Part shown: positions 1 through 43,644 of the stretch, piece by piece | Layout: each line of letters opens with the position of its first letter | How positions within the stretch are numbered: the first letter of the stretch is position 1 | Virus record (IMG/VR): IMGVR_UViG_3300003937_000308 | Span: 1 to 43,644 of that record | From: a virus | DNA length: 43,644 nt | Reading direction: 5' to 3' (one strand) | The notes under the pieces: model-generated | Database searches by the model: none | What the model was told of the DNA's origin: nothing | Seen by the model: only the letters and a program-made list of their open reading frames with translations | Position numbers and translations under genes: made by a program

Positions 1-2
1 AT

Positions 3-542
3 GCTGGCGGTAAAGGTAGAGCTAAATCTGCTGCTGAAAGTTGGTTTGAAGATTCTAAAAAAGGAATTAGAGAAACAGCAGTACAAAATACAGCAAGAAG
101 ATTTAGACCAGGTCAAGTCTACGTATTTAGATATGATGAACCAAAATATGCTACAGAGTGGGATAAAAATCCATGTGTATTAGCATTAGATCCAGCAGGT
201 AATAATGATTGTGGTATTAATTTAAACTTATTGCCACCCAATATTAAAGAAGAACTACTAGATGTAGTTTACGAAAGATTCCAAGGTTTCTTAAAAGGAC
301 AAGAGGGGAAACCCGCTAAAAACCAGGCCCCACTATCATTAAGTTATGATGGTGCAAAAGGTTTTTTAGGTAAATTTGGATTTGATTTTGCGATTAGACA
401 ATATATCCCTAGTCGTAAATCACAACAAGCAGTAGTGGGATATGAACACTGGGCCAGAATAGCTCTTGCTGATTTTCTACAGTTAGAAGGTATGGGAGTT
501 GGGGCTATTAGAGCAATGTTCAAAAACCACTTAAATAAATGA
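3..542 (+). CDS. DNA end-protector (gp2)-like protein, 5' truncated
   Basis: The reading frame is open from the first bases of the window to the TGA at 540-542, so the N-terminus lies outside; an apparent internal start near 231 is not needed because the upstream 76 codons read as sensible protein. About 179 residues are visible. A GQVYVFRYDEP segment followed later by GINLNLLPP resembles the conserved 'GKMYxFxY ... GxNLHYLPP' pattern of T4-type gp2 DNA end-protector family proteins, which in T4 bind packaged DNA ends at the head vertex and shield them from RecBCD. The remainder is basic and aromatic-rich, fitting a DNA-binding or head-completion role. It lies directly upstream of the portal gene, at the head end of the cluster. 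Family assignment is from recalled pattern only; other small head-completion proteins remain possible. Confidence 0.5.
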   Translation, partial: AGGKGRAKSAAESWFEDSKKGIRETAVQNTARRFRPGQVYVFRYDEPKYATEWDKNPCVLALDPAGNNDCGINLNLLPPNIKEELLDVVYERFQGFLKGQEGKPAKNQAPLSLSYDGAKGFLGKFGFDFAIRQYIPSRKSQQAVVGYEHWARIALADFLQLEGMGVGAIRAMFKNHLNK

Positions 543-553
543 GATATATAAAA
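543..553 (+). promoter_or_regulatory. Late promoter-like box (GATATATAA) before portal
   Basis: GATATATAAAA lies 20 bases before the portal ATG and begins at the stop codon of the preceding gene. It is one of about fifteen copies of this box in the window, almost all just upstream of virion genes, and resembles the T4 late box TATAAATA. Confidence 0.6.
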
Positions 554-571
554 CAGAAATAATAATATATT

Positions 572-2170
572 ATGGCAGGATTTACCGAAAAAAGAAACGG
601 ACCGTTCAGTTCTAACTCAAGACCATTTAGCCTTTCAAACGCTTTGAAAACGCTAAGTTCTTTTGGTATGCGTTATGACGACATGGTACTTAGACAATCT
701 CAAGCAATTGGTCCAATGGAAGATCAATTTGGCTACAGAGAGATGAACCCGTTTGGCCTAGACAACGATGATATTTATGGTGCATTTGCTGCACTATCTA
801 TGGCAGATATTAATATGAAAAAGAACGTACCGTTCTTTGATATTGATTACCCTGGTAAAAGAGATGAATTGAGAAGATTCTCAATGAATGATGAAGTTGA
901 AGATGTTTTAGATATACTTTGTGATGAAGCAATTGTATATGATGAAAAGAACTTTTTTGCTCAACCTTCTATTTTAGGTCTTGACGTCTCCGATGAAGTT
1001 AATAAAGACCTTAACAAATACTTTAGACAAATTTATCACTATTTTGGTTTTAATGGTGAACAATCAGCATGGTACTTCTTTAGAAAATTCCTAGTTGATG
1101 GTTACCTATCATTTGAGATAATTTATTCCCCAGACCAAAAAGAGATTATAGGTTTTAAAGAAATTGATCCTGTAACCTTAATGCCAGGTTTTAATAAAGA
1201 CGACGGTAAGAAGGTATGGATCCAATATAAAGACGATCCGGTAAAAGAAAGAGTATTATATGATTCTCAAATTATTTATATTGCATACTCTTCACTTTCA
1301 ACTGCATCTAGAGTTAGTTACGTTGAAAGATTAGTTAGATCATTTAACTTACTTAGAATTATGGAACACACCAGAGTAATCTGGGCAGTAACAAATGCTT
1401 CATTTAGAATGAAGTTTATTATTCCTGTAGGTGGTAAATCTAAAACTAGAGCAAAACAATCGTTAGCTCAGTTAATGAATAACTATAAAGAAGTTGTTGA
1501 CTTTGATTTTGAATCAGGTTCATTGACTACAGACGGTAAGCCAATGTTACAATTTAGTAAAGAGTATTGGTTACCTTCTAAAGATGGTGAAACTCCAGAA
1601 ATTGAAACATTAGGCGGTGAAGGACCAGAATTAAATGATACAGAAGCTCTTAAGTATTTCCAAGATAAACTAAAACAAGTTTCTAAAATACCTTACAATA
1701 GATTCTTATATGAAGATGATGGTGGTGACTATGCATTAGCAGGTGACGGGATGGTAAGAGATGAAATCAAGTTCGCTAAGTTTATTAATAGATTAAGATC
1801 AGTATTCCAAGAGGTATTAGTTAAGCCATTGTATATTCAAATGTGTCTTAAATACCCAGAGTTTAGTGACGATCCACAATTTAAAACTCAAGTAGCCTTA
1901 AGATTTAATGAAGAGAATGTATTTGCTGAATTAAAGAACCAAGAAATCATGCAGCTAAGATTAGACTTTATCTCAAGTATGAGAGATAGTTTAATGACAA
2001 CTAACCAAGAGACTATGGAAGAAGAATACTATTTCGATCAAGAATACTTAGTAACAAAGTATTTAAAATTAACTGAGGATGAAATTAACGCTAATAAATC
2101 ATATAAAGCTAAAGCTGCAAAGGCTGCAGCAGATGAACCAGAGCCAGAAGATGATGGAATGGGCTTCTAA
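572..2170 (+). CDS. 20: Portal vertex protein (gp20-like)
   Basis: A 532-residue protein, close to T4 gp20 (about 524). It would form the dodecameric portal ring at one capsid vertex, through which DNA is packaged by the gp17 motor and to which the neck and tail attach. Supporting features are the length, the position immediately before the prohead core/protease/capsid genes exactly as in T4 (20-67-68-21-22-23), and the portal-like central part (around residues 195-300: FKEIDPVTLMPG, a long helical clip/stem region, then YNRFLYEDDGGDYALAG and RDEIKFAKFI near residues 375-410). The C-terminus is acidic (EPEPEDDGMGF). The start at 572 follows the late box by 20 bases in an A-rich leader without a Shine-Dalgarno sequence, as for the other genes here. 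Confidence 0.9.
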   Translation: MAGFTEKRNGPFSSNSRPFSLSNALKTLSSFGMRYDDMVLRQSQAIGPMEDQFGYREMNPFGLDNDDIYGAFAALSMADINMKKNVPFFDIDYPGKRDELRRFSMNDEVEDVLDILCDEAIVYDEKNFFAQPSILGLDVSDEVNKDLNKYFRQIYHYFGFNGEQSAWYFFRKFLVDGYLSFEIIYSPDQKEIIGFKEIDPVTLMPGFNKDDGKKVWIQYKDDPVKERVLYDSQIIYIAYSSLSTASRVSYVERLVRSFNLLRIMEHTRVIWAVTNASFRMKFIIPVGGKSKTRAKQSLAQLMNNYKEVVDFDFESGSLTTDGKPMLQFSKEYWLPSKDGETPEIETLGGEGPELNDTEALKYFQDKLKQVSKIPYNRFLYEDDGGDYALAGDGMVRDEIKFAKFINRLRSVFQEVLVKPLYIQMCLKYPEFSDDPQFKTQVALRFNEENVFAELKNQEIMQLRLDFISSMRDSLMTTNQETMEEEYYFDQEYLVTKYLKLTEDEINANKSYKAKAAKAAADEPEPEDDGMGF

Positions 2171-2192
2171 TCCTAGATAATTAAGAAAAAGA

Positions 2193-2203
2193 GATATATA
2201 AAC
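2193..2203 (+). promoter_or_regulatory. Late promoter-like box, 3 nt before ATG
   Basis: GATATATAAAC is followed almost directly by the ATG at 2205. If used as a promoter the transcript would be essentially leaderless; copies at 25598 and 40384(-) share this close spacing. Confidence 0.5.
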
Positions 2204-2204
2204 T

Positions 2205-2558
2205 ATGAAAACAGATATTAATATTTTTAAAACATTCGAAGAGTTCATCACAGAAGATGCTTTAAAGGCAGGTGAAGAATCTGACGTTTACGTAGAGCCG
2301 CTTACTTTAGACTCTGGTTCTGAAATAAAATCAGCAGAAATCCTAGGAGCTATTACAGCATCTAAGACTGAAAAAGAATTTAAAGATTACTTCTTTCAAG
2401 AGTATGGACAAGATGCTTTTGCCGAAGGTGAAATGGACATTCTAGTTAAATATTATCTAGATAAAGAGACCGAAGACGCTGAGGAAGAGAAAGAAGAAGA
2501 GAAGGATGTTGAGAAAGAAGAAGAAGGTGGAGATGACGAGCTAGACCTTGACATTTAA
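2205..2558 (+). CDS. Acidic prohead core/internal protein (gp67-like by position)
   Basis: A 117-residue protein between portal and protease, the slot held in T4 by gp67/gp68 core proteins. The C-terminal 30 residues are almost entirely Glu/Asp with a few Lys, as in T4 gp67, which is acidic and is processed to internal peptides during head maturation. The N-terminus contains KTFEEFITE (residues 9-17), strikingly like the T4 capsid-targeting sequence MKTYQEFIAE, with an I-x-E that fits the gp21 protease recognition rule (L/I-x-E). The inference is a prohead core component cleaved during maturation. No sequence-level homology to gp67 can be claimed from inspection; position, composition and the targeting-like motif are the evidence. 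Confidence 0.6.
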   Translation: MKTDINIFKTFEEFITEDALKAGEESDVYVEPLTLDSGSEIKSAEILGAITASKTEKEFKDYFFQEYGQDAFAEGEMDILVKYYLDKETEDAEEEKEEEKDVEKEEEGGDDELDLDI

Positions 2559-2587
2559 CATATTAAGATATTTGCATAATAAGACGT

Positions 2588-2600
2588 GATATATATTAAA
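2588..2600 (+). promoter_or_regulatory. Late promoter-like box before protease/scaffold
   Basis: GATATATATTAAA, a one-base variant of the late box, lies about 23 bases upstream of the ATG at 2620, in the intergenic region after the acidic core protein. Confidence 0.5.
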
Positions 2601-2619
2601 AATAATAAAAACCATAGAT

Positions 2620-4845
2620 ATGGCAAAAGTTAACGATTTACTAATCGTCGAAATGTCCTCTAGTCAACTAAGCGTAGCTTCTACAGAAGGCAAAGAGTAT
2701 GTTCTCGAAGGTATTTTTGGTGAAATTGACACTAAAAATAAAAACAACAGGATTTATACTGAAGATGAGTATGTACCTCAAATCCAACAGTTACAAGATA
2801 AAATTAAATCTTCTAAACTGTTAGGTGAGTTAGACCATCCTCAGCAATTTGATGTTTCTCTTAAAAATGTTTCACACATTATTGAGGAACTTTTCTACGA
2901 TAAAGACAATAAACATGTAAAGGGTAAAATTAGACTATTAGATACTGACGCTGGCCGTCAAGCTAAAGCATTAGTTGATGCTGGTGTACCTTTACAAATC
3001 TCTTCTAGAGCAGCCGGTGCCGTTGAATCAAACGGAAAGGTAAAAATCAAACAATTATTCACTTACGATTTAGTAGCAGATCCTGGATTTGCAAACGCTG
3101 AATTAAAAAGAGTTAACGAATCTTATGGATTCGATGATAATTCAGGTTTATGGATATATGAAATGAATGGTGAAAAAGCTGAAGAGTCTACAAAAGAAAT
3201 TACAACAAACATAAATACAGAAATAAAAGAAAAAAACATGGCAGAATTTGTAAAAGCTGAAGATTTCCATAAGTATTCTGAGTACTTAGCTAACGAAATG
3301 AAAAGCATTAAAGAGTCTATCGGTGCAAAAAACGAAGACAAGACGTTAGAAGATGTAACATCTCATAACGACCATATCGTCGAAAGCGTTAATACTCTCT
3401 CAGAATATGTTGAGTATTTAGCTGGCAAATTAGACGAGTCAATCCAGTATTCAGAACACGTTGCTGAAAAAGCAGATCAAGGTATATCTTATACTGAGAC
3501 AGTTGCTGAAAAATTAGATCAAGGTATTCAATACTCTGAGCATTTAGCAGAAGCTGTTGGTAAAGTTAAAGACTTTGCTAACTATGTTGCTGAACAAGCT
3601 AACGAAGGTAATGAAACTAATAAGAATCTATTAGGTTACGTTGAATACTTAAAAGAAAACTTACAGCAAGTATCAGAATATACTGAATATATTGCAACTC
3701 AAATCAACGAAAACTTAGTTGAAGAAGAAGTTGAAGATGAATCAGGAGAACCTGCTGAAGAGTTAGAAGATGAAACTGTAAAATCAGACGCTGAAGTTAA
3801 AGACGAAGTTGACGCTGCTGAAGTTGGTGAATTACCTGCTGAAGATGAAGGTGAAGATGGAGCTAAAGAAGTAGCTGAGACTGAAGAAGTTGAAGAAACT
3901 GAAGAAGTTGAAGAAACTGAAGAAGTTGCTGAAGAAGATGAAGCTGGTGAAGGTGCTGAAGAAGTTGCTGAAGAAGATGAAGCTGGTGAAGGTGCTGAAG
4001 AAGTAGCTGAAGAAGAAGTTACTGAAGAAGAAGACGAGGAATTTCACGCTGAAGCTGAAGAAGTAACTGAAGAAGAAGACGAAGCTGAAGCACCTGGTGC
4101 TGAAAAAGAAGAGGCTGATGTTGAAGAAATTGGCGATAATTCAGAAGAAGGTGATGTAGATCCTGCTGCTGAAGATGGAGCTGGTCAACCTGCTGAAGAA
4201 TTGGAAGATGAAACTGAAGATGTATCTGAAGTTGAGCCAGAAGGTGAAACTGAAGAAGCTGAAGCTGGAGAATCTGATGAAGAAACTGAGGGCGAAGATG
4301 GAGCACACGATCCATTAGAGTCTTACAAAAAAGAAATTTCATCTAAATTAGATGCATTAGTAGAAGCTGCTCAAGTAAAAGAAAATGAAAATCCTGCATT
4401 CTTAAATGTAGTTTCAGGTTCTGTACAAGAAGCTTACAATACACTAAACGAAGATGCAAAAACTGAAGTTAGAAGTAGAGTTACAAAAAGAGCATTTATG
4501 AATGAGTCACAAATTAGTGCAATCATTGAAAACGCAAATGCTGTTGTTGAAGCTAAAAATAACGAACCATTCTTTATCACTGCAATACCTGCAGAATATA
4601 AAGAGAAGTTTGAATCTTTAACTGAAGGAAAACAAGCACAAATTAAAGCACAAGCAAACTATCATACTCTAAAGACTGAGTATCAAGTTAGAAACTTCTG
4701 GGAAACTAGAGATCTAAGAGAGGTTAAAGTTGACTTAGAAAAGTTAGCTGCAGTTAATGAATCAGCTAAGACTGAGGAAATTAATAAGCCACTATATGAT
4801 GTTTCCGATATGGCTGATGCTTTTAAGAAAAGATTTAAAAAGTAA
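2620..4845 (+). CDS. 21: Prohead protease fused to scaffold (gp21-gp22-like)
   Basis: A 741-residue protein, far longer than T4 gp21 (about 212). Residues 1-170 match the T4-type prohead serine protease: GELDHP with candidate catalytic His73, then LQISSRAAG with candidate Ser128/129 and YDLVADPGF as the third conserved block. This enzyme cleaves core and shell proteins after L/I-x-E. Residues 207-365 are helical with repeated Y-x-E-x-[LIV]-A units (for example YSEYLANE, YVEYLAGK, YSEHVAEK). Residues about 368-565 are a long Glu-rich tract, and the last 170 residues form a mixed charged helical domain. The second half behaves like a scaffold (gp22 role), and no separate gp22 gene lies between this gene and the capsid gene. 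A methionine at residue 207 has a start-like context (see separate entry). Confidence 0.82.
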   Translation: MAKVNDLLIVEMSSSQLSVASTEGKEYVLEGIFGEIDTKNKNNRIYTEDEYVPQIQQLQDKIKSSKLLGELDHPQQFDVSLKNVSHIIEELFYDKDNKHVKGKIRLLDTDAGRQAKALVDAGVPLQISSRAAGAVESNGKVKIKQLFTYDLVADPGFANAELKRVNESYGFDDNSGLWIYEMNGEKAEESTKEITTNINTEIKEKNMAEFVKAEDFHKYSEYLANEMKSIKESIGAKNEDKTLEDVTSHNDHIVESVNTLSEYVEYLAGKLDESIQYSEHVAEKADQGISYTETVAEKLDQGIQYSEHLAEAVGKVKDFANYVAEQANEGNETNKNLLGYVEYLKENLQQVSEYTEYIATQINENLVEEEVEDESGEPAEELEDETVKSDAEVKDEVDAAEVGELPAEDEGEDGAKEVAETEEVEETEEVEETEEVAEEDEAGEGAEEVAEEDEAGEGAEEVAEEEVTEEEDEEFHAEAEEVTEEEDEAEAPGAEKEEADVEEIGDNSEEGDVDPAAEDGAGQPAEELEDETEDVSEVEPEGETEEAEAGESDEETEGEDGAHDPLESYKKEISSKLDALVEAAQVKENENPAFLNVVSGSVQEAYNTLNEDAKTEVRSRVTKRAFMNESQISAIIENANAVVEAKNNEPFFITAIPAEYKEKFESLTEGKQAQIKAQANYHTLKTEYQVRNFWETRDLREVKVDLEKLAAVNESAKTEEINKPLYDVSDMADAFKKRFKK
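3238..4845 (+). CDS. 22: Possible internally initiated scaffold protein (gp22-like), in frame
   Basis: The ATG at 3238 is in frame with the protease gene (codon 207) and follows GAAATAAAAGAAAAAAAC, an A-rich stretch like the leaders of the annotated late genes. The product starts MAEFVKAEDF, of the same MA-x-F style as other structural proteins here, and would be a 535-residue scaffold comprising the Y-x-E-x-[LIV]-A repeats, the acidic tract and the C-terminal domain. The arrangement parallels lambda C/Nu3, where scaffold is translated from an in-frame internal start of the protease gene. Alternatively the protein is made only as a fusion and cut by its own protease. Supported by context and sequence look only. 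Confidence 0.4.
   Translation: MAEFVKAEDFHKYSEYLANEMKSIKESIGAKNEDKTLEDVTSHNDHIVESVNTLSEYVEYLAGKLDESIQYSEHVAEKADQGISYTETVAEKLDQGIQYSEHLAEAVGKVKDFANYVAEQANEGNETNKNLLGYVEYLKENLQQVSEYTEYIATQINENLVEEEVEDESGEPAEELEDETVKSDAEVKDEVDAAEVGELPAEDEGEDGAKEVAETEEVEETEEVEETEEVAEEDEAGEGAEEVAEEDEAGEGAEEVAEEEVTEEEDEEFHAEAEEVTEEEDEAEAPGAEKEEADVEEIGDNSEEGDVDPAAEDGAGQPAEELEDETEDVSEVEPEGETEEAEAGESDEETEGEDGAHDPLESYKKEISSKLDALVEAAQVKENENPAFLNVVSGSVQEAYNTLNEDAKTEVRSRVTKRAFMNESQISAIIENANAVVEAKNNEPFFITAIPAEYKEKFESLTEGKQAQIKAQANYHTLKTEYQVRNFWETRDLREVKVDLEKLAAVNESAKTEEINKPLYDVSDMADAFKKRFKK
3880..3999 (+). repeat. Tandem coding repeats in the scaffold acidic tract
   Basis: Two tandem arrays abut. An 18-bp unit encoding TEEVEE runs about 2.7 times from 3880. 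A perfect 39-bp unit encoding EVAEEDEAGEGAE occurs twice at 3922-3960 and 3961-3999 and then degenerates. Both keep the reading frame, so length could vary by slippage without breaking the gene. Confidence 0.9.
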
Positions 4846-4847
4846 AC

Positions 4848-4858
4848 AATATATAAAC
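4848..4858 (+). promoter_or_regulatory. Late promoter-like box upstream of capsid leader
   Basis: AATATATAAAC begins 3 bases after the scaffold stop codon and 96 bases before the capsid ATG, leaving a long structured leader between box and gene. Confidence 0.6.
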
Positions 4859-4861
4859 TAA

Positions 4862-4918
4862 TCGACGATATAGGGTATCGAAGCAGAAAACCCAAGCAAG
4901 TCGAGTTTCGAAAGAAAC
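4862..4918 (+). promoter_or_regulatory. Structured 5' leader of the capsid gene
   Basis: TCGAC (4862-4866) pairs with GTCGA (4900-4904), enclosing GGGT (4873-4876) pairing with ACCC (4890-4893). Immediately adjacent is a perfect hairpin GTTTC-GAAA-GAAAC (4905-4918) with a GNRA tetraloop. The first stem starts close to where transcription from the upstream late box would begin, so the capsid mRNA would carry a 5'-terminal structure, perhaps for stability. Pairings are read by eye; no folding energy was computed. Confidence 0.5.
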
Positions 4919-4952
4919 ACTAAACAAACCATTAAAAAAACAATTTAACAAA

Positions 4953-6320
4953 ATGGCAAATTTAATTAACGAAGCTGAAGTTAGAAACACGTGGTCACCG
5001 ATTATTTCGGAAGCTACTGGTATTAACGAAAGCTCAAAACTAGCTTGGATGTCAGAATACTGTCACAATCACAAGCTTTATGAAGATGCAAACATCATGT
5101 CTTTAGGGACTGCTGGTAACATCTTTGGTATGGGAGCAACAAGCTTTCCAGATAACCCAAACTCAGGTGATTTAGGTTCAGGAGATAAAGCTCCAACTTT
5201 ATTACCTTTAGCAATGCAAGTTGCTGCACAAACAATCGGTTTAGACCTAGTACCTGTTGTACCAATGGCTGGACCAATGGGATTATTATCTTACCTAGAC
5301 TTCGTATACGAAGGTGGTAAAGTAATTGGTTCTGAAACTCCAACTTACATCAAAGCTAACATCGGCGTTGCCGCTGCTGGTAATGATACTGCTGCTGGTA
5401 CTTCAAGAATCGATGGTAAACCAATTATCAGAGTTATTGATGCATTAGCCGGTGGTGAAGCTTCTATCGCTGATAGATATGCTGGTGCTGAATTAGTAAA
5501 AGCTCTAGAAGATCATATTCCTGCATTTTCAGGTGCTGATGCTAACGGTAACCCAATGTCAAGAGGCGTAGGGGAACAAACTCCAGACAAAGTAATGGGC
5601 TTAAGCTTATTCTCTAAATCAGTTGCTGCTGAAACTTTCCAAGTTGCTGCTGCAGTTACTAGAGAGCAAGTACAAGACCTTAAACAATTCGGTGTTGACG
5701 CTGTTGCTCAAGTAGAAGCAGTTTTAACTAACGAATTAACTCAGTCTATTAACAACCACATCTTAACTTCAATGAGAGGTTTAGCTGGTCAAGGTTTAGG
5801 AGTTGATAACGCAGGCGTAAACGAAGTAAGTATAGCTGTAGCTGCTAACTCTGGTGAAACTAGAGCAGATTCTTACAGAGCAATCTTAACTAATATCTTA
5901 GCTGCTGCGAACTTAATCGCACAACAAGGTAGAAGAGGTGCTGGTAACTTCGCAGTTGTAGGTGGTGCTGTTGCATCCGCTTTACAATCTGTTGCTGGTT
6001 TCGTTGCTTACCCAATGGCTAACACTGTTAACCAAGTTGCAGGTTCAATCTATCCTTTAGGTTCTGTTGCTGGTATCAATGTTTACACTGACCCATCAAT
6101 CGCATTCGGTTCTGCTGAAGTATTAATCGGTAGAAAAGGTGACGGTAATGGTCCTGGATTAGTATTCATGCCTTACTTAATGGCTGAATCAGTACAAGCA
6201 ATCGTTGAAGGAACTATGGCTCCGAAAGTAGCTGTAAAATCTAGATACGCATTGGTTGAAGCTGGATTCCACCCAGGAACTCAATACGAGAAGTTCACAC
6301 TTACAGGTTTCTCACTATAA
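4953..6320 (+). CDS. 23: Major capsid protein (gp23-like)
   Basis: A 455-residue protein (T4 gp23 is 521) directly after the protease/scaffold gene, as in T4. The segment beginning LLPLAMQVAAQTIGLDLV and continuing with VVPMAGPMG and LSYLDFVYEGG corresponds to the gp23 region following the maturation cleavage point, where T4 has its conserved QPMxxPTGQ motif. The C-terminal half is Ala/Gly-rich with the HK97-fold look (FAVVGGAVASALQSV, VNQVAGSIYPLG, YALVEAGFHPGTQYEK). Candidate gp21-type cleavage sites (L/I-x-E) in the N-terminal region are ISE (18-20), INE (24-26) and LYE (42-44). It sits behind the structured leader and is followed by a strong terminator, so it probably forms an abundant separate transcript. 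Codons look more uniform than in neighbours, fitting high expression. Confidence 0.93.
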   Translation: MANLINEAEVRNTWSPIISEATGINESSKLAWMSEYCHNHKLYEDANIMSLGTAGNIFGMGATSFPDNPNSGDLGSGDKAPTLLPLAMQVAAQTIGLDLVPVVPMAGPMGLLSYLDFVYEGGKVIGSETPTYIKANIGVAAAGNDTAAGTSRIDGKPIIRVIDALAGGEASIADRYAGAELVKALEDHIPAFSGADANGNPMSRGVGEQTPDKVMGLSLFSKSVAAETFQVAAAVTREQVQDLKQFGVDAVAQVEAVLTNELTQSINNHILTSMRGLAGQGLGVDNAGVNEVSIAVAANSGETRADSYRAILTNILAAANLIAQQGRRGAGNFAVVGGAVASALQSVAGFVAYPMANTVNQVAGSIYPLGSVAGINVYTDPSIAFGSAEVLIGRKGDGNGPGLVFMPYLMAESVQAIVEGTMAPKVAVKSRYALVEAGFHPGTQYEKFTLTGFSL

Positions 6321-6347
6321 TTTATAGTTAACTAGTAATTTTATATT

Positions 6348-6377
6348 AAAGGCCCTCTTTTTGAGGGCCTTTTCTTT
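6348..6377 (+). terminator. Rho-independent terminator after capsid gene
   Basis: AAGGCCCTC (6349-6357) pairs perfectly with GAGGGCCTT (6363-6371) across a T5 loop and is followed by a T-rich run. Confidence 0.9.
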
Positions 6378-6393
6378 TCTACAAACTTAAGCA

Positions 6394-6402
6394 GATATAT
6401 AG
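6394..6402 (+). promoter_or_regulatory. Late promoter-like box (GATATATAG)
   Basis: GATATATAG lies 40 bases before the ATG at 6443 and just downstream of the capsid terminator, so the next gene must have its own start of transcription. Confidence 0.5.
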
Positions 6403-6442
6403 TTAAAGATTAACTTATTAATAAAACATAATAATACAAGCT

Positions 6443-8170
6443 ATGGCTAAATTTAAAAAACCAATTCTACTACAAGAAGAGTTTGCTGCTGGTGAAGTTT
6501 CAAGTAATCCAACTACACCTGCTGTTAAAACAACTGTAGACACAGTAGGGACTGAACAAGTTGCTGCTAATAAATCAGGAGAACAAGTAAGAGCAGAAAT
6601 CGTACAAGATGTCGATACTATCTTAACTAACCTAGAACAACTTTCAAAGCAAATCACAGAAAGCATTGACGCAATTATAGAAGAAGTCTTTACTGAAGAT
6701 ATTGATTTAGAATTAAACGAAAACGCAGGTGCTACTTTAATGGCGATGTTTAAAGCATCCGCAGCTGCAGGCAAACTTAATGCTAAATACCCTAAATTAT
6801 TAAAGAAGAAAAAGAAGGCTGAATTAGATAAAAAAATAGCCGGCTTTAAATTTGATGAAGAGAAGCAGAATAAGTTAGATCAAGCTGAAGGTAAATTAAA
6901 AGATGCTATCAATAAGAAAATTGATGCACTTGACGATCCTGCTAAAAAGAAGGCAATGAGAGTTGCTAGAGATGAAAAAGTTAAATCTCAGTTGGCTCAG
7001 GCTACCAAAGAACTAGATAGAACAAAAGAAGATTACGCTAAAAAAATGGACAGGCAAGTAGAAGATGTCCAAGCCAAAATCACTAAATTACTTGCTGATA
7101 ACAAAGTGGGCGATGCTCCTTTAATTAGTGCTCAATGGGATAAGACTAAGATTAAGATTGAAAGAGACGCTGATGATGCATTCTTAAAGAAGGAAAGAAA
7201 GGTAATGGACGAGTTCGTCAAGGATGAAGACAGAATTAAAAGATGGGAAAAAGCAGCCGCGGATAGAGTTAATAAAGAAATGAAAGAGGATGCTGAAGCT
7301 GCTAAGAAAGCAGCAGAAAGAGCTAAAGCTGCCCAAACTAAATTAGATGGTGAAATTGCAAATGCTACTGGCGCTGAACTAGAAGCACTTGAAAAAGTGA
7401 AAACTTATATGGGTGCTATTTCAGCATTTTCAGGAGCCACTACCGCTGCAGCTGGAGATCCAGAAAACAAAGAATTATATAAAGAGGCAAAAGCAAAACT
7501 TAAAGAGTTAAAAGATGCCTATGAAGCAATCGGTAAAAAAGATTATGCTCTAGCATTTGGATACGAGGGTGATTCTAAGGAAACTGATATTGAAGCTGCT
7601 AAGCTTGAATTTAAAGAAAGAATAGCTTTAATGGAAGAGCCTTTCGATGATATAGACGGACCGGAAGATGATGAAGAAACGGAAACTGCAAAAACATCAC
7701 AACAATTAGCTGATGAATATATCGCAGGTAATGAAGGATTTGAAGTTGTTCAAAATAAAGACGAACAAGTTGGAGTTACTAATCCAGAAACTGGAGAAGA
7801 AGAACAAAAACCTAAATATGAAGGCGCAAAAGAGTTCAAAGGTAAGAAAGAAGATGGTTCTGATGACGACTCAGTTTGGGTAGCTAAACCAATTAATTAC
7901 GCTGAGACGGCATCTGCTAATACCGGAGGCGGTAAAGCTCTTAACGAACTTGAAGAAGGAAATGAATTCGGTGCTGCAAGAGCAGAAGCAATTGCAAAAG
8001 GCGAAAAGACTTTTAAAGTTGGCGACGAAGAATATCCAGTAGAAGATGTTTCTAAGGATGATAAAGAAAATGCTAAAGAATTTGTTGAAGAAGCAAAAGA
8101 AAAATTACCTAAGAAGATTAAACTCTATGAAGGTATGTCTGTTGCTGATAGATTTAAAGCGTTAATGTAA
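6443..8170 (+). CDS. Lys/Glu-rich coiled-coil protein, candidate internal head protein
   Basis: A 575-residue protein with no recognised enzyme domain. Most of residues 60-420 is charged helix with Ala/Lys/Glu heptad-like stretches (for example long K/E/A runs around residues 110-330); the last third is acidic and Gly-rich, ending MSVADRFKALM. The N-terminus MAKFKKPILLQEEF contains LQE (residues 10-12), a prohead-protease-type L-x-E in the position where T4 internal proteins carry their short capsid-targeting peptide, and a second LYE occurs about 13 residues before the C-terminus. Located directly after the capsid gene with its own late box and terminator, it is inferred to be an abundant virion protein packaged inside the head. 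T4 has the vertex gene 24 at this place, but no similarity to gp24 is evident. Confidence 0.6.
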   Translation: MAKFKKPILLQEEFAAGEVSSNPTTPAVKTTVDTVGTEQVAANKSGEQVRAEIVQDVDTILTNLEQLSKQITESIDAIIEEVFTEDIDLELNENAGATLMAMFKASAAAGKLNAKYPKLLKKKKKAELDKKIAGFKFDEEKQNKLDQAEGKLKDAINKKIDALDDPAKKKAMRVARDEKVKSQLAQATKELDRTKEDYAKKMDRQVEDVQAKITKLLADNKVGDAPLISAQWDKTKIKIERDADDAFLKKERKVMDEFVKDEDRIKRWEKAAADRVNKEMKEDAEAAKKAAERAKAAQTKLDGEIANATGAELEALEKVKTYMGAISAFSGATTAAAGDPENKELYKEAKAKLKELKDAYEAIGKKDYALAFGYEGDSKETDIEAAKLEFKERIALMEEPFDDIDGPEDDEETETAKTSQQLADEYIAGNEGFEVVQNKDEQVGVTNPETGEEEQKPKYEGAKEFKGKKEDGSDDDSVWVAKPINYAETASANTGGGKALNELEEGNEFGAARAEAIAKGEKTFKVGDEEYPVEDVSKDDKENAKEFVEEAKEKLPKKIKLYEGMSVADRFKALM

Positions 8171-8172
8171 TA

Positions 8173-8661
8173 TTAAAGAGAGCGCTTAGCGTTCTTTTTA
8201 GCAAGTTTAAGAAACTCCTCTCGTTCTGCGAGCAGGAGTTTTTTACATTTTTTACGAAAGTCAACTGATGATTTAAGTATACGACTATCTACCATTGGAG
8301 CATCTAAGACATCATAATATTCTGGATGGATAAAATTCTTAAGATCGAAGTTCATAAACTTAGACTTAATAGGTTTAAGTGAAATAGCACAATACCAATC
8401 AATAGTATTATACGACCTCTCTAGACCTTTTTCGTCTAGGGCTCTATCGTTAACCATATCCCAATAGATCTTAGTGGAAGTTGTAGATTTTGGCCTCTGC
8501 ATTTTTAGGACACATTCCATAAACTGGTCATCATCAGACCATTTAGCAAGATTCCTATGATTAATTAGAAACTTTCTTAAAAATCTTGGTAAGTACTTTA
8601 GAATAATACCGTATCTGTTTGCCGGCCAAGGGCCACCAGTCTTTTTGATAATTATCGCCAT
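8173..8661 (-). CDS. Hypothetical protein, minus strand
   Basis: A 162-residue basic protein, convergent with the coiled-coil gene (2 bases apart) and divergent from the clamp-loader gene. It begins MAIIIKKTGGPWPANRYG and is rich in Lys, Arg, Trp and Tyr, suggesting a nucleic-acid or host-protein contact, but no family is recognised. A terminator for the opposite strand overlaps its last codons. The 62-base gap to the clamp-loader gene must hold divergent promoters; TATACTATATTTATC just upstream of its start is a plausible AT-rich promoter but has no clear match to the two recurring promoter families here. Its minus orientation inside a plus-strand block sets it apart from the head genes. Confidence 0.65.
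   Translation of the reverse strand: MAIIIKKTGGPWPANRYGIILKYLPRFLRKFLINHRNLAKWSDDDQFMECVLKMQRPKSTTSTKIYWDMVNDRALDEKGLERSYNTIDWYCAISLKPIKSKFMNFDLKNFIHPEYYDVLDAPMVDSRILKSSVDFRKKCKKLLLAEREEFLKLAKKNAKRSL
8175..8199 (+). terminator. Terminator overlapping a convergent gene
   Basis: AAAGAGAGCGC (8175-8185) pairs with GCGTTCTTTTT (8189-8199), with two G-T pairs, around a TTA loop, ending in a T run for the plus strand. It lies inside the 3' end of the convergent minus-strand gene. Confidence 0.65.
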
Positions 8662-8723
8662 ATACTATATTTATCTATGAAACATTTCGGTACTATGGTA
8701 CTATAATAACTAAACAATGTCGT

Positions 8724-9683
8724 ATGATGAATTCAATAAACCAATTATTTACAGAGAAGTATAGACCTAAGAACTTCGATGATCTTATTTTGCCAGAACG
8801 TGTGATGTCTAAGTTTAAAGATGGACTAGTACAGAATATGCTATTTGCAGGCTCTCCTGGTACCGGTAAGACATCTTGTGCTAAGGCTATAGTGAATCAA
8901 TTCGGTTTACCTTACCTTTACATTAACGCGTCTACAGACACATCTGTGGATGTAATCAGAACTAAGATTATAGATTTCTGTTCTACAGTATCTATTATGG
9001 ATGCTCCTGGAATGTTTAAAGTAGTAATACTAGATGAGGTTGATGGTGTATCTGATCAGTTCTTTAAAGCACTTCGTGCTACAATGGAGCAATTCGCTAG
9101 CAATTCTAGATTTATTGCAACATGTAATTATATCAATAAACTACCAGATCCAATTCTATCAAGATTTGAAGTTATTAATTTCGACTTTGATAAAGAAGAA
9201 GAATCTGAATTAACTAAGAAGTATATTAGAAGAGTTTATGAGATATGTAAAGCTGAGGATATGTCTATTGAAAAAGATGCACTCGTAGAATTTGTTAGAC
9301 GTAACTTTCCAGATCTTAGATCTACGTTAAATAAACTACAAGGCTATAAGACACAAGGTACTACAAATATTACAGTAGAAGATGTTAAGAAGTTTAACTC
9401 AGTCTATAAAGATGTTTTTGATCTAGTATTCAATGAATCAGATCCAGCTAAGAACTATCAGCTGCTGGTTAGTAATTATTCTAATAGAGTTGATGATGTT
9501 TTACAATCATTAGGTGAGGAGTTTGTAGAATATATACAACAAGAACGATTGCAAAGCGTAAAACATATTCCACAAGTAATTATTTCGGTTGCTAAACATC
9601 AAGCTCAGAGAGTTCATGTAATAGACCCAGTAATCACAATGTTAAGTTGTGTATATGATATTCAAGGAATTGTAAAAGAATAA
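8724..9683 (+). CDS. 44: Sliding-clamp loader large subunit (gp44-like)
   Basis: A 319-residue AAA+ ATPase, the same length as T4 gp44. It opens with the family signature EKYRPKNFDDLILP, has Walker A GSPGTGKT (43-50), Walker B VVILDE (100-105) and the SRF arginine-finger motif (146-148), followed by the lid and C-terminal collar helices. With gp62 it would load the phage sliding clamp onto primer ends using ATP, at the phage replication fork and, in T4, in support of late transcription. The clamp itself (gp45) is not in this window; a gp62-like gene lies about 1.5 kb downstream. An alternative ATG three bases on (8727) would remove one residue. An ATG at 8717 is out of frame. Confidence 0.95.
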   Translation: MMNSINQLFTEKYRPKNFDDLILPERVMSKFKDGLVQNMLFAGSPGTGKTSCAKAIVNQFGLPYLYINASTDTSVDVIRTKIIDFCSTVSIMDAPGMFKVVILDEVDGVSDQFFKALRATMEQFASNSRFIATCNYINKLPDPILSRFEVINFDFDKEEESELTKKYIRRVYEICKAEDMSIEKDALVEFVRRNFPDLRSTLNKLQGYKTQGTTNITVEDVKKFNSVYKDVFDLVFNESDPAKNYQLLVSNYSNRVDDVLQSLGEEFVEYIQQERLQSVKHIPQVIISVAKHQAQRVHVIDPVITMLSCVYDIQGIVKE

Positions 9684-9693
9684 ACAAAATAAA

Positions 9694-9750
9694 TGCCAAA
9701 ACATTTTTCTATGTCAAATATTTTTCGTATATTAGTATAGGAATTAAAAC
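9694..9750 (+). promoter_or_regulatory. Early/middle promoter-like element, copy 1
   Basis: This is the first of four copies of a roughly 57-bp element: TGCCAAAACATTTTT, then ATGTCA, then TTTTTCGTATATTAG, then GGAATTAAAAC. TATATTAG (9728-9735) is one base from the Bacteroidetes TAnnTTTG -7 box. It lies in the 76-base gap before the nuclease gene. Confidence 0.8.
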
Positions 9751-9759
9751 ACACAAAAT

Positions 9760-11034
9760 ATGAAAGTGGGAAAACATACACTATTAATCGACGGTAACTA
9801 CTTTGTCTTCAGTAGATTATTCGTCTTGCCTAAGCCCAAGGGCGGTGCACTTCTACTCGGTGATGACAAACAAAAGTCTCAGTTTATGAGAAAACTAGCA
9901 ATTGACTTTGCATCTGAAATGCGTAAGCTTAAGATGTTTGTTGATGATGTAGTTTTGACAGTAGACTCTAAATCATGGAGAAAGGATATGTACCCTGAAG
10001 CACAATATAAAGGTACAAGAAAACAAAACAAGACTGTAGATTGGACAGCAGTCTATGAAGTATATGAAGCATTCCAAGAAATTGTAGCTAAGAAAGGTGT
10101 AACTGTACATCAAATTCAAGGTGCAGAAGCAGATGATGTTATCTTTGGTTGGTCAACAATGTTAAATGCTAGAGGTAAATCTTGTATTGTATGGACTGGT
10201 GACAGAGACCTTATTCAACTAGTTAACTATTCTACTACAAATGACGCGCATACGCTATGGTACTACAACACCAAAAAATCTCTCTATGGATATAAAGGCT
10301 TTGAGCAAGACATGGCTCTATCGGCTTCTAATGAGATGACAGAAGATGATATGTTATTCAACATGGGCGGACAGCACATGATGCGAGATGCTTATCAAAA
10401 CGATATTATGGGTTGGGTAAGAGCTAACAAGGTTGGAATTACAGAAATTGACTGTGATGAGTTTATCTTTCAGAAAATACTAACAGGTGATAAATCAGAT
10501 AATATCCCATCTGTTGTTACATGGCAGAAAGAAATGAAGACCGGTAAACTTAGAAACTATTCTATTACAGATAAAACAGCAACTACTATATTCGATCAAT
10601 TTGTAAAAGAATATAAAGACTTTAAAATAGACTACCTATTCTCATCAGAGGCTAAAGATAAATTATCAGATATTATTTACAGAGTAGTAGGTCATAGCTC
10701 TCTAACGTTAATCAAAGCTAATCTTACTAGTAATATCGGTTTAATGTTATTACATAATGATACTATTCCAGATCCTATTCTAAAGGCCATTTATGAAGCT
10801 ATTGAAAAAGATTGGGAAGGTGCTTTAGAAAACAAAGAATCTCTATTTGAGATGGATAAAATCTTAGCAGATACTGATTGGTTAGAAGGCGCTAAGAAAA
10901 ACAATTTTGCCCCAGATGCATTTGCGGGTATGGATATTCCAGAAGAGAAAGAGCCTCCAATGAAGCTAGTAGGTAAGAAGACTAAGAAGACTAAGAAGTC
11001 TACTAAGAAAGATCCAACTAAAAAATTATTTTAA
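9760..11034 (+). CDS. rnh: 5' nuclease, T4 RNase H (FEN-like) family
   Basis: A 424-residue protein carrying the metal-binding acidic motifs of the 5'-3' exonuclease/flap endonuclease family: LLIDGNY with Asp11, TVDS with Asp69, GAEADD with Glu123, Asp125 and Asp126, WTGDRDL with Asp148 and Asp150, and LTGDKSDNIPSV, the helix-hairpin-helix entry typical of this family. DSKSWRKDMYPEAQYKGTR is the conserved basic arch segment. In T4 this enzyme removes RNA primers from lagging-strand fragments. It is about 120 residues longer than T4 RNase H, partly because of a Lys/Thr-rich tail. It has its own early/middle-type promoter element and lies between gp44- and gp62-like genes. Confidence 0.9.
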   Translation: MKVGKHTLLIDGNYFVFSRLFVLPKPKGGALLLGDDKQKSQFMRKLAIDFASEMRKLKMFVDDVVLTVDSKSWRKDMYPEAQYKGTRKQNKTVDWTAVYEVYEAFQEIVAKKGVTVHQIQGAEADDVIFGWSTMLNARGKSCIVWTGDRDLIQLVNYSTTNDAHTLWYYNTKKSLYGYKGFEQDMALSASNEMTEDDMLFNMGGQHMMRDAYQNDIMGWVRANKVGITEIDCDEFIFQKILTGDKSDNIPSVVTWQKEMKTGKLRNYSITDKTATTIFDQFVKEYKDFKIDYLFSSEAKDKLSDIIYRVVGHSSLTLIKANLTSNIGLMLLHNDTIPDPILKAIYEAIEKDWEGALENKESLFEMDKILADTDWLEGAKKNNFAPDAFAGMDIPEEKEPPMKLVGKKTKKTKKSTKKDPTKKLF

Positions 11035-11207
11035 TGCCAGAGCAAATCATGAATCTAAATGACTATCTTACAATTGAAGAAATATTAGCAGAAGCTAATG
11101 CTTATGGATTAAGGGCAGAAGTTCAAGAATGGGCTAATAAACTTATGAAAGAAGGCCATGATTATGAGGCTGCATACACCATGGCTTTTAACGAGTGGTG
11201 TAAGTAA
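11034..11207 (+). CDS. Small hypothetical protein (57 aa)
   Basis: The ATG shares its A with the TAA stop of the nuclease gene (TAATG), typical of translational coupling. The product (MPEQIMNLNDYLTIEE...AFNEWCK) is acidic and predicted helical, with Tyr/Trp in a regular pattern. No family recognised. It fills the space before the clamp-loader small subunit, and the coupling is the main reason to believe it is expressed. Confidence 0.55.
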   Translation: MPEQIMNLNDYLTIEEILAEANAYGLRAEVQEWANKLMKEGHDYEAAYTMAFNEWCK

Positions 11208-11236
11208 ACTTTCCCACTTATTAACGTATAATCAAT

Positions 11237-11665
11237 ATGCTAGACGAAACTAAGTTATTTGACTTTGTGAAAATCATGTTTACAAAGCCAGCACACTATA
11301 AGAAAATAAAACAACATAATAAGAAGCGACACCACTTTATGATTAATAGATTTATGTCTATTAAATATCCTGCTAATGCAATGATGTTTAATATCAATGG
11401 TATTAATGGAGGCAATGTAGTGGATAGTTGGTCAATGGTTGCTGCTAGGTTTAAATCAGTACCTAGATGGTTTTATACTAAAACTAAGAAAGCTAAGAAA
11501 AATACGGTTGATAAATATAATCCAAGTGATAAAGCGGTAGAGCTTTATATGAGTAAAAACGAAATAGGTAATCGTGAATTTGGTGAGTTAAAATTATTTG
11601 CTAAAGATCAATTATTCGCAGACCTTAAAAAAATTGAAGAGCAAATAGATGTCTACAGGAATTAA
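11237..11665 (+). CDS. 62: Clamp-loader small subunit (gp62-like)
   Basis: A 142-residue basic protein. FMINRFMSIKYP followed about 25 residues later by F...PRWFYTKTKKAKK and then Y-x-PSDKAVELY corresponds to the sparse pattern I recall for cyanophage-type gp62 (N-R-x-L-S, then a K/R-F-x-W segment, then a Y...KA helix). gp62 has no ATPase motifs; it completes the gp44 pentamer. The location downstream of gp44 supports this, although in T4 the two are adjacent and here a nuclease and a 57-residue ORF intervene. The 3' end overlaps the next gene by 17 bases. Confidence 0.6.
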   Translation: MLDETKLFDFVKIMFTKPAHYKKIKQHNKKRHHFMINRFMSIKYPANAMMFNINGINGGNVVDSWSMVAARFKSVPRWFYTKTKKAKKNTVDKYNPSDKAVELYMSKNEIGNREFGELKLFAKDQLFADLKKIEEQIDVYRN

Positions 11666-12302
11666 TGATACATTTACAGAAATAGTTGACGTTACTTTAT
11701 ATAAGTATAATTCTATTGACTTAAAACTTTGGGGGATTATTCTTAGAGGATATGTTTCTAAAAACCACGGACCAGATGCTAGTAGAGTTGTTGCTGTTCC
11801 AACGATGAGAGATTATATTACTAATCATTTTAAGAAAGATATTAATAGATTTCACGCAGTAAGTGATACAGCTATTCATAAAGAGGCTACTTCAATTTAT
11901 TTTATTTGGCAGATATTTGAGACAATGCCAAATCTAAAATATATTAGAGTTAACTTAAATTCAAACTCAAGCTATAACAGAATTGTTAAAGTAGATCAGG
12001 CAAAGACTATTAAGTATGATGTAAAAGTTCTTAGAGGATTTATTAGAACCTTTGATATGTTTCATCCAAATGAAGTAAATTTAGTCAATAATGTTTTATT
12101 TAAAGCAGGATTACTTCAAAATAACCAACACTTTAAACTAATAAAAGTCAAGGATTTTTTAAATCAATTAGATTTATATTTATCAGAAAATAATAATGCT
12201 GATGTTTTTAGTGTAACTAATGCATTTATTTCTAAATTAGAACCCTATGAGGCTGATAATCCTGAAATGCTCTTAATCACAGATAAAGAGTCAGATATAT
12301 AA
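11649..12302 (+). CDS. Hypothetical protein between replication and neck genes
   Basis: A 217-residue protein that starts inside the gp62-like gene (17-base overlap) and ends within the late box that precedes the neck gene. It is rich in Asn, Lys and aromatic residues; no motif is recognised. Position could suggest either a replication accessory factor (it is coupled to gp62) or a neck protein (T4 gp13 precedes gp14). The overlap, and the absence of a late box in front of it, favour co-transcription with the replication genes. Confidence 0.6.
   Translation: MSTGINDTFTEIVDVTLYKYNSIDLKLWGIILRGYVSKNHGPDASRVVAVPTMRDYITNHFKKDINRFHAVSDTAIHKEATSIYFIWQIFETMPNLKYIRVNLNSNSSYNRIVKVDQAKTIKYDVKVLRGFIRTFDMFHPNEVNLVNNVLFKAGLLQNNQHFKLIKVKDFLNQLDLYLSENNNADVFSVTNAFISKLEPYEADNPEMLLITDKESDI
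12294..12302 (+). promoter_or_regulatory. Late promoter-like box before neck gene
   Basis: GATATATAA overlaps the last codons and stop of the preceding gene and lies 32 bases before the ATG at 12335; it separates the replication block from the late structural block. Confidence 0.6.
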
Positions 12303-12334
12303 TAAAAAATAGACGATAATAGTCTTTATACTAA

Positions 12335-14293
12335 ATGGTAACTAATTTTACTGCAAATCAAATAGGCGATCAAATTTTCGCTAGACTTCAAGAACCTTAT
12401 GTTGATACATTAAGAGTTTTATCTTGGAGTATTCTAGCGGGTATTAGCTCACCAAATACAATCGGCACTTTACAGATAACAGAAGGAAGTACTGATGTTA
12501 TGGGTACAGGGGTTAACTTTGATTTACAACCAGGAGATAAAATATTAGTAGGTTCTAACGTTTTAGAAGTAGATGCAGTTTATACAACTGCGTTTTCAAT
12601 TACACAGCCTGCAACATTCTCAGCTGCAGCGGCAATATGGTATAAAGTACCAGATGCAAATAATAGATTTTCATACGAATGGAGGTTTTCACAAGAAGGT
12701 ACTGCAACCGATGGTGGTCAAATGTCAGAGTTTAGAGCTCTTAATATTAATACTACACCAAATGATTTATTAGGTCAAACTTTTGACCCTGTAAAACCTC
12801 TTTGGTTAGATGTCAGAGCAGAAGTAGCAGCATTATCAGATTTACATACAATTAGCCTATTTAGCGTAACTTTTGAATTAGAGACTCAAGCGGGAACTAT
12901 TGAATCTTGTCCACAAATTTGTAATGATTGTACAGATCCATATTTAGAAGGATGTACTAATGTGGTTGTTGACTGTTCAGATCCTATTTACAACCCATAT
13001 AATTTGAGTAAACCAACTGCAATCTATAAAGAGATTTCAGATTTATCTGCAAATATGTGGGGACATGAAGTCAAATACTTTAGAGTAGAACCAGATCAAA
13101 GATCTAGAGATGTAGTCCTTATGGAGTATTCTCTCTATAATGTACAAGCACAGGGCCAACTTAAGATTATGGTACCTGATAATGAAATGCCAACACAAGA
13201 TTTCCAATTCGATATATTTGGAATGGGCTGGGAAGACTTTGAAGTTCATATTACAAAAGGTCAAATGGAAGCTGCTTTTGGAGCAGGAAAACCACCGAGA
13301 GCTAGAGATTACTTATATTTCCCCTTAATGAATAGAATGTATGAAGTTTCTTCGGTTGCTTTTGCTGATGAATTCAATATGGAAATGACTTACTGGAGAG
13401 TAATGTTAAGAAAATATGAGGAAAGAACATCTACAATTGTTGGAGATGATACAACAGGCCAGGCAATTCAAACAGAAATGGATGGACTTACACAGGGTAT
13501 TGAAGAAGTATTCGGAGAAGAAATACAGGCTGAATATGCTCAAACAAGTAAACCAGAACAATATCAAACAGTATTTAGTCCGGTAGGAGATGGAATTAGA
13601 GATAGAATTCATAATGCTATGACTATTTCAGATATGGAAATTAGAAATAAATGGACTATAGTTTCTAAAAATCATTATGATCTATCAACTATTAAAGATC
13701 AAGGTATTGAAGCTCTAGTTTACAAAAAAGTTTCTACTTTAGCTGCTGATAAAAATTTAGCATTTACAACTTGGTTTCAACCTAATTTAACTAGTCCAAC
13801 TGCTGAACAAACATTATTTAATGGCAAGATTGGAAATAAAGGCTTAAAACTTACATTTAATCAATCTCAAATTAAAGCCTATGTGAATGACCAGGTATTT
13901 AATTTTGGATTTGGATCAGCTCCAATTAATGGAAACTGGTATGGTCTTGTATTTAACTTAAATAATAGCTATCAGCAAATTGCAAGTTATGTTTACAAAT
14001 TAAATCCATCTAGTAATAGAAACCCTAATATGCCAATTGACCAGACTTTACCAGAAGTAATGAATCAAAAAATTAATACAGGTACTACATTAGGTTGGGT
14101 AACTGACAAGCAATACGCTTTAATGCCAGGTAAAATAAAACAAACTAATATTAGGCTATTTAAAAGCGTTATAGGACAGGGGCAACATAGGAATATATTA
14201 CAGCAATATGTTGTTAGAGATAATCAACTAGCAGACATTATTGATAATGCAATTCCATCTATTCAATTAAGAAGGTATAATCAAAGCAGGTAA
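12335..14293 (+). CDS. Neck protein (gp14-like) with C-terminal LamG-like domain
   Basis: A 652-residue protein at the position of T4 genes 13/14, ahead of the terminase genes. The middle (about residues 215-370) has KIMVPDNEMP, FEVHITKGQMEAAFG, PRARDYLYFPLMNRMYEV and YWRVMLRKYEERTST, a pattern I associate with T4-type gp14 neck proteins that bind beneath the portal. A small Cys cluster (CPQICNDCTDPYLEGC, near residues 190-206) precedes it. The C-terminal 220 residues look like a jelly-roll/LamG sandwich (LAFTTWFQP, LFNGKIGNKGLKLTF, GNWYGLVFNLNNSY), a carbohydrate-binding-type fold not present in T4 gp14. The neck identity is moderate; the C-terminal domain suggests a collar decoration or an adhesive whisker-like role. 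Confidence 0.5.
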   Translation: MVTNFTANQIGDQIFARLQEPYVDTLRVLSWSILAGISSPNTIGTLQITEGSTDVMGTGVNFDLQPGDKILVGSNVLEVDAVYTTAFSITQPATFSAAAAIWYKVPDANNRFSYEWRFSQEGTATDGGQMSEFRALNINTTPNDLLGQTFDPVKPLWLDVRAEVAALSDLHTISLFSVTFELETQAGTIESCPQICNDCTDPYLEGCTNVVVDCSDPIYNPYNLSKPTAIYKEISDLSANMWGHEVKYFRVEPDQRSRDVVLMEYSLYNVQAQGQLKIMVPDNEMPTQDFQFDIFGMGWEDFEVHITKGQMEAAFGAGKPPRARDYLYFPLMNRMYEVSSVAFADEFNMEMTYWRVMLRKYEERTSTIVGDDTTGQAIQTEMDGLTQGIEEVFGEEIQAEYAQTSKPEQYQTVFSPVGDGIRDRIHNAMTISDMEIRNKWTIVSKNHYDLSTIKDQGIEALVYKKVSTLAADKNLAFTTWFQPNLTSPTAEQTLFNGKIGNKGLKLTFNQSQIKAYVNDQVFNFGFGSAPINGNWYGLVFNLNNSYQQIASYVYKLNPSSNRNPNMPIDQTLPEVMNQKINTGTTLGWVTDKQYALMPGKIKQTNIRLFKSVIGQGQHRNILQQYVVRDNQLADIIDNAIPSIQLRRYNQSR

Positions 14294-14325
14294 TTATAGA
14301 TATTCAGATCTAGTGGATTTTGTTA

Positions 14326-14334
14326 GATATATAG
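14326..14334 (+). promoter_or_regulatory. Late promoter-like box (GATATATAG)
   Basis: GATATATAG lies 16 bases before the start of the small terminase gene. Confidence 0.5.
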
Positions 14335-14350
14335 AATATAATATCATATT

Positions 14351-15010
14351 ATGAGTGAAAAGAAAAAGACAATATCCGAACAAGCAGATCAAATAAGACA
14401 AGAGCTTGATGATCTGATTGGAGATGGAGTTATGGATGTGGAAAGTGATCCTAAAGATCTGCCTATTCAGGCTAGACCTACTGATTTAGTACCACAGGTT
14501 AATTATACTGAGTTAAAGTCTAGTGCAACTAAGAAAGCACAAAAGACTATTACTTCTTTAATGAAATTCTATCTTGATGCAGATATTATTGAAAAGGATG
14601 ATTATATCCAGGCTAAGAAAAAGATGGATGAGATGACCATGTCTTCACTCATTTATCAATTACAAGCTGGAGAAAAAGCACTAACCACTCTATTAGAAAC
14701 AATTGACTCTGGTGAATTAGCACCAAGAATGTTTGAAGTACTTGCAACTTTACAGAAGTCAATGTTAGATATTATTAAATCTCAGACCATGTACTTAATG
14801 GCTGCAGAAGAAGGCACGAAAAGAATTGCTAGAGATATTGAGATATATCAACAAAGAGCAAATCAATCAGAGATTGAAGGTGCGGGTGGAGACGCTGGTA
14901 ATAAGAATATCCAAAGAGGTACAAAAGATTTAATGGCTGCAATTCAAGCAGGTATTCATGGTGCATCTGAAGAAGAGGATATTGAAGACGTAGAACCAAC
15001 AGAAGAATAA
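14351..15010 (+). CDS. 16: Small terminase subunit (gp16-like)
   Basis: A 219-residue, mainly helical protein directly upstream of the large terminase, with stop TAA and next ATG abutting (TAAATG), so expression is coupled. Residues about 55-165 form long amphipathic helices (YTELKSSATKKAQKTI, YIQAKKKMDEM, LATLQKSMLDIIKSQ) like the oligomerising coiled-coil core of T4-type gp16, with an acidic C-terminus. gp16 forms rings that stimulate the gp17 ATPase and select DNA for packaging. Slightly longer than T4 gp16 (164). Assignment depends mainly on position and helical composition. Confidence 0.75.
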   Translation: MSEKKKTISEQADQIRQELDDLIGDGVMDVESDPKDLPIQARPTDLVPQVNYTELKSSATKKAQKTITSLMKFYLDADIIEKDDYIQAKKKMDEMTMSSLIYQLQAGEKALTTLLETIDSGELAPRMFEVLATLQKSMLDIIKSQTMYLMAAEEGTKRIARDIEIYQQRANQSEIEGAGGDAGNKNIQRGTKDLMAAIQAGIHGASEEEDIEDVEPTEE

Positions 15011-16843
15011 ATGTCAGACGGAATAGGAGATAATAAATGGATTCCCAAAGAGGAAGGGCCACAGGCAGCCTCGGAAAGAATTGTCTGGTCGACTAGACAG
15101 ATCGATGATCTGTTAGTAGCAATGGACCAGGGTTATCGTCCTAAGATTAAGTTACCATTCTACGAGGGTAGACAATTTCTAAAGAAGGGTAATATTGTAT
15201 TTGAATATACTGATGAGGAAATTAGTGAGTTAGCTAGATGTGCCAAGGACATTGTCTACTTTGCAGAGAAGTATGCGGTAGTAATGACAGATGAGGGTAT
15301 TCAACAGGTAACACTAAGAGATTATCAGAAGGAAATGTTAAGAAATTTCCAGAATGATAGATTTAATATTGTGCTTGCTGCTCGACAAATGGGTAAAACA
15401 GTAACTGCATCTATTTTTAATGCATGGTATGTTACCTTTAATATGGATAAGAATACTCTGCTACTTGCAAATAAATCTGATTCAACAAAAGAAATTATTG
15501 ATAAAGCCAAAACAGTAATTGAGAACTTACCGTTCTTTATGAAACCTGGTATTATTAAATATGATGTCATGAATGTGCGATGTGATAATGGTTGTCGTCT
15601 AATAGGACAATCAACCACAGCAAAATCTGGTATTGGTTTTACAATCCACAACTTATACCTAGATGAGTTTGCCCACGTCCATCCATCGATAGCTGATTCT
15701 TTCTATGAGAATGTATACCCTACATTATCTTCATCGAAAGTCTCAAGAATAACAATTACATCTACGCCGAATGGATTTAATAAGTTCTATCAAATCTATG
15801 CTGCGGCAGACCGTGGTGATAATGAATACCTAGCGACAAGAATAGATTGGTGGCAACATCCAGATAGAGATGAAGAATGGTATGAAAGAGAATTAGCAAA
15901 CTTAGGTTCGATAGAAGCATTTAATAAACAATATGGAAATGAATTCGTTAGCTCATCTAATCTACTATTAGACCCAGTCGATATGAAGAAGATGAGAAAG
16001 AGAATGAAGCCCTATATTTTTCATGACTTTGACGAATTTGATTATATTAGTATTGATACAAAAGGCTTTTTAGAATGGGCTCCTAATTTTGATATAGATA
16101 CTTGTAAAGATACAGAAAACTTCTGGGTATTCTCCGTAGATATTGCAGAAGGCAATGGTGGTGATGCATCAGTTATTAATGTTTTTAGGGTAGATCCAAT
16201 GAATGATAAAGAAATCGAGGCGATAATAAGTCCTGGTGCAATGTACGATTTTTTTAAATTTACTCAAGTGGCTAGATTTAGATCGAATGAACATGTCATT
16301 GAAGATTTCGCAAAAGTACTTTATACATTAGCAGTAGATATATTTAACTCTGAAAATGTAAAGATGATTGTAGAGTATAATACTTACGGTACAGTATTAT
16401 TCCAATACTTAAGAAGTATCTTTCCACAGAGAAATGATTTTGATGATGAAATGATAGTTAAATTTAAACATCGACATGATGCTAGAACTATAAAACCGGG
16501 AATCAAACTGAAATCTGACAATAAAGCTATCTTCTGTCAGAATTTTGCCAAATTATATAAGATAAATAGATTAGATTTAACAGATGAAGTTACAGTTAAA
16601 GAGGCATCACTATTTGGTACCTTACCAAATGGAAGTTATGGAGCTCAAATGGGCAATGATGACGTGATAATGACTTGTATAACTGCAACCGAATTCTTTA
16701 ATACAACAGACTATGCAGATTTCGTAGAAGAGCTATTAGATTTTATAGATCCGGAGGTACATGATAAGATGGAAAGTATACTATTTAAAGATAATGACCA
16801 AGCTGGAGATTTACAATATGATATTTATGACCTATTGAAATAA
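15011..16843 (+). CDS. 17: Terminase large subunit (gp17-like)
   Basis: A 610-residue packaging motor, the same length as T4 gp17. The N-terminal ATPase has TLRDYQKEML (Q motif, around residue 101), Walker A ARQMGKT (124-130), Walker B LYLDE (215-219) and coupling motif TSTPNGF (about 250-256). The C-terminal RNase H-fold nuclease has VFSVDIAEG (Asp377), GDAS (Asp385), VEYNTYG and a late GNDDVIMT acidic motif. It translocates DNA into the prohead through the portal and cuts concatemers. Starts immediately after the gp16 stop codon. Confidence 0.97.
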   Translation: MSDGIGDNKWIPKEEGPQAASERIVWSTRQIDDLLVAMDQGYRPKIKLPFYEGRQFLKKGNIVFEYTDEEISELARCAKDIVYFAEKYAVVMTDEGIQQVTLRDYQKEMLRNFQNDRFNIVLAARQMGKTVTASIFNAWYVTFNMDKNTLLLANKSDSTKEIIDKAKTVIENLPFFMKPGIIKYDVMNVRCDNGCRLIGQSTTAKSGIGFTIHNLYLDEFAHVHPSIADSFYENVYPTLSSSKVSRITITSTPNGFNKFYQIYAAADRGDNEYLATRIDWWQHPDRDEEWYERELANLGSIEAFNKQYGNEFVSSSNLLLDPVDMKKMRKRMKPYIFHDFDEFDYISIDTKGFLEWAPNFDIDTCKDTENFWVFSVDIAEGNGGDASVINVFRVDPMNDKEIEAIISPGAMYDFFKFTQVARFRSNEHVIEDFAKVLYTLAVDIFNSENVKMIVEYNTYGTVLFQYLRSIFPQRNDFDDEMIVKFKHRHDARTIKPGIKLKSDNKAIFCQNFAKLYKINRLDLTDEVTVKEASLFGTLPNGSYGAQMGNDDVIMTCITATEFFNTTDYADFVEELLDFIDPEVHDKMESILFKDNDQAGDLQYDIYDLLK

Positions 16844-16860
16844 ATTTACGAAAGCATAGG

Positions 16861-16869
16861 GATATATAA
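16861..16869 (+). promoter_or_regulatory. Late promoter-like box before sheath gene
   Basis: GATATATAA lies 31 bases upstream of the sheath ATG, in an A-rich leader without hairpins. Confidence 0.6.
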
Positions 16870-16900
16870 TAAAAGAATTAAAAAATAAAAACGAACAACT

Positions 16901-19801
16901 ATGGCATTAAGTCCTCAATTATTACAGTTCAAAAGCTCAGGCGTATACCGTCTAGAGTTTGACAAGTCACAAACCGTAAACATCCCTGCGGAGACTATTA
17001 GACTAGTGGTAGGAAGATCTAAAAAAGGTCCTTACAACACACCAGTATTAATAGAAGATGCAGAGCAATTTGTACAGGTATTCGGTGGAATTGACAAGTC
17101 TTTAGAAAAGAAAAATATGTTTTTCCACAGATCAGCATTAGAATGTTTATCTAGAGGTCCAATCCTGGCTCTTAATATGACAACTTCAGATGATAATGAT
17201 AAAGTAGCTATTTTCTCACCAGCTACAAACTCTTCACAAGAAGGTTTATCATCAGTACCAGTAAATGGTTCATCTCAGTTATTAAAGAAGTACAGTGATG
17301 TATTTGATACAGACAAATTTTGGAATCCTTCAGATGAAAAACTATTAGCTGCTGCGGCACAAGACACAAATCACGCGATTTCATTCGTAAACATTAAACA
17401 AGATCCTATCTCAGTTATTATTAGACAAGCTGGTGATGTTAGAGGATTTGAAGTTACTGCAAGAGAATGGTATGGTGAAGGAAATATTCCAGAAGGAGTA
17501 GAAGCTGACGAGTATGTATCAGATTATATGGTAGATGTATTTGTATTCAAAGGTAAATTTGATTCACAAGCATTAAACAACGATCCAACATACGGAGAGT
17601 TCTTTACTTCAAAAGGTTTAGCAAAAGATCAATTAGCTAAATTTGTTGGATTAAGAGAAGTAACTTTACTAGCTCAATATTCTGGTTCTATGATTCCAGA
17701 ATTCCAAGATAATGAAGGTAGACAATTATACATTGAAACTTTAATTAATTTAGAAGCTAGAAGAACAGGTTTATTCTGCGCAATTCAAGAAGATGCACTT
17801 CCACAAATCGATTTAGTAGGTAACGGATTTAACGTATACCAAGATTACGAAGTACTTTCTCATAGAGTAGAGCAAGTTGTAACTCCACTAACTGCAGATT
17901 TCACTGCATTCAATGGTAAAACACAAGTTGATGGTTCTACAATGATTATCTCTGGTGACTCTGGATTTTCAGATGCTACTTTAGCAGGTTTACCAAATCC
18001 AATTATCGCAGGTAAATTCTTACAAGCAGCACAAGCTGATGAGTATGTAAGAATTACAGCAATTAATAACCAAGCTGGTGATAAAGTAGAAATTATAGCT
18101 GATGGAGCAATCAGTCAGCAAATCGGAGTTTATGAAGAATATTCAGATGCTTCTGCAGGTGCTACTTGGAACTCAGATGTACAAGTTAGATTAGATGATA
18201 ACGGAAACTTAGTTTTCGCTGCAACTCCTGACTCAGTTGGTGATACATTATTAGCTGCAGGTGCTAGCGGACCTAATACATTCCTATTATCAGAAAATTC
18301 TGGTGAATATGTAGGAATTGGTGCAATTAACGATACTTATACAGATTCAGTATTCGGTGGTGGTTCTTACTTAGTTTCTCCAGCAGGTTCATTAGGCTTT
18401 TCATCTACATTAGTTGGAAACGGAACAATTATTGCAAATACACCATTTGGTGGTAAGAAATCAGCAGTAAATGATAACTTTTCTGTTAACAATATAGAAT
18501 TAAACGCTAGAGCAGTTGCATTTGATGCAGGATGGTCATTTTTAGACATGGGTGCTGGTGTATTCAAATTCTATAAAGATAACGTTGTGTCTGATACACT
18601 TACTGACAATATTAAAGTTGGAATGTACGTACCAGGTGATAGCGGTAAATTATCTAGAATTACTAAAATTGTAAAATCAGTTTCTGGTGTTACAACTACT
18701 TACACATTTACATCTCACAGAGCTGTTTCTTCAGCTCCAGCTTACGCGCTTAAGAGATATGAAGATGCTGCAGGTGTTTACAAAGTGTTCCCATTAGATG
18801 GAGCATCTCAATCAGCAAAAACTATTGCAGATCTATTAACAGCAATTAAGCCAGGTACTGGTTTAGGTAACGCTTTAGTAGATAAAGACAATATTACATT
18901 CAGATATGTTATTGATACATTCGGTTCTTTAGAAGCTGGTGGAATTTTAAACAAAGAAGAATTAACTTTCTTATGTAAAGAAAGACAAAATGCTTCTGCG
19001 ATTCTTAATGCACCAATGGTTAAAGAATTAAAAGCTTCAACTAATCCATCATTCTTAAATGAATTAACTGGAGCGTTTGATGTAAATAACGTAGCATCGG
19101 GTGGTAACTTAAACTTAAACCCAAGTGCATTATATACTTTACCTTCAATTAACGAAGGTGCAACTTATGGATTCTACTACGGTCCAGGATTAAATGTTAT
19201 TGAAAATGGAAGAACTAAGGTGATACCACCAGCAGCTTACATTTCAAATAACTACATTGACAAATACTCTGACGCTCTGCCATGGTCAATCATCGCAGGC
19301 CCAAGAAGAGGTGTTGTTGGTGGAACTGGCGTACAGTCACTAGAATTTGCATTCGATAAGAATGATAGAGACGTACTAGAACCATTTGGATATAACCCAA
19401 TTGTATTCGAAAGAGGAGTTGGTTTAACAATCAAAGGAAACAAGACTGCACAACAAGGAATTCAGTCAGCTCTTTCTTCAGCTCACGTAAGAGAAGTATT
19501 AATTTACGTTGAAGATGGACTAGCAGAAATCCTTAAGAACTACCTATTTGAGTTCAATACTGCTCAGACTAGATTAGAAATTAAAACTTTAGCAGATAAC
19601 TTCATGGAGTCAGTTAAGAAAGACGGTGGTGTATACGATTATAGAAACATCATGGACACTACTAACAACACGACAGACGTTATTGATAACAACATGGGTA
19701 TCTTAGATACGTTCGTTGAACCAGTTAAAGGATTAGAGATTCTAGTATCGAGAGTAACTGTACTTAATACAGGTGAAATTGCATCCGGAAACTTTGCATA
19801 A
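16901..19801 (+). CDS. 18: Contractile tail sheath protein (gp18-like)
   Basis: A 966-residue protein; T4 gp18 is 659, so about 300 residues are extra. The N-terminus (LQFKSSGVYRLEFDKSQ, VVGRSKKGPYNTPVLIED, VQVFGG) and the C-terminus (VREVLIYVEDGLAEILKNYLFE, FNTAQTRLEIKTLADNFMES, VEPVKGLEILVSRVTVLNTG) match the conserved sheath core that interlocks subunits and packs on the tube. The middle, roughly residues 335-650, is Gly/Ser/Asp-rich beta-type sequence and is the likely place of the insertion, on the outer face of the sheath as are the variable T4 domains. Adjacent to the tube gene, as in T4. Confidence 0.93.
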   Translation: MALSPQLLQFKSSGVYRLEFDKSQTVNIPAETIRLVVGRSKKGPYNTPVLIEDAEQFVQVFGGIDKSLEKKNMFFHRSALECLSRGPILALNMTTSDDNDKVAIFSPATNSSQEGLSSVPVNGSSQLLKKYSDVFDTDKFWNPSDEKLLAAAAQDTNHAISFVNIKQDPISVIIRQAGDVRGFEVTAREWYGEGNIPEGVEADEYVSDYMVDVFVFKGKFDSQALNNDPTYGEFFTSKGLAKDQLAKFVGLREVTLLAQYSGSMIPEFQDNEGRQLYIETLINLEARRTGLFCAIQEDALPQIDLVGNGFNVYQDYEVLSHRVEQVVTPLTADFTAFNGKTQVDGSTMIISGDSGFSDATLAGLPNPIIAGKFLQAAQADEYVRITAINNQAGDKVEIIADGAISQQIGVYEEYSDASAGATWNSDVQVRLDDNGNLVFAATPDSVGDTLLAAGASGPNTFLLSENSGEYVGIGAINDTYTDSVFGGGSYLVSPAGSLGFSSTLVGNGTIIANTPFGGKKSAVNDNFSVNNIELNARAVAFDAGWSFLDMGAGVFKFYKDNVVSDTLTDNIKVGMYVPGDSGKLSRITKIVKSVSGVTTTYTFTSHRAVSSAPAYALKRYEDAAGVYKVFPLDGASQSAKTIADLLTAIKPGTGLGNALVDKDNITFRYVIDTFGSLEAGGILNKEELTFLCKERQNASAILNAPMVKELKASTNPSFLNELTGAFDVNNVASGGNLNLNPSALYTLPSINEGATYGFYYGPGLNVIENGRTKVIPPAAYISNNYIDKYSDALPWSIIAGPRRGVVGGTGVQSLEFAFDKNDRDVLEPFGYNPIVFERGVGLTIKGNKTAQQGIQSALSSAHVREVLIYVEDGLAEILKNYLFEFNTAQTRLEIKTLADNFMESVKKDGGVYDYRNIMDTTNNTTDVIDNNMGILDTFVEPVKGLEILVSRVTVLNTGEIASGNFA

Positions 19802-19809
19802 AAAACGAG

Positions 19810-19820
19810 AATATATAAAC
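19810..19820 (+). promoter_or_regulatory. Late promoter-like box before tube gene
   Basis: AATATATAAAC lies 23 bases before the tail tube ATG. Confidence 0.55.
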
Positions 19821-19841
19821 TAAATAAAGAAAATAAACGAT

Positions 19842-20399
19842 ATGGCTTTACCACATTATTCAGAAGACCAAACTAGTAGAAAGGGCAAGAACTTTGAACC
19901 AGTACAGGCTAACCTATTCGAGGTAACTATTTTACCACCGGATGGCGTAGATGGACAATCATTGTTCTTACAACACATTAACTCAATCTCAGGTTTGGAC
20001 ACTCTTCACAGAGAGGTAGCAGCTATCGAGCAGAAGTATAAGTTCTCAACAAGATCTTATGCAGGAATGCCCGATGGAACTGCAGTAGATATTACTGTCA
20101 ACTTCTCATTAAACCTAAACGATTCGAATGAGGCTTACTTATATAAGTCTATGAGACAATGGTATAGAAAACAATATAATCCTGAGACTGGAGCAATGGG
20201 TCTTAAAAAGGATTATGTAGGTACTGTTGTTATCGTTCAATTTAATAGAGCTGGTGATATTTACAGAAAAATAACTCTTGATGACTGTTTCATAACTTCA
20301 GGAATCGGATTCACAGGTGAATTAAACTATGAATCTGCAGATGCAGCTCAGTTAGAGGTTACATGGAGATGTGACGTCTACAATGAAGAAGTAAATTAA
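19842..20399 (+). CDS. 19: Tail tube protein (gp19-like)
   Basis: A 185-residue protein immediately after the sheath gene, close to T4 gp19 (163). Conserved features include NLFEVTILPP near the N-terminus, the central YKFSTRSYAGMPDGTAVDIT, SLNLNDSNEAYLYKSMRQWY and the C-terminal YESADAAQLEVTWRCDVY, which fit the beta-barrel tube fold shared with T4 gp19 and Hcp. Hexamers stack to form the inner tube around the tape measure. A terminator follows, ending the sheath-tube transcript. Confidence 0.92.
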   Translation: MALPHYSEDQTSRKGKNFEPVQANLFEVTILPPDGVDGQSLFLQHINSISGLDTLHREVAAIEQKYKFSTRSYAGMPDGTAVDITVNFSLNLNDSNEAYLYKSMRQWYRKQYNPETGAMGLKKDYVGTVVIVQFNRAGDIYRKITLDDCFITSGIGFTGELNYESADAAQLEVTWRCDVYNEEVN

Positions 20400-20422
20400 G
20401 AATTTAATTTAATTAAATAAGA

Positions 20423-20452
20423 AAGAAGGTGATTATTCGCCTTCTTTTTTTA
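20423..20452 (+). terminator. Rho-independent terminator after tail tube gene
   Basis: AAGAAGGTG (20423-20431) pairs with CGCCTTCTT (20438-20446), with one T-G pair, across a 6-base loop and is followed by T6. Confidence 0.88.
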
Positions 20453-20493
20453 ACCAAACAAAATATAATATAATAATCCAATAATAACAGATT

Positions 20494-20712
20494 ATGAGTG
20501 ATAAACTAACAAAAAAGCTTCAGGTACTTTTAACTGAAGAAGAGGTCCGCTCTGTCAACCGTGTCATTTTAAATGAGGCGCTTGAAACTGAGCAAAGGCC
20601 CGTTTCTGTTAGTGCTTTTATTAGAAGTCTAATACAAGATGAGTTATCTAAAAAAAGTATCGAACAGAAATCAATAATTAAACAAAATCTCAAAAACTTA
20701 AAAGAAAAATAA
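20494..20712 (+). CDS. Small helical protein, possible ribbon-helix-helix regulator
   Basis: A 72-residue protein. KLQVLLTEEEVRSVNRVI followed by SVSAFIRSLIQDEL has the strand-helix-helix layout of ribbon-helix-helix DNA-binding proteins, including a hydrophobic second helix. The C-terminus is a Lys-rich helix. It is separated from the next gene by a single base, implying coupling to the tail chaperone gene, so a structural/chaperone role is also possible. RHH assignment is by pattern only. Confidence 0.5.
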   Translation: MSDKLTKKLQVLLTEEEVRSVNRVILNEALETEQRPVSVSAFIRSLIQDELSKKSIEQKSIIKQNLKNLKEK

Positions 20713-20713
20713 T

Positions 20714-21724
20714 ATGAGTGAAGAATTAAACAAAATGGACCAGGAGCGAGAAGCTGCAGCAGCTAAAGCTCTTGATGCAAAAGATCAGAACAATTCTGGT
20801 AATACAGACACTTCTGATAAAGCTGACGCTATGGCAGCCGCTGTAGATAAATCAGGCTTAGGTAGAGTTAATATGGACAATTTTGGTCCTGAAATAGCTA
20901 GACCTGCAGATGAGGTATTAGGATGGCATGTTTTAGATCTAGAAGACTTACCATCTAGGGGTAAATTTTACCCAGCAGATACAGTTATTAAAATTAGATC
21001 TGCTAAAGCTGCTGAGATTAGACATTTCTCTACTATGGATGAAAGTAATTACATCGATATGGAAGAAAAGCTAAACTCTATTGTAGAATCTTGCTCACAG
21101 ATGTCTACTGGTAATGGTAAGTCTAGAATGTCTTACAAAGATGTTCTAGAAGAAGATAGAATTATTCTATTACTTTCTATTAGAGATCTTTCATTCCCAG
21201 AGCCAGAGAATAAGTTAATGCTTAAAGGTAAAACTGAAAAAACTAAAAAAACTGTCGATATTGAATTATCAGTTAAGAATTTAATACCTTCGGTTATTGA
21301 TGAGCAAGTAGAAAAATATTACTCTACAAAGGAAAGAACTTATGTAATTAAAACTAAGTCTGCAGGTACTTTAAGAATGAAACCACCAACAATTGGTATT
21401 ATGCAAGAGATTACTGCATATCTTAAAGATAGACAAGAAAAAGACCAGGAATTTGATAAAGCATTTATTCAAGTACTACCTTATATGCAATCCGATTGGA
21501 GAACTTTAAATTTACAAAAGATTTTCACCATGGAAATGGAATATAAAGGTTGGAACGAGAAAAAGTTTATGGTGGTCTACAGACTAGCTGAAAGAATGAA
21601 AATCGGTGTACAAACCGAATTAGAAACTACCTTCGACGGAGAGATGGCAAAAGCCCCTCTTGACTTCCCAGGTGGCATCAAAAGTCTTTTCATTATTTCA
21701 GATCTCGCTGGAGAATTACTTTAA
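20714..21724 (+). CDS. Tail assembly chaperone / baseplate-hub-type protein (gp26-like position), zero frame
   Basis: A 336-residue protein two genes upstream of the tape measure. After a disordered, Ala-rich N-terminus (1-60) comes VLDLEDLPSRGKFYP, a short motif recurring in T4-type tail proteins of this slot, then a helical body (LNSIVESCSQM, YKDVLEEDRIILLLSIR) with a small charged middle. In T4 this neighbourhood encodes hub and tail-assembly factors such as gp26 and gp51. The gene ends CTT TAA G and the conserved-looking continuation lies in the +1 frame (see next entries), so this may be only the shorter of two products. Zero-frame product ends GELL. Confidence 0.65.
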   Translation: MSEELNKMDQEREAAAAKALDAKDQNNSGNTDTSDKADAMAAAVDKSGLGRVNMDNFGPEIARPADEVLGWHVLDLEDLPSRGKFYPADTVIKIRSAKAAEIRHFSTMDESNYIDMEEKLNSIVESCSQMSTGNGKSRMSYKDVLEEDRIILLLSIRDLSFPEPENKLMLKGKTEKTKKTVDIELSVKNLIPSVIDEQVEKYYSTKERTYVIKTKSAGTLRMKPPTIGIMQEITAYLKDRQEKDQEFDKAFIQVLPYMQSDWRTLNLQKIFTMEMEYKGWNEKKFMVVYRLAERMKIGVQTELETTFDGEMAKAPLDFPGGIKSLFIISDLAGELL

Positions 21725-21968
21725 GACAAAGTTCTATCTGGGTATTCATCTTAGAATGCAGCCCTCAGAGATCGAAAACATGTACTACTACGAGTATTGG
21801 TATTATGTGAAGAATCTGTCGGAATACATTAAAAATAAGAATAAACAGCAAGAGGGACAGCAAGAACAACAGGACAAGTCGATGTCATCAATGAGATCGA
21901 AATATACTCCTAAGATGCCAACTGCCCCTAAAATTTCTACACCATCGCTAAGAATGCCGAAGATGTAA
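21660..21968 (+). CDS. +1-frame extension of the tail assembly chaperone
   Basis: This frame is open from 21624 to 21968 but has no ATG before the conserved part; the only early start is TTG at 21660, inside the upstream gene. From 21723 it reads KTKFYLGIHLRMQPSEIENM, then YYYEYWYYVKNLSEYIK and a Gln/Lys/Pro-rich tail. FYLGxHLRMQPSEIExMxYYEY is what I recall as the end of tail chaperones that precede tape measure genes in T4-like phages, and it lies downstream of any usable ATG. Joined to the zero frame by the +1 slip the product would be about 417 residues. Independent translation from TTG is the alternative. Confidence 0.6.
   Translation: MTSQVASKVFSLFQISLENYFKTKFYLGIHLRMQPSEIENMYYYEYWYYVKNLSEYIKNKNKQQEGQQEQQDKSMSSMRSKYTPKMPTAPKISTPSLRMPKM
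21710..21725 (+). other. Candidate +1 ribosomal frameshift site (CTT TAA G)
   Basis: CTT (21719-21721) is directly followed by the stop TAA and then G, the same layout as the bacterial prfB (RF2) programmed site CTT TGA C. Slipping from CTT to TTT (21720-21722) enters the frame AAG ACA AAG (from 21723), which stays open to 21968. GGAG (21710-21713) sits five bases upstream of CTT, like the stimulatory Shine-Dalgarno-like element of prfB, though its effect in Bacteroidetes ribosomes is uncertain. Confidence 0.55.
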
Positions 21969-21970
21969 GA

Positions 21971-21979
21971 GATATATAA
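21971..21979 (+). promoter_or_regulatory. Late promoter-like box before tape measure leader
   Basis: GATATATAA begins two bases after the chaperone extension's stop codon, 68 bases before the tape measure start. Confidence 0.6.
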
Positions 21980-21990
21980 TATAGTAATAA

Positions 21991-22017
21991 GGAGCACCAC
22001 TTTTACAGTGGTGTTCC
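21991..22017 (+). promoter_or_regulatory. Hairpin in the tape measure leader
   Basis: GGAGCACCACT (21991-22001) pairs with AGTGGTGTTCC (22007-22017) over 11 positions with one G-T pair, around the loop TTTAC. No T run follows, so it is not a normal terminator; it precedes a 10-codon ORF and probably shapes translation of the tape measure gene. Confidence 0.6.
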
Positions 22018-22018
22018 T

Positions 22019-22051
22019 ATGTACTTAAAAAAATCTACAAGACCTAAGTGA
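22019..22051 (+). CDS. 10-codon leader ORF overlapping the tape measure start
   Basis: ATG at 22019 opens MYLKKSTRPK and ends TGA at 22049-22051, overlapping the tape measure GTG (22048-22050) as GTGA. The only ATG in this leader belongs to it, so ribosomes may reach the GTG by termination-reinitiation. Such a short ORF could also be chance. Confidence 0.35.
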   Translation: MYLKKSTRPK

Positions 22052-25000
22052 ATAAATTCTTTGAAAACGCCTTTAGCCGACTGGGTAACCAAGGCGATGT
22101 ATTAGGCCAAGTTGCAGAAAACACTCGAGAAAGCGCAGATTCTGTAGCAGTTGGTGGTGATTTATATGAAAAGGTTAACGAGTTAACTAAAGCTGTTTCT
22201 GCTATCCAAGAAGGTGATGGTGGAGGTGGTGGTCTTAAAAATGCAATGGCAATTGCATTAGTATCTCCTTCTATGGAGCCTCTTGGTAAAGGTTTACAAT
22301 TTGTAGTAGATGCTGTTAATGCATTAGAAGGTACTGGCGATGAAATAAAAGCTAAGACAGAAGCTCTAGTCGGAGGTCTAACTTTATTAGGCGACGTGGG
22401 CTTATCTATTCTTAAATTCGCAGGTTATCTTGCATTAGCAACACCACTCTTAATGATTGCCGTTGTCGGCGCTCCTATAATAGCAATTACTTTATTAGCA
22501 CTTATTACAGCAGTTAATTTCGCAACTAAGAAGTTAGACGAAAAGCAACTGGAGAAGGTTCAAATGCTAGGTGATGTAGGTAAGTCAATACTTATTTTAG
22601 TAGGTACTTTAGCCCTGGCATCATTTATCGTACCTTTTGCATTAAAAGCCCTGATACCAACAATGATTATATTTGGTGCATTTGCATTATTAACTATGAT
22701 TCTACCTGAAAAGAGAGTAGACCAGATAGAAACGGTTGGCCAAGGTATGCTTAAAGTAGCGTTAGGAATAGGTGCTTTAATGTTAGTCCTTGCACTAACA
22801 AGCTTTCTTGTTGTACCTGCTCTTAAAGGTGCAGTTATGGCAATGATCGTCATAGGAGTAATCGGATTAGGATTTGCTATGTTAGAAGAACTGGGGGTTA
22901 TAGATAATATGGAAAAAGCAGGCAAAGGACTATTATTTGCGGCTGGGGCTATTCTAGGCCTTGGTATTGCATTAGCTCTATTTGATATAATTACTCCATC
23001 ACTTAGTGTTTTAATTAGTATAGGCATTGTTGTTCTAACCGTAGGTTTATTTTTTGGACTAATTGGTATATTCGATAAACAAATTGAAGGTGGTGCAAAA
23101 GCACTTTTATGGGCAGCTCTTTCAATAGTTGTATTAGGTCTAGCACTATTATTCTTTACTAAAGTAATAGGGGCCAATATGGGAGGCGAAGATGTTGCAA
23201 ATTCATTTGTACCACTATTATTAATTGGTTTAATTGGAGCTGCATTTGCCCTTGCAGGTTTGGTCAAATCTCAAATTATGGGAGGTGCCGCTGCATTAAT
23301 GGTAGGAGGTATTGCTTTAATAATTATTGGAGTTGGTGTTTTAATAATTTCTAAAGCGTTAGGTGATAAACCACTCGCTAGAGTAGGAGCTATTATGGCA
23401 GCTGTCGGCGGATTAGCCCTAGTATTTGGTGCCGCTGGTATACCAGTAGTTGCAGGATTTATTGCATTAGGTGCTGGAGCTATGGTAATAGCAGGTATAG
23501 CATTAATAACAATTGGTGCAGGTCTCTTAATAATGTCAAAAGCATACGATAAAGGTAAGAAAATGCTAGAACCAGTTGATGGTAAACCAGGTCTAGTAAG
23601 TTTACTAGATGCAGTCGCTGGCGGATTTAAAATGTTCCCATGGACTGCTGCAGGTATTCTATTAGGTGCTGGAGCTTTAACATTGGCAGGTGTTGCTTTA
23701 ATAACAATTGGTAAAGGTGTACAACAGTTTGCTAAAATACAAGAGACTATAAAACTTAAACCATTAGCAGAGAATATCGCATTTATGATTGGTACCTTAG
23801 CAATTCCATTCCAAAAGATTGGAGCTGGAGGGATGTTAGAGGTTACTGATCCGGTAACAGGAGAAAAGGTAGAGATTGGTCCATTTAGTGGCGGCTCCGG
23901 AGGTTTTATGGGTTTCGGTGGAAGTAATCCAGTCGCAATAGGTATTTCTTCAGTACTTAGAATGGGTACAGCTTTATCTAACATTGCTGGCGGTGTTCAG
24001 AGTATGGCTATGTTAAAGTTCCCAACTGGATTTGATAAAGAAGGTAAACCTACTGCCTATGAGACTATCGGTGGTGATGCATTTAAGAAAGTAATCACTA
24101 ACACGATGATGATGGTTGGTTCACTTGCCATTCCTTTCGCTCAAATAGGCGACGGTGGTCCGCAAGACGTTCTAATGCCAGATGGAAAAAGACATACAAT
24201 TGATCTAGGCTCTCCTTCTCCTGGAGGTCTAATGGGCTTCTTAAAAGGTGGAGGTGCAGTACAAAAAGGTATTAAGGCTGTAATGAACATGGGAGAGGCT
24301 ATTTCTAATTTAGCTGGAGGTGTTCAAGATATGGCAATGCTTAAATTCCCTACAGGTTTTGATGCAGAAGGTAAGGCAACTGGATATAGAGTCTTCGGGA
24401 CAGATGATGCTCAAAAAGTTACTGATAATACTCAGAAGTTAGTCGGGGCTCTTACAGGTACATTCCAGGAAATTGGTAATAACCCTAACGCGGAGAGTTC
24501 ATGGTGGGGTGGAAAATCCAAGATTGAAAAAGGTATTGAAATTGTTGCAGGTATTGGTGAGCCACTACTTAACCTAGCGAAAGGTGTAGAGGCAATGGCT
24601 GGTCTTAAATTCCCTATCTATGATAAAGACGGTAAAATTACAGGCTATAATACAATTGAAAATGTTGAAGGTTTAAAAGACAAGGTCGGTAGTAATACTC
24701 AGAAGTTAATCGAGGCTCTAACAGATACTCTTATGGCAATTGGTGGTGGAAAAGCAAAAACATCATCTTGGTGGCAAGGCGAAACCACTTTTGAAAAAGG
24801 TATTGAAGTCGTTACTATGATTGGTGAGCCATATAAAGTACTTGGTGAATCTGTAAAAGATATTGTAGAAATTGTAGGCAAAATGGACTCTAAATCATTT
24901 GCTGGTAAAATACAAGATATTATTGGAATATTTACAGGTGATGCTGCAATGGCAGCAGATCCAGCGTCTCTTGTGTTTAGAAAGAATTTTGTAATAGCAG

Positions 25001-25599
25001 TTGGTGAGTCATTTGAAAAATTAGGAAAATCAGTTCCATCAATTACACAGGCCCTTGCAAACTTTAAAGCAGAGCAAGGTAAGGCATTCTTTAATGCATT
25101 TGTAGGACCAGTCGCTGAAGGTGACGAAGCAAATGGTTACAATAAACAAAAGTTAATGTGGAAGGCTATTGGTAATGCAATGGTTCAAACTAAAGATTCT
25201 ATGCCAGGTATCACTAGTGCTATCAATGAAATGGATATGGAGAAACTAGTTGAATCCAGAAAAATGTTTGAAGCTCTTGCTGTTCTAGGTGAAGGCGGAG
25301 ATCCTGGAGATATACTTGCAGCAATGGGTGAATCACTTGAAGAGGCTCTTCAAAATCTAGCAGATATGTTAGGTGAATTCCAATCTAGTGTAGCAGAAAA
25401 TTCAGCAACTACAGGTGGAGCTCTTAGCGGCTTAACAGATGGTATTAAGAAAATGACCGGCGGCGGAGGAGGTTCTAGCCAATCTAGCAATAGTGGTGGA
25501 GGTGATAGCGATGATGTTGTTAGAGCAGTTAAATCACTACAGTCTGCACTTATTTCTCAAGGTATTAAGATTAAGAGTAGCGGCGGTTTCTTTGGTTAA
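22048..25599 (+). CDS. Tail tape measure protein
   Basis: An 1183-residue protein, by far the longest tail protein here, following the chaperone gene: the usual place of the tape measure, which sets tail length and is ejected ahead of the DNA. After a soluble N-terminus, residues about 100-560 contain a dozen hydrophobic Gly/Ala/Ile/Val segments of membrane-span length separated by short charged links (for example GDVGKSILILVGTLALASF). Residues about 625-960 hold four related modules each starting K-G-I-x-x-V-x-x-I/M-G-E/T-x-L and containing MAMLKFPTGFD or variants. The C-terminus is Gly/Ser-rich. A stop codon (TAA 22045-22047) directly precedes the GTG in frame, and the next in-frame ATG is about 67 codons on, so GTG is the probable start. 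The length suggests a tail clearly longer than that of T4, if the whole protein spans it. Confidence 0.85.
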   Translation: MNKFFENAFSRLGNQGDVLGQVAENTRESADSVAVGGDLYEKVNELTKAVSAIQEGDGGGGGLKNAMAIALVSPSMEPLGKGLQFVVDAVNALEGTGDEIKAKTEALVGGLTLLGDVGLSILKFAGYLALATPLLMIAVVGAPIIAITLLALITAVNFATKKLDEKQLEKVQMLGDVGKSILILVGTLALASFIVPFALKALIPTMIIFGAFALLTMILPEKRVDQIETVGQGMLKVALGIGALMLVLALTSFLVVPALKGAVMAMIVIGVIGLGFAMLEELGVIDNMEKAGKGLLFAAGAILGLGIALALFDIITPSLSVLISIGIVVLTVGLFFGLIGIFDKQIEGGAKALLWAALSIVVLGLALLFFTKVIGANMGGEDVANSFVPLLLIGLIGAAFALAGLVKSQIMGGAAALMVGGIALIIIGVGVLIISKALGDKPLARVGAIMAAVGGLALVFGAAGIPVVAGFIALGAGAMVIAGIALITIGAGLLIMSKAYDKGKKMLEPVDGKPGLVSLLDAVAGGFKMFPWTAAGILLGAGALTLAGVALITIGKGVQQFAKIQETIKLKPLAENIAFMIGTLAIPFQKIGAGGMLEVTDPVTGEKVEIGPFSGGSGGFMGFGGSNPVAIGISSVLRMGTALSNIAGGVQSMAMLKFPTGFDKEGKPTAYETIGGDAFKKVITNTMMMVGSLAIPFAQIGDGGPQDVLMPDGKRHTIDLGSPSPGGLMGFLKGGGAVQKGIKAVMNMGEAISNLAGGVQDMAMLKFPTGFDAEGKATGYRVFGTDDAQKVTDNTQKLVGALTGTFQEIGNNPNAESSWWGGKSKIEKGIEIVAGIGEPLLNLAKGVEAMAGLKFPIYDKDGKITGYNTIENVEGLKDKVGSNTQKLIEALTDTLMAIGGGKAKTSSWWQGETTFEKGIEVVTMIGEPYKVLGESVKDIVEIVGKMDSKSFAGKIQDIIGIFTGDAAMAADPASLVFRKNFVIAVGESFEKLGKSVPSITQALANFKAEQGKAFFNAFVGPVAEGDEANGYNKQKLMWKAIGNAMVQTKDSMPGITSAINEMDMEKLVESRKMFEALAVLGEGGDPGDILAAMGESLEEALQNLADMLGEFQSSVAENSATTGGALSGLTDGIKKMTGGGGGSSQSSNSGGGDSDDVVRAVKSLQSALISQGIKIKSSGGFFG
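23929..24900 (+). repeat. Four degenerate protein modules in the tape measure
   Basis: Modules begin near 23935, 24265, 24530 and 24797, spaced about 110, 88 and 89 codons. Each shares a GTALSNIAGGVQSMAMLKFP-like stretch followed by NTQKLVGALTGTF-like helix and IGDGG-like turn; the fourth keeps only the first part. They look like internal duplications. Confidence 0.7.
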
Positions 25600-25606
25600 T
25601 ATATAA
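25598..25606 (+). promoter_or_regulatory. Late promoter-like box, 3 nt before ATG
   Basis: AATATATAA overlaps the tape measure stop codon and ends three bases before the ATG at 25610, the same tight spacing seen at 2193. Confidence 0.4.
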
Positions 25607-25609
25607 TAC

Positions 25610-26623
25610 ATGATTTATATTTGTGCACAGCCATCTACGTTTTATTATGCGTGGCAAATTGATACTATGTTATATTCATTCTCAAAATGTGGAGTAATTC
25701 TTAGTAATGTCCATATAGTATCTTCAATTAGTAAAGAAGCATCTAGTCATTTTAAATTAGTAGAAAATAAGTGGTCTAAAAGAGGAGTACTATTTGAATA
25801 CTATAAAGATACTAGAAGTAACCCTGCTTATATTTCATCTATTAGACCTCATATATTAACTAAACATTGGCAAAAACACCCAGAGCTAGTTAGTAAACAT
25901 ATATTTTATCACGACTGTGATATTGCACTTTCAAAGCCTATTCCAAATTTACTAGATAAATTAAATTCAGATAAATGCCATTTATCAAATACAATTGATT
26001 ATATCGGAGCTAAATATATTGAATCAAAAGAGAATGATATACTAGAGAAGATGTGTGATATTGTAGATATTGATATTGAATTAGTAAGATCTAGAGAAGA
26101 TTCTTCAGGCGGTGCTCAATATTTAATGAAACCAGGAATTGATATTACATTCTGGGAAGATGTATATAAACATTCTGAAAAACTATTTGATGATATTTCT
26201 AGATGGTGTACTATTTGTAAAAGACAAGACCCAGACTGGCATGAACTTCAAATTTGGTGCTCCGATATGTGGGCAGTTTTATGGAATTTATGGAAAAGAG
26301 GTTATGATACAGTTGTCGATAAAGATTTAGATTTTGCATGGGGAACTAGCAGAATAGGGGAGTGGGAAAGAACTGCTATATTTCATAATGCTGGAGTTAC
26401 TGCTTCGGGTATAGATAAAGACGGCATAGTTAAACCCTTTCATAAAAGTGAATATATGTATAAAAAGCCAATACAAGCTAAAAGGCCAGGGGATATATGG
26501 GCTTCTCAAAAATATTATGACTTTATAGTAGAATCTTGGAATGAAACTAGAAATCCTAAAGTGGAAAATCAACAAGTTGTAAAAAAGGTTGTAAAGAAAC
26601 AAACTATACGTAAGCGTGTATAA
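25610..26623 (+). CDS. Putative glycosyltransferase (GT-A-like)
   Basis: A 337-residue protein. The first 110 residues read like a GT-A nucleotide-sugar domain: an initial strand (MIYICAQPSTFYYAWQID), later HIFYHDCDIALSKPI with D102-C-D104 as a candidate D-x-D metal/UDP-sugar motif. GAQYLMKPG and DPDWHELQIWCSDMWAVLW follow, resembling acceptor/active-site segments, and IFHNAGVT lies near the C-terminus before a Lys-rich tail. It would transfer sugar to a virion protein or host glycan. The family is not certain; the D-x-D context and overall layout are the evidence. It is late-placed, three bases after a late-type box, which favours virion modification. Confidence 0.5.
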   Translation: MIYICAQPSTFYYAWQIDTMLYSFSKCGVILSNVHIVSSISKEASSHFKLVENKWSKRGVLFEYYKDTRSNPAYISSIRPHILTKHWQKHPELVSKHIFYHDCDIALSKPIPNLLDKLNSDKCHLSNTIDYIGAKYIESKENDILEKMCDIVDIDIELVRSREDSSGGAQYLMKPGIDITFWEDVYKHSEKLFDDISRWCTICKRQDPDWHELQIWCSDMWAVLWNLWKRGYDTVVDKDLDFAWGTSRIGEWERTAIFHNAGVTASGIDKDGIVKPFHKSEYMYKKPIQAKRPGDIWASQKYYDFIVESWNETRNPKVENQQVVKKVVKKQTIRKRV

Positions 26624-26640
26624 CTCATAAATTAACTTTT

Positions 26641-26901
26641 ATGATAACCTCAGCAACATCACATTACGACAGCTCAACGTTAACCTCAGCTGCGTATAAC
26701 TTCAAACACAAAACACTAACTATACACTTTAACCACGCGTCTTATGTTTATTCAAGCGTTAATGTAGAAGATTGGAATGCTTTCAATAGTGCAGAGTCTC
26801 AGGGTAAAGCTCTTAATGAATTTATTAAGGGTAAATATGAATATGAAAAACTACATGAAACTACTAACAGTACCCTTCATGTTGCCGGACAAAAATTATG
26901 A
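26641..26901 (+). CDS. KTSC-domain protein
   Basis: An 86-residue protein matching the KTSC pattern: SHYDSSTLTSAAYNF, then LTIHFNHASYVYSSVN with V-x-x-W/Y-x-x-F, then ESQGKALNEFIKGKYEYEKL. The Ser/Gly turn and the I-K-x-x-Y end are characteristic. KTSC domains occur singly in many bacteria and phages; the biochemical role is unknown. It overlaps the next ORF by ATGA. Confidence 0.8.
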   Translation: MITSATSHYDSSTLTSAAYNFKHKTLTIHFNHASYVYSSVNVEDWNAFNSAESQGKALNEFIKGKYEYEKLHETTNSTLHVAGQKL

Positions 26902-27011
26902 TTAAAAAGATAGTAAAAAGAATTAAAGAATGGCATGCATATTGTATATGGATTGAAGAGCAGCGAATGAAAGCTGCAGAATATTCATGTAGTGCAGGTC
27001 CTTTAATGTAA
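26898..27011 (+). CDS. Small basic hypothetical protein (37 aa)
   Basis: The ATG overlaps the KTSC stop (ATGA). The product MIKKIVKRIKEWHAYCIWIEE... is an amphipathic basic helix with Trp and Cys residues. No family; believed because of the coupled start and the lack of any other use for the interval. Confidence 0.45.
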   Translation: MIKKIVKRIKEWHAYCIWIEEQRMKAAEYSCSAGPLM

Positions 27012-27047
27012 ATATTCTCTAGTTGTTAATAAATAAAACTTAAAATT

Positions 27048-27359
27048 ATGCAAGAATTATTATTTTTTGGTTTAGGTGTTACAACGGTATTTGCAGTAGC
27101 AGGTGTCGTGATAATGTTTAGGTCACAACAGAAAATGGCAGATATGCAACAACAAGTCGATGCTTTAGAAGAATGGCTTGAAGACACAAACGATTCAGTT
27201 CAAAAAGAATTGGATGAATTAGATAGACAATTAGATTCTAGACTAGATAAACTAGAAGCTAGATTGGACAGCAGGTTTATAGACCATGCAAACTTTGTAG
27301 ATGGAATTCTTGAATCCGTCGATGAAGTAAAACAAAAACTCAAGAAAAGAACGGTCTAA
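27048..27359 (+). CDS. Membrane-anchored coiled-coil protein (possible inner spanin)
   Basis: A 103-residue protein with one N-terminal transmembrane helix ([20 protein letters not shown], residues 4-23) followed by a charged coiled coil to the C-terminus ([20 protein letters not shown] onward, then heptads with [14 protein letters not shown]). This topology is that of an inner-membrane spanin subunit or other periplasmic coiled-coil anchor. No adjacent outer-membrane lipoprotein is seen; the nearest is at 40420 on the other strand. Spanin function is inference only. Confidence 0.6.
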
Positions 27360-27383
27360 TAATAGACTAGACTAGAGAATATA

Positions 27384-27469
<86 letters not shown>

Positions 27470-27482
27470 AAAAATTAAAACT

Positions 27483-27734
27483 ATGACAGATTATCAGCAA
27501 TCAATAGAGAACTCGTTTCGAATATTAACAGGACAGGCAACTATTGAAACTATTTGTATAGCGCTAACTCTTCATTTTCAAGGTGAAGATGTTCCAGATG
27601 TATTTCCTATCTTTTTTATAGAACCGGATGCAATTCCAGATCTAGATCAAATTGATACTATGATTGACCATTTTGAATTCTACGAAGAATATGAAAAATG
27701 CGCATGGTTATCTGACTATAAGAAGAAACTTTAG
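27483..27734 (+). CDS. Hypothetical acidic protein (83 aa)
   Basis: A longer reading frame in this phase runs back through the tRNA-Ser gene, so the true start is ATG 27483, giving [18 protein letters not shown].... The product is acidic with [20 protein letters not shown] and a C-terminal [16 protein letters not shown]. No family recognised. The 14 bases after the tRNA form an A-rich leader. Confidence 0.6.
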
Positions 27735-27742
27735 TTTAATCA

Positions 27743-27753
27743 AATATATAAAC
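27743..27753 (+). promoter_or_regulatory. Late promoter-like box
   Basis: AATATATAAAC lies 19 bases before the ATG at 27771. Confidence 0.5.
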
Positions 27754-27770
27754 TACAAACAAACTTAATT

Positions 27771-28022
27771 ATGACGAAGGCAAAGATTGTACAGAGACTA
27801 TTAGATAAAAAGCAAATTACTGCAGAAGAAGCTGTAATTCTACTTAAGGAAGAGGTTTACAACCCACCTACTTATCCAATGTATACGCCTAACCCATATT
27901 ACGATACTCCAAATACTACACCCCCACCAGTTTGGTGTTCAACAGATACTCTTAATTCTCCAGCAGCAGGTGATAACTGGGAATATAGAGATACTAAATT
28001 TACCCCTCCCACAGAAAACTAA
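27771..28022 (+). CDS. Pro/Thr/Tyr-rich small protein
   Basis: An 83-residue protein. The N-terminus (AKIVQRLLDKKQITAEEAVI) is a helix-turn-helix pair resembling SHOCT-like oligomerisation segments; the rest is Pro/Asn/Thr/Tyr-rich and probably extended (PPTYPMYTPNPYYDTPN). It has its own late-type box, so a virion or late role is likely. No family is certain. Confidence 0.6.
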   Translation: MTKAKIVQRLLDKKQITAEEAVILLKEEVYNPPTYPMYTPNPYYDTPNTTPPPVWCSTDTLNSPAAGDNWEYRDTKFTPPTEN

Positions 28023-28041
28023 ATTCTAAATAAATTTTCTA

Positions 28042-28206
28042 ATGAATAAGTCGAGCAAGCCCTTTGAGGCCCAAGACGATGACGTGGAACGTCGCAAAAA
28101 GCTACAGTTTAAAAAGAAAAGAACTCGTAGTAGAGAACCCCGTATTAATTTTAAAAACATTAAGTCAATAACAGACTTAGACGAGTATGATGAATACGAA
28201 TATTAA
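28042..28206 (+). CDS. Small Arg/Lys-rich protein (54 aa)
   Basis: ATG 28042 gives MNKSSKPFEAQDDDVERRKK..., basic in the middle (QFKKKRTRSREPRINFK) and acidic at the end (DLDEYDEYEY). Bipolar charge suggests a nucleic-acid- or protein-binding peptide. No family recognised. Confidence 0.5.
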   Translation: MNKSSKPFEAQDDDVERRKKLQFKKKRTRSREPRINFKNIKSITDLDEYDEYEY

Positions 28207-28282
28207 TCATAATAATGACCATATTTACTGGGAAGATAGTTGGAATGTACAAATTGAAACATCAGACAAACATTCTATATAA
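28187..28282 (+). CDS. Very small ORF (31 aa), doubtful
   Basis: Two consecutive ATGs (28187, 28190) near the end of the preceding gene open a short frame (MMNTNINHNNDHIYWEDSW...). It fills the gap before the glycosylase gene and its sequence is not low-complexity only, but nothing else supports it. Confidence 0.25.
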   Translation: MMNTNINHNNDHIYWEDSWNVQIETSDKHSI

Positions 28283-28299
28283 CTACTAAATCAGTTATT

Positions 28300-29139
28300 A
28301 TGCCAGAGTTAGCGGAACTCAAATTTACATCAGATTACGTCAACCAAGTATCAGAAGGCCATGTTTATATTGGAGTTAAAAAGAATCCAATTCATAAATG
28401 CGAAGATATTGGCCATGAATACTTTGATAATCAAGAATTTACTATTACTTCACAATCTAGGGGTAAAGAGATGATTTTAACCATGTCTCGTGATGGTGTT
28501 AATCTACCTATTCAATTTACAATGGGTATGACAGGTCATTTTAAAGTTGCAAATACTGGCCAAGAACCAAAACATACACATGTATTCTTTTATAGAAAAG
28601 ATGGTACTACACTTTGTTTTGTAGATGTTAGACGTTTTGGTAAATGGAAAGTAGCAGTAGATTGGAATGCTAAGAGAGGACCAGATCCAACGACAGAATA
28701 CAAAGCATTCTGGGATAATGTTATGACTAACTTAACTAAACTAAAGAAACCACTCTTTGAAATGCTAATGGATCAGAAATACTTTAATGGTATTGGTAAT
28801 TATCTAAGAGCAGAAATAGTTTATAGAGCAGGAGATGTAGATCCATTTCTTCCAGCAGGTATGCAATTCGCAAGATACCCTAAACTCTTAGATCTGTGCC
28901 GCGATATACCACTTTTAGCGTATGCTAAAGGCGGTGGAAGCATTAAGGATTGGGATAATCCATTTGGAGATGGAGCTATCCAGGAGCGCTTTATGTTGTG
29001 TTATGGCAATAAAGAAATGTCAAAGAGAAAAGACAGAAATGGCAGAACATTCTGGTATGACCCAAAATGGGATGATGTACCATCAAGTAGAGATGAATTA
29101 GGAGACTATTTATATGAGCGCGGCGGACTGGCTAGATAA
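28300..29139 (+). CDS. Formamidopyrimidine/endonuclease VIII-type DNA glycosylase (Fpg/Nei)
   Basis: A 279-residue protein starting MPELAE, the Fpg/Nei signature in which Pro2 is the Schiff-base nucleophile and Glu3 the second catalytic residue. The helix-two-turn-helix motif is present as FNGIGNYLRAEIVYRAGDVDP. FVDVRRFGKW is the conserved strand before it. The C-terminal end has FWYDPKWD where many Fpg proteins carry a Cys4 zinc finger; no such finger is visible, so it belongs to a zinc-less type. The enzyme excises oxidised bases and cuts the strand by beta/delta-elimination. Phage base-excision enzymes of this family are uncommon; role may be protection of phage DNA from oxidation. The next small ORF overlaps its end by 26 bases. 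Confidence 0.85.
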   Translation: MPELAELKFTSDYVNQVSEGHVYIGVKKNPIHKCEDIGHEYFDNQEFTITSQSRGKEMILTMSRDGVNLPIQFTMGMTGHFKVANTGQEPKHTHVFFYRKDGTTLCFVDVRRFGKWKVAVDWNAKRGPDPTTEYKAFWDNVMTNLTKLKKPLFEMLMDQKYFNGIGNYLRAEIVYRAGDVDPFLPAGMQFARYPKLLDLCRDIPLLAYAKGGGSIKDWDNPFGDGAIQERFMLCYGNKEMSKRKDRNGRTFWYDPKWDDVPSSRDELGDYLYERGGLAR

Positions 29140-29293
29140 AAATGAGTGGCCGGATATACCGGTAGACTCAACAGCATTCTCACATTATACAATGTTGAGT
29201 AAGATAATGGAACAATATGCAAGGGAATACCATGCAAAGAAATTAGGACAAGCTAAAAAACAAGAAGAAACAAAATTCAATGAGTATCTGTAA
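29114..29293 (+). CDS. Small hypothetical protein (59 aa)
   Basis: The ATG lies inside the glycosylase gene (26-base overlap, other frame), and the frame continues to TAA 29291-29293. The product has DKNEWPDIPVDSTAFSHY then an amphipathic helix (MLSKIMEQYAREYHAKK) and a Lys/Gln tail. No family recognised; the composition looks protein-like and it covers the only gap here. Confidence 0.5.
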   Translation: MSAADWLDKNEWPDIPVDSTAFSHYTMLSKIMEQYAREYHAKKLGQAKKQEETKFNEYL

Positions 29294-29306
29294 GAAAAAA
29301 GAAAGA

Positions 29307-29918
29307 ATGCAAAACTTGATTATCGTCGGACATCCAGATGAGAAATCATTTTGCTATAATGGTATATTTAAAACTATTCAAAAAACATTGTTAGAAAATG
29401 ATGGCAAAGACCGCTATCTGAATGAGATTCAAGTTATTGATCTATATAGAGATAAATTCTCTAGACCTAGAACAGATCTTATTGAAAAGTATAAAGAGTT
29501 AGTTAAATGGGCAGATCGAATTTACTTCGTCTCACCTGTTTGGTGGTTTAGATTAACACCAAGAATGGAGATTTTCTTTGATGAAGTACTCACACCAGGC
29601 TATGCATACCAATTCGTACCAGTGGTAGGTCCGTATGCATATCCAAGGCCATTCCTAAGCAATAAAAAGATAAGAACCTATATAACACACGGAGCTCCCG
29701 CATTACCCGTTAAAACGCTTTATTTGAACTCACCTAAACTAAGATTAGTAATGGGTGTTTTCACATTTGTCTTTGGCTGGAGACTATCACTATGGTTTAA
29801 AACAAAACAATTCTGGTCAGTGCCATTTGTTTCTACAGCAAAAAGAAAGAAATATTTAGAAACAGTTCGTAAAGACGTGGTAAGAGACTTAAGGAAACAT
29901 CAAATTAAACAAAAATGA
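29307..29918 (+). CDS. Flavodoxin-fold NAD(P)H oxidoreductase
   Basis: A 203-residue protein from ATG 29307, preceded by AAGAAAAAAGAAAG; an ATG at 29280 would add nine residues (MSICKKKER) and is less likely because the family core starts at once. LIIVGHPDEKSF is the FMN phosphate loop of Flavodoxin_2/KefF/MdaB-type quinone reductases, and ADRIYFVSPVWWFRLTPRME followed by FFDEVLTPGYAY is the conserved dimer/FMN segment of that family. It would reduce quinones or other electrophiles with NAD(P)H. The unusual inclusion of a redox enzyme fits the stress-related cargo of this phage (glycosylase, methylglyoxal synthase). The C-terminus is Lys-rich. Confidence 0.8.
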   Translation: MQNLIIVGHPDEKSFCYNGIFKTIQKTLLENDGKDRYLNEIQVIDLYRDKFSRPRTDLIEKYKELVKWADRIYFVSPVWWFRLTPRMEIFFDEVLTPGYAYQFVPVVGPYAYPRPFLSNKKIRTYITHGAPALPVKTLYLNSPKLRLVMGVFTFVFGWRLSLWFKTKQFWSVPFVSTAKRKKYLETVRKDVVRDLRKHQIKQK

Positions 29919-30049
29919 CAGAATTAATCTACCATGCAATGGGATTTTGTGGAGAACACTGGCATCCTAATGCAATTAACATAACTGCTATGGTAATGAT
30001 AGCAACACTAATTTTAAAATCAATAAAAAACAAATATGAAAAAGTTTAA
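29915..30049 (+). CDS. Single-span membrane protein (44 aa)
   Basis: ATG overlaps the preceding stop (ATGA). MTELIYHAMGFCGEHWHPN is followed by one hydrophobic helix (INITAMVMIATLILKSI) and a basic end. The CGExxHPN pattern recurs in small hypothetical proteins of other T4-like marine phages that I recall, function unknown. It overlaps the next ORF by 14 bases. Confidence 0.6.
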   Translation: MTELIYHAMGFCGEHWHPNAINITAMVMIATLILKSIKNKYEKV

Positions 30050-30224
30050 TAAATTCAAGAAATTCTTTAATAACTGGTACCCAGTAATTTTAGCATTTAT
30101 GTGTCTACTTTATTCAGTAGGTTATGGATTAGCTGGAATGACAGAAGAAGCTCAGTATTCGGCACACTGGCCAGGAACTATCCTCCTCTTTGCGATAGCA
30201 ATCAGACAAAGACGAAACACATGA
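30036..30224 (+). CDS. Small membrane protein (62 aa)
   Basis: Starts inside the preceding small ORF. A basic N-terminus (MKKFNKFKKFF) precedes two hydrophobic stretches (WYPVILAFMCLLYSVGYGL and TILLFAIAI) and an Arg-rich end. Part of a run of three overlapping membrane-protein ORFs; function unknown. Confidence 0.55.
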   Translation: MKKFNKFKKFFNNWYPVILAFMCLLYSVGYGLAGMTEEAQYSAHWPGTILLFAIAIRQRRNT

Positions 30225-30463
30225 ATTTAGGATTCTTTATTATGGGTGGATTGATATTTGCAGTTTATATCTACTTTACAATTTGGAACATATTCTATGG
30301 AGCTAGAAAGCAGAGAGAAGAAAACTATCCTAACTATTACGATAGACACGGTTCTATGGGGGAAACAACAAAATACACAAATCCATCCAACTTTCCGGAA
30401 CTACCAAAAAGAGCTAAAGTAAAAATCAGCAAAAAGAAAACAAAAACTAAAACAACTGTATAA
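30221..30463 (+). CDS. Small membrane protein with basic tail (80 aa)
   Basis: The frame extends further upstream, but the coupled ATG at 30221 (ATGA overlap with the previous stop) gives the sensible product MNLGFFIMGGLIFAVYIYFT..., one transmembrane helix followed by a hydrophilic domain and a Lys/Thr-rich C-terminus. Function unknown. Confidence 0.55.
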   Translation: MNLGFFIMGGLIFAVYIYFTIWNIFYGARKQREENYPNYYDRHGSMGETTKYTNPSNFPELPKRAKVKISKKKTKTKTTV

Positions 30464-30468
30464 TAAGT

Positions 30469-30942
30469 ATGAAATTAATCCTAGTAGGTAAAGCAGCAGC
30501 TGGTAAAGACTTTTTAAAGAATAGACTTGTTGCTAAGAATTTTAAACCAGGTATTAGTTGTACAACGAGATTACCAAGACATAACGAAGTTGATGGTGTT
30601 GACTATCATTTTATGACAGAAGATCAATTTAAAGAAACTATTAATTCTGGTGAAATGCTAGAACACATGATATTTAACAATTGGTATTATGGCTTGACTA
30701 AAAAAGAGTTTGAACAGGCAGATGTAATGATAATGTCAAAAGATGGGCTAGATGTTTTACCAAAAGACTATAGAGATAGATGTATGGTAATTTACCTAGA
30801 TCCACCTAGAATTACTAGAATTGAAAGACTAGAATATAGAAATGACCCTAACGATTCTATTGTAAGAAGGATGAATACTGACGATGAGCAGTTTAAAGAC
30901 TTCAGAGATTATGACTTAAAAGTTAGAAATGATGACTTTTAA
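30469..30942 (+). CDS. Guanylate kinase-like protein
   Basis: A 157-residue protein with a P-loop GKAAAGKD (7-14), SCTTRLPRHNEVDGVDYHFM (the GMP-binding segment with S-x-T-T-R-x-x-R and G-x-x-Y-x-F) and F-x-E-x-x-x-x-G-E-M-L-E-H, then WYYGL, matching the GMP kinase fold. The lid appears shortened relative to cellular Gmk (about 205). It would phosphorylate GMP/dGMP to the diphosphate for nucleotide supply; together with the IMPDH/GMP reductase family enzyme it points to phage control of guanine nucleotides. It could also act on another nucleotide. Confidence 0.8.
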   Translation: MKLILVGKAAAGKDFLKNRLVAKNFKPGISCTTRLPRHNEVDGVDYHFMTEDQFKETINSGEMLEHMIFNNWYYGLTKKEFEQADVMIMSKDGLDVLPKDYRDRCMVIYLDPPRITRIERLEYRNDPNDSIVRRMNTDDEQFKDFRDYDLKVRNDDF

Positions 30943-30975
30943 AAATAAGATAAATAATTAAACTAAAATAACAAA

Positions 30976-31485
30976 ATGAGCAAATCATTAGAAAATCAAA
31001 AGAAAGCTTTACAAGACAAGGCTGATGAGTTACAAACAAGAGCAGCAGAAGAAACTTTTGCAATTGTATTTGATGACAGAAAACAGGTAAAAACTGTGAT
31101 GGACCATCTAAATAAAGGTTACAATTGGAAAACAAATAACGCTGCAGTATTAGTATCTCTTTATGACCAACTTAAAAAGCAAAATAAAGAATTATTAAAC
31201 TCAGACGCAGAAGAGACTATCGTCAACTTAAGAGGACATGAATTAAATGCACTTTACCAAGCACTTTTAAACGTAGAAGGAACTGGAATAGAAAGCGCTA
31301 GAAAATTTATTATCATGTTAACTAACGTTGGAGAATCTGTATCTAACGCAATGAAACTTTTAGCAGAATTAAATTCTGAAATTTCTGAAACGCATAAAGC
31401 ACTAGCAGAGATTGAAGATAAATTACAAAATGCTGAAGTAGTTGAGCCTGAGTTAGAAACAGCGACCAATGAAACAAGCAAGTAA
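30976..31485 (+). CDS. Hypothetical helical protein (169 aa)
   Basis: Predominantly helical and acidic, with MSKSLENQKKALQDKADELQ at the start and a coiled-coil end (AMKLLAELNSEISETHKALA). No family recognised. Its 3' end overlaps the following gene by 17 bases, so the two are coupled; the neighbour is nuclease-like, and the pair may act together. Confidence 0.6.
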   Translation: MSKSLENQKKALQDKADELQTRAAEETFAIVFDDRKQVKTVMDHLNKGYNWKTNNAAVLVSLYDQLKKQNKELLNSDAEETIVNLRGHELNALYQALLNVEGTGIESARKFIIMLTNVGESVSNAMKLLAELNSEISETHKALAEIEDKLQNAEVVEPELETATNETSK

Positions 31486-32005
31486 ATCTCAAAAGAGAGT
31501 AGAATTTTTAGATCTTATTTCTGAAGCTATCACACATGATGATATTTTCGGAACGCTGAACTATAAGAAAAAGTCAGAAGATCAGATCAAGCAATTTATT
31601 TACCCACACCTTGTAAGAGACTTAACTAATTATGTAGTCTCTGAAGGTGAGGATGATAAAGAAAAAGCTAAAGAGATTGTAAAATCTTCAATCAACTGGG
31701 AAGGTGATGTAAATACTACAGTATCACACATCCTCTTCATGGGCACTAGAAATAGACCAGATATGACAGTTGAGATGAATGGCATTAAAATTGCCATTGA
31801 ATTTAAAAAGGGTAAAAGAGGTTCAGATCTTAGAGCTGGTATCGGTCAATCACTGATATATGCCACTCATTATGATTTTGTACTCTATCTTTTTATAGAC
31901 ATATCAGACGATAAAAGAATACAGAACGCTCAAGGAGGAGTTAATGAACTATCGTTAACAGGAGAACTTTGGGATAACTACAACATTAAATTTATAGTAG
32001 CATAA
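31469..32005 (+). CDS. PD-(D/E)XK-like nuclease
   Basis: A 178-residue protein. NRPDMTVEMNG followed by IKIAIEFKKGKRGSDLR places Asp, then Glu-x-Lys, in the arrangement of the PD-(D/E)XK fold, and the next segment, AGIGQSLIYATHYDFVLYL, fits its conserved Q-containing helix and strand. An N-terminal helical domain precedes it. Restriction-type, recombination or repair nucleases share the fold; substrate cannot be told. It starts within the preceding gene and abuts the following one. Confidence 0.6.
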   Translation: MKQASKSQKRVEFLDLISEAITHDDIFGTLNYKKKSEDQIKQFIYPHLVRDLTNYVVSEGEDDKEKAKEIVKSSINWEGDVNTTVSHILFMGTRNRPDMTVEMNGIKIAIEFKKGKRGSDLRAGIGQSLIYATHYDFVLYLFIDISDDKRIQNAQGGVNELSLTGELWDNYNIKFIVA

Positions 32006-32523
32006 TGAGCAAAACATTCGTAACATCTAATCTTCAACTTGGTAGGCCAGGTGCAATTAAAAAATATGGAAGAGGCCATAAATCAGTAACCGAAATGGAC
32101 GAAGATCTTATCAGAACTTGGAACTCTGTAGTTACACAAAATGATACGGTTTATCATTTAGGTAATTTTGCATGGGATCCTAGAACTGCACAATCTGCTA
32201 TGTTATCGCTAAACGGTAAAATTAAGTTTAGTTTAGGAGAACATGATGAAGCTGTAGAACTATTAGACAAAAAGGGAATGCTTAGGCCTGGTTGTGAAAT
32301 TGTAAAATGTATTGAAGAAGATAGAGATAATGAAGCAGTCTTATCTTATTGGCCACTAGCTTACTGGCCAAATAAACCTAAGAAATGGTATTCTATTATT
32401 GGCTTCCCACAAAAGTCCTTTAAATCTGACCCTAAGAAGAAAGTAATTAATGCTTCTACTGATTTCTGGTCACATAAACCACAAGAGTTGCAAAAACTTA
32501 TGGGTATTTTTAACGATTTTTAA
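32005..32523 (+). CDS. Degenerate metallophosphoesterase-fold protein
   Basis: A 172-residue protein with the scaffold of calcineurin-like phosphoesterases (MDEDLIRTWNSVV, NDTVYHLGNFAWD, LNGKIKFSLGEHDE), but the metal ligands are replaced. The usual D-x-H-x-G-H is NLQLGR (9-14 region), GD-F has become GNF, GNHD has become GEHD, and the later S-H-Y-P and G-H-x-H motifs read SYWP and GFPQ. All expected ligands of the two-metal site except the GxHD His/Asp are missing. It is probably catalytically inactive in this role, perhaps a nucleotide- or protein-binding pseudoenzyme. The adjacent nuclease-like gene ends one base into its start codon. Confidence 0.65.
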   Translation: MSKTFVTSNLQLGRPGAIKKYGRGHKSVTEMDEDLIRTWNSVVTQNDTVYHLGNFAWDPRTAQSAMLSLNGKIKFSLGEHDEAVELLDKKGMLRPGCEIVKCIEEDRDNEAVLSYWPLAYWPNKPKKWYSIIGFPQKSFKSDPKKKVINASTDFWSHKPQELQKLMGIFNDF

Positions 32524-32550
32524 AATTGTTAATAACTTTTACAAGAAAAC

Positions 32551-32608
32551 TGCCATAGAATTTTTTTATGTCAGTTTTTTTTCGTATATTTGTACTGTAA
32601 TTAAAACT
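32551..32608 (+). promoter_or_regulatory. Early/middle promoter-like element, copy 2
   Basis: TGCCATAGAATTTTTTTATG, then TCAG, then CGTATATTTGTACTG and TAATTAAAAC. Here the core is TATATTTG (32585-32592), an exact match to Bacteroidetes TAnnTTTG. The 38-codon ORF starts about 9 bases beyond the element. Confidence 0.8.
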
Positions 32609-32616
32609 TAGAACTT

Positions 32617-32733
32617 ATGAGCAGTACACAATTAATAATGATAGCAAAAAACTTATTTCCGGAAAAATCAATATGGGATCTAACCCCAAGCGAAAAAGCT
32701 AAAGTAATGGATATTTACGAAGATTTTAACTAA
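32617..32733 (+). CDS. Small protein (38 aa) directly behind an early-type promoter
   Basis: ATG 32617 opens MSSTQLIMIAKNLFPEKSIW and ends TAA 32731-32733. The product is compact, amphipathic and acidic (DLTPSEKAKVMDIYEDFN). With its own strong-looking promoter and a hairpin downstream it may be an early host-directed peptide. No family. Confidence 0.55.
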   Translation: MSSTQLIMIAKNLFPEKSIWDLTPSEKAKVMDIYEDFN

Positions 32734-32746
32734 AAAGATGTAAGTT

Positions 32747-32777
32747 TCTCAAAAAGTATGTAATTATACTATTGAGA
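32747..32777 (+). terminator. Hairpin between the small ORF and the sigma promoter
   Basis: TCTCAA (32747-32752) pairs with TTGAGA (32772-32777), with an inner AGTAT/ATACT stem (32755-32759/32766-32770) around GTAATT. No T run follows directly, so this could be a terminator or an RNA processing/operator site. Confidence 0.4.
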
Positions 32778-32788
32778 GGCAAAATAAT

Positions 32789-32846
32789 TGCCAAAACATT
32801 TTTTTATGTCAGATATTTTTCGTATATTAGTACAGTAATTAAAAAC
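32789..32846 (+). promoter_or_regulatory. Early/middle promoter-like element, copy 3
   Basis: TGCCAAAACATTTTTTTATG, TCAG and TTTTTCGTATATTAG with core TATATTAG at 32823-32830; the sigma gene begins about 22 bases beyond it. Confidence 0.8.
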
Positions 32847-32868
32847 TTAACCTTTAAAAAAAGCATAT

Positions 32869-33477
32869 ATGCCAAAGAAACAAACATCCTACAGAGAACT
32901 TACAGAAAACTACATCAAGTCTAAATCAGAAAGAGATTACAAAGCTCTTTATACTAGAGTAAGACCAGGTCTTAGAACTTATATCTATAATGTAGTTAAA
33001 GATAATGAAGCTACAGATGATATTCTAACAAACACATTAACTAAAATGTGGACTAAGATAGATCAATTTGATCCACAGTATCAAATTACTACTTGGCTTT
33101 ACAGAATTGCATTCAACGAATGTCTAGGCTGGATTCGTCAAAGAAACAAGAAAAGATCTCTTGATGCAATGAAAGATTATGGTATCAATACAGAGAGATA
33201 CTTAGCTAAAACTTCTGCTAGAGATTTACTAGTTGAGATGGAATACAAATCAGAACAAGACTGGATTGATGAAGATAATTATATCATGAATCAATACGAA
33301 ACAGTTCTAAAAAACATTGATACTTTAAAACCAATGTACAAAGGCATCTTAGAAGACAGATTGTTAAATAACATGAAGTATGAAGATATAGCCGATAAAT
33401 ATAACTTACCACTACAAACGATAAAGAATAGAATTCGTAGAGGTAAAGCAATTATTGCCTCAGCTACTCCGAGGTAA
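32869..33477 (+). CDS. ECF-type RNA polymerase sigma factor (late sigma candidate)
   Basis: A 202-residue protein with the two-domain ECF layout. Sigma-2 is residues about 20-95 (NYIKSKSERDYKALYTRVRP, VKDNEATDDILTNTLTKMW, FDPQYQITTWLYRIAFNECL), and sigma-4 is residues about 145-195 with the helix-turn-helix YEDIADKYNLPLQTIKNRIR. It would redirect host RNA polymerase to phage promoters. T4 gp55 (about 185 residues) plays this role for late genes; this protein has clearer ECF similarity than gp55. Since it has an early/middle-type promoter and the late genes carry their own distinct GATATATAA box, it is the natural candidate to read that box. The tRNA-Glu gene starts eight bases after its stop. 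Confidence 0.88.
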   Translation: MPKKQTSYRELTENYIKSKSERDYKALYTRVRPGLRTYIYNVVKDNEATDDILTNTLTKMWTKIDQFDPQYQITTWLYRIAFNECLGWIRQRNKKRSLDAMKDYGINTERYLAKTSARDLLVEMEYKSEQDWIDEDNYIMNQYETVLKNIDTLKPMYKGILEDRLLNNMKYEDIADKYNLPLQTIKNRIRRGKAIIASATPR

Positions 33478-33484
33478 TTTGTTT

Positions 33485-33556
33485 GCTCCGGTCGTCTAAT
33501 GGTTAGGACGCCAGGTTTTCATCCTGGTAATCGGGGTTCGATCCCCCGTCGGAGTA
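33485..33556 (+). tRNA. tRNA-Glu (UUC)
   Basis: Acceptor GCTCCGG pairs with TCGGAGT (33549-33555). Anticodon stem CCAGG/CCTGG encloses TTTTCAT (anticodon TTC). The T arm is CGGGGTTCGATCCCCCG. CCA is not encoded. Confidence 0.95.
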
Positions 33557-33565
33557 CTAATTAAT

Positions 33566-33638
33566 TGTCCCTTGGTGTAACTGGCAACACGTCTGGTTTT
33601 GGTCCAGAAGAGTGGAGGTTCGATCCCTCCAGGGACAA
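33566..33638 (+). tRNA. tRNA-Gln (UUG)
   Basis: Acceptor TGTCCCT pairs with AGGGACA (33631-33637). Anticodon stem TCTGG/CCAGA encloses TTTTGGT (anticodon TTG). The T arm is GGAGGTTCGATCCCTCC. CCA is not encoded. Confidence 0.95.
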
Positions 33639-33675
33639 CTTTTTTTAATAAGAAAAGAAACTTCTCACATTCACC

Positions 33676-33691
33676 ACAGTATAAGTACTGT
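33676..33691 (+). promoter_or_regulatory. Small hairpin before the IMPDH/GMP reductase gene
   Basis: ACAGTA (33676-33681) and TACTGT (33686-33691) pair perfectly around TAAG, 24 bases upstream of the ATG. It may be an operator-like palindrome or a processing signal separating the tRNAs from the mRNA. Confidence 0.35.
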
Positions 33692-33715
33692 AACATTCCT
33701 TAAATTAAAATCAAA

Positions 33716-34753
33716 ATGCGACAGGCACTTACTTACGATGACATTCAGCTCATCCCTAATTTTTCAGCGGTTCAATCTCGCCAAGATATTAAACTACATA
33801 CTAACGTTAGCCGTAATTGGTCAATCGATATTCCAATTGTAGGTAGTTGTATGGACACTGTAACTGAATATGAAATGGCAGCAACTCTTATGGAAATGGG
33901 AGGCGTGGGTTGTCTACATAGATTTATGTCTATCGAAGAACAGGTAAAACAGGTAAAGAAATTAGTAGCATATAGAGAAACTGATATAACATTGCAACAT
34001 CTGCCTATTATGGCAGCAGTTGGTGTGGTTGGAGATTATCTCGACCGAGCTGCAGAACTAGAAGCAGCGGGATGTAATGTTATTCTAGTTGATGTTGCCC
34101 ATGGACATCACGCAAACATGGAAGTCGCTCTTACTGAGTTGAAGGCAAATCTGACAGAGTTGACAGATGTTATTGCTGGAAACATTGCAACAGCAGAAGC
34201 AGCAGAAGATCTGATTGCTTGGGGAGCAGATGGTCTACGAGTTGGTATTGGGGGAGGTTCTCTCTGTACCACTCGTGTTAAGACTGGTTTCGGTGTACCT
34301 AATGTTTCATCTATTGAAGATGTTTTTGAAATAGCAGATGCAAATGGAATACCTATCATGGCAGATGGTGGTATTAAATCCTCAGGTGATATTGCTAAGG
34401 CACTCGCAGTTGGCGCTGATTGTGTAATGGTTGGTTCACTACTAGCCGGTACAAAGGAATCACCAGGTGCTATCCTAGAAACTCCAGCGGGTCTATTCAA
34501 ACGCTATCGTGGTTCTGCCTCACTAGAAACTAAAGTCACACATGGCCAGAAGTCTAGAAACGTAGAGGGCGAGTCTACAACTATTCCATTTAAAGGTGGT
34601 GTCAAGTTTATTATTAATGGTCTAACAGACGGAATTCGCTCAGCATTCTCTTATGCAGGAGCAGATAATATCATGGACTATTGGGTAAATGCTACTTACA
34701 ATGTAGTATCTTCAGCAGGTTTGGCAGAAGCAAAACCTCACTTAATTTCATAA
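33716..34753 (+). CDS. IMP dehydrogenase / GMP reductase family enzyme (GMPR-like)
   Basis: A 345-residue TIM-barrel enzyme. It starts with ALTYDDIQLIP, has IPIVGSCMDTVTE, DVAHGHHANM, and the catalytic loop IGGGSLCTTRVKTGFGVP with Cys184, then PIMADGGIKSSGDIAKALAVGAD and GSLLAGTKESPG. Length and absence of the CBS domains match GMP reductase (about 347), as does the Thr after Lys in the loop. GEST-x-IPFKGGV and DGIRSAFSYAGA follow the GMPR C-terminal pattern better than IMPDH. GMPR makes IMP from GMP, IMPDH makes XMP from IMP; the direction here is not certain. It follows two tRNA genes and a small hairpin. Such purine enzymes are rare in phages. Confidence 0.85.
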   Translation: MRQALTYDDIQLIPNFSAVQSRQDIKLHTNVSRNWSIDIPIVGSCMDTVTEYEMAATLMEMGGVGCLHRFMSIEEQVKQVKKLVAYRETDITLQHLPIMAAVGVVGDYLDRAAELEAAGCNVILVDVAHGHHANMEVALTELKANLTELTDVIAGNIATAEAAEDLIAWGADGLRVGIGGGSLCTTRVKTGFGVPNVSSIEDVFEIADANGIPIMADGGIKSSGDIAKALAVGADCVMVGSLLAGTKESPGAILETPAGLFKRYRGSASLETKVTHGQKSRNVEGESTTIPFKGGVKFIINGLTDGIRSAFSYAGADNIMDYWVNATYNVVSSAGLAEAKPHLIS

Positions 34754-34768
34754 TTTTAACAAATTAGT

Positions 34769-34824
34769 TGCCCCCAGATTTTTTATTGTCAGATTAATTT
34801 CGTATATTAGTACTGTAATTAACA
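34769..34824 (+). promoter_or_regulatory. Early/middle promoter-like element, copy 4
   Basis: TGCCCCCAGATTTTTTATTG, TCAG, then ATTTCGTATATTAGTACTG and TAATTAAC, with core TATATTAG at 34803-34810. It precedes the tRNA-Leu gene by about 45 bases, so the tRNA/ncRNA cluster has its own promoter. Confidence 0.78.
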
Positions 34825-34869
34825 ACAACACAAAACTCGTTCTTTGATTTCATGGTTTAGTACCAAAAT

Positions 34870-34955
34870 GCCGGAATGGTGGAATTGGTAGACACGAGGG
34901 ACTTAAAATCCCTTGGGCAGTAATGCCCGTGACGGTTCGAGCCCGTCTTCCGGTA
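34870..34955 (+). tRNA. tRNA-Leu (UAA)
   Basis: Acceptor GCCGGAA pairs with TTCCGGT (34948-34954). Anticodon stem AGGGA/TCCCT encloses CTTAAAA (anticodon TAA). A long variable arm (TGGGCAG-TAAT-GCCCG region) and T arm GACGGTTCGAGCCCGTC follow. CCA is not encoded. Confidence 0.95.
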
Positions 34956-34958
34956 CTA

Positions 34959-35081
34959 AAGAGAGGTAGTGAAGCTGTAGTTAAGAAGTAGAGTGTATTA
35001 ATTTCCGAAAAAGGGTTTATAGTAGGAAGGCGCCACTCATTGCACTTAACCAGAAACCCCGAAAGACCCGAAGCCTCTCTT
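34959..35081 (+). ncRNA. Candidate structured RNA with pseudoknot, inside the tRNA cluster
   Basis: This 123-base stretch between tRNA-Leu and tRNA-Arg holds no sensible ORF but nested perfect complementarity. P1 is AAGAGAGG (34959-34966) with CCTCTCTT (35074-35081). P2 is CTG-TA-GTTAAG (34975-34985) with CTTAACCAG (35045-35053). P3 is GAGTG (34991-34995) with CACTC (35034-35038). P4 is TTTCC (35002-35006) with GGAAG (35025-35029). GGGTTT (35013-35018) in the P4 loop can pair with AAACCC (35054-35059), outside P2, forming a pseudoknot. Five consistent helices suggest a genuine folded RNA processed from the tRNA transcript. I do not recognise a known family; no folding calculation was done. 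Confidence 0.6.
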
Positions 35082-35087
35082 ACTTAT

Positions 35088-35161
35088 GGACCAGTAGCTC
35101 AGCTGGATAGAGCATCTGCCTTCTAAGCAGACGGTCACAGGTTCGAATCCTGTCTGGTTCA
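35088..35161 (+). tRNA. tRNA-Arg (UCU)
   Basis: Acceptor GGACCAG pairs with CTGGTTC (35154-35160). Anticodon stem TCTGC/GCAGA encloses CTTCTAA (anticodon TCT). The T arm is CACAGGTTCGAATCCTGTC. CCA is not encoded. Confidence 0.95.
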
Positions 35162-35165
35162 CTAA

Positions 35166-35238
35166 GATTTCGTAGCTCAGCTGGAAGAGCATCTCACTTT
35201 TAATGAGAGGGTCGTGGGTTCGAGCCCCACCGGAATCA
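35166..35238 (+). tRNA. tRNA-Lys (UUU)
   Basis: Acceptor GATTTCG pairs with CGGAATC (35231-35237). Anticodon stem TCTCA/TGAGA encloses CTTTTAA (anticodon TTT). The T arm is GTGGGTTCGAGCCCCAC. CCA is not encoded. Confidence 0.95.
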
Positions 35239-35253
35239 CATAAGAAAATCATC

Positions 35254-35331
35254 TAGTCAAGTATCTCCTCAAGCTTATACCTTGTAGAAAGAGTAATTGG
35301 TTACATGAGAGTTCAAGTCTCTCCTTGACTA
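35254..35331 (+). tRNA. tRNA-like element, atypical 5' half (possible tRNA-Tyr remnant)
   Basis: TAGTCAAG (35254-35261) pairs perfectly with CTTGACTA (35324-35331). Immediately before the 3' strand is a perfect T arm, GAGAG-TTCAAGT-CTCTC (35307-35323), and before that a variable-arm-like hairpin GTAA-TTGG-TTAC (35293-35304). The 31 bases left for D and anticodon arms are too few for both; TTGTAGA could be an anticodon loop with GTA (Tyr) but lacks a five-pair stem, while CAAGTAT/ATACCTTG can instead form a competing hairpin. It is either a degenerate class II tRNA or a tRNA mimic. Confidence 0.45.
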
Positions 35332-35380
35332 CCTTACATAAACAATAACCAAATTTCACATATAATAACAAAACAGGTAT

Positions 35381-35767
35381 ATGCAAATTGCTTTAATAGC
35401 ACACGACAACAAGAAAGCGGACATGGTAGCATTCGTTTCAAAAAGATTACAATTCTTTAATAATGAAGATATTCATATTATAGCTACAGGCACAACTGGC
35501 TCACACTGTAGAAGAGCTGGTATTAAAAAATTAACAACAGTACAAAGTGGACCTTTAGGTGGAGATGCAGAGATTGCCGCTATGGTTACAAAGGGTGAAA
35601 TCGATTTAGTTATATTTATGAGAGATCCTTTAGGTAAGCATGCACATGATGTAGATATTTCTATGTTAATGCGACTTTGTGATGTTCATAATATACCACT
35701 AGCTACTAACTATAAAACTGCTTCACATCTAGTTAAGTGGTATAAATATTTAAGAAAAGATGCTTAA
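35381..35767 (+). CDS. mgsA: Methylglyoxal synthase
   Basis: A 128-residue protein with the complete family pattern: IALIAHDNKKADMV, IIATGTTGS (phosphate-binding), QSGPLGGDAEIAAMV with Asp62, MRDPLGKHAHDVDISML with Asp82, His89 and Asp92, and NIPLATNYKTASHLV. These four residues sit at a constant offset from the catalytic D71, D91, H98 and D101 of the E. coli enzyme. It converts dihydroxyacetone phosphate to methylglyoxal and phosphate, bypassing lower glycolysis. It is a small cytosolic hexamer in bacteria, and its 3' end overlaps the next start by 8 bases. A phage-borne copy is unusual; effects could be toxicity, phosphate release or redirecting carbon. Confidence 0.95.
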   Translation: MQIALIAHDNKKADMVAFVSKRLQFFNNEDIHIIATGTTGSHCRRAGIKKLTTVQSGPLGGDAEIAAMVTKGEIDLVIFMRDPLGKHAHDVDISMLMRLCDVHNIPLATNYKTASHLVKWYKYLRKDA

Positions 35768-36161
35768 AGTTCCAAACAATTTATACGTTAAATGGACCGA
35801 TGAAAAAGGTTACGGCGTTTTTACAGATACACTCATTAAAAAAGATGAAATCATCGAAACTTGTTATTGTATAAAAACAAGTAGTCCTAAATGGCAAGCA
35901 AGTCCTGCATTAATGGATTATTTATTTAATTACCCTAAAGGTGATTTTATAGGAAAAGGTGCAGAACATGTATTACCGTTAGGATTTGGATCTATCTATA
36001 ACCACGATGATGATAATAATGCAATGTGGTATAATAACAAAAACATACCTTTCCATTTTGATTTTATAGCATTAAGGGATATTCAACCCGGAGAAGAAAT
36101 ATGTACTTATTATGGTAAGGATTATTGGCCACAAAAAAAGAAAAGAGATGAACAAAAATAA
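35760..36161 (+). CDS. SET-domain protein methyltransferase
   Basis: A 133-residue single-domain SET protein. KGYGVFTDTLIKKDEII is the first SET segment; LGFGSIYNHDDDNNAMW contains the N-H pair (Asn81, His82) of the SAM/lysine-binding pseudoknot; ALRDIQPGEEICTYYG is the last motif with the catalytic-type Tyr (117/118). It begins within the mgsA gene (8-base overlap), so the two are co-translated. SET enzymes methylate lysine in proteins; a target in the host (for instance ribosomal or DNA-bound proteins) is speculative. Only the core domain is present, with no post-SET cysteines. Confidence 0.85.
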   Translation: MLKVPNNLYVKWTDEKGYGVFTDTLIKKDEIIETCYCIKTSSPKWQASPALMDYLFNYPKGDFIGKGAEHVLPLGFGSIYNHDDDNNAMWYNNKNIPFHFDFIALRDIQPGEEICTYYGKDYWPQKKKRDEQK

Positions 36162-36285
36162 AAAATGGAATCCGGATGAATGGCAAGGTCGTTCTAAGGA
36201 AAACGTTGAAGCTAGCTATAAGTTTGCTTTCTATTCTATGATAGGAATGGTTATTACTTTAGTTGTAGCAGCAATTATTGGATAA
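36148..36285 (+). CDS. Small membrane protein (45 aa)
   Basis: Starts inside the SET gene by 14 bases. MNKNKKWNPDEWQGRSKEN is followed by one hydrophobic helix (MIGMVITLVVAAIIG) at the C-terminus. No family recognised. Confidence 0.5.
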   Translation: MNKNKKWNPDEWQGRSKENVEASYKFAFYSMIGMVITLVVAAIIG

Positions 36286-36287
36286 AA

Positions 36288-36494
36288 ATGTGTAAACCGA
36301 TTATCAAGTGTAGTCGATGTGAAGAAGAGTTTTGTAATGGCTTAGAGTATAGATGGCATTATGATAAACATCTTGATGAATGGTGGGCAGCTGAAGATAA
36401 ACAGCAATACATAATAGAAACAACAACAAAAAGACATGAAAAAACTACTTATAGCTTTTGGCAATCTATTCGACGTAGGTTGGTGGGCAGATAA
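36288..36494 (+). CDS. C2H2-like zinc-binding small protein (68 aa)
   Basis: CSRCEEEF and HYDKH supply a C-x2-C...H-x3-H spacing like a single C2H2 finger (KCSRCEEEFCNGLEYRWHYD). The rest is basic (Trp/Lys/Arg-rich, ending RRRLVGR). It may bind nucleic acid or a host protein. The next ORF starts 59 bases before its end. Confidence 0.55.
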   Translation: MCKPIIKCSRCEEEFCNGLEYRWHYDKHLDEWWAAEDKQQYIIETTTKRHEKTTYSFWQSIRRRLVGR

Positions 36495-36672
36495 AATCAA
36501 TACCAAACTAGGTCTTTATGAATGGGCTAAGAAGTCTAGATTTCGTAAATGGCAAGAAGGCCTAACTGGCTGGAAGTTCTGGGCTTGGCAAATAGTAGGT
36601 GGAATTACATTCGTAATTATCATGGAATTCTTTTTAAATAAAGTCGGCATGACAATGCTGCCCTGGAAATAA
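36436..36672 (+). CDS. Small membrane protein (78 aa)
   Basis: Overlaps the zinc-finger ORF in another frame. It is Trp- and Lys-rich in its first 50 residues (GWWADKINTKLGLYEWAKKS) and has one transmembrane helix (QIVGGITFVIIMEFFL). No family recognised; the stop is one base before the next start. Confidence 0.5.
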   Translation: MKKLLIAFGNLFDVGWWADKINTKLGLYEWAKKSRFRKWQEGLTGWKFWAWQIVGGITFVIIMEFFLNKVGMTMLPWK

Positions 36673-36673
36673 T

Positions 36674-36898
36674 ATGCCACTACCCTGTCCAGTTTGTAGA
36701 ACGCCTTTACATGTTGACTTACAATGGTTAATGCAAAATCCTATTTGTCAATGCCCAACATGTCAGTCAGTAATGAACTTTGAAGTTCCAGAAGAAATGC
36801 AAAAAGAAGTAACCAAGGCAATTGGTAACATCAAGAAAATTAAAGACGAATATAAGGGTATTGCTACGTTCGGAGAGAACAAGCAAAAACTAATATAA
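36674..36898 (+). CDS. Zinc-ribbon protein (74 aa)
   Basis: CPVC (5-8) and CQCPTC (around 25-30) give a C-x2-C...C-x-C-x2-C zinc ribbon. The rest is a charged helix (EEMQKEVTKAIGNIKKIKDEY). It starts two bases after the previous gene. Zinc-ribbon small proteins in phages often modify host transcription or translation, but this is not shown here. Confidence 0.6.
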   Translation: MPLPCPVCRTPLHVDLQWLMQNPICQCPTCQSVMNFEVPEEMQKEVTKAIGNIKKIKDEYKGIATFGENKQKLI

Positions 36899-36924
36899 GA
36901 GTAATATATTTCTATATTAGCATA

Positions 36925-36935
36925 GATATATAAAC
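36925..36935 (+). promoter_or_regulatory. Late promoter-like box before the DUF2589 gene
   Basis: GATATATAAAC lies 31 bases upstream of the ATG at 36965. Confidence 0.58.
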
Positions 36936-36964
36936 TGTATAACTTAAATAAAAACTCAATACAA

Positions 36965-37570
36965 ATGGCAGGAATAGCAGATCAATTTAGAGGTCTTCCA
37001 ATCGAAGATCTAATTGTTTCACCTCTAGTCGGAATGGCAAAAGGTCAAGCAAAATTAAACGAGGTAACTTGGAGATATATCAACGAAGTAGCTTTCATCG
37101 ACGGAAAGACTAGAGCGTTAGATGTACAAATTAATAAAGTTGTAACTGACCCAGATAGCGGACAGCAATCTTGGCAAGAACATTTTGCAAAAGTACCAAT
37201 GTTACCGTTAGTTCCTCTACCATCTTTAGCTGTACAAAGTGCAGATATTGAATTCAATATGGAAGTTCAAACTTCTGACGTAGCAACAGATAAATCAAGC
37301 TCTTCAGCTTCTATGTCTGCTTCTGCATCAGGTGGATGGTTCGGTATGAAATTCAAAGCGTCAATGTCTGGTAAAGTATCTTCTTCAAAAGAGAATACTA
37401 GAAAGACTGATAACTCTGCAAAGTATAACGTAAAAGTTCACGCACAACAATTAGAGCCAACGGAAGGTATGTTGAAATTATCTGATGCATTAGTATCAAT
37501 GATGGATCCTACTCCAGTTCAACCAACTGAGAAATCTCCAACTGCTCCAAGTGATGGCGGTGGTAAATAA
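36965..37570 (+). CDS. DUF2589-family protein
   Basis: A 201-residue protein with the DUF2589 pattern: LPIEDLIVSPLVGMAKGQAK at the N-terminus, EVAFIDGKTRALDVQ, FAKVPMLPLVPLPSLAVQSA and DIEFNMEVQTSD in the middle. A Ser/Ala-rich segment (residues 118-145) and a Pro/Thr tail follow. The family is of unknown function and tends to occur in pairs; the next gene but one terminator away has a related look. The late box and terminator bracket this gene as a single unit, suggesting an abundant late, possibly virion-associated, product. Confidence 0.8.
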   Translation: MAGIADQFRGLPIEDLIVSPLVGMAKGQAKLNEVTWRYINEVAFIDGKTRALDVQINKVVTDPDSGQQSWQEHFAKVPMLPLVPLPSLAVQSADIEFNMEVQTSDVATDKSSSSASMSASASGGWFGMKFKASMSGKVSSSKENTRKTDNSAKYNVKVHAQQLEPTEGMLKLSDALVSMMDPTPVQPTEKSPTAPSDGGGK

Positions 37571-37591
37571 ACTAAGTTTACAAACTCATTT

Positions 37592-37617
37592 AAAAGCCCT
37601 CTCTGAGGGCTTTTTTT
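37592..37617 (+). terminator. Rho-independent terminator after DUF2589 gene
   Basis: AAAGCCCTC (37593-37601) pairs with GAGGGCTTT (37605-37613) around TCT and is followed by a T run. Confidence 0.9.
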
Positions 37618-37672
37618 GTCATGAAACTATTCCATTATTTTTAGTATAATTAGTAACTTAAGTTAGATAAAC

Positions 37673-38200
37673 ATGGCAAGATTAAACGTTGAAGAATTAA
37701 TTGGTGGTTTGCTGGAAGCAGCAATGGTTTCTCAGGGTATTTCTGAGAGACAACATATCAACGCAATTCGTAACTATTTCAATGAAGACGGAAGTCCTAT
37801 CTGTAAAACATTTAAAATTGGCGAGAAAGAGATGGTTGTACCACTCTTTATTCTTGCTGACCATGGTTCTGTAGGTCTTAAAGAATTAGAAATTGAATTT
37901 GCCGCAAGACTTTCTTTTGGCGACGATCCAAAGGAAGTTAGTAGTATTAAGAAAGATCTATTAGGTCTATTTAGAAAGAAGAACTACGAACATAACTTAG
38001 CGTCTATTAAAGTAGACCATGGTGCTCCGTGTAAGAATAACCCTCCTGGGTCGAACGGTATGGCTTCAATCAAAGTGAAGTTTAAGAAAGATGATAAACC
38101 AGAAGCACTATCTAGAATGATTGACCAATATATTGCTTGGATGCAAGATCCAAAAGAAGTTGGTGGAGATAAACCAAAAGAAATACCTCCAAGTAAATAG
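37673..38200 (+). CDS. DUF2589-associated protein, probable partner
   Basis: A 175-residue protein. VVPLFILADHGSVGLKELEI followed by EFAARLSFGDD parallels the VPMLPLVPLPSL...DIEFNMEV strand pattern of the DUF2589 gene before it, so the two look distantly paralogous. The N-terminus (LNVEELIGGLLEAAMVSQGI) echoes IADQFRGLPIEDLI. The C-terminus is acidic/basic mixed. A TAGTATAATTAGTA sequence about 30 bases upstream (near 37640) is a possible weak promoter related to the early family. Function unknown. Confidence 0.6.
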   Translation: MARLNVEELIGGLLEAAMVSQGISERQHINAIRNYFNEDGSPICKTFKIGEKEMVVPLFILADHGSVGLKELEIEFAARLSFGDDPKEVSSIKKDLLGLFRKKNYEHNLASIKVDHGAPCKNNPPGSNGMASIKVKFKKDDKPEALSRMIDQYIAWMQDPKEVGGDKPKEIPPSK

Positions 38201-38214
38201 AGATAAATAAATCA

Positions 38215-38460
38215 ATGGAGCTAACTGATAGAGACATTGATAGAATTATAGAGATGGCATGGGAAGATAGAACTCCATTTGAGGCCATAGAATTTCAATT
38301 TGGTCTTAAAGAGAATGATGTTAGGAAGTTAATGAGGAAACACATGAAAGAGTCATCTTTTAAAATGTGGAGAGAGCGAGTTAAAGGTAGAAAAACAAAA
38401 CACGGTAAATCAAATCCGTCAACAAAGTTTAAATCTAAAAATCAAAGAGCTAACCGATGA
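38215..38460 (+). CDS. TIGR03643/DUF2805 family protein
   Basis: An 81-residue protein. ELTDRDIDRIIEMAWEDRTP, FEAIEFQFGLKENDVRKLMR and SFKMWRERVKGRKTKH are diagnostic of the family known from Bacteroidetes, cyanobacteria and marine proteobacteria, with a conserved EMAWEDRTPF helix and basic C-terminus. Function unknown; probably a DNA-binding HTH-like protein. The next gene begins in its stop (ATGA). Confidence 0.9.
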   Translation: MELTDRDIDRIIEMAWEDRTPFEAIEFQFGLKENDVRKLMRKHMKESSFKMWRERVKGRKTKHGKSNPSTKFKSKNQRANR

Positions 38461-38786
38461 AGCGAATCTTTCTAATAGTATCACTTATGTTAACAACATG
38501 TATGTCCGGACAGAATTTTATTTTACAAGAAAAAGATAAACAGGCACATTTTGTAGCAGGTATTGCAGCAGGAGCCATGGGTTACCATTGGTCATATAAA
38601 AGACATAGTAATAAAACAAGGGCACAAATAACAGCCATGGCCGCCTCACTTTCCGTTGGCATATTAAAAGAACTATATGATAATAGAACTGGCGGAACAG
38701 TAGAAGCTAGAGATGTTCTAGCCACTTCGATGGGTGGTGCTATATTTACAGTTACAATACCATTATTTCAAAAGAAAAAGAAATGA
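38457..38786 (+). CDS. Exported/membrane protein, YfiM-like
   Basis: A 109-residue protein with a signal-like N-terminus (MKRIFLIVSLMLTTCMSGQ), then DKQAHFVAGIAAGAMGY, IT...LSVGILKELYD and VEARDVLATSMGGA, matching small periplasmic or membrane proteins with D-K-x-x-H-F and K-E-x-x-D motifs (DUF2279/YfiM-like). TCMS may be cleavage by signal peptidase I rather than a lipobox. Found often in phages of Bacteroidetes; function unknown. Overlaps the next gene by four bases. Confidence 0.6.
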   Translation: MKRIFLIVSLMLTTCMSGQNFILQEKDKQAHFVAGIAAGAMGYHWSYKRHSNKTRAQITAMAASLSVGILKELYDNRTGGTVEARDVLATSMGGAIFTVTIPLFQKKKK

Positions 38787-39184
38787 AAATAGGAATTACA
38801 TGCTCATCATTTGACCTACTGCATGCTGGTCATATTAAGATGTTAGAAGAGGCAAAACAACACTGTGATTTTTTAATCTGCGCACTACAAACAGATCCAA
38901 CAATCGATCGACCAGAGAAGAATAAACCTATTCAGTCTATTGTAGAAAGATGGATTCAATTAGATGCTGTTAAATATGTAGATCAAATCGTACCATACGC
39001 AACTGAAGAAGATCTAGAGAATATTTTTAAGTCTTTTAAGTTAGATGTCAGAATCATTGGAGAGGAATATAGAGAGTCAGATTTTACCGCAAAAGATATT
39101 TGTAAGAAACAAAATATAAAGGTGATATATAATGGCCGAGGGCATGGTTGGTCAAGCTCCGGATTAAGAAATAGAATTAAGTAA
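38783..39184 (+). CDS. Cytidylyltransferase-like nucleotidyltransferase
   Basis: A 133-residue protein with the HxGH nucleotidyltransferase motif HAGH (14-17) in GITCSSFDLLHAGHIKMLEE, then VERWIQLDAVKYVDQIVPY, IIGEEYRESDFT and a final GWSSSGLRNRIK, corresponding to the ISTTxIxxRI-like end of glycerol-3-phosphate cytidylyltransferase (TagD) and RfaE-C relatives. It would activate a phosphorylated precursor with CTP or ATP. A substrate cannot be named. Its end overlaps the next start by one base. Confidence 0.8.
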   Translation: MKIGITCSSFDLLHAGHIKMLEEAKQHCDFLICALQTDPTIDRPEKNKPIQSIVERWIQLDAVKYVDQIVPYATEEDLENIFKSFKLDVRIIGEEYRESDFTAKDICKKQNIKVIYNGRGHGWSSSGLRNRIK

Positions 39185-39324
39185 TGAACAACGAACAACA
39201 AAACGGTAACACTCAGTTAAATCAAGACAGAAACGCCTTTAATCATAAGGTAGGTCGATTAGCTATGTTAGGTCAGTCTAAGAAAGTCTTATGGCAAGAC
39301 AGACGTAGATGGAGAAACGTATAA
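39184..39324 (+). CDS. Small basic hypothetical protein (46 aa)
   Basis: The ATG shares its A with the preceding TAA (TAATG). The product is Gln/Asn-rich at the N-terminus and Arg-rich at the end (WQDRRRWRNV). No family; supported by the coupled start. Confidence 0.5.
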   Translation: MNNEQQNGNTQLNQDRNAFNHKVGRLAMLGQSKKVLWQDRRRWRNV

Positions 39325-39344
39325 CATAATACTCTTAAACTTTC

Positions 39345-39938
39345 ATGGAATTTTTACTAAATGTATTAACAGTATTTTTAACACTGTTTGCCGTTATTGA
39401 TATGCCAGGTAATGTGCCATTAATTATCAGATTAAGAAAAGATAATGGTGAAATAGAATCTTTGAAATCTACAATAATAGCTACAGTTATTATGGTTTCA
39501 ATTCTATTCGTAGGACAAACTATATTTAGACTTTTAGGAATTGAAACATTTCACTTTGCATTAGCAGGTGCAATGCTTCTACTTTACTTTGGTGTAAAAA
39601 TGGTATTAGGCATTGAGTCGGAAGTTTCAAATGACCCAATGCCACCTAGTGTATTTCCAATAGCATTTCCTATTATCGCAGGCCCTGGTACATTATCTAC
39701 TATAATGTCATTAACACAAGATCTAAGTAATATAGAAATTATCTTAGGAATTATTTTAAACTCTATTATGATTTACATATTTCTAAAAACTGCGCCGTGG
39801 ATCCAAAATAAATTAGGCGTTGTAGGTATTACTATTATGGAAAGAGTTTTTGGAATCTTGCTTGTCGCAATAGGAATGAAAATACTGATTAATTCTTTAG
39901 TACTAAGTGTTATTGCAGCTCAATCAGCGATAGGCTAG
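39345..39938 (+). CDS. MarC/UPF0056-family membrane protein
   Basis: A 197-residue integral membrane protein with six hydrophobic segments and the MarC signatures: FLTLFAVIDMPGNVPLI near the N-terminus, FALAGAMLLLYFGVKMVLG, VFPIAFPIIAGPGTLSTIMS, and IMERVFGILLVAIGMKIL at the end. MarC proteins are widespread in bacteria, of unresolved function. A phage copy is rare and probably host-derived. Its stop overlaps by four bases a small minus-strand ORF. Confidence 0.92.
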   Translation: MEFLLNVLTVFLTLFAVIDMPGNVPLIIRLRKDNGEIESLKSTIIATVIMVSILFVGQTIFRLLGIETFHFALAGAMLLLYFGVKMVLGIESEVSNDPMPPSVFPIAFPIIAGPGTLSTIMSLTQDLSNIEIILGIILNSIMIYIFLKTAPWIQNKLGVVGITIMERVFGILLVAIGMKILINSLVLSVIAAQSAIG

Positions 39939-40012
39939 ATAACAGCTAACGTAAATACGAATACCATAATAGCAATATAAAGAGCTTTAGATATATCAAC
40001 TTTGTTTTCCAT
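39935..40012 (-). CDS. Very small membrane peptide (25 aa), minus strand
   Basis: The ATG shares its A with the stop of the upstream minus-strand gene (TAATG), and the product MENKVDISKALYIAIMVFVF continues to a single hydrophobic helix ending LAVI. Supported by the coupled start; otherwise small enough to be chance. Confidence 0.4.
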   Translation of the reverse strand: MENKVDISKALYIAIMVFVFTLAVI

Positions 40013-40380
40013 TAATATAAAATTTGTTTAGGGTACTTTTCAAATAGAACATATCCAGATCTAATTCTAGCATCTATTTGTGGAGCAGCATAATCAACGA
40101 TTTCTACTATTTTAGATAATTCAATATTCTTCTCACCCTCTAGTTTAGGATTATCAAAATATACATATCTGTTTTTATCAAACATCTTTTGCATAATAAT
40201 CCATTTAGAAATAAAGTAATCCATCTCATCTTTAAGTCGCTCTAAATGTAAAAGATGTGGAGAGACTTTCTTAGTAAGATATGATTTATCCACTGTAGTT
40301 AAATAAGCATAAAGTAAATATTGCTTATGTTCAAAATCAATGGGTGGTTTTGAGTACCAGTCTAAATCGATTAGCTTCAT
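40012..40380 (-). CDS. Hypothetical protein, minus strand
   Basis: A 122-residue protein beginning MKLIDLDWYSKPPIDFEHKQ, Tyr/Lys/Asp-rich and probably helical, with no recognised family. A late-type box abuts its ATG (3 bases), as at 2193 and 25598, and a terminator for the gene upstream lies 13 bases ahead of it, so it forms its own late unit with the 25-residue peptide. Confidence 0.6.
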   Translation of the reverse strand: MKLIDLDWYSKPPIDFEHKQYLLYAYLTTVDKSYLTKKVSPHLLHLERLKDEMDYFISKWIIMQKMFDKNRYVYFDNPKLEGEKNIELSKIVEIVDYAAPQIDARIRSGYVLFEKYPKQILY

Positions 40381-40383
40381 AAT

Positions 40384-40392
40384 TTATATATC
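40384..40392 (-). promoter_or_regulatory. Late promoter-like box, 3 nt before ATG, minus strand
   Basis: Read on the minus strand this is GATATATAA, followed by ATT and the ATG at 40380. Confidence 0.5.
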
Positions 40393-40418
40393 AAAAAAAG
40401 AGGGCCGAAGCCCTCTTT
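40393..40418 (-). terminator. Terminator of the metalloprotease-lipoprotein transcript
   Basis: AAAGAGGGC and GCCCTCTTT (40410-40418 and 40397-40405 read on the minus strand) pair around a TTCG tetraloop and end in a T run. Confidence 0.9.
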
Positions 40419-40419
40419 C

Positions 40420-40677
40420 TTATTTACTCTCTAACCAGAATAAATCTGGATTATCTGGATCCTGTGTTAATGTCAATTGAGAACCTAAATTATCATAAAA
40501 TGTTTTATCTAAGAAAATAGCTTTACGCCAAGGTTCGTTAACATCAAAGCCATTCCATTTTACATCTATTAAAATAGTTCTTACAAATTTGTCAGGGTTC
40601 TTTTGAACTCTATTTGGTATTTGTTTAGGATTGAGGCAACCTATCAACATGATTGGAATTAAAATAAACTTCTTCAT
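40420..40677 (-). CDS. Small lipoprotein
   Basis: An 85-residue protein with a lipoprotein signal: MKKFILIPIMLIGC with lipobox LIGC and Cys14. The mature part is hydrophilic (NPKQIPNRVQKNPDKFVRTI). It overlaps the metalloprotease stop by ATGA, so the two are co-translated and may work together at the cell surface. An outer-membrane spanin role is possible in principle, but no adjacent inner spanin is seen. Confidence 0.7.
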   Translation of the reverse strand: MKKFILIPIMLIGCLNPKQIPNRVQKNPDKFVRTILIDVKWNGFDVNEPWRKAIFLDKTFYDNLGSQLTLTQDPDNPDLFWLESK

Positions 40678-43556
40678 CTTAATATAGTTAAATGTCCATT
40701 TTTCTGATAAACTTCAGGTGAATTCCATTTCTTTGCTTTAAATGTATAAACATAAACTCCATCAGCAACATAGGAAGGTCCACCTTGCATGCTACCATCC
40801 CAATAAGGATATGAGTCATAGTTATCACCCCAACCTTCAAAGACTAGACCACCCCAACGGTTATAGATTTTAAATTCAATCTGAGTCCAACAGCCTAGAT
40901 CTAAGATAATCTTCCAAACATCATTAATATTATCATTATTTGGAGTCATTACATTTGGAATAAAAACGGTCCATGGCCAGCAATCATCATTTATACCACC
41001 ACCTGGTGGTTCATCTTCACATGGAAGACCGGTAGTACAATCAATTAATTGAATTTCAACAATAGTATCAGTCAAATAAATATACTCAATGACTTCTATT
41101 TCTAGAGTATCAGTAATCTGAACATATTCAATTACAGTAATAGTATCAGGTGGTAATTCTATAACCAGAGTATCTTGTGGTAGTTCAACAAAGACTGTAT
41201 CGATCGTCTCAATAAAGACTGTGTCCCCTGGTAGTTCAACATAAACTGTATCTACAATAGGATCTGGATATTCACAATTTTCATTATCACAAGTTGCCTC
41301 TTCATTATAGTTTTCAGCACAAGGGTCCATACAACCCCAGATACAAACTGGATATGCTGGTAGGGTAACACACATTGTATTATTAGTAAGATCTGAATCT
41401 ACTTGGTCACCGACTATACTAACAGTTACACATAATTCATCACCCTCTTCCCAGACTAATTCCTGATTAAATGAATTTAATGTATTGGTCTGTTGGCCAG
41501 GCGGTAGTGCCACGGCATAGAATGGGTTATTAGGAAAGTTAACTCCAAATTCTAATGATTGATTAGTCCAACCATTAGGCCCAGTCCAATCCCAAATATA
41601 ACTGTAGATAGAATCTGTACCTATATTAGTAGCAGTTTGGTGGTATCTAATACCAGGTTGACAACCAGGTGGCTGTTGATTGAAAATGTTACAACTAACG
41701 TCATGTACCCAAATAGAATCTAATCGTATATCGACAATAGACTCTTCTACACAACAATCAAATAGATTACAGTAGTATTCCCAATAAGTTACATCATTAT
41801 GATATGCATTACAAAGTGCTTCACCATCTGGTGTATCACAGTAAATACAAGAACCGTCGTTCTCATCTGCATTTTGATTATAGTTACAAGCAATAGGATC
41901 GGTACAACCTAAAACAGCTGGAAATTCACACGAGCCATCATCAGTTGTAGCATTGGGGTCAAAGTTAACTGCCAACTCATCAGTACAACCAGGATAAATT
42001 GGTGCAGGTGGTAATTCATCTGGACACCAGACCAAACTATTATTACTCAGATCAATATCTGGGTATATTTGTGTCTGATTAGCACAAGTACCACAGGTAT
42101 CAGTCCAGTATTCAGTTGGAAAGTCATCAATGGTTACAGTCTGAGATAGATTAATCTGCCAGACGACTAGTTCCCAACATAAACCATCAACAGGAGTATC
42201 TAACATACACTCCCAGCCAAAAGTAGGATTAAGTGTTATATTAGCAGTATCTCCAGTAAACCACTCATTGTTAATACCAGTACCTACAAAAGTAAAATTA
42301 GGATGAAAGTTTGAAGTTGCAGCACATTCTGTATCATAATCAAATGAGTTATAGTGTAGACCAAATACTAAATTAGTAATCGAACTATTATTCTGAACTG
42401 TAGAGGATGAAGACTCTTCACAGGTATTTCCATCTATCAAATTAAATTCATTACAACCACAGTTCTCACCATTAATTACCCTTACAGAGACCTGGTGTGT
42501 TTCTGGATTATAGCCAATTAATTCTACATCACATGAAGGCTCATCATCTAATTGGAAACAGTCAATCGTACCAGAGACTAGATCTTGTCTTTGAAATGTA
42601 GTACAATCTCTCATGCGCTCAATTTGACCTTCAGTAAACATTGTTTTACAAGTTTGAGAAGTATAATCCATATAGTTAGCTGGATTAGAATCACAAACTG
42701 GTGTACTACAAGATTGACCAGAATTAGTTTGAATAGGGGTATCACAGACTCTATCACCAGATGCACAACAATTAGACTCTACATAATCACATGAAGACGC
42801 AGAATTATTAAAAGTATGATAGAGTGTAAGATAGTGGCCCATTTCATGTGGAAGTGTAGTATTCAAGTCTCGACCAGCTTTTAAAGTACCTTCAGTACCG
42901 ACAACATTATATAAACATACAATACCATCTCTACAATCACCTGTTGGACCAAGATATGCATAGCCTTGCACTCCACCGCCTGCATTATTACCGTTAATCT
43001 CGGTAACTATATAAACGTTACAGTAAAAGTCCGGGTCCCAACAGCCAATGCCTTTCATAGTATTATCGGGCATTGCGTCACTATAAAAACTAGGATTGGT
43101 AGTAACACCATCTTCCATATAGTCTGAATAACTAGACATATTATGTCTAACTATTCCATTTGTAGGATTTCCATCTGGATCTGTACCAGCCAGACAAAAA
43201 TCAAATCTAGAATCGATAGTATTCTCGTCAACTCCTAATGCACCAGGAGTAGCTCTGAATCTATCAGTTAGGTTTTCCACGGCAGAATAAATCTGCTCGT
43301 TACTTATATTCTCATCAACACCTAAGGGATTTCCAGTGTGCATAATATGGAAAACTATGGGTATTGTGAGTACTTCCGCATTAGGTAGATCGTAGTCTGT
43401 ATCACAGTCGTTGGCCGATCTACCATTGATTGCTTCCTCTAAGAACGGATTTCTAAGAATCAATTCGTCGGTTCCACATGGCTCTGTTGTTTGAGCAAAG
43501 CTAATAAAATTAGCGCACACAAATGCCAGAGCAAAAAATAGCTTTTTTGCTTTCAT
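40674..43556 (-). CDS. Secreted M43-type metalloprotease with type IX C-terminal domain
   Basis: A 960-residue secreted protein. Residues 1-21 form a signal peptide (MKAKKLFFALAFVCANFISF). The protease domain has H237-E-M-G-H241-...-H247 (HEMGHYLTLYH), a metzincin zinc site, followed by disulfide-type Cys residues, VCDTPIQTN and ANYMDYTSQTCKTMFTEGQI, the Met-turn region of pappalysin-like M43 peptidases. The middle contains three Cys-rich GCTD-x2-A-x-N-(Y/F) ... DDGSC units (two complete and one degenerate, residues about 525-790) and a DTV(Y/F)VE-like strand repeat (about 797-850). The last about 95 residues (FIPNVMTPNNDNINDVWK, FKIYNRWGGLVFEGW, YVADGVYVYTFKAKKW, GHLTILR) are the type B gliding-motility C-terminal domain used by Bacteroidetes type IX secretion. 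The late-type box suggests expression with virion genes. Confidence 0.88.
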   Translation of the reverse strand: MKAKKLFFALAFVCANFISFAQTTEPCGTDELILRNPFLEEAINGRSANDCDTDYDLPNAEVLTIPIVFHIMHTGNPLGVDENISNEQIYSAVENLTDRFRATPGALGVDENTIDSRFDFCLAGTDPDGNPTNGIVRHNMSSYSDYMEDGVTTNPSFYSDAMPDNTMKGIGCWDPDFYCNVYIVTEINGNNAGGGVQGYAYLGPTGDCRDGIVCLYNVVGTEGTLKAGRDLNTTLPHEMGHYLTLYHTFNNSASSCDYVESNCCASGDRVCDTPIQTNSGQSCSTPVCDSNPANYMDYTSQTCKTMFTEGQIERMRDCTTFQRQDLVSGTIDCFQLDDEPSCDVELIGYNPETHQVSVRVINGENCGCNEFNLIDGNTCEESSSSTVQNNSSITNLVFGLHYNSFDYDTECAATSNFHPNFTFVGTGINNEWFTGDTANITLNPTFGWECMLDTPVDGLCWELVVWQINLSQTVTIDDFPTEYWTDTCGTCANQTQIYPDIDLSNNSLVWCPDELPPAPIYPGCTDELAVNFDPNATTDDGSCEFPAVLGCTDPIACNYNQNADENDGSCIYCDTPDGEALCNAYHNDVTYWEYYCNLFDCCVEESIVDIRLDSIWVHDVSCNIFNQQPPGCQPGIRYHQTATNIGTDSIYSYIWDWTGPNGWTNQSLEFGVNFPNNPFYAVALPPGQQTNTLNSFNQELVWEEGDELCVTVSIVGDQVDSDLTNNTMCVTLPAYPVCIWGCMDPCAENYNEEATCDNENCEYPDPIVDTVYVELPGDTVFIETIDTVFVELPQDTLVIELPPDTITVIEYVQITDTLEIEVIEYIYLTDTIVEIQLIDCTTGLPCEDEPPGGGINDDCWPWTVFIPNVMTPNNDNINDVWKIILDLGCWTQIEFKIYNRWGGLVFEGWGDNYDSYPYWDGSMQGGPSYVADGVYVYTFKAKKWNSPEVYQKNGHLTILR

Positions 43557-43582
43557 TCAGTTTTAAAATTTTGTTGATTTTC

Positions 43583-43622
43583 TGACCCTAGGAAGTTAAG
43601 TGCTGACGTTTCAGCGGGGTCA
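43583..43622 (-). promoter_or_regulatory. Structured leader of the metalloprotease gene
   Basis: On the minus strand TGACCC pairs with GGGTCA (43617-43622 and 43583-43588), enclosing a hairpin GCTGA-AACG-TCAGC (43602-43615). The first stem begins about where transcription from the upstream late box should start, so the mRNA may carry a 5'-end hairpin. Confidence 0.45.
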
Positions 43623-43624
43623 TA

Positions 43625-43633
43625 GTATATATC
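43625..43633 (-). promoter_or_regulatory. Late promoter-like box before metalloprotease
   Basis: Minus strand reads GATATATAC, a one-base variant of the late box, about 70 bases upstream of the ATG at 43556. Confidence 0.5.
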
Positions 43634-43644
43634 AGTATACCACA

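Follow-up and report, generated by a model that had tools for sequence, protein, structure and literature searches.

One gene for a T4-type prohead protease and a predicted scaffold, with a conserved candidate internal start, in a lineage of T4-related phages

INTRODUCTION

Proheads of T4 contain 72–100 copies of the protease gp21 per 576 copies of the scaffold protein gp22 (PMC9026906, PMC5694885), and the two proteins are encoded by two genes which are 30 bases apart. In the IMG/VR virus record IMGVR_UViG_3300003937_000308 (positions 1–43 644; this whole stretch of 43 644 nt is referred to as the window) a T4-type protease domain and a long scaffold-like region are found in one open reading frame. 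A fused gene with one product would deliver protease and scaffold one to one, so that, given the ratio in T4, it needs a way to make extra scaffold. How, then, could such a gene supply the core of a prohead?

Several viruses outside the T4 type offer points of comparison. In lambda C/Nu3, where the protease belongs to the S49 family, protease and scaffold share one frame and an internal start gives a scaffold-only product; internal initiation is understood to provide scaffold in excess, while a minority of fusion protein brings in the protease. Herpes simplex UL26/UL26.5 is likewise a nested protease–scaffold gene with a scaffold-only product, although UL26.5 comes from a separate transcript and the virus is a eukaryotic one. 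For P2 gpO, whose protease is of a different family from the one described here, no internal start is known. P2, like lambda, has protease and scaffold in a single gene (PMC8508860, for lambda with reference to Shaw and Murialdo 1980), and in this respect gpO resembles the gene in the window. The original prediction for this locus proposed an arrangement of the lambda kind in a T4-like phage, with the in-frame ATG at position 3238 as a second start of translation.

RESULTS

Protease and scaffold-like region in a single frame

The frame at 2620–4845 (plus strand) starts with ATG and runs through 741 codons with no internal stop, which confirms that the two parts form one gene. It is preceded by a T4-type portal gene (gp20; 572–2170, plus strand; PF07230, 3e-72) and by an ORF for a 117-aa protein with an acidic tail (2205–2558, plus strand), which lies between portal and protease in the place of T4 gp67/gp68, and it is followed by the T4-type major capsid gene (gp23; 4953–6320, plus strand; PF07068, 1.7e-45). 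The order portal, small core protein, protease, scaffold and capsid is that of T4. No gene lies in the 107 bases between 4845 and 4953, and a separate gp22 gene is therefore absent from the locus, as had been claimed. Two further ORFs lie nearby. A 103-aa ORF before the portal gene (231–542) has a weak match to phrog_429 (DNA end protector; E 0.0012) and is perhaps a relative of T4 gp2. The ORF at 6443–8170 after the capsid gene encodes 575 aa with charged character, is present in about half of the loci of close relatives, has no family match in Pfam or PHROG profiles and possibly specifies another head or core protein.

By sequence and predicted fold, the N-terminal part of the fused gene (residues 1–182; 2620–3165, plus strand) is a T4-type (S77) prohead protease, of the same family and fold as the product of T4 gene 21. 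PF03420 (Peptidase_S77) matches residues 27–138 (E 2e-12; 47.5 bits with a cutoff of 27) and phrog_207 (head maturation protease) matches residues 8–301 (1.3e-43). The AF2 model of the domain was found to match T4 gp21 (5jbl) in Foldseek with E 2.5e-7 and a TM score of 0.61 by target length. The protease had been assigned to residues 1–170; the assignment holds, with the domain limit taken from the model at residue 182. H73, S128, S129, D150 and D154 are invariant in 11 divergent members and are candidates for the catalytic His, Ser and Asp.

The fusion is conserved among relatives

Three IMG/VR scans, with some overlap between them, yielded 240 loci, and the approximately 240 related loci belong to marine phages, megaphages and Lak phages. 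Together with the huge phages LR756500, LR756501, LR756502 and LR756504 and the Lak phages, these loci were searched for relatives with a stop between the protease and scaffold parts. We observed no such split: in all 206 complete ORFs the protease continues into the C-terminal part, and none of them ends within 150 codons past the protease end, although one Lak locus is fused only if TAG is read as Q. The huge phages LR756500–LR756504 and LR745206 and the Prevotella Lak phages show the same fusion of the protease to a long C-terminal part, in records where it is unannotated. The huge phages (four records read) share the internal Met and a related coil with the window, and in the Lak phages (L086 and L087; TAG read as Q) the extension fused to the protease is acidic. 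That T4-like phages normally use two genes proved correct in the cultivated T4-type phages that were examined: a separate gp22, or another gene at that position, was seen in T4, RB43, cyanophages, Vibrio D490, Serratia IME250, Acinetobacter MD-2021a, Campylobacter CP8, Rhizobium RHph_I46 and PA5oct.

In the protease tree the fused forms (clades A, B, C and Lak) fall on one side with 96/93 support. The separate protease of Sphingomonas phage PAU, a very long branch, stands beside or among the fused forms, and the root of the tree is not securely placed; for these reasons the sequences make a single origin of the fusion likely rather than certain. The PAU neighbour gp152 shows, by eye, no likeness to the scaffold part; given this, the long branch and the separate protease, PAU was not used for dating the fusion. 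A GTDB scan for a host gave a single match, on a contig of a SAR324 bin (FRAM18_bin343) which looks chimaeric. This contig of 606 700 bases has the portal gene and the 117-aa ORF, followed by the fused gene, which reaches only to the acidic stretch; there it gives way to sequence resembling a bacterial PEP carboxykinase, and the contig has no capsid gene.

Character of the C-terminal part

The AF2 model of the whole protein has a mean pLDDT of 54 and a pTM of 0.27, and due to this low confidence only domain limits and well-scored domains were used. A disordered linker (3166–3237, plus strand; pLDDT below 50 over residues 182–212) leads into a coiled region with 14-residue repeats (residues 213–367; 3256–3720, plus strand), for which the model shows long helices and which is related to the coils of megaphages. 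Over residues 207–367 a heptad period of 3.5 reaches a power of 164, compared to less than 63 in 95% of shuffles. The coil is followed by an acidic disordered stretch (residues 368–563; 3721–4308, plus strand), in which D and E make up 52% and the net charge is −99 (counted over about residues 368–565); its pLDDT is about 30 and its length differs between relatives through indels. A helical C-terminal domain completes the protein (residues 565–741; 4312–4842, plus strand), with a pLDDT of 78–87 over most of residues 570–700. Coil and C-terminal domain are common to clades A, B and C. These features agree with the earlier description of residues 207–741 as coiled, acidic and scaffold-like.

Homology of this part to gp22 was not detectable (hhalign probability 0.2%), and it gave no match to phrog_237 in a profile search in which gp22 of T4 and of cyanophages match at 1.6e-92 and 1.2e-129; we also found no solved structure that resembles it. 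Judged by its sequence, the part is not filed under the gp22 family, and because gp22 homology is undetectable the label scaffold comes from position and physical character. From the position before the capsid gene, the heptad coil, the acidity and charge, and the length we infer that it is a scaffold. Alternatively, it might be a targeting tail or an internal head protein, with the scaffold encoded elsewhere, for example at 2205–2558 or 6443–8170. The undetected gp22 homology would agree with this, as would the charged character of ORF 6443–8170 and its lack of a family match; however, that ORF was found in no more than 37 loci of clade A and a single locus of clade B. The ORF at 2205–2558, which has no family match in Pfam or PHROG profiles, is conserved in clades A and B only, whereas coil and C-terminal domain occur in all three clades. 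Since the other candidates are not common to the three clades, and with position, heptad coil and charge of the C-terminal part fitting a scaffold, we regard a different scaffold gene as unlikely.

The leader of the candidate internal start

The ATG at 3238–3240 (plus strand) is codon 207 of the gene, in frame, and lies within the disordered linker, six residues ahead of the first scaffold helix in the AF2 model. Directly upstream is gaaataaaagaaaaaaac, the A-rich leader-like stretch that had been pointed out. In the clade A alignment the linker varies in protein sequence and length, while its A-rich end, which would double as the leader of the internal start, is constant. Among the 321 in-frame internal ATGs in the larger ORFs of the window, ATG 3238 has the most A upstream, and no other has 15 A among the 20 bases before it. 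When scored with a matrix derived from the gene starts of the window itself its leader ranks 4th of 321, with three other internal ATGs slightly above it. By calculation, the RNA around ATG 3238 is close to unstructured (−1.2 kcal/mol for 60 bases, compared to a mean of −8.2 for the gene).

A is found at −3, −6, −12 and −13 before ATG 3238, and A at these positions raises initiation in Flavobacterium johnsoniae (PMC6847099). The leader therefore matches the pattern of this SD-less member of the Bacteroidota, and clear SD sites were not seen by eye at the gene starts of the window, as in Bacteroidota. The full-length start has G at −3, and the leader of ATG 3238 is closer to that of the capsid gene than to that of the full-length start.

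Selection on the candidate internal start and its flanks

We analyzed synonymous variation in 42 dereplicated close relatives (clade A), using 276 windows in the first 330 codons. Met207 is invariant in all 42 sequences, and none of the six informative codons around it (203–206, 208 and 209) shows any synonymous variation, whereas codons 172–183 show above-average synonymous variation. The flank of Met207 is the lowest of the 276 windows (permutation p < 5e-5); this minimum was reached by 0 of 20 000 shuffles and, with shuffling within amino acids, by 0 of 5000. As the sequences are related and hence not independent of one another, the p-value serves as a guide, and the contrast with neighbouring codons in the same sequences is the stronger point. 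In clade B, Met is present in 45 of 45 sequences and the synonymous minimum coincides with that of clade A (p 0.024). All 51 sequences of clade C, to which the 735-kb phages belong, have the Met as well, with a minimum just upstream (p 0.05); here the strongest constraint is found ∼18–27 bases upstream of the ATG and the bases before it fit the Kozak-like pattern less well.

Wherever the first coil motif is recognisable, Met occupies the slot before it (238 of 238 loci); in 197 of these A stands at −3. Position 182 has Met in about half of 118 sequences and I, L or V in the rest, from which it follows that conservation of Met is not general in this region; Met182 was rejected as an internal start for the same replacements. 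The comparison of sequences thus indicates that ATG 3238 and its flanks are under selection, and the proposal of a candidate internal start is borne out by the invariant Met and the loss of synonymous change around it, a pattern partly repeated in two distant clades. Constraint by itself names no cause, and it could belong to another DNA or RNA signal with the ATG incidental; since it centres on an in-frame ATG that is invariant, sits at a domain border and follows a start-like leader, we consider this extremely improbable.

In clade C (loci L171–L250) we also noticed TCCGAtGAGTCAAAAATAAA, which is nearly fixed ∼18–33 bases upstream of the internal ATG, several synonymous sites included. Its core, GAGTCAAA, was present in a single copy in each of the 20 loci checked. 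A promoter, a ribosome site or a protein constraint are candidate roles.

Other possible routes to a separate scaffold

T4 has many late promoters, and a scaffold-only product starting at ATG 3238 could come from a transcript of its own, with a promoter inside the protease part as for herpes simplex UL26.5. Both CATAAATA at 3210, which is one base off the T4 late motif, and the conserved stretch ∼18–33 bases before the ATG in clade C would be in line with this. However, the T4 late motif occurs in the window no more often than expected (148 sites compared to 155) and CATAAATA is not kept in relatives; a T4 late promoter inside the gene was rejected, being neither enriched nor conserved. The clade A constraint, moreover, covers ∼12 bases before and ∼6 bases after the ATG. 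It thus takes in codons 208 and 209, in keeping with a site of initiation. We judge an internal promoter to be a very unlikely explanation, which could still be another route to the same product, most of all in clade C.

It is also conceivable that only the full-length protein is made and that the protease cuts itself to release the scaffold, as P2 gpO does, perhaps after I-Y-E (residues 179–181) or another L/I-x-E, with Met207 as plain linker. T4 gp21 cleaves after L/I-x-E, and its autocleavage is described as a major gap (PMC9026906). C-terminal processing is known for proteases of the S77/gp21 family, and [IV][YF][ED] directly follows the protease in 245 of the 246 loci that were scanned. 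In the AF2 model, however, I-Y-E lies within the last strand of the protease domain, and about half of the clade C sequences have I-Y-D or a similar sequence instead; in spite of its conservation I-Y-E was rejected as the cut site. The scaffold part contains further L/I-x-E sites but shows no enrichment of them. Self-cutting as the only source of scaffold would leave the invariant Met207 and the synonymous loss around it unexplained and appears quite unlikely to us, although it may occur in addition to the internal start.

DISCUSSION

We consider it probable that the gene gives rise to two prohead-core proteins, a protease–scaffold fusion and a scaffold-only protein made by internal initiation. 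Translation from 2620 would yield the fusion, and translation of the same mRNA from ATG 3238 would yield the scaffold alone (predicted product of 535 aa; 3238–4845, plus strand) in larger amount. We propose that the scaffold-only protein would be in excess because its SD-less A-rich leader suits initiation of the Bacteroidota type better than does that of the start at 2620. The scaffold part of the fusion could then co-assemble with free scaffold and bring the protease into the core, where a fixed dose of protease would later digest scaffold and capsid propeptide. Internal initiation would in this way combine excess scaffold with a minority of fusion protein that carries the protease. This interpretation is supported by comparative evidence, with the scaffold-only protein as its predicted product.

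As originally suggested, the arrangement resembles lambda C/Nu3 in its one open frame and its conserved in-frame candidate internal start with an initiation signal, with a scaffold-only product as the prediction. It differs from lambda, with its S49 protease, in having T4-type capsid, portal and protease and an A-rich leader without SD. The difference from T4 lies in the fusion and in a scaffold part with no detectable relation to gp22; gene 21 of T4 has an internal start of its own, which however produces a shorter protease and not a scaffold. With somewhat better than even confidence we take the nested gene with its internal start to be an inherited way of building heads in a large T4-related lineage, including the 735-kb and probably the Lak phages, which arose independently of lambda and the herpesviruses, in which an SD-less Kozak-like leader sets the ratio of scaffold to protease and the scaffold is unrelated or unrecognisably related to gp22.

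While the arrangement is known in other viruses, its occurrence with a selected internal start in a T4-type lineage and in the largest phages appears to be undescribed in the literature searched. Our search found no paper naming a nested protease–scaffold arrangement in T4-like or huge phages, and no study of head assembly in the largest known phages; no counterpart of gp22 has been confirmed in giant phages (PMC5694885). If our reading is true, a protease tethered to scaffold together with free scaffold from an inner start would be the same solution in another virus lineage and in the largest phages. The locus would also be a natural example of an initiation site buried in coding sequence where SD signals are absent, and it makes a clear prediction for the protein ratio. 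As a further observation, tandem 14-residue units of the type YSEYIAENLDKNIA are numerous in the coil of the megaphages (L083–L085) and outnumber those in the window, and the number of these repeats might track capsid size.

Follow-up and report, generated by a model that had tools for sequence, protein, structure and literature searches.

Frameshifting in tail-assembly chaperone genes (by -1, -2 or +1) has been described in a 2016 review as conserved in long-tailed phages with the exception of T4 (PMC5009743). In lambda G/GT, as in the other described chaperone frameshifts, a short and a long form of the protein are made from one start, the shift lies near the end of the first open reading frame (ORF), and the gene is found between those for the tail tube and the tape measure (PMC5009743). 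According to Vladimirov (2022), as relayed in PMC10885494, T4-like phages use a mechanism other than frameshifting, some of them having separate short and long genes. In T4 itself these are the genes for gp26 and gp51, which are the short and long versions of one protein; both belong to PF12322, and a match to phrog_634 (the gp51 C-terminal family) is limited to gp51.

Two systems outside tail assembly share individual features with the locus described here. One is the arterivirus -2 frameshift, which occurs at G_GUU_UUU and U_GUU_UUU, i.e., at sites where re-pairing is good in the A site only (PMC6675879). The other is E. coli prfB, with its shift site CUU_UGA_C. In the open-licence literature we found no paper on a chaperone frameshift in the lineages of Bacteroidota phages considered below.

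Gene layout and kinship with T4 gp26 and gp51

The window analysed here (i.e., the whole stretch of DNA under study) is a 43,644-base virus record from a single metagenomic, marine phage, and the chaperone locus and its two neighbouring genes lie on its + strand. Read directly from its sequence, the first frame of interest, ORF1 (20714-21724), encodes 336 amino acids and terminates in CTT TAA (21719-21724), the next base being G. The tail tube gene (19842-20399; phrog_4542 with E 2e-8, and phrog_45) lies upstream of it, and its downstream neighbour is an ORF of 1183 amino acids (22048-25599), for which we found no informative family match and whose size and position alone mark it as a tape-measure candidate. 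The +1 frame of ORF1, referred to here as ORF2, is open from 21624 to 21968, with its stop codon at 21966-21968; counted from AAG at 21723 it comprises 81 codons and includes FYLGIHLRMQPSEIE. An earlier note on this DNA, which had proposed a prfB-like slip at CTT TAA G (21719-21725) at the end of a tail-assembly chaperone gene, gave the coordinates of this end and the 81 open codons correctly, and the GGAG which it reported five bases 5' of CTT is present at 21710-21713.

We also agree with that note that ORF2 has no usable upstream ATG. Before its conserved part begins, the +1 frame offers just two candidate start codons, TTG 21660 and GTG 21672, with the first ATG at 21756, and a cross-lineage comparison of these three codons revealed no start position common to the lineages; in lineage L180 there was no ATG, GTG or TTG ahead of the conserved +1 segment within the stretch checked. 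As in G/GT-type chaperone genes, ORF2 overlaps ORF1 out of frame and has no conserved start of its own. One might still suppose that ORF2 is made separately, by re-initiation or from one of these internal starts, in a manner coupled to the end of ORF1. Such coupling is frequent among overlapping genes, several annotators let a short gene begin at an internal ATG, and the LR745206 clade carries ATG ATG in the overlap. We nevertheless consider separate synthesis improbable: beyond the lack of a shared start, and of any start before the conserved segment in L180, starting at the later ATGs would leave out the best-conserved stretch of the +1 frame, and a gp51-like long form would not result.

The ORF1 protein of the window matched phrog_36717 and had no Pfam match itself. 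Among its relatives, 3 of the 29 aligned ORF1 proteins matched phrog_150 (the T4 gp26/gp51 family), and the homologues of PAU and LR756500 passed the PF12322 cut-off. A profile comparison between the ORF1 family and gp26/gp51 gave a weak sequence match (probability 48%), and we therefore turned to a fold search. An AlphaFold2 model of the protein (mean pLDDT 80) found its matches in BFVD among T4-like baseplate hub and hub-assembly proteins (e.g., from Bacillus phage SP-15, E 5e-10); a fold search of the PDB gave nothing significant, the HK97 tail chaperone 2ob9 appearing at rank 37 with E 3.5. ORF2 matched phrog_634 (E 3e-7), with the match beginning upstream of CTT TAA, and so provides the gp51-type C-terminal extension. 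Judged by its predicted fold and by the profile matches of its relatives, ORF1 is T4 gp26/gp51-like, a relationship which supports the tail-chaperone context assumed in the earlier note. Since gp26 and gp51 both belong to PF12322 and only gp51 matches phrog_634, ORF1 alone would be gp26-like and ORF1 joined to ORF2 gp51-like. The locus thus differs from T4, which has two separate genes, in that one gene with a frameshift would yield both proteins, and it differs from lambda, which shifts -1, in that the second frame lies at +1/-2 and the protein family is of T4 type.

Conservation of the +1 offset and the point of frame change

By scanning IMG/VR together with named phage records we obtained 260 loci that allowed both parts to be scored, among them isolate phages of Sphingomonas, Chryseobacterium, Tenacibaculum and Flavobacterium as well as metagenomic phages of 460-740 kb. 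ORF2 lay in the +1 frame at 260 out of 260 loci, with no locus in any other frame. Many of the loci are near-identical, with about a dozen divergent lineages behind them, so the number of independent events is far smaller than 260. On this sequence comparison, the +1 offset is beyond chance, since it is common to all scored loci, and the predicted fusion of ORF1 and ORF2 by frameshifting is strongly supported. According to the earlier note, homologues in which the two frames are fused or in which ORF2 has its own start would refute its reading; fused frames were found at 0 of the 260 loci, and no ORF2 start was common to the lineages. With the window being a single metagenomic record, one could suspect an assembly or sequencing error that split a single ORF. 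However, the identical split is present at all 260 loci, including those of the isolates PAU, PTm1, pT24, MA9V and MaF61, and its presence in isolate genomes excludes a sequencing error, leaving this explanation with a negligible probability.

Small annotated genes follow ORF1 in several isolate phages (L164, 2414-2590; L166, 2459-2596; L167, 2375-2545; L168, 2911-3033; L175, 2309-2530) and lie inside the ORF2 region; they appear to be versions of ORF2 annotated from a start codon within it.

Across lineages, the 0-frame keeps GG-I-K-x-[LI]-F, after which its similarity fades, while the +1 frame varies up to F-S-L-[FI]-Q and is similar thereafter. Mean pairwise BLOSUM62 scores among 14 lineages switch accordingly, from 1.01 (0-frame) vs. 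0.04 (+1 frame) upstream of the site to 0.20 vs. 0.95 downstream of it, although in the eight deepest lineages taken alone the eight codons before the site are about equally similar in both frames. The z-scores from synonymous shuffling are inflated by common descent and were not treated as p values. Within the window clade (69 sequences), substitutions as far as 21680 leave the ORF1 protein unchanged, whereas those at 21704-21709 (CTC GCT to ATC TCT) are silent in ORF2 and not in ORF1. In 23 of these 69 sequences a stop codon interrupts the +1 frame at 21648, meaning that it is not coding there. Considering both the substitutions within the clade and the switch in similarity between lineages, we place the frame change at AGT CTT TTC (21683-21691).

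The slip at CTT TAA G which the earlier note had proposed, with ...AGELL-KTKFYL... as its product, has a textbook CUU_U ahead of a stop codon and GGAG five bases upstream, and CTT TAA is invariant in the window clade and in L161 and L180-L189. The alignment of homologues suggested in that note turned out against it: CTT TAA G is invariant only in the window and LR756500 clade, and elsewhere ORF1 ends in GAA TAA, GAG TAA, TTA TGA, TCT TAA, ATT TAA or TTA TAA, i.e., at sites which are not slip-prone and do not keep the CUU_U of the prfB analogy, yet the +1 ORF is retained. Furthermore, conservation of the +1 protein begins at F-S-L-F-Q, 33 nt (11 codons) upstream of CTT TAA, so that a slip at the stop leaves the conserved segment F-S-L-F-Q-x-x-L-x-N-[YF] unexplained. 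A shift at the stop codon exerts no selection on the +1 codons before it, and the constraint at 21704-21709, where substitutions in this segment are silent in the +1 frame only, thus counts against the stop site. Its local conservation can be explained by double coding, as in the window and LR756500 clade CTT TAA G encodes both ...ELL* and ...N[YF]FK. Nor is a GGAG five bases upstream spaced as is usual for prfB, and Bacteroidota ribosomes rely little on Shine-Dalgarno pairing. On the grounds of conservation we rejected the prfB-like shift, which we regard as very unlikely, and take CTT TAA G to be the stop of ORF1 and not the shift site.

The heptamer and the direction of the slip

At the switch point, T_[CA]TT_TT[CT] is present in 259 of the 260 scored loci (in the window as T_CTT_TTC, 21685-21691), and LR756504, unscored by the profile, also carries it. 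The heptamer is absent, and the +1 ORF kept, in pT24 (ATT GTC TTT) and in the Lak phages (ATA TTC). Together with the frame switch, this conservation makes it highly probable, in our view, that a single chaperone gene of gp26/gp51 type gives rise to two proteins through a slip at U_CUU_UUC. Most ribosomes would terminate at 21722 and release the short, gp26-like form of 336 amino acids. A fraction of them would slip at the heptamer into the +1 frame, where the translated part of ORF2 would run from TCA 21690 to 21968 (92 amino acids), giving a long form of 417-418 amino acids with the gp51-type C-terminal domain. Judging from lambda gpG/gpGT, the short form may coat the tape measure protein, while the extension of the long form may recruit tail tube subunits. 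It is from sequence that we infer the occurrence of slippage, its rate and these chaperone roles.

An ORF2 in the +1 frame, as the earlier note had it, is found at all 260 loci; the +1 direction which it assumed fares less well, since the heptamer better fits a slip by -2. In such a slip tRNA-Phe would move from UUC back to UUU, and the product would read GGIKS-L-F-S-L-F-Q. We lean towards this direction because of four observations. Re-pairing of the A-site tRNA-Phe from UUY to UUU would be perfect at every locus with the heptamer, in its CTT and ATT variants alike; the T preceding the codon is conserved, although +1 slippage has no need of it; the position at which F is retained by the -2 product alone is taken by F or Y in single-ORF gp51 proteins; and T4-like phages carry a -1 heptamer at the homologous junction (see the next section).

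A slip by +1 at the same site is possible, if distinctly less probable. Here, the P-site tRNA-Leu (or tRNA-Ile) would move from CUU or AUU to UUU with UUC, not a stop codon, in the A site, and the product would be GGIKS-L-S-L-F-Q, which lacks the aromatic residue of the single-ORF gp51 proteins. CUU_U is the classical P-site slip of prfB (PMC5009743); by contrast, the move from AUU to UUU involves a first-position mismatch, though several lineages use ATT. The Lak megaphages (L162, L163), in which ORF2 is likewise in the +1 frame, have GAT TTT TAA T at the ORF1 stop, and this TTT TAA T, a possible shifty-stop +1 site leading into the same frame, fits better with a slip by +1. The ORF2 of Lak-B5 contains one in-frame TAG, which fits the TAG recoding known in Lak phages. 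Convention also speaks against -2, in that frames entered as +1 in Bacteroidota are mostly called +1 slips. Scoring the -2 and +1 products with HMMs did not separate the two directions, and we think it unlikely that the +1 frame is entered by any route other than these two.

The known -2 and +1 sites each resemble the locus in part. Arterivirus nsp2TF, which speaks further for -2, is alike in the form of its heptamer, in its entry into the +1 frame and in its A-site-only re-pairing (PMC6675879), and differs in its eukaryotic ribosomes, protein trans-activators, C-rich downstream motif and unrelated genes. With E. coli prfB the window clade shares CTT TAA G and the upstream GGAG, and CTT is also a codon of the site we favour; there, however, the next codon is TTC and not a stop, and the version at the stop is unconserved.

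Related junctions in T4-like phages and signals near the site

At the homologous junction, six T4-like phages infecting Prochlorococcus, Synechococcus, Pelagibacter, Vibrio and Pseudomonas (P-SSM2, S-RIM2, ACG-2014b, HTVC008M, Vibrio TCU-VP04 and Pseudomonas Astolliot) carry T_TTT_TT[CT], a standard -1 heptamer, and their ORF2 lies in the -1 frame. The protein pair and its place in the genome are the same as here, whereas the junction (T_TTT_TT[CT] there, T_[CA]TT_TT[CT] here) and the second frame (-1 there, +1/-2 here) differ. We infer that these cyanophage-type relatives of T4 frameshift as well. In the T4-like cyanophage, Pelagibacter, Vibrio and Pseudomonas phages L280-L285, gp26 has T_TTT_TT[CT] at its end, and in the -1 frame the gp51-type domain continues beyond the start annotated for gp51, so that the annotated gp51 looks like a truncated call of the -1 frameshift product.

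These junctions allow a broader reading, which we hold tentatively and judge to fall just short of an even chance. In a T4-type lineage whose hosts, where known, are mostly Bacteroidota, the gp51-type long chaperone would be made by a dedicated -2 frameshift at U_(C/A)UU_UU(C/U). As this site is homologous in position to the cyanophage-type -1 site U_UUU_UUY, a single heptamer would have changed its step size in evolution, with T4 having separate short and long genes. The conservation described above suggests that many T4-type phages do use chaperone frameshifting, and the separate gp26 and gp51 genes of T4 would then be one solution among several. If the slip is indeed by -2, these loci would make up an extensive and deeply conserved collection of naturally occurring -2 sites for bacterial ribosomes, for which few cases exist. 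Short 'hypothetical' or 'gp51' genes in databases would be explained as truncated second frames.

The heptamer occurs 9 times in the window's genes (including the shift site) against 11.1 expected from codon usage; it is thus not avoided elsewhere, meaning that the heptamer alone is insufficient. In the window clade, the commonest codon is used in 0.987 of sequences over 21653-21722, compared with 0.741 elsewhere in ORF1 (Mann-Whitney p = 3e-12), and in 0.990 vs. 0.741 over the 33 nt that precede the shift site (21653-21685; p 5e-7), both p values being nominal as the 51 sequences are related. Double coding cannot account for the frozen synonymous codons in these 33 nt, which may act as a 5' stimulator. 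Downstream of the site, no stimulatory structure or hairpin exceeded those of shuffled sequences. A stem of CCCAGGTGG and CTATCTGGG (21667-21675 with 21734-21742), which surrounds both the heptamer and CTT TAA G, is invariant in the window clade and lost in relatives; it showed no covariation, its single varying pair being G-U/G-C, and was rejected as a candidate.

The window also carries six tRNA genes between 27384 and 35239 (Ser-TGA, Glu-TTC, Gln-TTG, Leu-TAA, Arg-TCT and Lys-TTT), and neither shift-site codon, CTT or TTC, is matched by any of their anticodons.

The region between ORF2 and the tape-measure candidate contains two further elements. After the ORF2 stop and just before a hairpin lies an AT-rich element (21967-21985) close to AGATATATAATATAG, which is found in most relatives within the window clade (at the corresponding place in L083, L085, L099, L110, L121, L125 and L140) and may serve the tape-measure gene as a late promoter. 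The hairpin itself (21990-22017) is strong, at about -22 kcal/mol, and has a counterpart at the corresponding place in L083, L085, L099, L110, L121, L125, L140 and L157. The stems in these relatives are quite different in sequence (GGAGCACCAC, GGGGTATG and GGAGTGCTA, each with a matching partner), and the persistence of the hairpin despite such differences suggests selection for structure.

Follow-up and report, generated by a model that had tools for sequence, protein, structure and literature searches.

A pseudoknotted phage RNA family with a near-invariant core, natural circular permutants and frequent residence beside tRNA genes

The element and its neighbours

The stretch of DNA that was analysed (the window) comprises 43,644 nucleotides of IMG/VR virus record IMGVR_UViG_3300003937_000308. 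It is probably a piece of the genome of a large Bacteroidota myovirus, as judged from its 966-aa tail sheath protein (16901-19801), whose nearest relatives come from Tenacibaculum phages, Prevotella (Lak) phages and huge uncultured phages. A dehydrogenase gene (33716-34753; phrog_9582, E 1e-95), the product of which looks like an enzyme of the IMP dehydrogenase/GMP reductase type, is located between two groups of tRNA genes. Beyond the element described here, a tRNA-like sequence at 35255-35331 matches Rfam with 30.0 bits against a threshold of 29 and was not called by ARAGORN; it may be a tRNA of degenerate or unusual form that closes the cluster. It is followed by a gene for an MGS-like (methylglyoxal synthase-like) protein (35381-35767), which adjoins that of a 133-aa SET-domain protein (35760-36161; PF00856, E 6e-12).

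ARAGORN identifies tRNA-Leu(UAA) at 34870..34956 and tRNA-Arg(UCU) at 35088..35162, both on the plus strand, as are all parts of the element. The 131 nt from the 3′ end of the former to the 5′ end of the latter (34957..35087) constitute the RNA predicted to remain after tRNA processing, and the covariance model of the family matches the window's own record at 34961-35079 (48.2 bits, E 5e-13). The sequence-only reading of this DNA had named a set of helices here, including an 8-bp closing stem and a 6-bp pseudoknot, and had seen no plausible ORF. All of these helices were found between the two tRNA genes, and the plus strand of the region holds no ORF of at least 60 aa; a minus-strand ORF of 68 aa (35046-35252) extends back across tRNA-Arg and tRNA-Lys.

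The closing stem, P1, recognized by helix inspection and by covariation in the family, is formed by AAGAGAGG (34959..34966) and CCUCUCUU (35074..35081). It is followed by a conserved 5′ piece (34967..34977) consisting of the J1 motif UAGUGAA and GCUG, the last three bases of which (CUG, 34975..34977) pair with CAG (35051..35053) as P2a. After a 2-nt UA bulge, P2b joins GUUAAG (34980..34985) to CUUAAC (35045..35050), strands which vary in relatives with the pairing kept. A peripheral arm, GAGUG (34991..34995) with CACUC (35034..35038), is present in window-type members and missing from short-arm members such as that of locus L011. P3, formed by UUCC (35003..35006) and GGAA (35025..35028), carries the conserved loop GAAAAAGGGUUUAUAGUA (35007..35024), within which GGGUUU (35013..35018) provides the 5′ strand of the pseudoknot; its 3′ strand is AAACCC (35054..35059). 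The conserved 3′ core AACCCCGAAAGACCCGAAG (35055..35073), which begins within the latter strand, served as the anchor of all searches.

Taken as a single sequence, the window's fold is not clearly above chance. The folding energy is ordinary (MFE z = -0.68 and -0.92 in two runs), and an 8-bp closing stem together with a 6-bp loop pseudoknot occurs in 1.4% of Markov shuffles. The fold is established instead by comparison with 62 distinct homologous cores.

Covariation, core and permuted copies

Sixty-two distinct linear copies were aligned as anchored blocks, giving 72 gapless columns. Compensatory changes at the paired positions of relatives had been proposed as the check on the fold, and they were found: among these copies 95.4% of the cells of 19 scored pairs are paired, and 13 of the 19 show double-sided changes. 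The covariation score is 0.595 against 0.165 +/- 0.011 in 500 shuffles, none of which reaches it, and slid-partner controls give at most 0.165; one pair-count control ignores relatedness, a weakness partly offset by the slid control and by pair types recurring in unrelated phages. All six scored pairs of P1 have compensatory changes (95.7% paired), as do all four pairs of P3, and the third pair of P2a is seen as G-C, C-G, U-A and A-U across the family. The pseudoknot is paired in 97.3% of cases, a value biased upward since the blocks were anchored on it, and it covaries at its outer pairs (G-C/A-U, with A-U/U-A/C-G at the sixth). The identity changes of these outer pairs, like those of P1, P2a and P3, are not attributable to anchoring. 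The covarying fold consists of P1, P2a and P3 plus a 6-bp pseudoknot that joins the P3 loop to the strand directly after P2.

The nine pairs with the highest mutual information are all part of the model. The next are non-canonical couplings between J1 and the strand following the pseudoknot (columns 9-58, 58-63 and 11-63). At columns 11-63 G-G alternates with U-A or A-G, and at 9-58 with A-C, a pattern that points to a tertiary contact.

The core, UAGUGAAGCUN ... GAAAAAGGGUUNNNAGUA ... NAGNAACCCNGAAAGACCCGAAG, is almost unchanged throughout; it spans approximately 40 nt, and about 30 of the 72 alignment columns are invariant. The arms differ in length and fall into three types: the long arm of the window type, a short arm, and a compact form with a 9-nt loop. 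Two loci with the long arm (L018, L065) and two with the short arm (L028, L029) have the upstream tRNA, P1 and core in common, as if arms had been exchanged by recombination within the core.

Fifteen loci carry the same core with the 5′ and 3′ parts swapped, which is the hallmark of a circularly permuted RNA. In these the 5′ piece (J1 + GCUN) sits 3′ of the core and scores 10.3-17.8 bits, shuffled sequences reaching no more than 6.4. P1 consists of a small hairpin with a cap (often CCGAAAGG), and the relocated strand pairs with the former 3′ strand to re-form P2, in sequences that differ among loci. Two further groups appear permuted by eye with PSSM scores below the null maximum, namely the type of L013, L024, L057, L060 and L063, and that of L009, L052 and the Rhizobium phages. 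A 2023 paper names hammerhead and twister ribozymes, 5S rRNA and group II introns as the only RNAs with natural circular permutation, apart from special cases of tmRNA, tRNA and SRP RNA (PMC10085705). One viral contig with a circularly permuted copy also encodes a permuted tmRNA (L091, 1508-1878, minus strand; tag ANDNFAPSDYALAA). Beside the permuted copy of L024 (4300-4640, minus strand), pieces such as gagtagtggc and gccattactta are repeated, as if the outer stem recurred downstream without the core.

Distribution and genomic context

The family came to light through a weak blastn match of 29-38 nt to other phages, which was pursued because nearly all matches fell in unannotated gaps, mostly in tRNA clusters. 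As blastn queries, the copies of Hena1 and of a Mosigvirus retrieved 54 and 52 phage records, and a permuted copy and a short-arm copy of Bacteroidota type 33 each. Pattern scans of IMG/VR returned 58 and 105 stretches (more than 100 contigs), these locus counts depending on the search patterns used. Carriers infect Klebsiella, Erwinia, Proteus, E. coli, Pectobacterium, Providencia, Morganella, Pseudomonas, Xanthomonas, Vibrio and Rhizobium; they include Vequintavirinae, Stephanstirmvirinae, Alcyoneusvirus, Demerecviridae (Novosibvirus, Sugarlandvirus, Myunavirus) and Straboviridae (Mosigvirus, Mosugukvirus, Gualtarvirus).

Of 36 whole phage records, the covariance model detects the element in 35, as a single copy in 34; a second copy in record G031 (17 bits) looks like coding sequence and is probably spurious. 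No match was obtained in plasmids or in 5,426 E. coli genomes. Among 84,980 bacterial and archaeal species one contig was positive (L067), a phage-like piece of a Flavobacterium MAG with eight tRNAs; two further candidates from 299 genomes of the same family (L180, L181) lack the core and are false positives. The RNA family is phage-borne and evolves as a single-copy cassette with gain and loss. Phages evidently keep the RNA for some purpose, and its gain and loss among close relatives shows that it is dispensable in some hosts.

A same-strand tRNA gene lies within 300 nt of the element in 60 of 108 distinct loci and an opposite-strand one in none; for positions drawn at random from these loci, the share near a tRNA is 22.5%. 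The 53 linear copies on tRNA-bearing contigs directly adjoin tRNAs on both sides (24), upstream only (10), downstream only (9) or on neither side (10). The gaps, -1 to 6 nt on the upstream side and 2 to 12 nt on the downstream side, resemble those between the surrounding tRNAs (median 6). The Henunavirus copy is situated between tRNA-Gly and tRNA-Glu, that of KP13-26 ahead of tRNA-Val, and that of RaK2 behind a tRNA missing from the record's annotation. In Mosigvirus the element forms a clean insertion of about 97 bp at a tRNA-Met/tRNA-Arg junction, for which Shf125875 provides the exact empty site with only a few bases between the two genes.

Approximately 45% of the distinct loci are more than 300 nt away from any tRNA, partly since the contigs are fragments, and tRNA processing could therefore not be the sole route of maturation. 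Copies without tRNAs follow genes for groEL, primase/helicase, PolB, NAMPT, exonuclease or virion proteins, several of them starting within about 15 nt after a stop codon. A scan downstream of one stand-alone copy detected no intrinsic terminator. No conserved partner gene was present among the neighbours of the loci; one apparent cluster of neighbour genes at nine loci proved to be a mixture of unrelated proteins (a primase in L100, groEL in L102). At L106 the gene that follows is a genuine one (phrog_35261) and is convergent. A few hundred nucleotides upstream of the element in L055 there is a long GC-rich stretch without an Rfam match, which looks like a further structured RNA.

Two Mydoviruses carry the element within a group I intron of the DNA polymerase gene, where it fills the loop of the P6 extension; sister phages have an HNH ORF at the same intron. 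Residence in group I introns was considered as a common habit and rejected: the Mydovirus copy is the only instance, the intron of L055 lying about 3 kb from its element. The element itself does not match RF00028 (group I intron).

Function and relation to known RNAs

The sequence-only reading had proposed either a phage non-coding RNA of a new kind, possibly excised with the tRNAs, or a regulator of host translation. The former is well upheld by covariation that includes the pseudoknot, by the same-strand, tRNA-like spacing, by stand-alone copies and by the lack of an Rfam match, with excision as a predicted step; the observations speak neither for nor against the latter. We lean towards the reading that the family, of approximately 80-130 nt, is released by tRNA processing and acts in trans, its rigid core binding a conserved target; on balance this is the somewhat more probable account. 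The RNA would be transcribed together with the tRNAs and freed by RNase P cleavage of the downstream tRNA and 3′-end processing of the upstream one, and P1, by closing the ends, would confer stability. The core may then be presented to a conserved partner of bacterial or phage origin, with a protein as the most plausible candidate. Phage tRNA arrays are hot spots of counter-defence tRNAs, and for this reason the guess that suggests itself first is a decoy or inhibitor role directed at a nuclease or defence factor of the host. Action in trans is preferred to action in cis because the neighbours are unrelated and the next gene at L106 is convergent. On the other side, permutation and a near-invariant single-stranded core are best known from ribozymes, an analogy that would weigh against a trans-acting RNA.

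The main rival, which we consider unlikely, is a new class of self-cleaving or catalytic RNA that cuts within tRNA transcripts and helps to mature tRNA ends. Theta ribozymes, which are HDV-like, lie within 5 nt of the 3′ ends of phage tRNAs, mainly in phages of Bacteroidota hosts (PMC10879173), and here, among the 53 linear elements on tRNA-bearing contigs, 34 have a P1 that begins no more than 6 nt from a tRNA 3′ end. The invariance of some 30 columns would also suit a catalyst, as would permutation, described for hammerhead, twister and few other RNAs (PMC10085705). Against this, P1 encloses the whole RNA, so that a cut in the core would not yield a clean tRNA end, and in one lineage the element lies inside the intron that splits the DNA polymerase gene, where fast self-cleavage would cut the precursor. 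Together with the nine copies that have a tRNA downstream only, these two features are the reason that a theta-like ribozyme is disfavoured. The many loci without a nearby tRNA, the lack of a match to the ribozyme families of Rfam and a strand order without the HDV P3 hairpin also argue against it.

Marginally less probable again is a cis-acting element, whether an aptamer or riboswitch, a signal for processive antitermination of untranslated tRNA arrays, or a protecting element of 3′-UTRs. Nearby tRNAs are always co-oriented, several tRNA-free copies begin just past a stop codon, the core would suit binding of a ligand or of RNA polymerase, and insertion into an intron loop recalls aptamer-controlled introns. 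Against these points stand the convergent gene at L106, the frequent presence of another tRNA directly after the element, and the lack of any visible expression platform. No upstream gene is common to the loci and no downstream gene either, and because of the latter a riboswitch is disfavoured.

It is quite improbable that the element is a selfish RNA-gene cassette, spread with homing endonucleases and introns and of no benefit to the phage. Clean presence or absence at a single tRNA junction, occupation of the very intron that holds an HNH ORF in sister phages, and HNH genes near the element in L110 and in Rhizobium phages are consistent with such a cassette; single copies in most of the 36 records, the lack of an ORF of its own and a core almost unchanged across very distant phages are not. 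A chance fold in a tRNA spacer, with which the ordinary single-sequence energies would agree, is refuted by the covariation, and the breadth of the family also speaks against it.

To our knowledge, conservation across several phage families is rare among phage non-coding RNAs. The present one spans T4-like, T5-like, Vequintavirinae, jumbo and Bacteroidota phages, with a near-invariant core, natural permutants and a site in tRNA arrays. It may represent a new functional RNA class, carried as a single "extra tRNA gene" by phages of at least two bacterial phyla and serving either as a new ribozyme class or as a widely used inhibitor or decoy of a conserved host factor, one of defence or of translation; to this we give not quite even weight. 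If so, the fold would be self-contained enough for natural permutation and for grafting into a group I intron. The E. coli K-12 phage mogra, a carrier, and its near relative Shf125875, which lacks the element, provide a natural experiment on function.

The family appears to be undescribed and is absent from Rfam 15. At gathering thresholds no Rfam 15 family covers the element in the window or in six other loci, and for the window nothing credible appears at E values up to 10; the best sub-threshold scores are those of CRISPR-DR30 (16.8/50 bits), RAGATH-33 (10.4/120 bits) and Zeta-pan (14.4/56.7 bits). The Hena1 element has no Rfam match at E ≤ 3. Rfam membership was likewise rejected for rotated and permuted copies, which gave no match, and neither ARAGORN nor RF00005 identifies the element as a tRNA. 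The core string and a description of the RNA were not found in the openly licensed literature. Likenesses to 16S rRNA h36/37 (GGGUUAAG...AACGAG...AACCC) and to the 23S rRNA segment GAAAGACCC were dropped as chance agreement of short words.

GOLLD and ROOL are associated with tRNAs and resemble the element in being orphan phage-associated RNAs. They are large and ornate (PMC12286853), whereas the element measures 80-130 nt and is unrelated to them by Rfam. Hammerhead and twister ribozymes share with it the existence of natural circularly permuted types, without similarity in sequence or in Rfam. ToxI, another small pseudoknotted RNA, is a short tandem repeat; the element differs in being a single, longer unit whose invariant core is large, and it has neither an Rfam match nor a nearby toxin gene. 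The arrangement of type III toxin-antitoxin systems, short repeats in tandem ahead of a toxN-like gene, is not seen, the element being a single unit, and its neighbours in the window are tRNAs and the MGS-domain and SET-domain proteins. A precedent for a decoy role is nonetheless provided by a phage pseudo-ToxI RNA, a mimic that is reported to neutralise a host toxin (PMC3475682).

Theta ribozymes resemble the element as phage-borne pseudoknotted RNAs placed directly 3′ of tRNAs, Bacteroidota phages being among the carriers of both. HDV-like ribozymes are built as a nested double pseudoknot, with a P3 hairpin between the P2 5′ and P1 3′ strands and a catalytic C in J4/2. The element has a different strand order without that hairpin, the 3′ strand of P2 abutting that of the pseudoknot; it is often 5′ of a tRNA or far from any, and no HDV-family match was obtained at E ≤ 3. 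A parallel in position is found in phage T4, where rnaC (species 1) and rnaD (species 2) are late, stable RNAs of no known function (PMC3014915, PMC9697503). Like the element, they are small non-tRNA RNAs of a phage tRNA cluster, in their case encoded where the cluster ends. The covariance model has no match in the T4 genome (NC_000866) at E ≤ 0.01, and homology was rejected, the best match in the tRNA region (15.3 bits) lying outside rnaC and rnaD and the core being absent. rnaC and rnaD are a pair within T4, and the element is a broad single-copy family; the two are analogous in place, not homologous.
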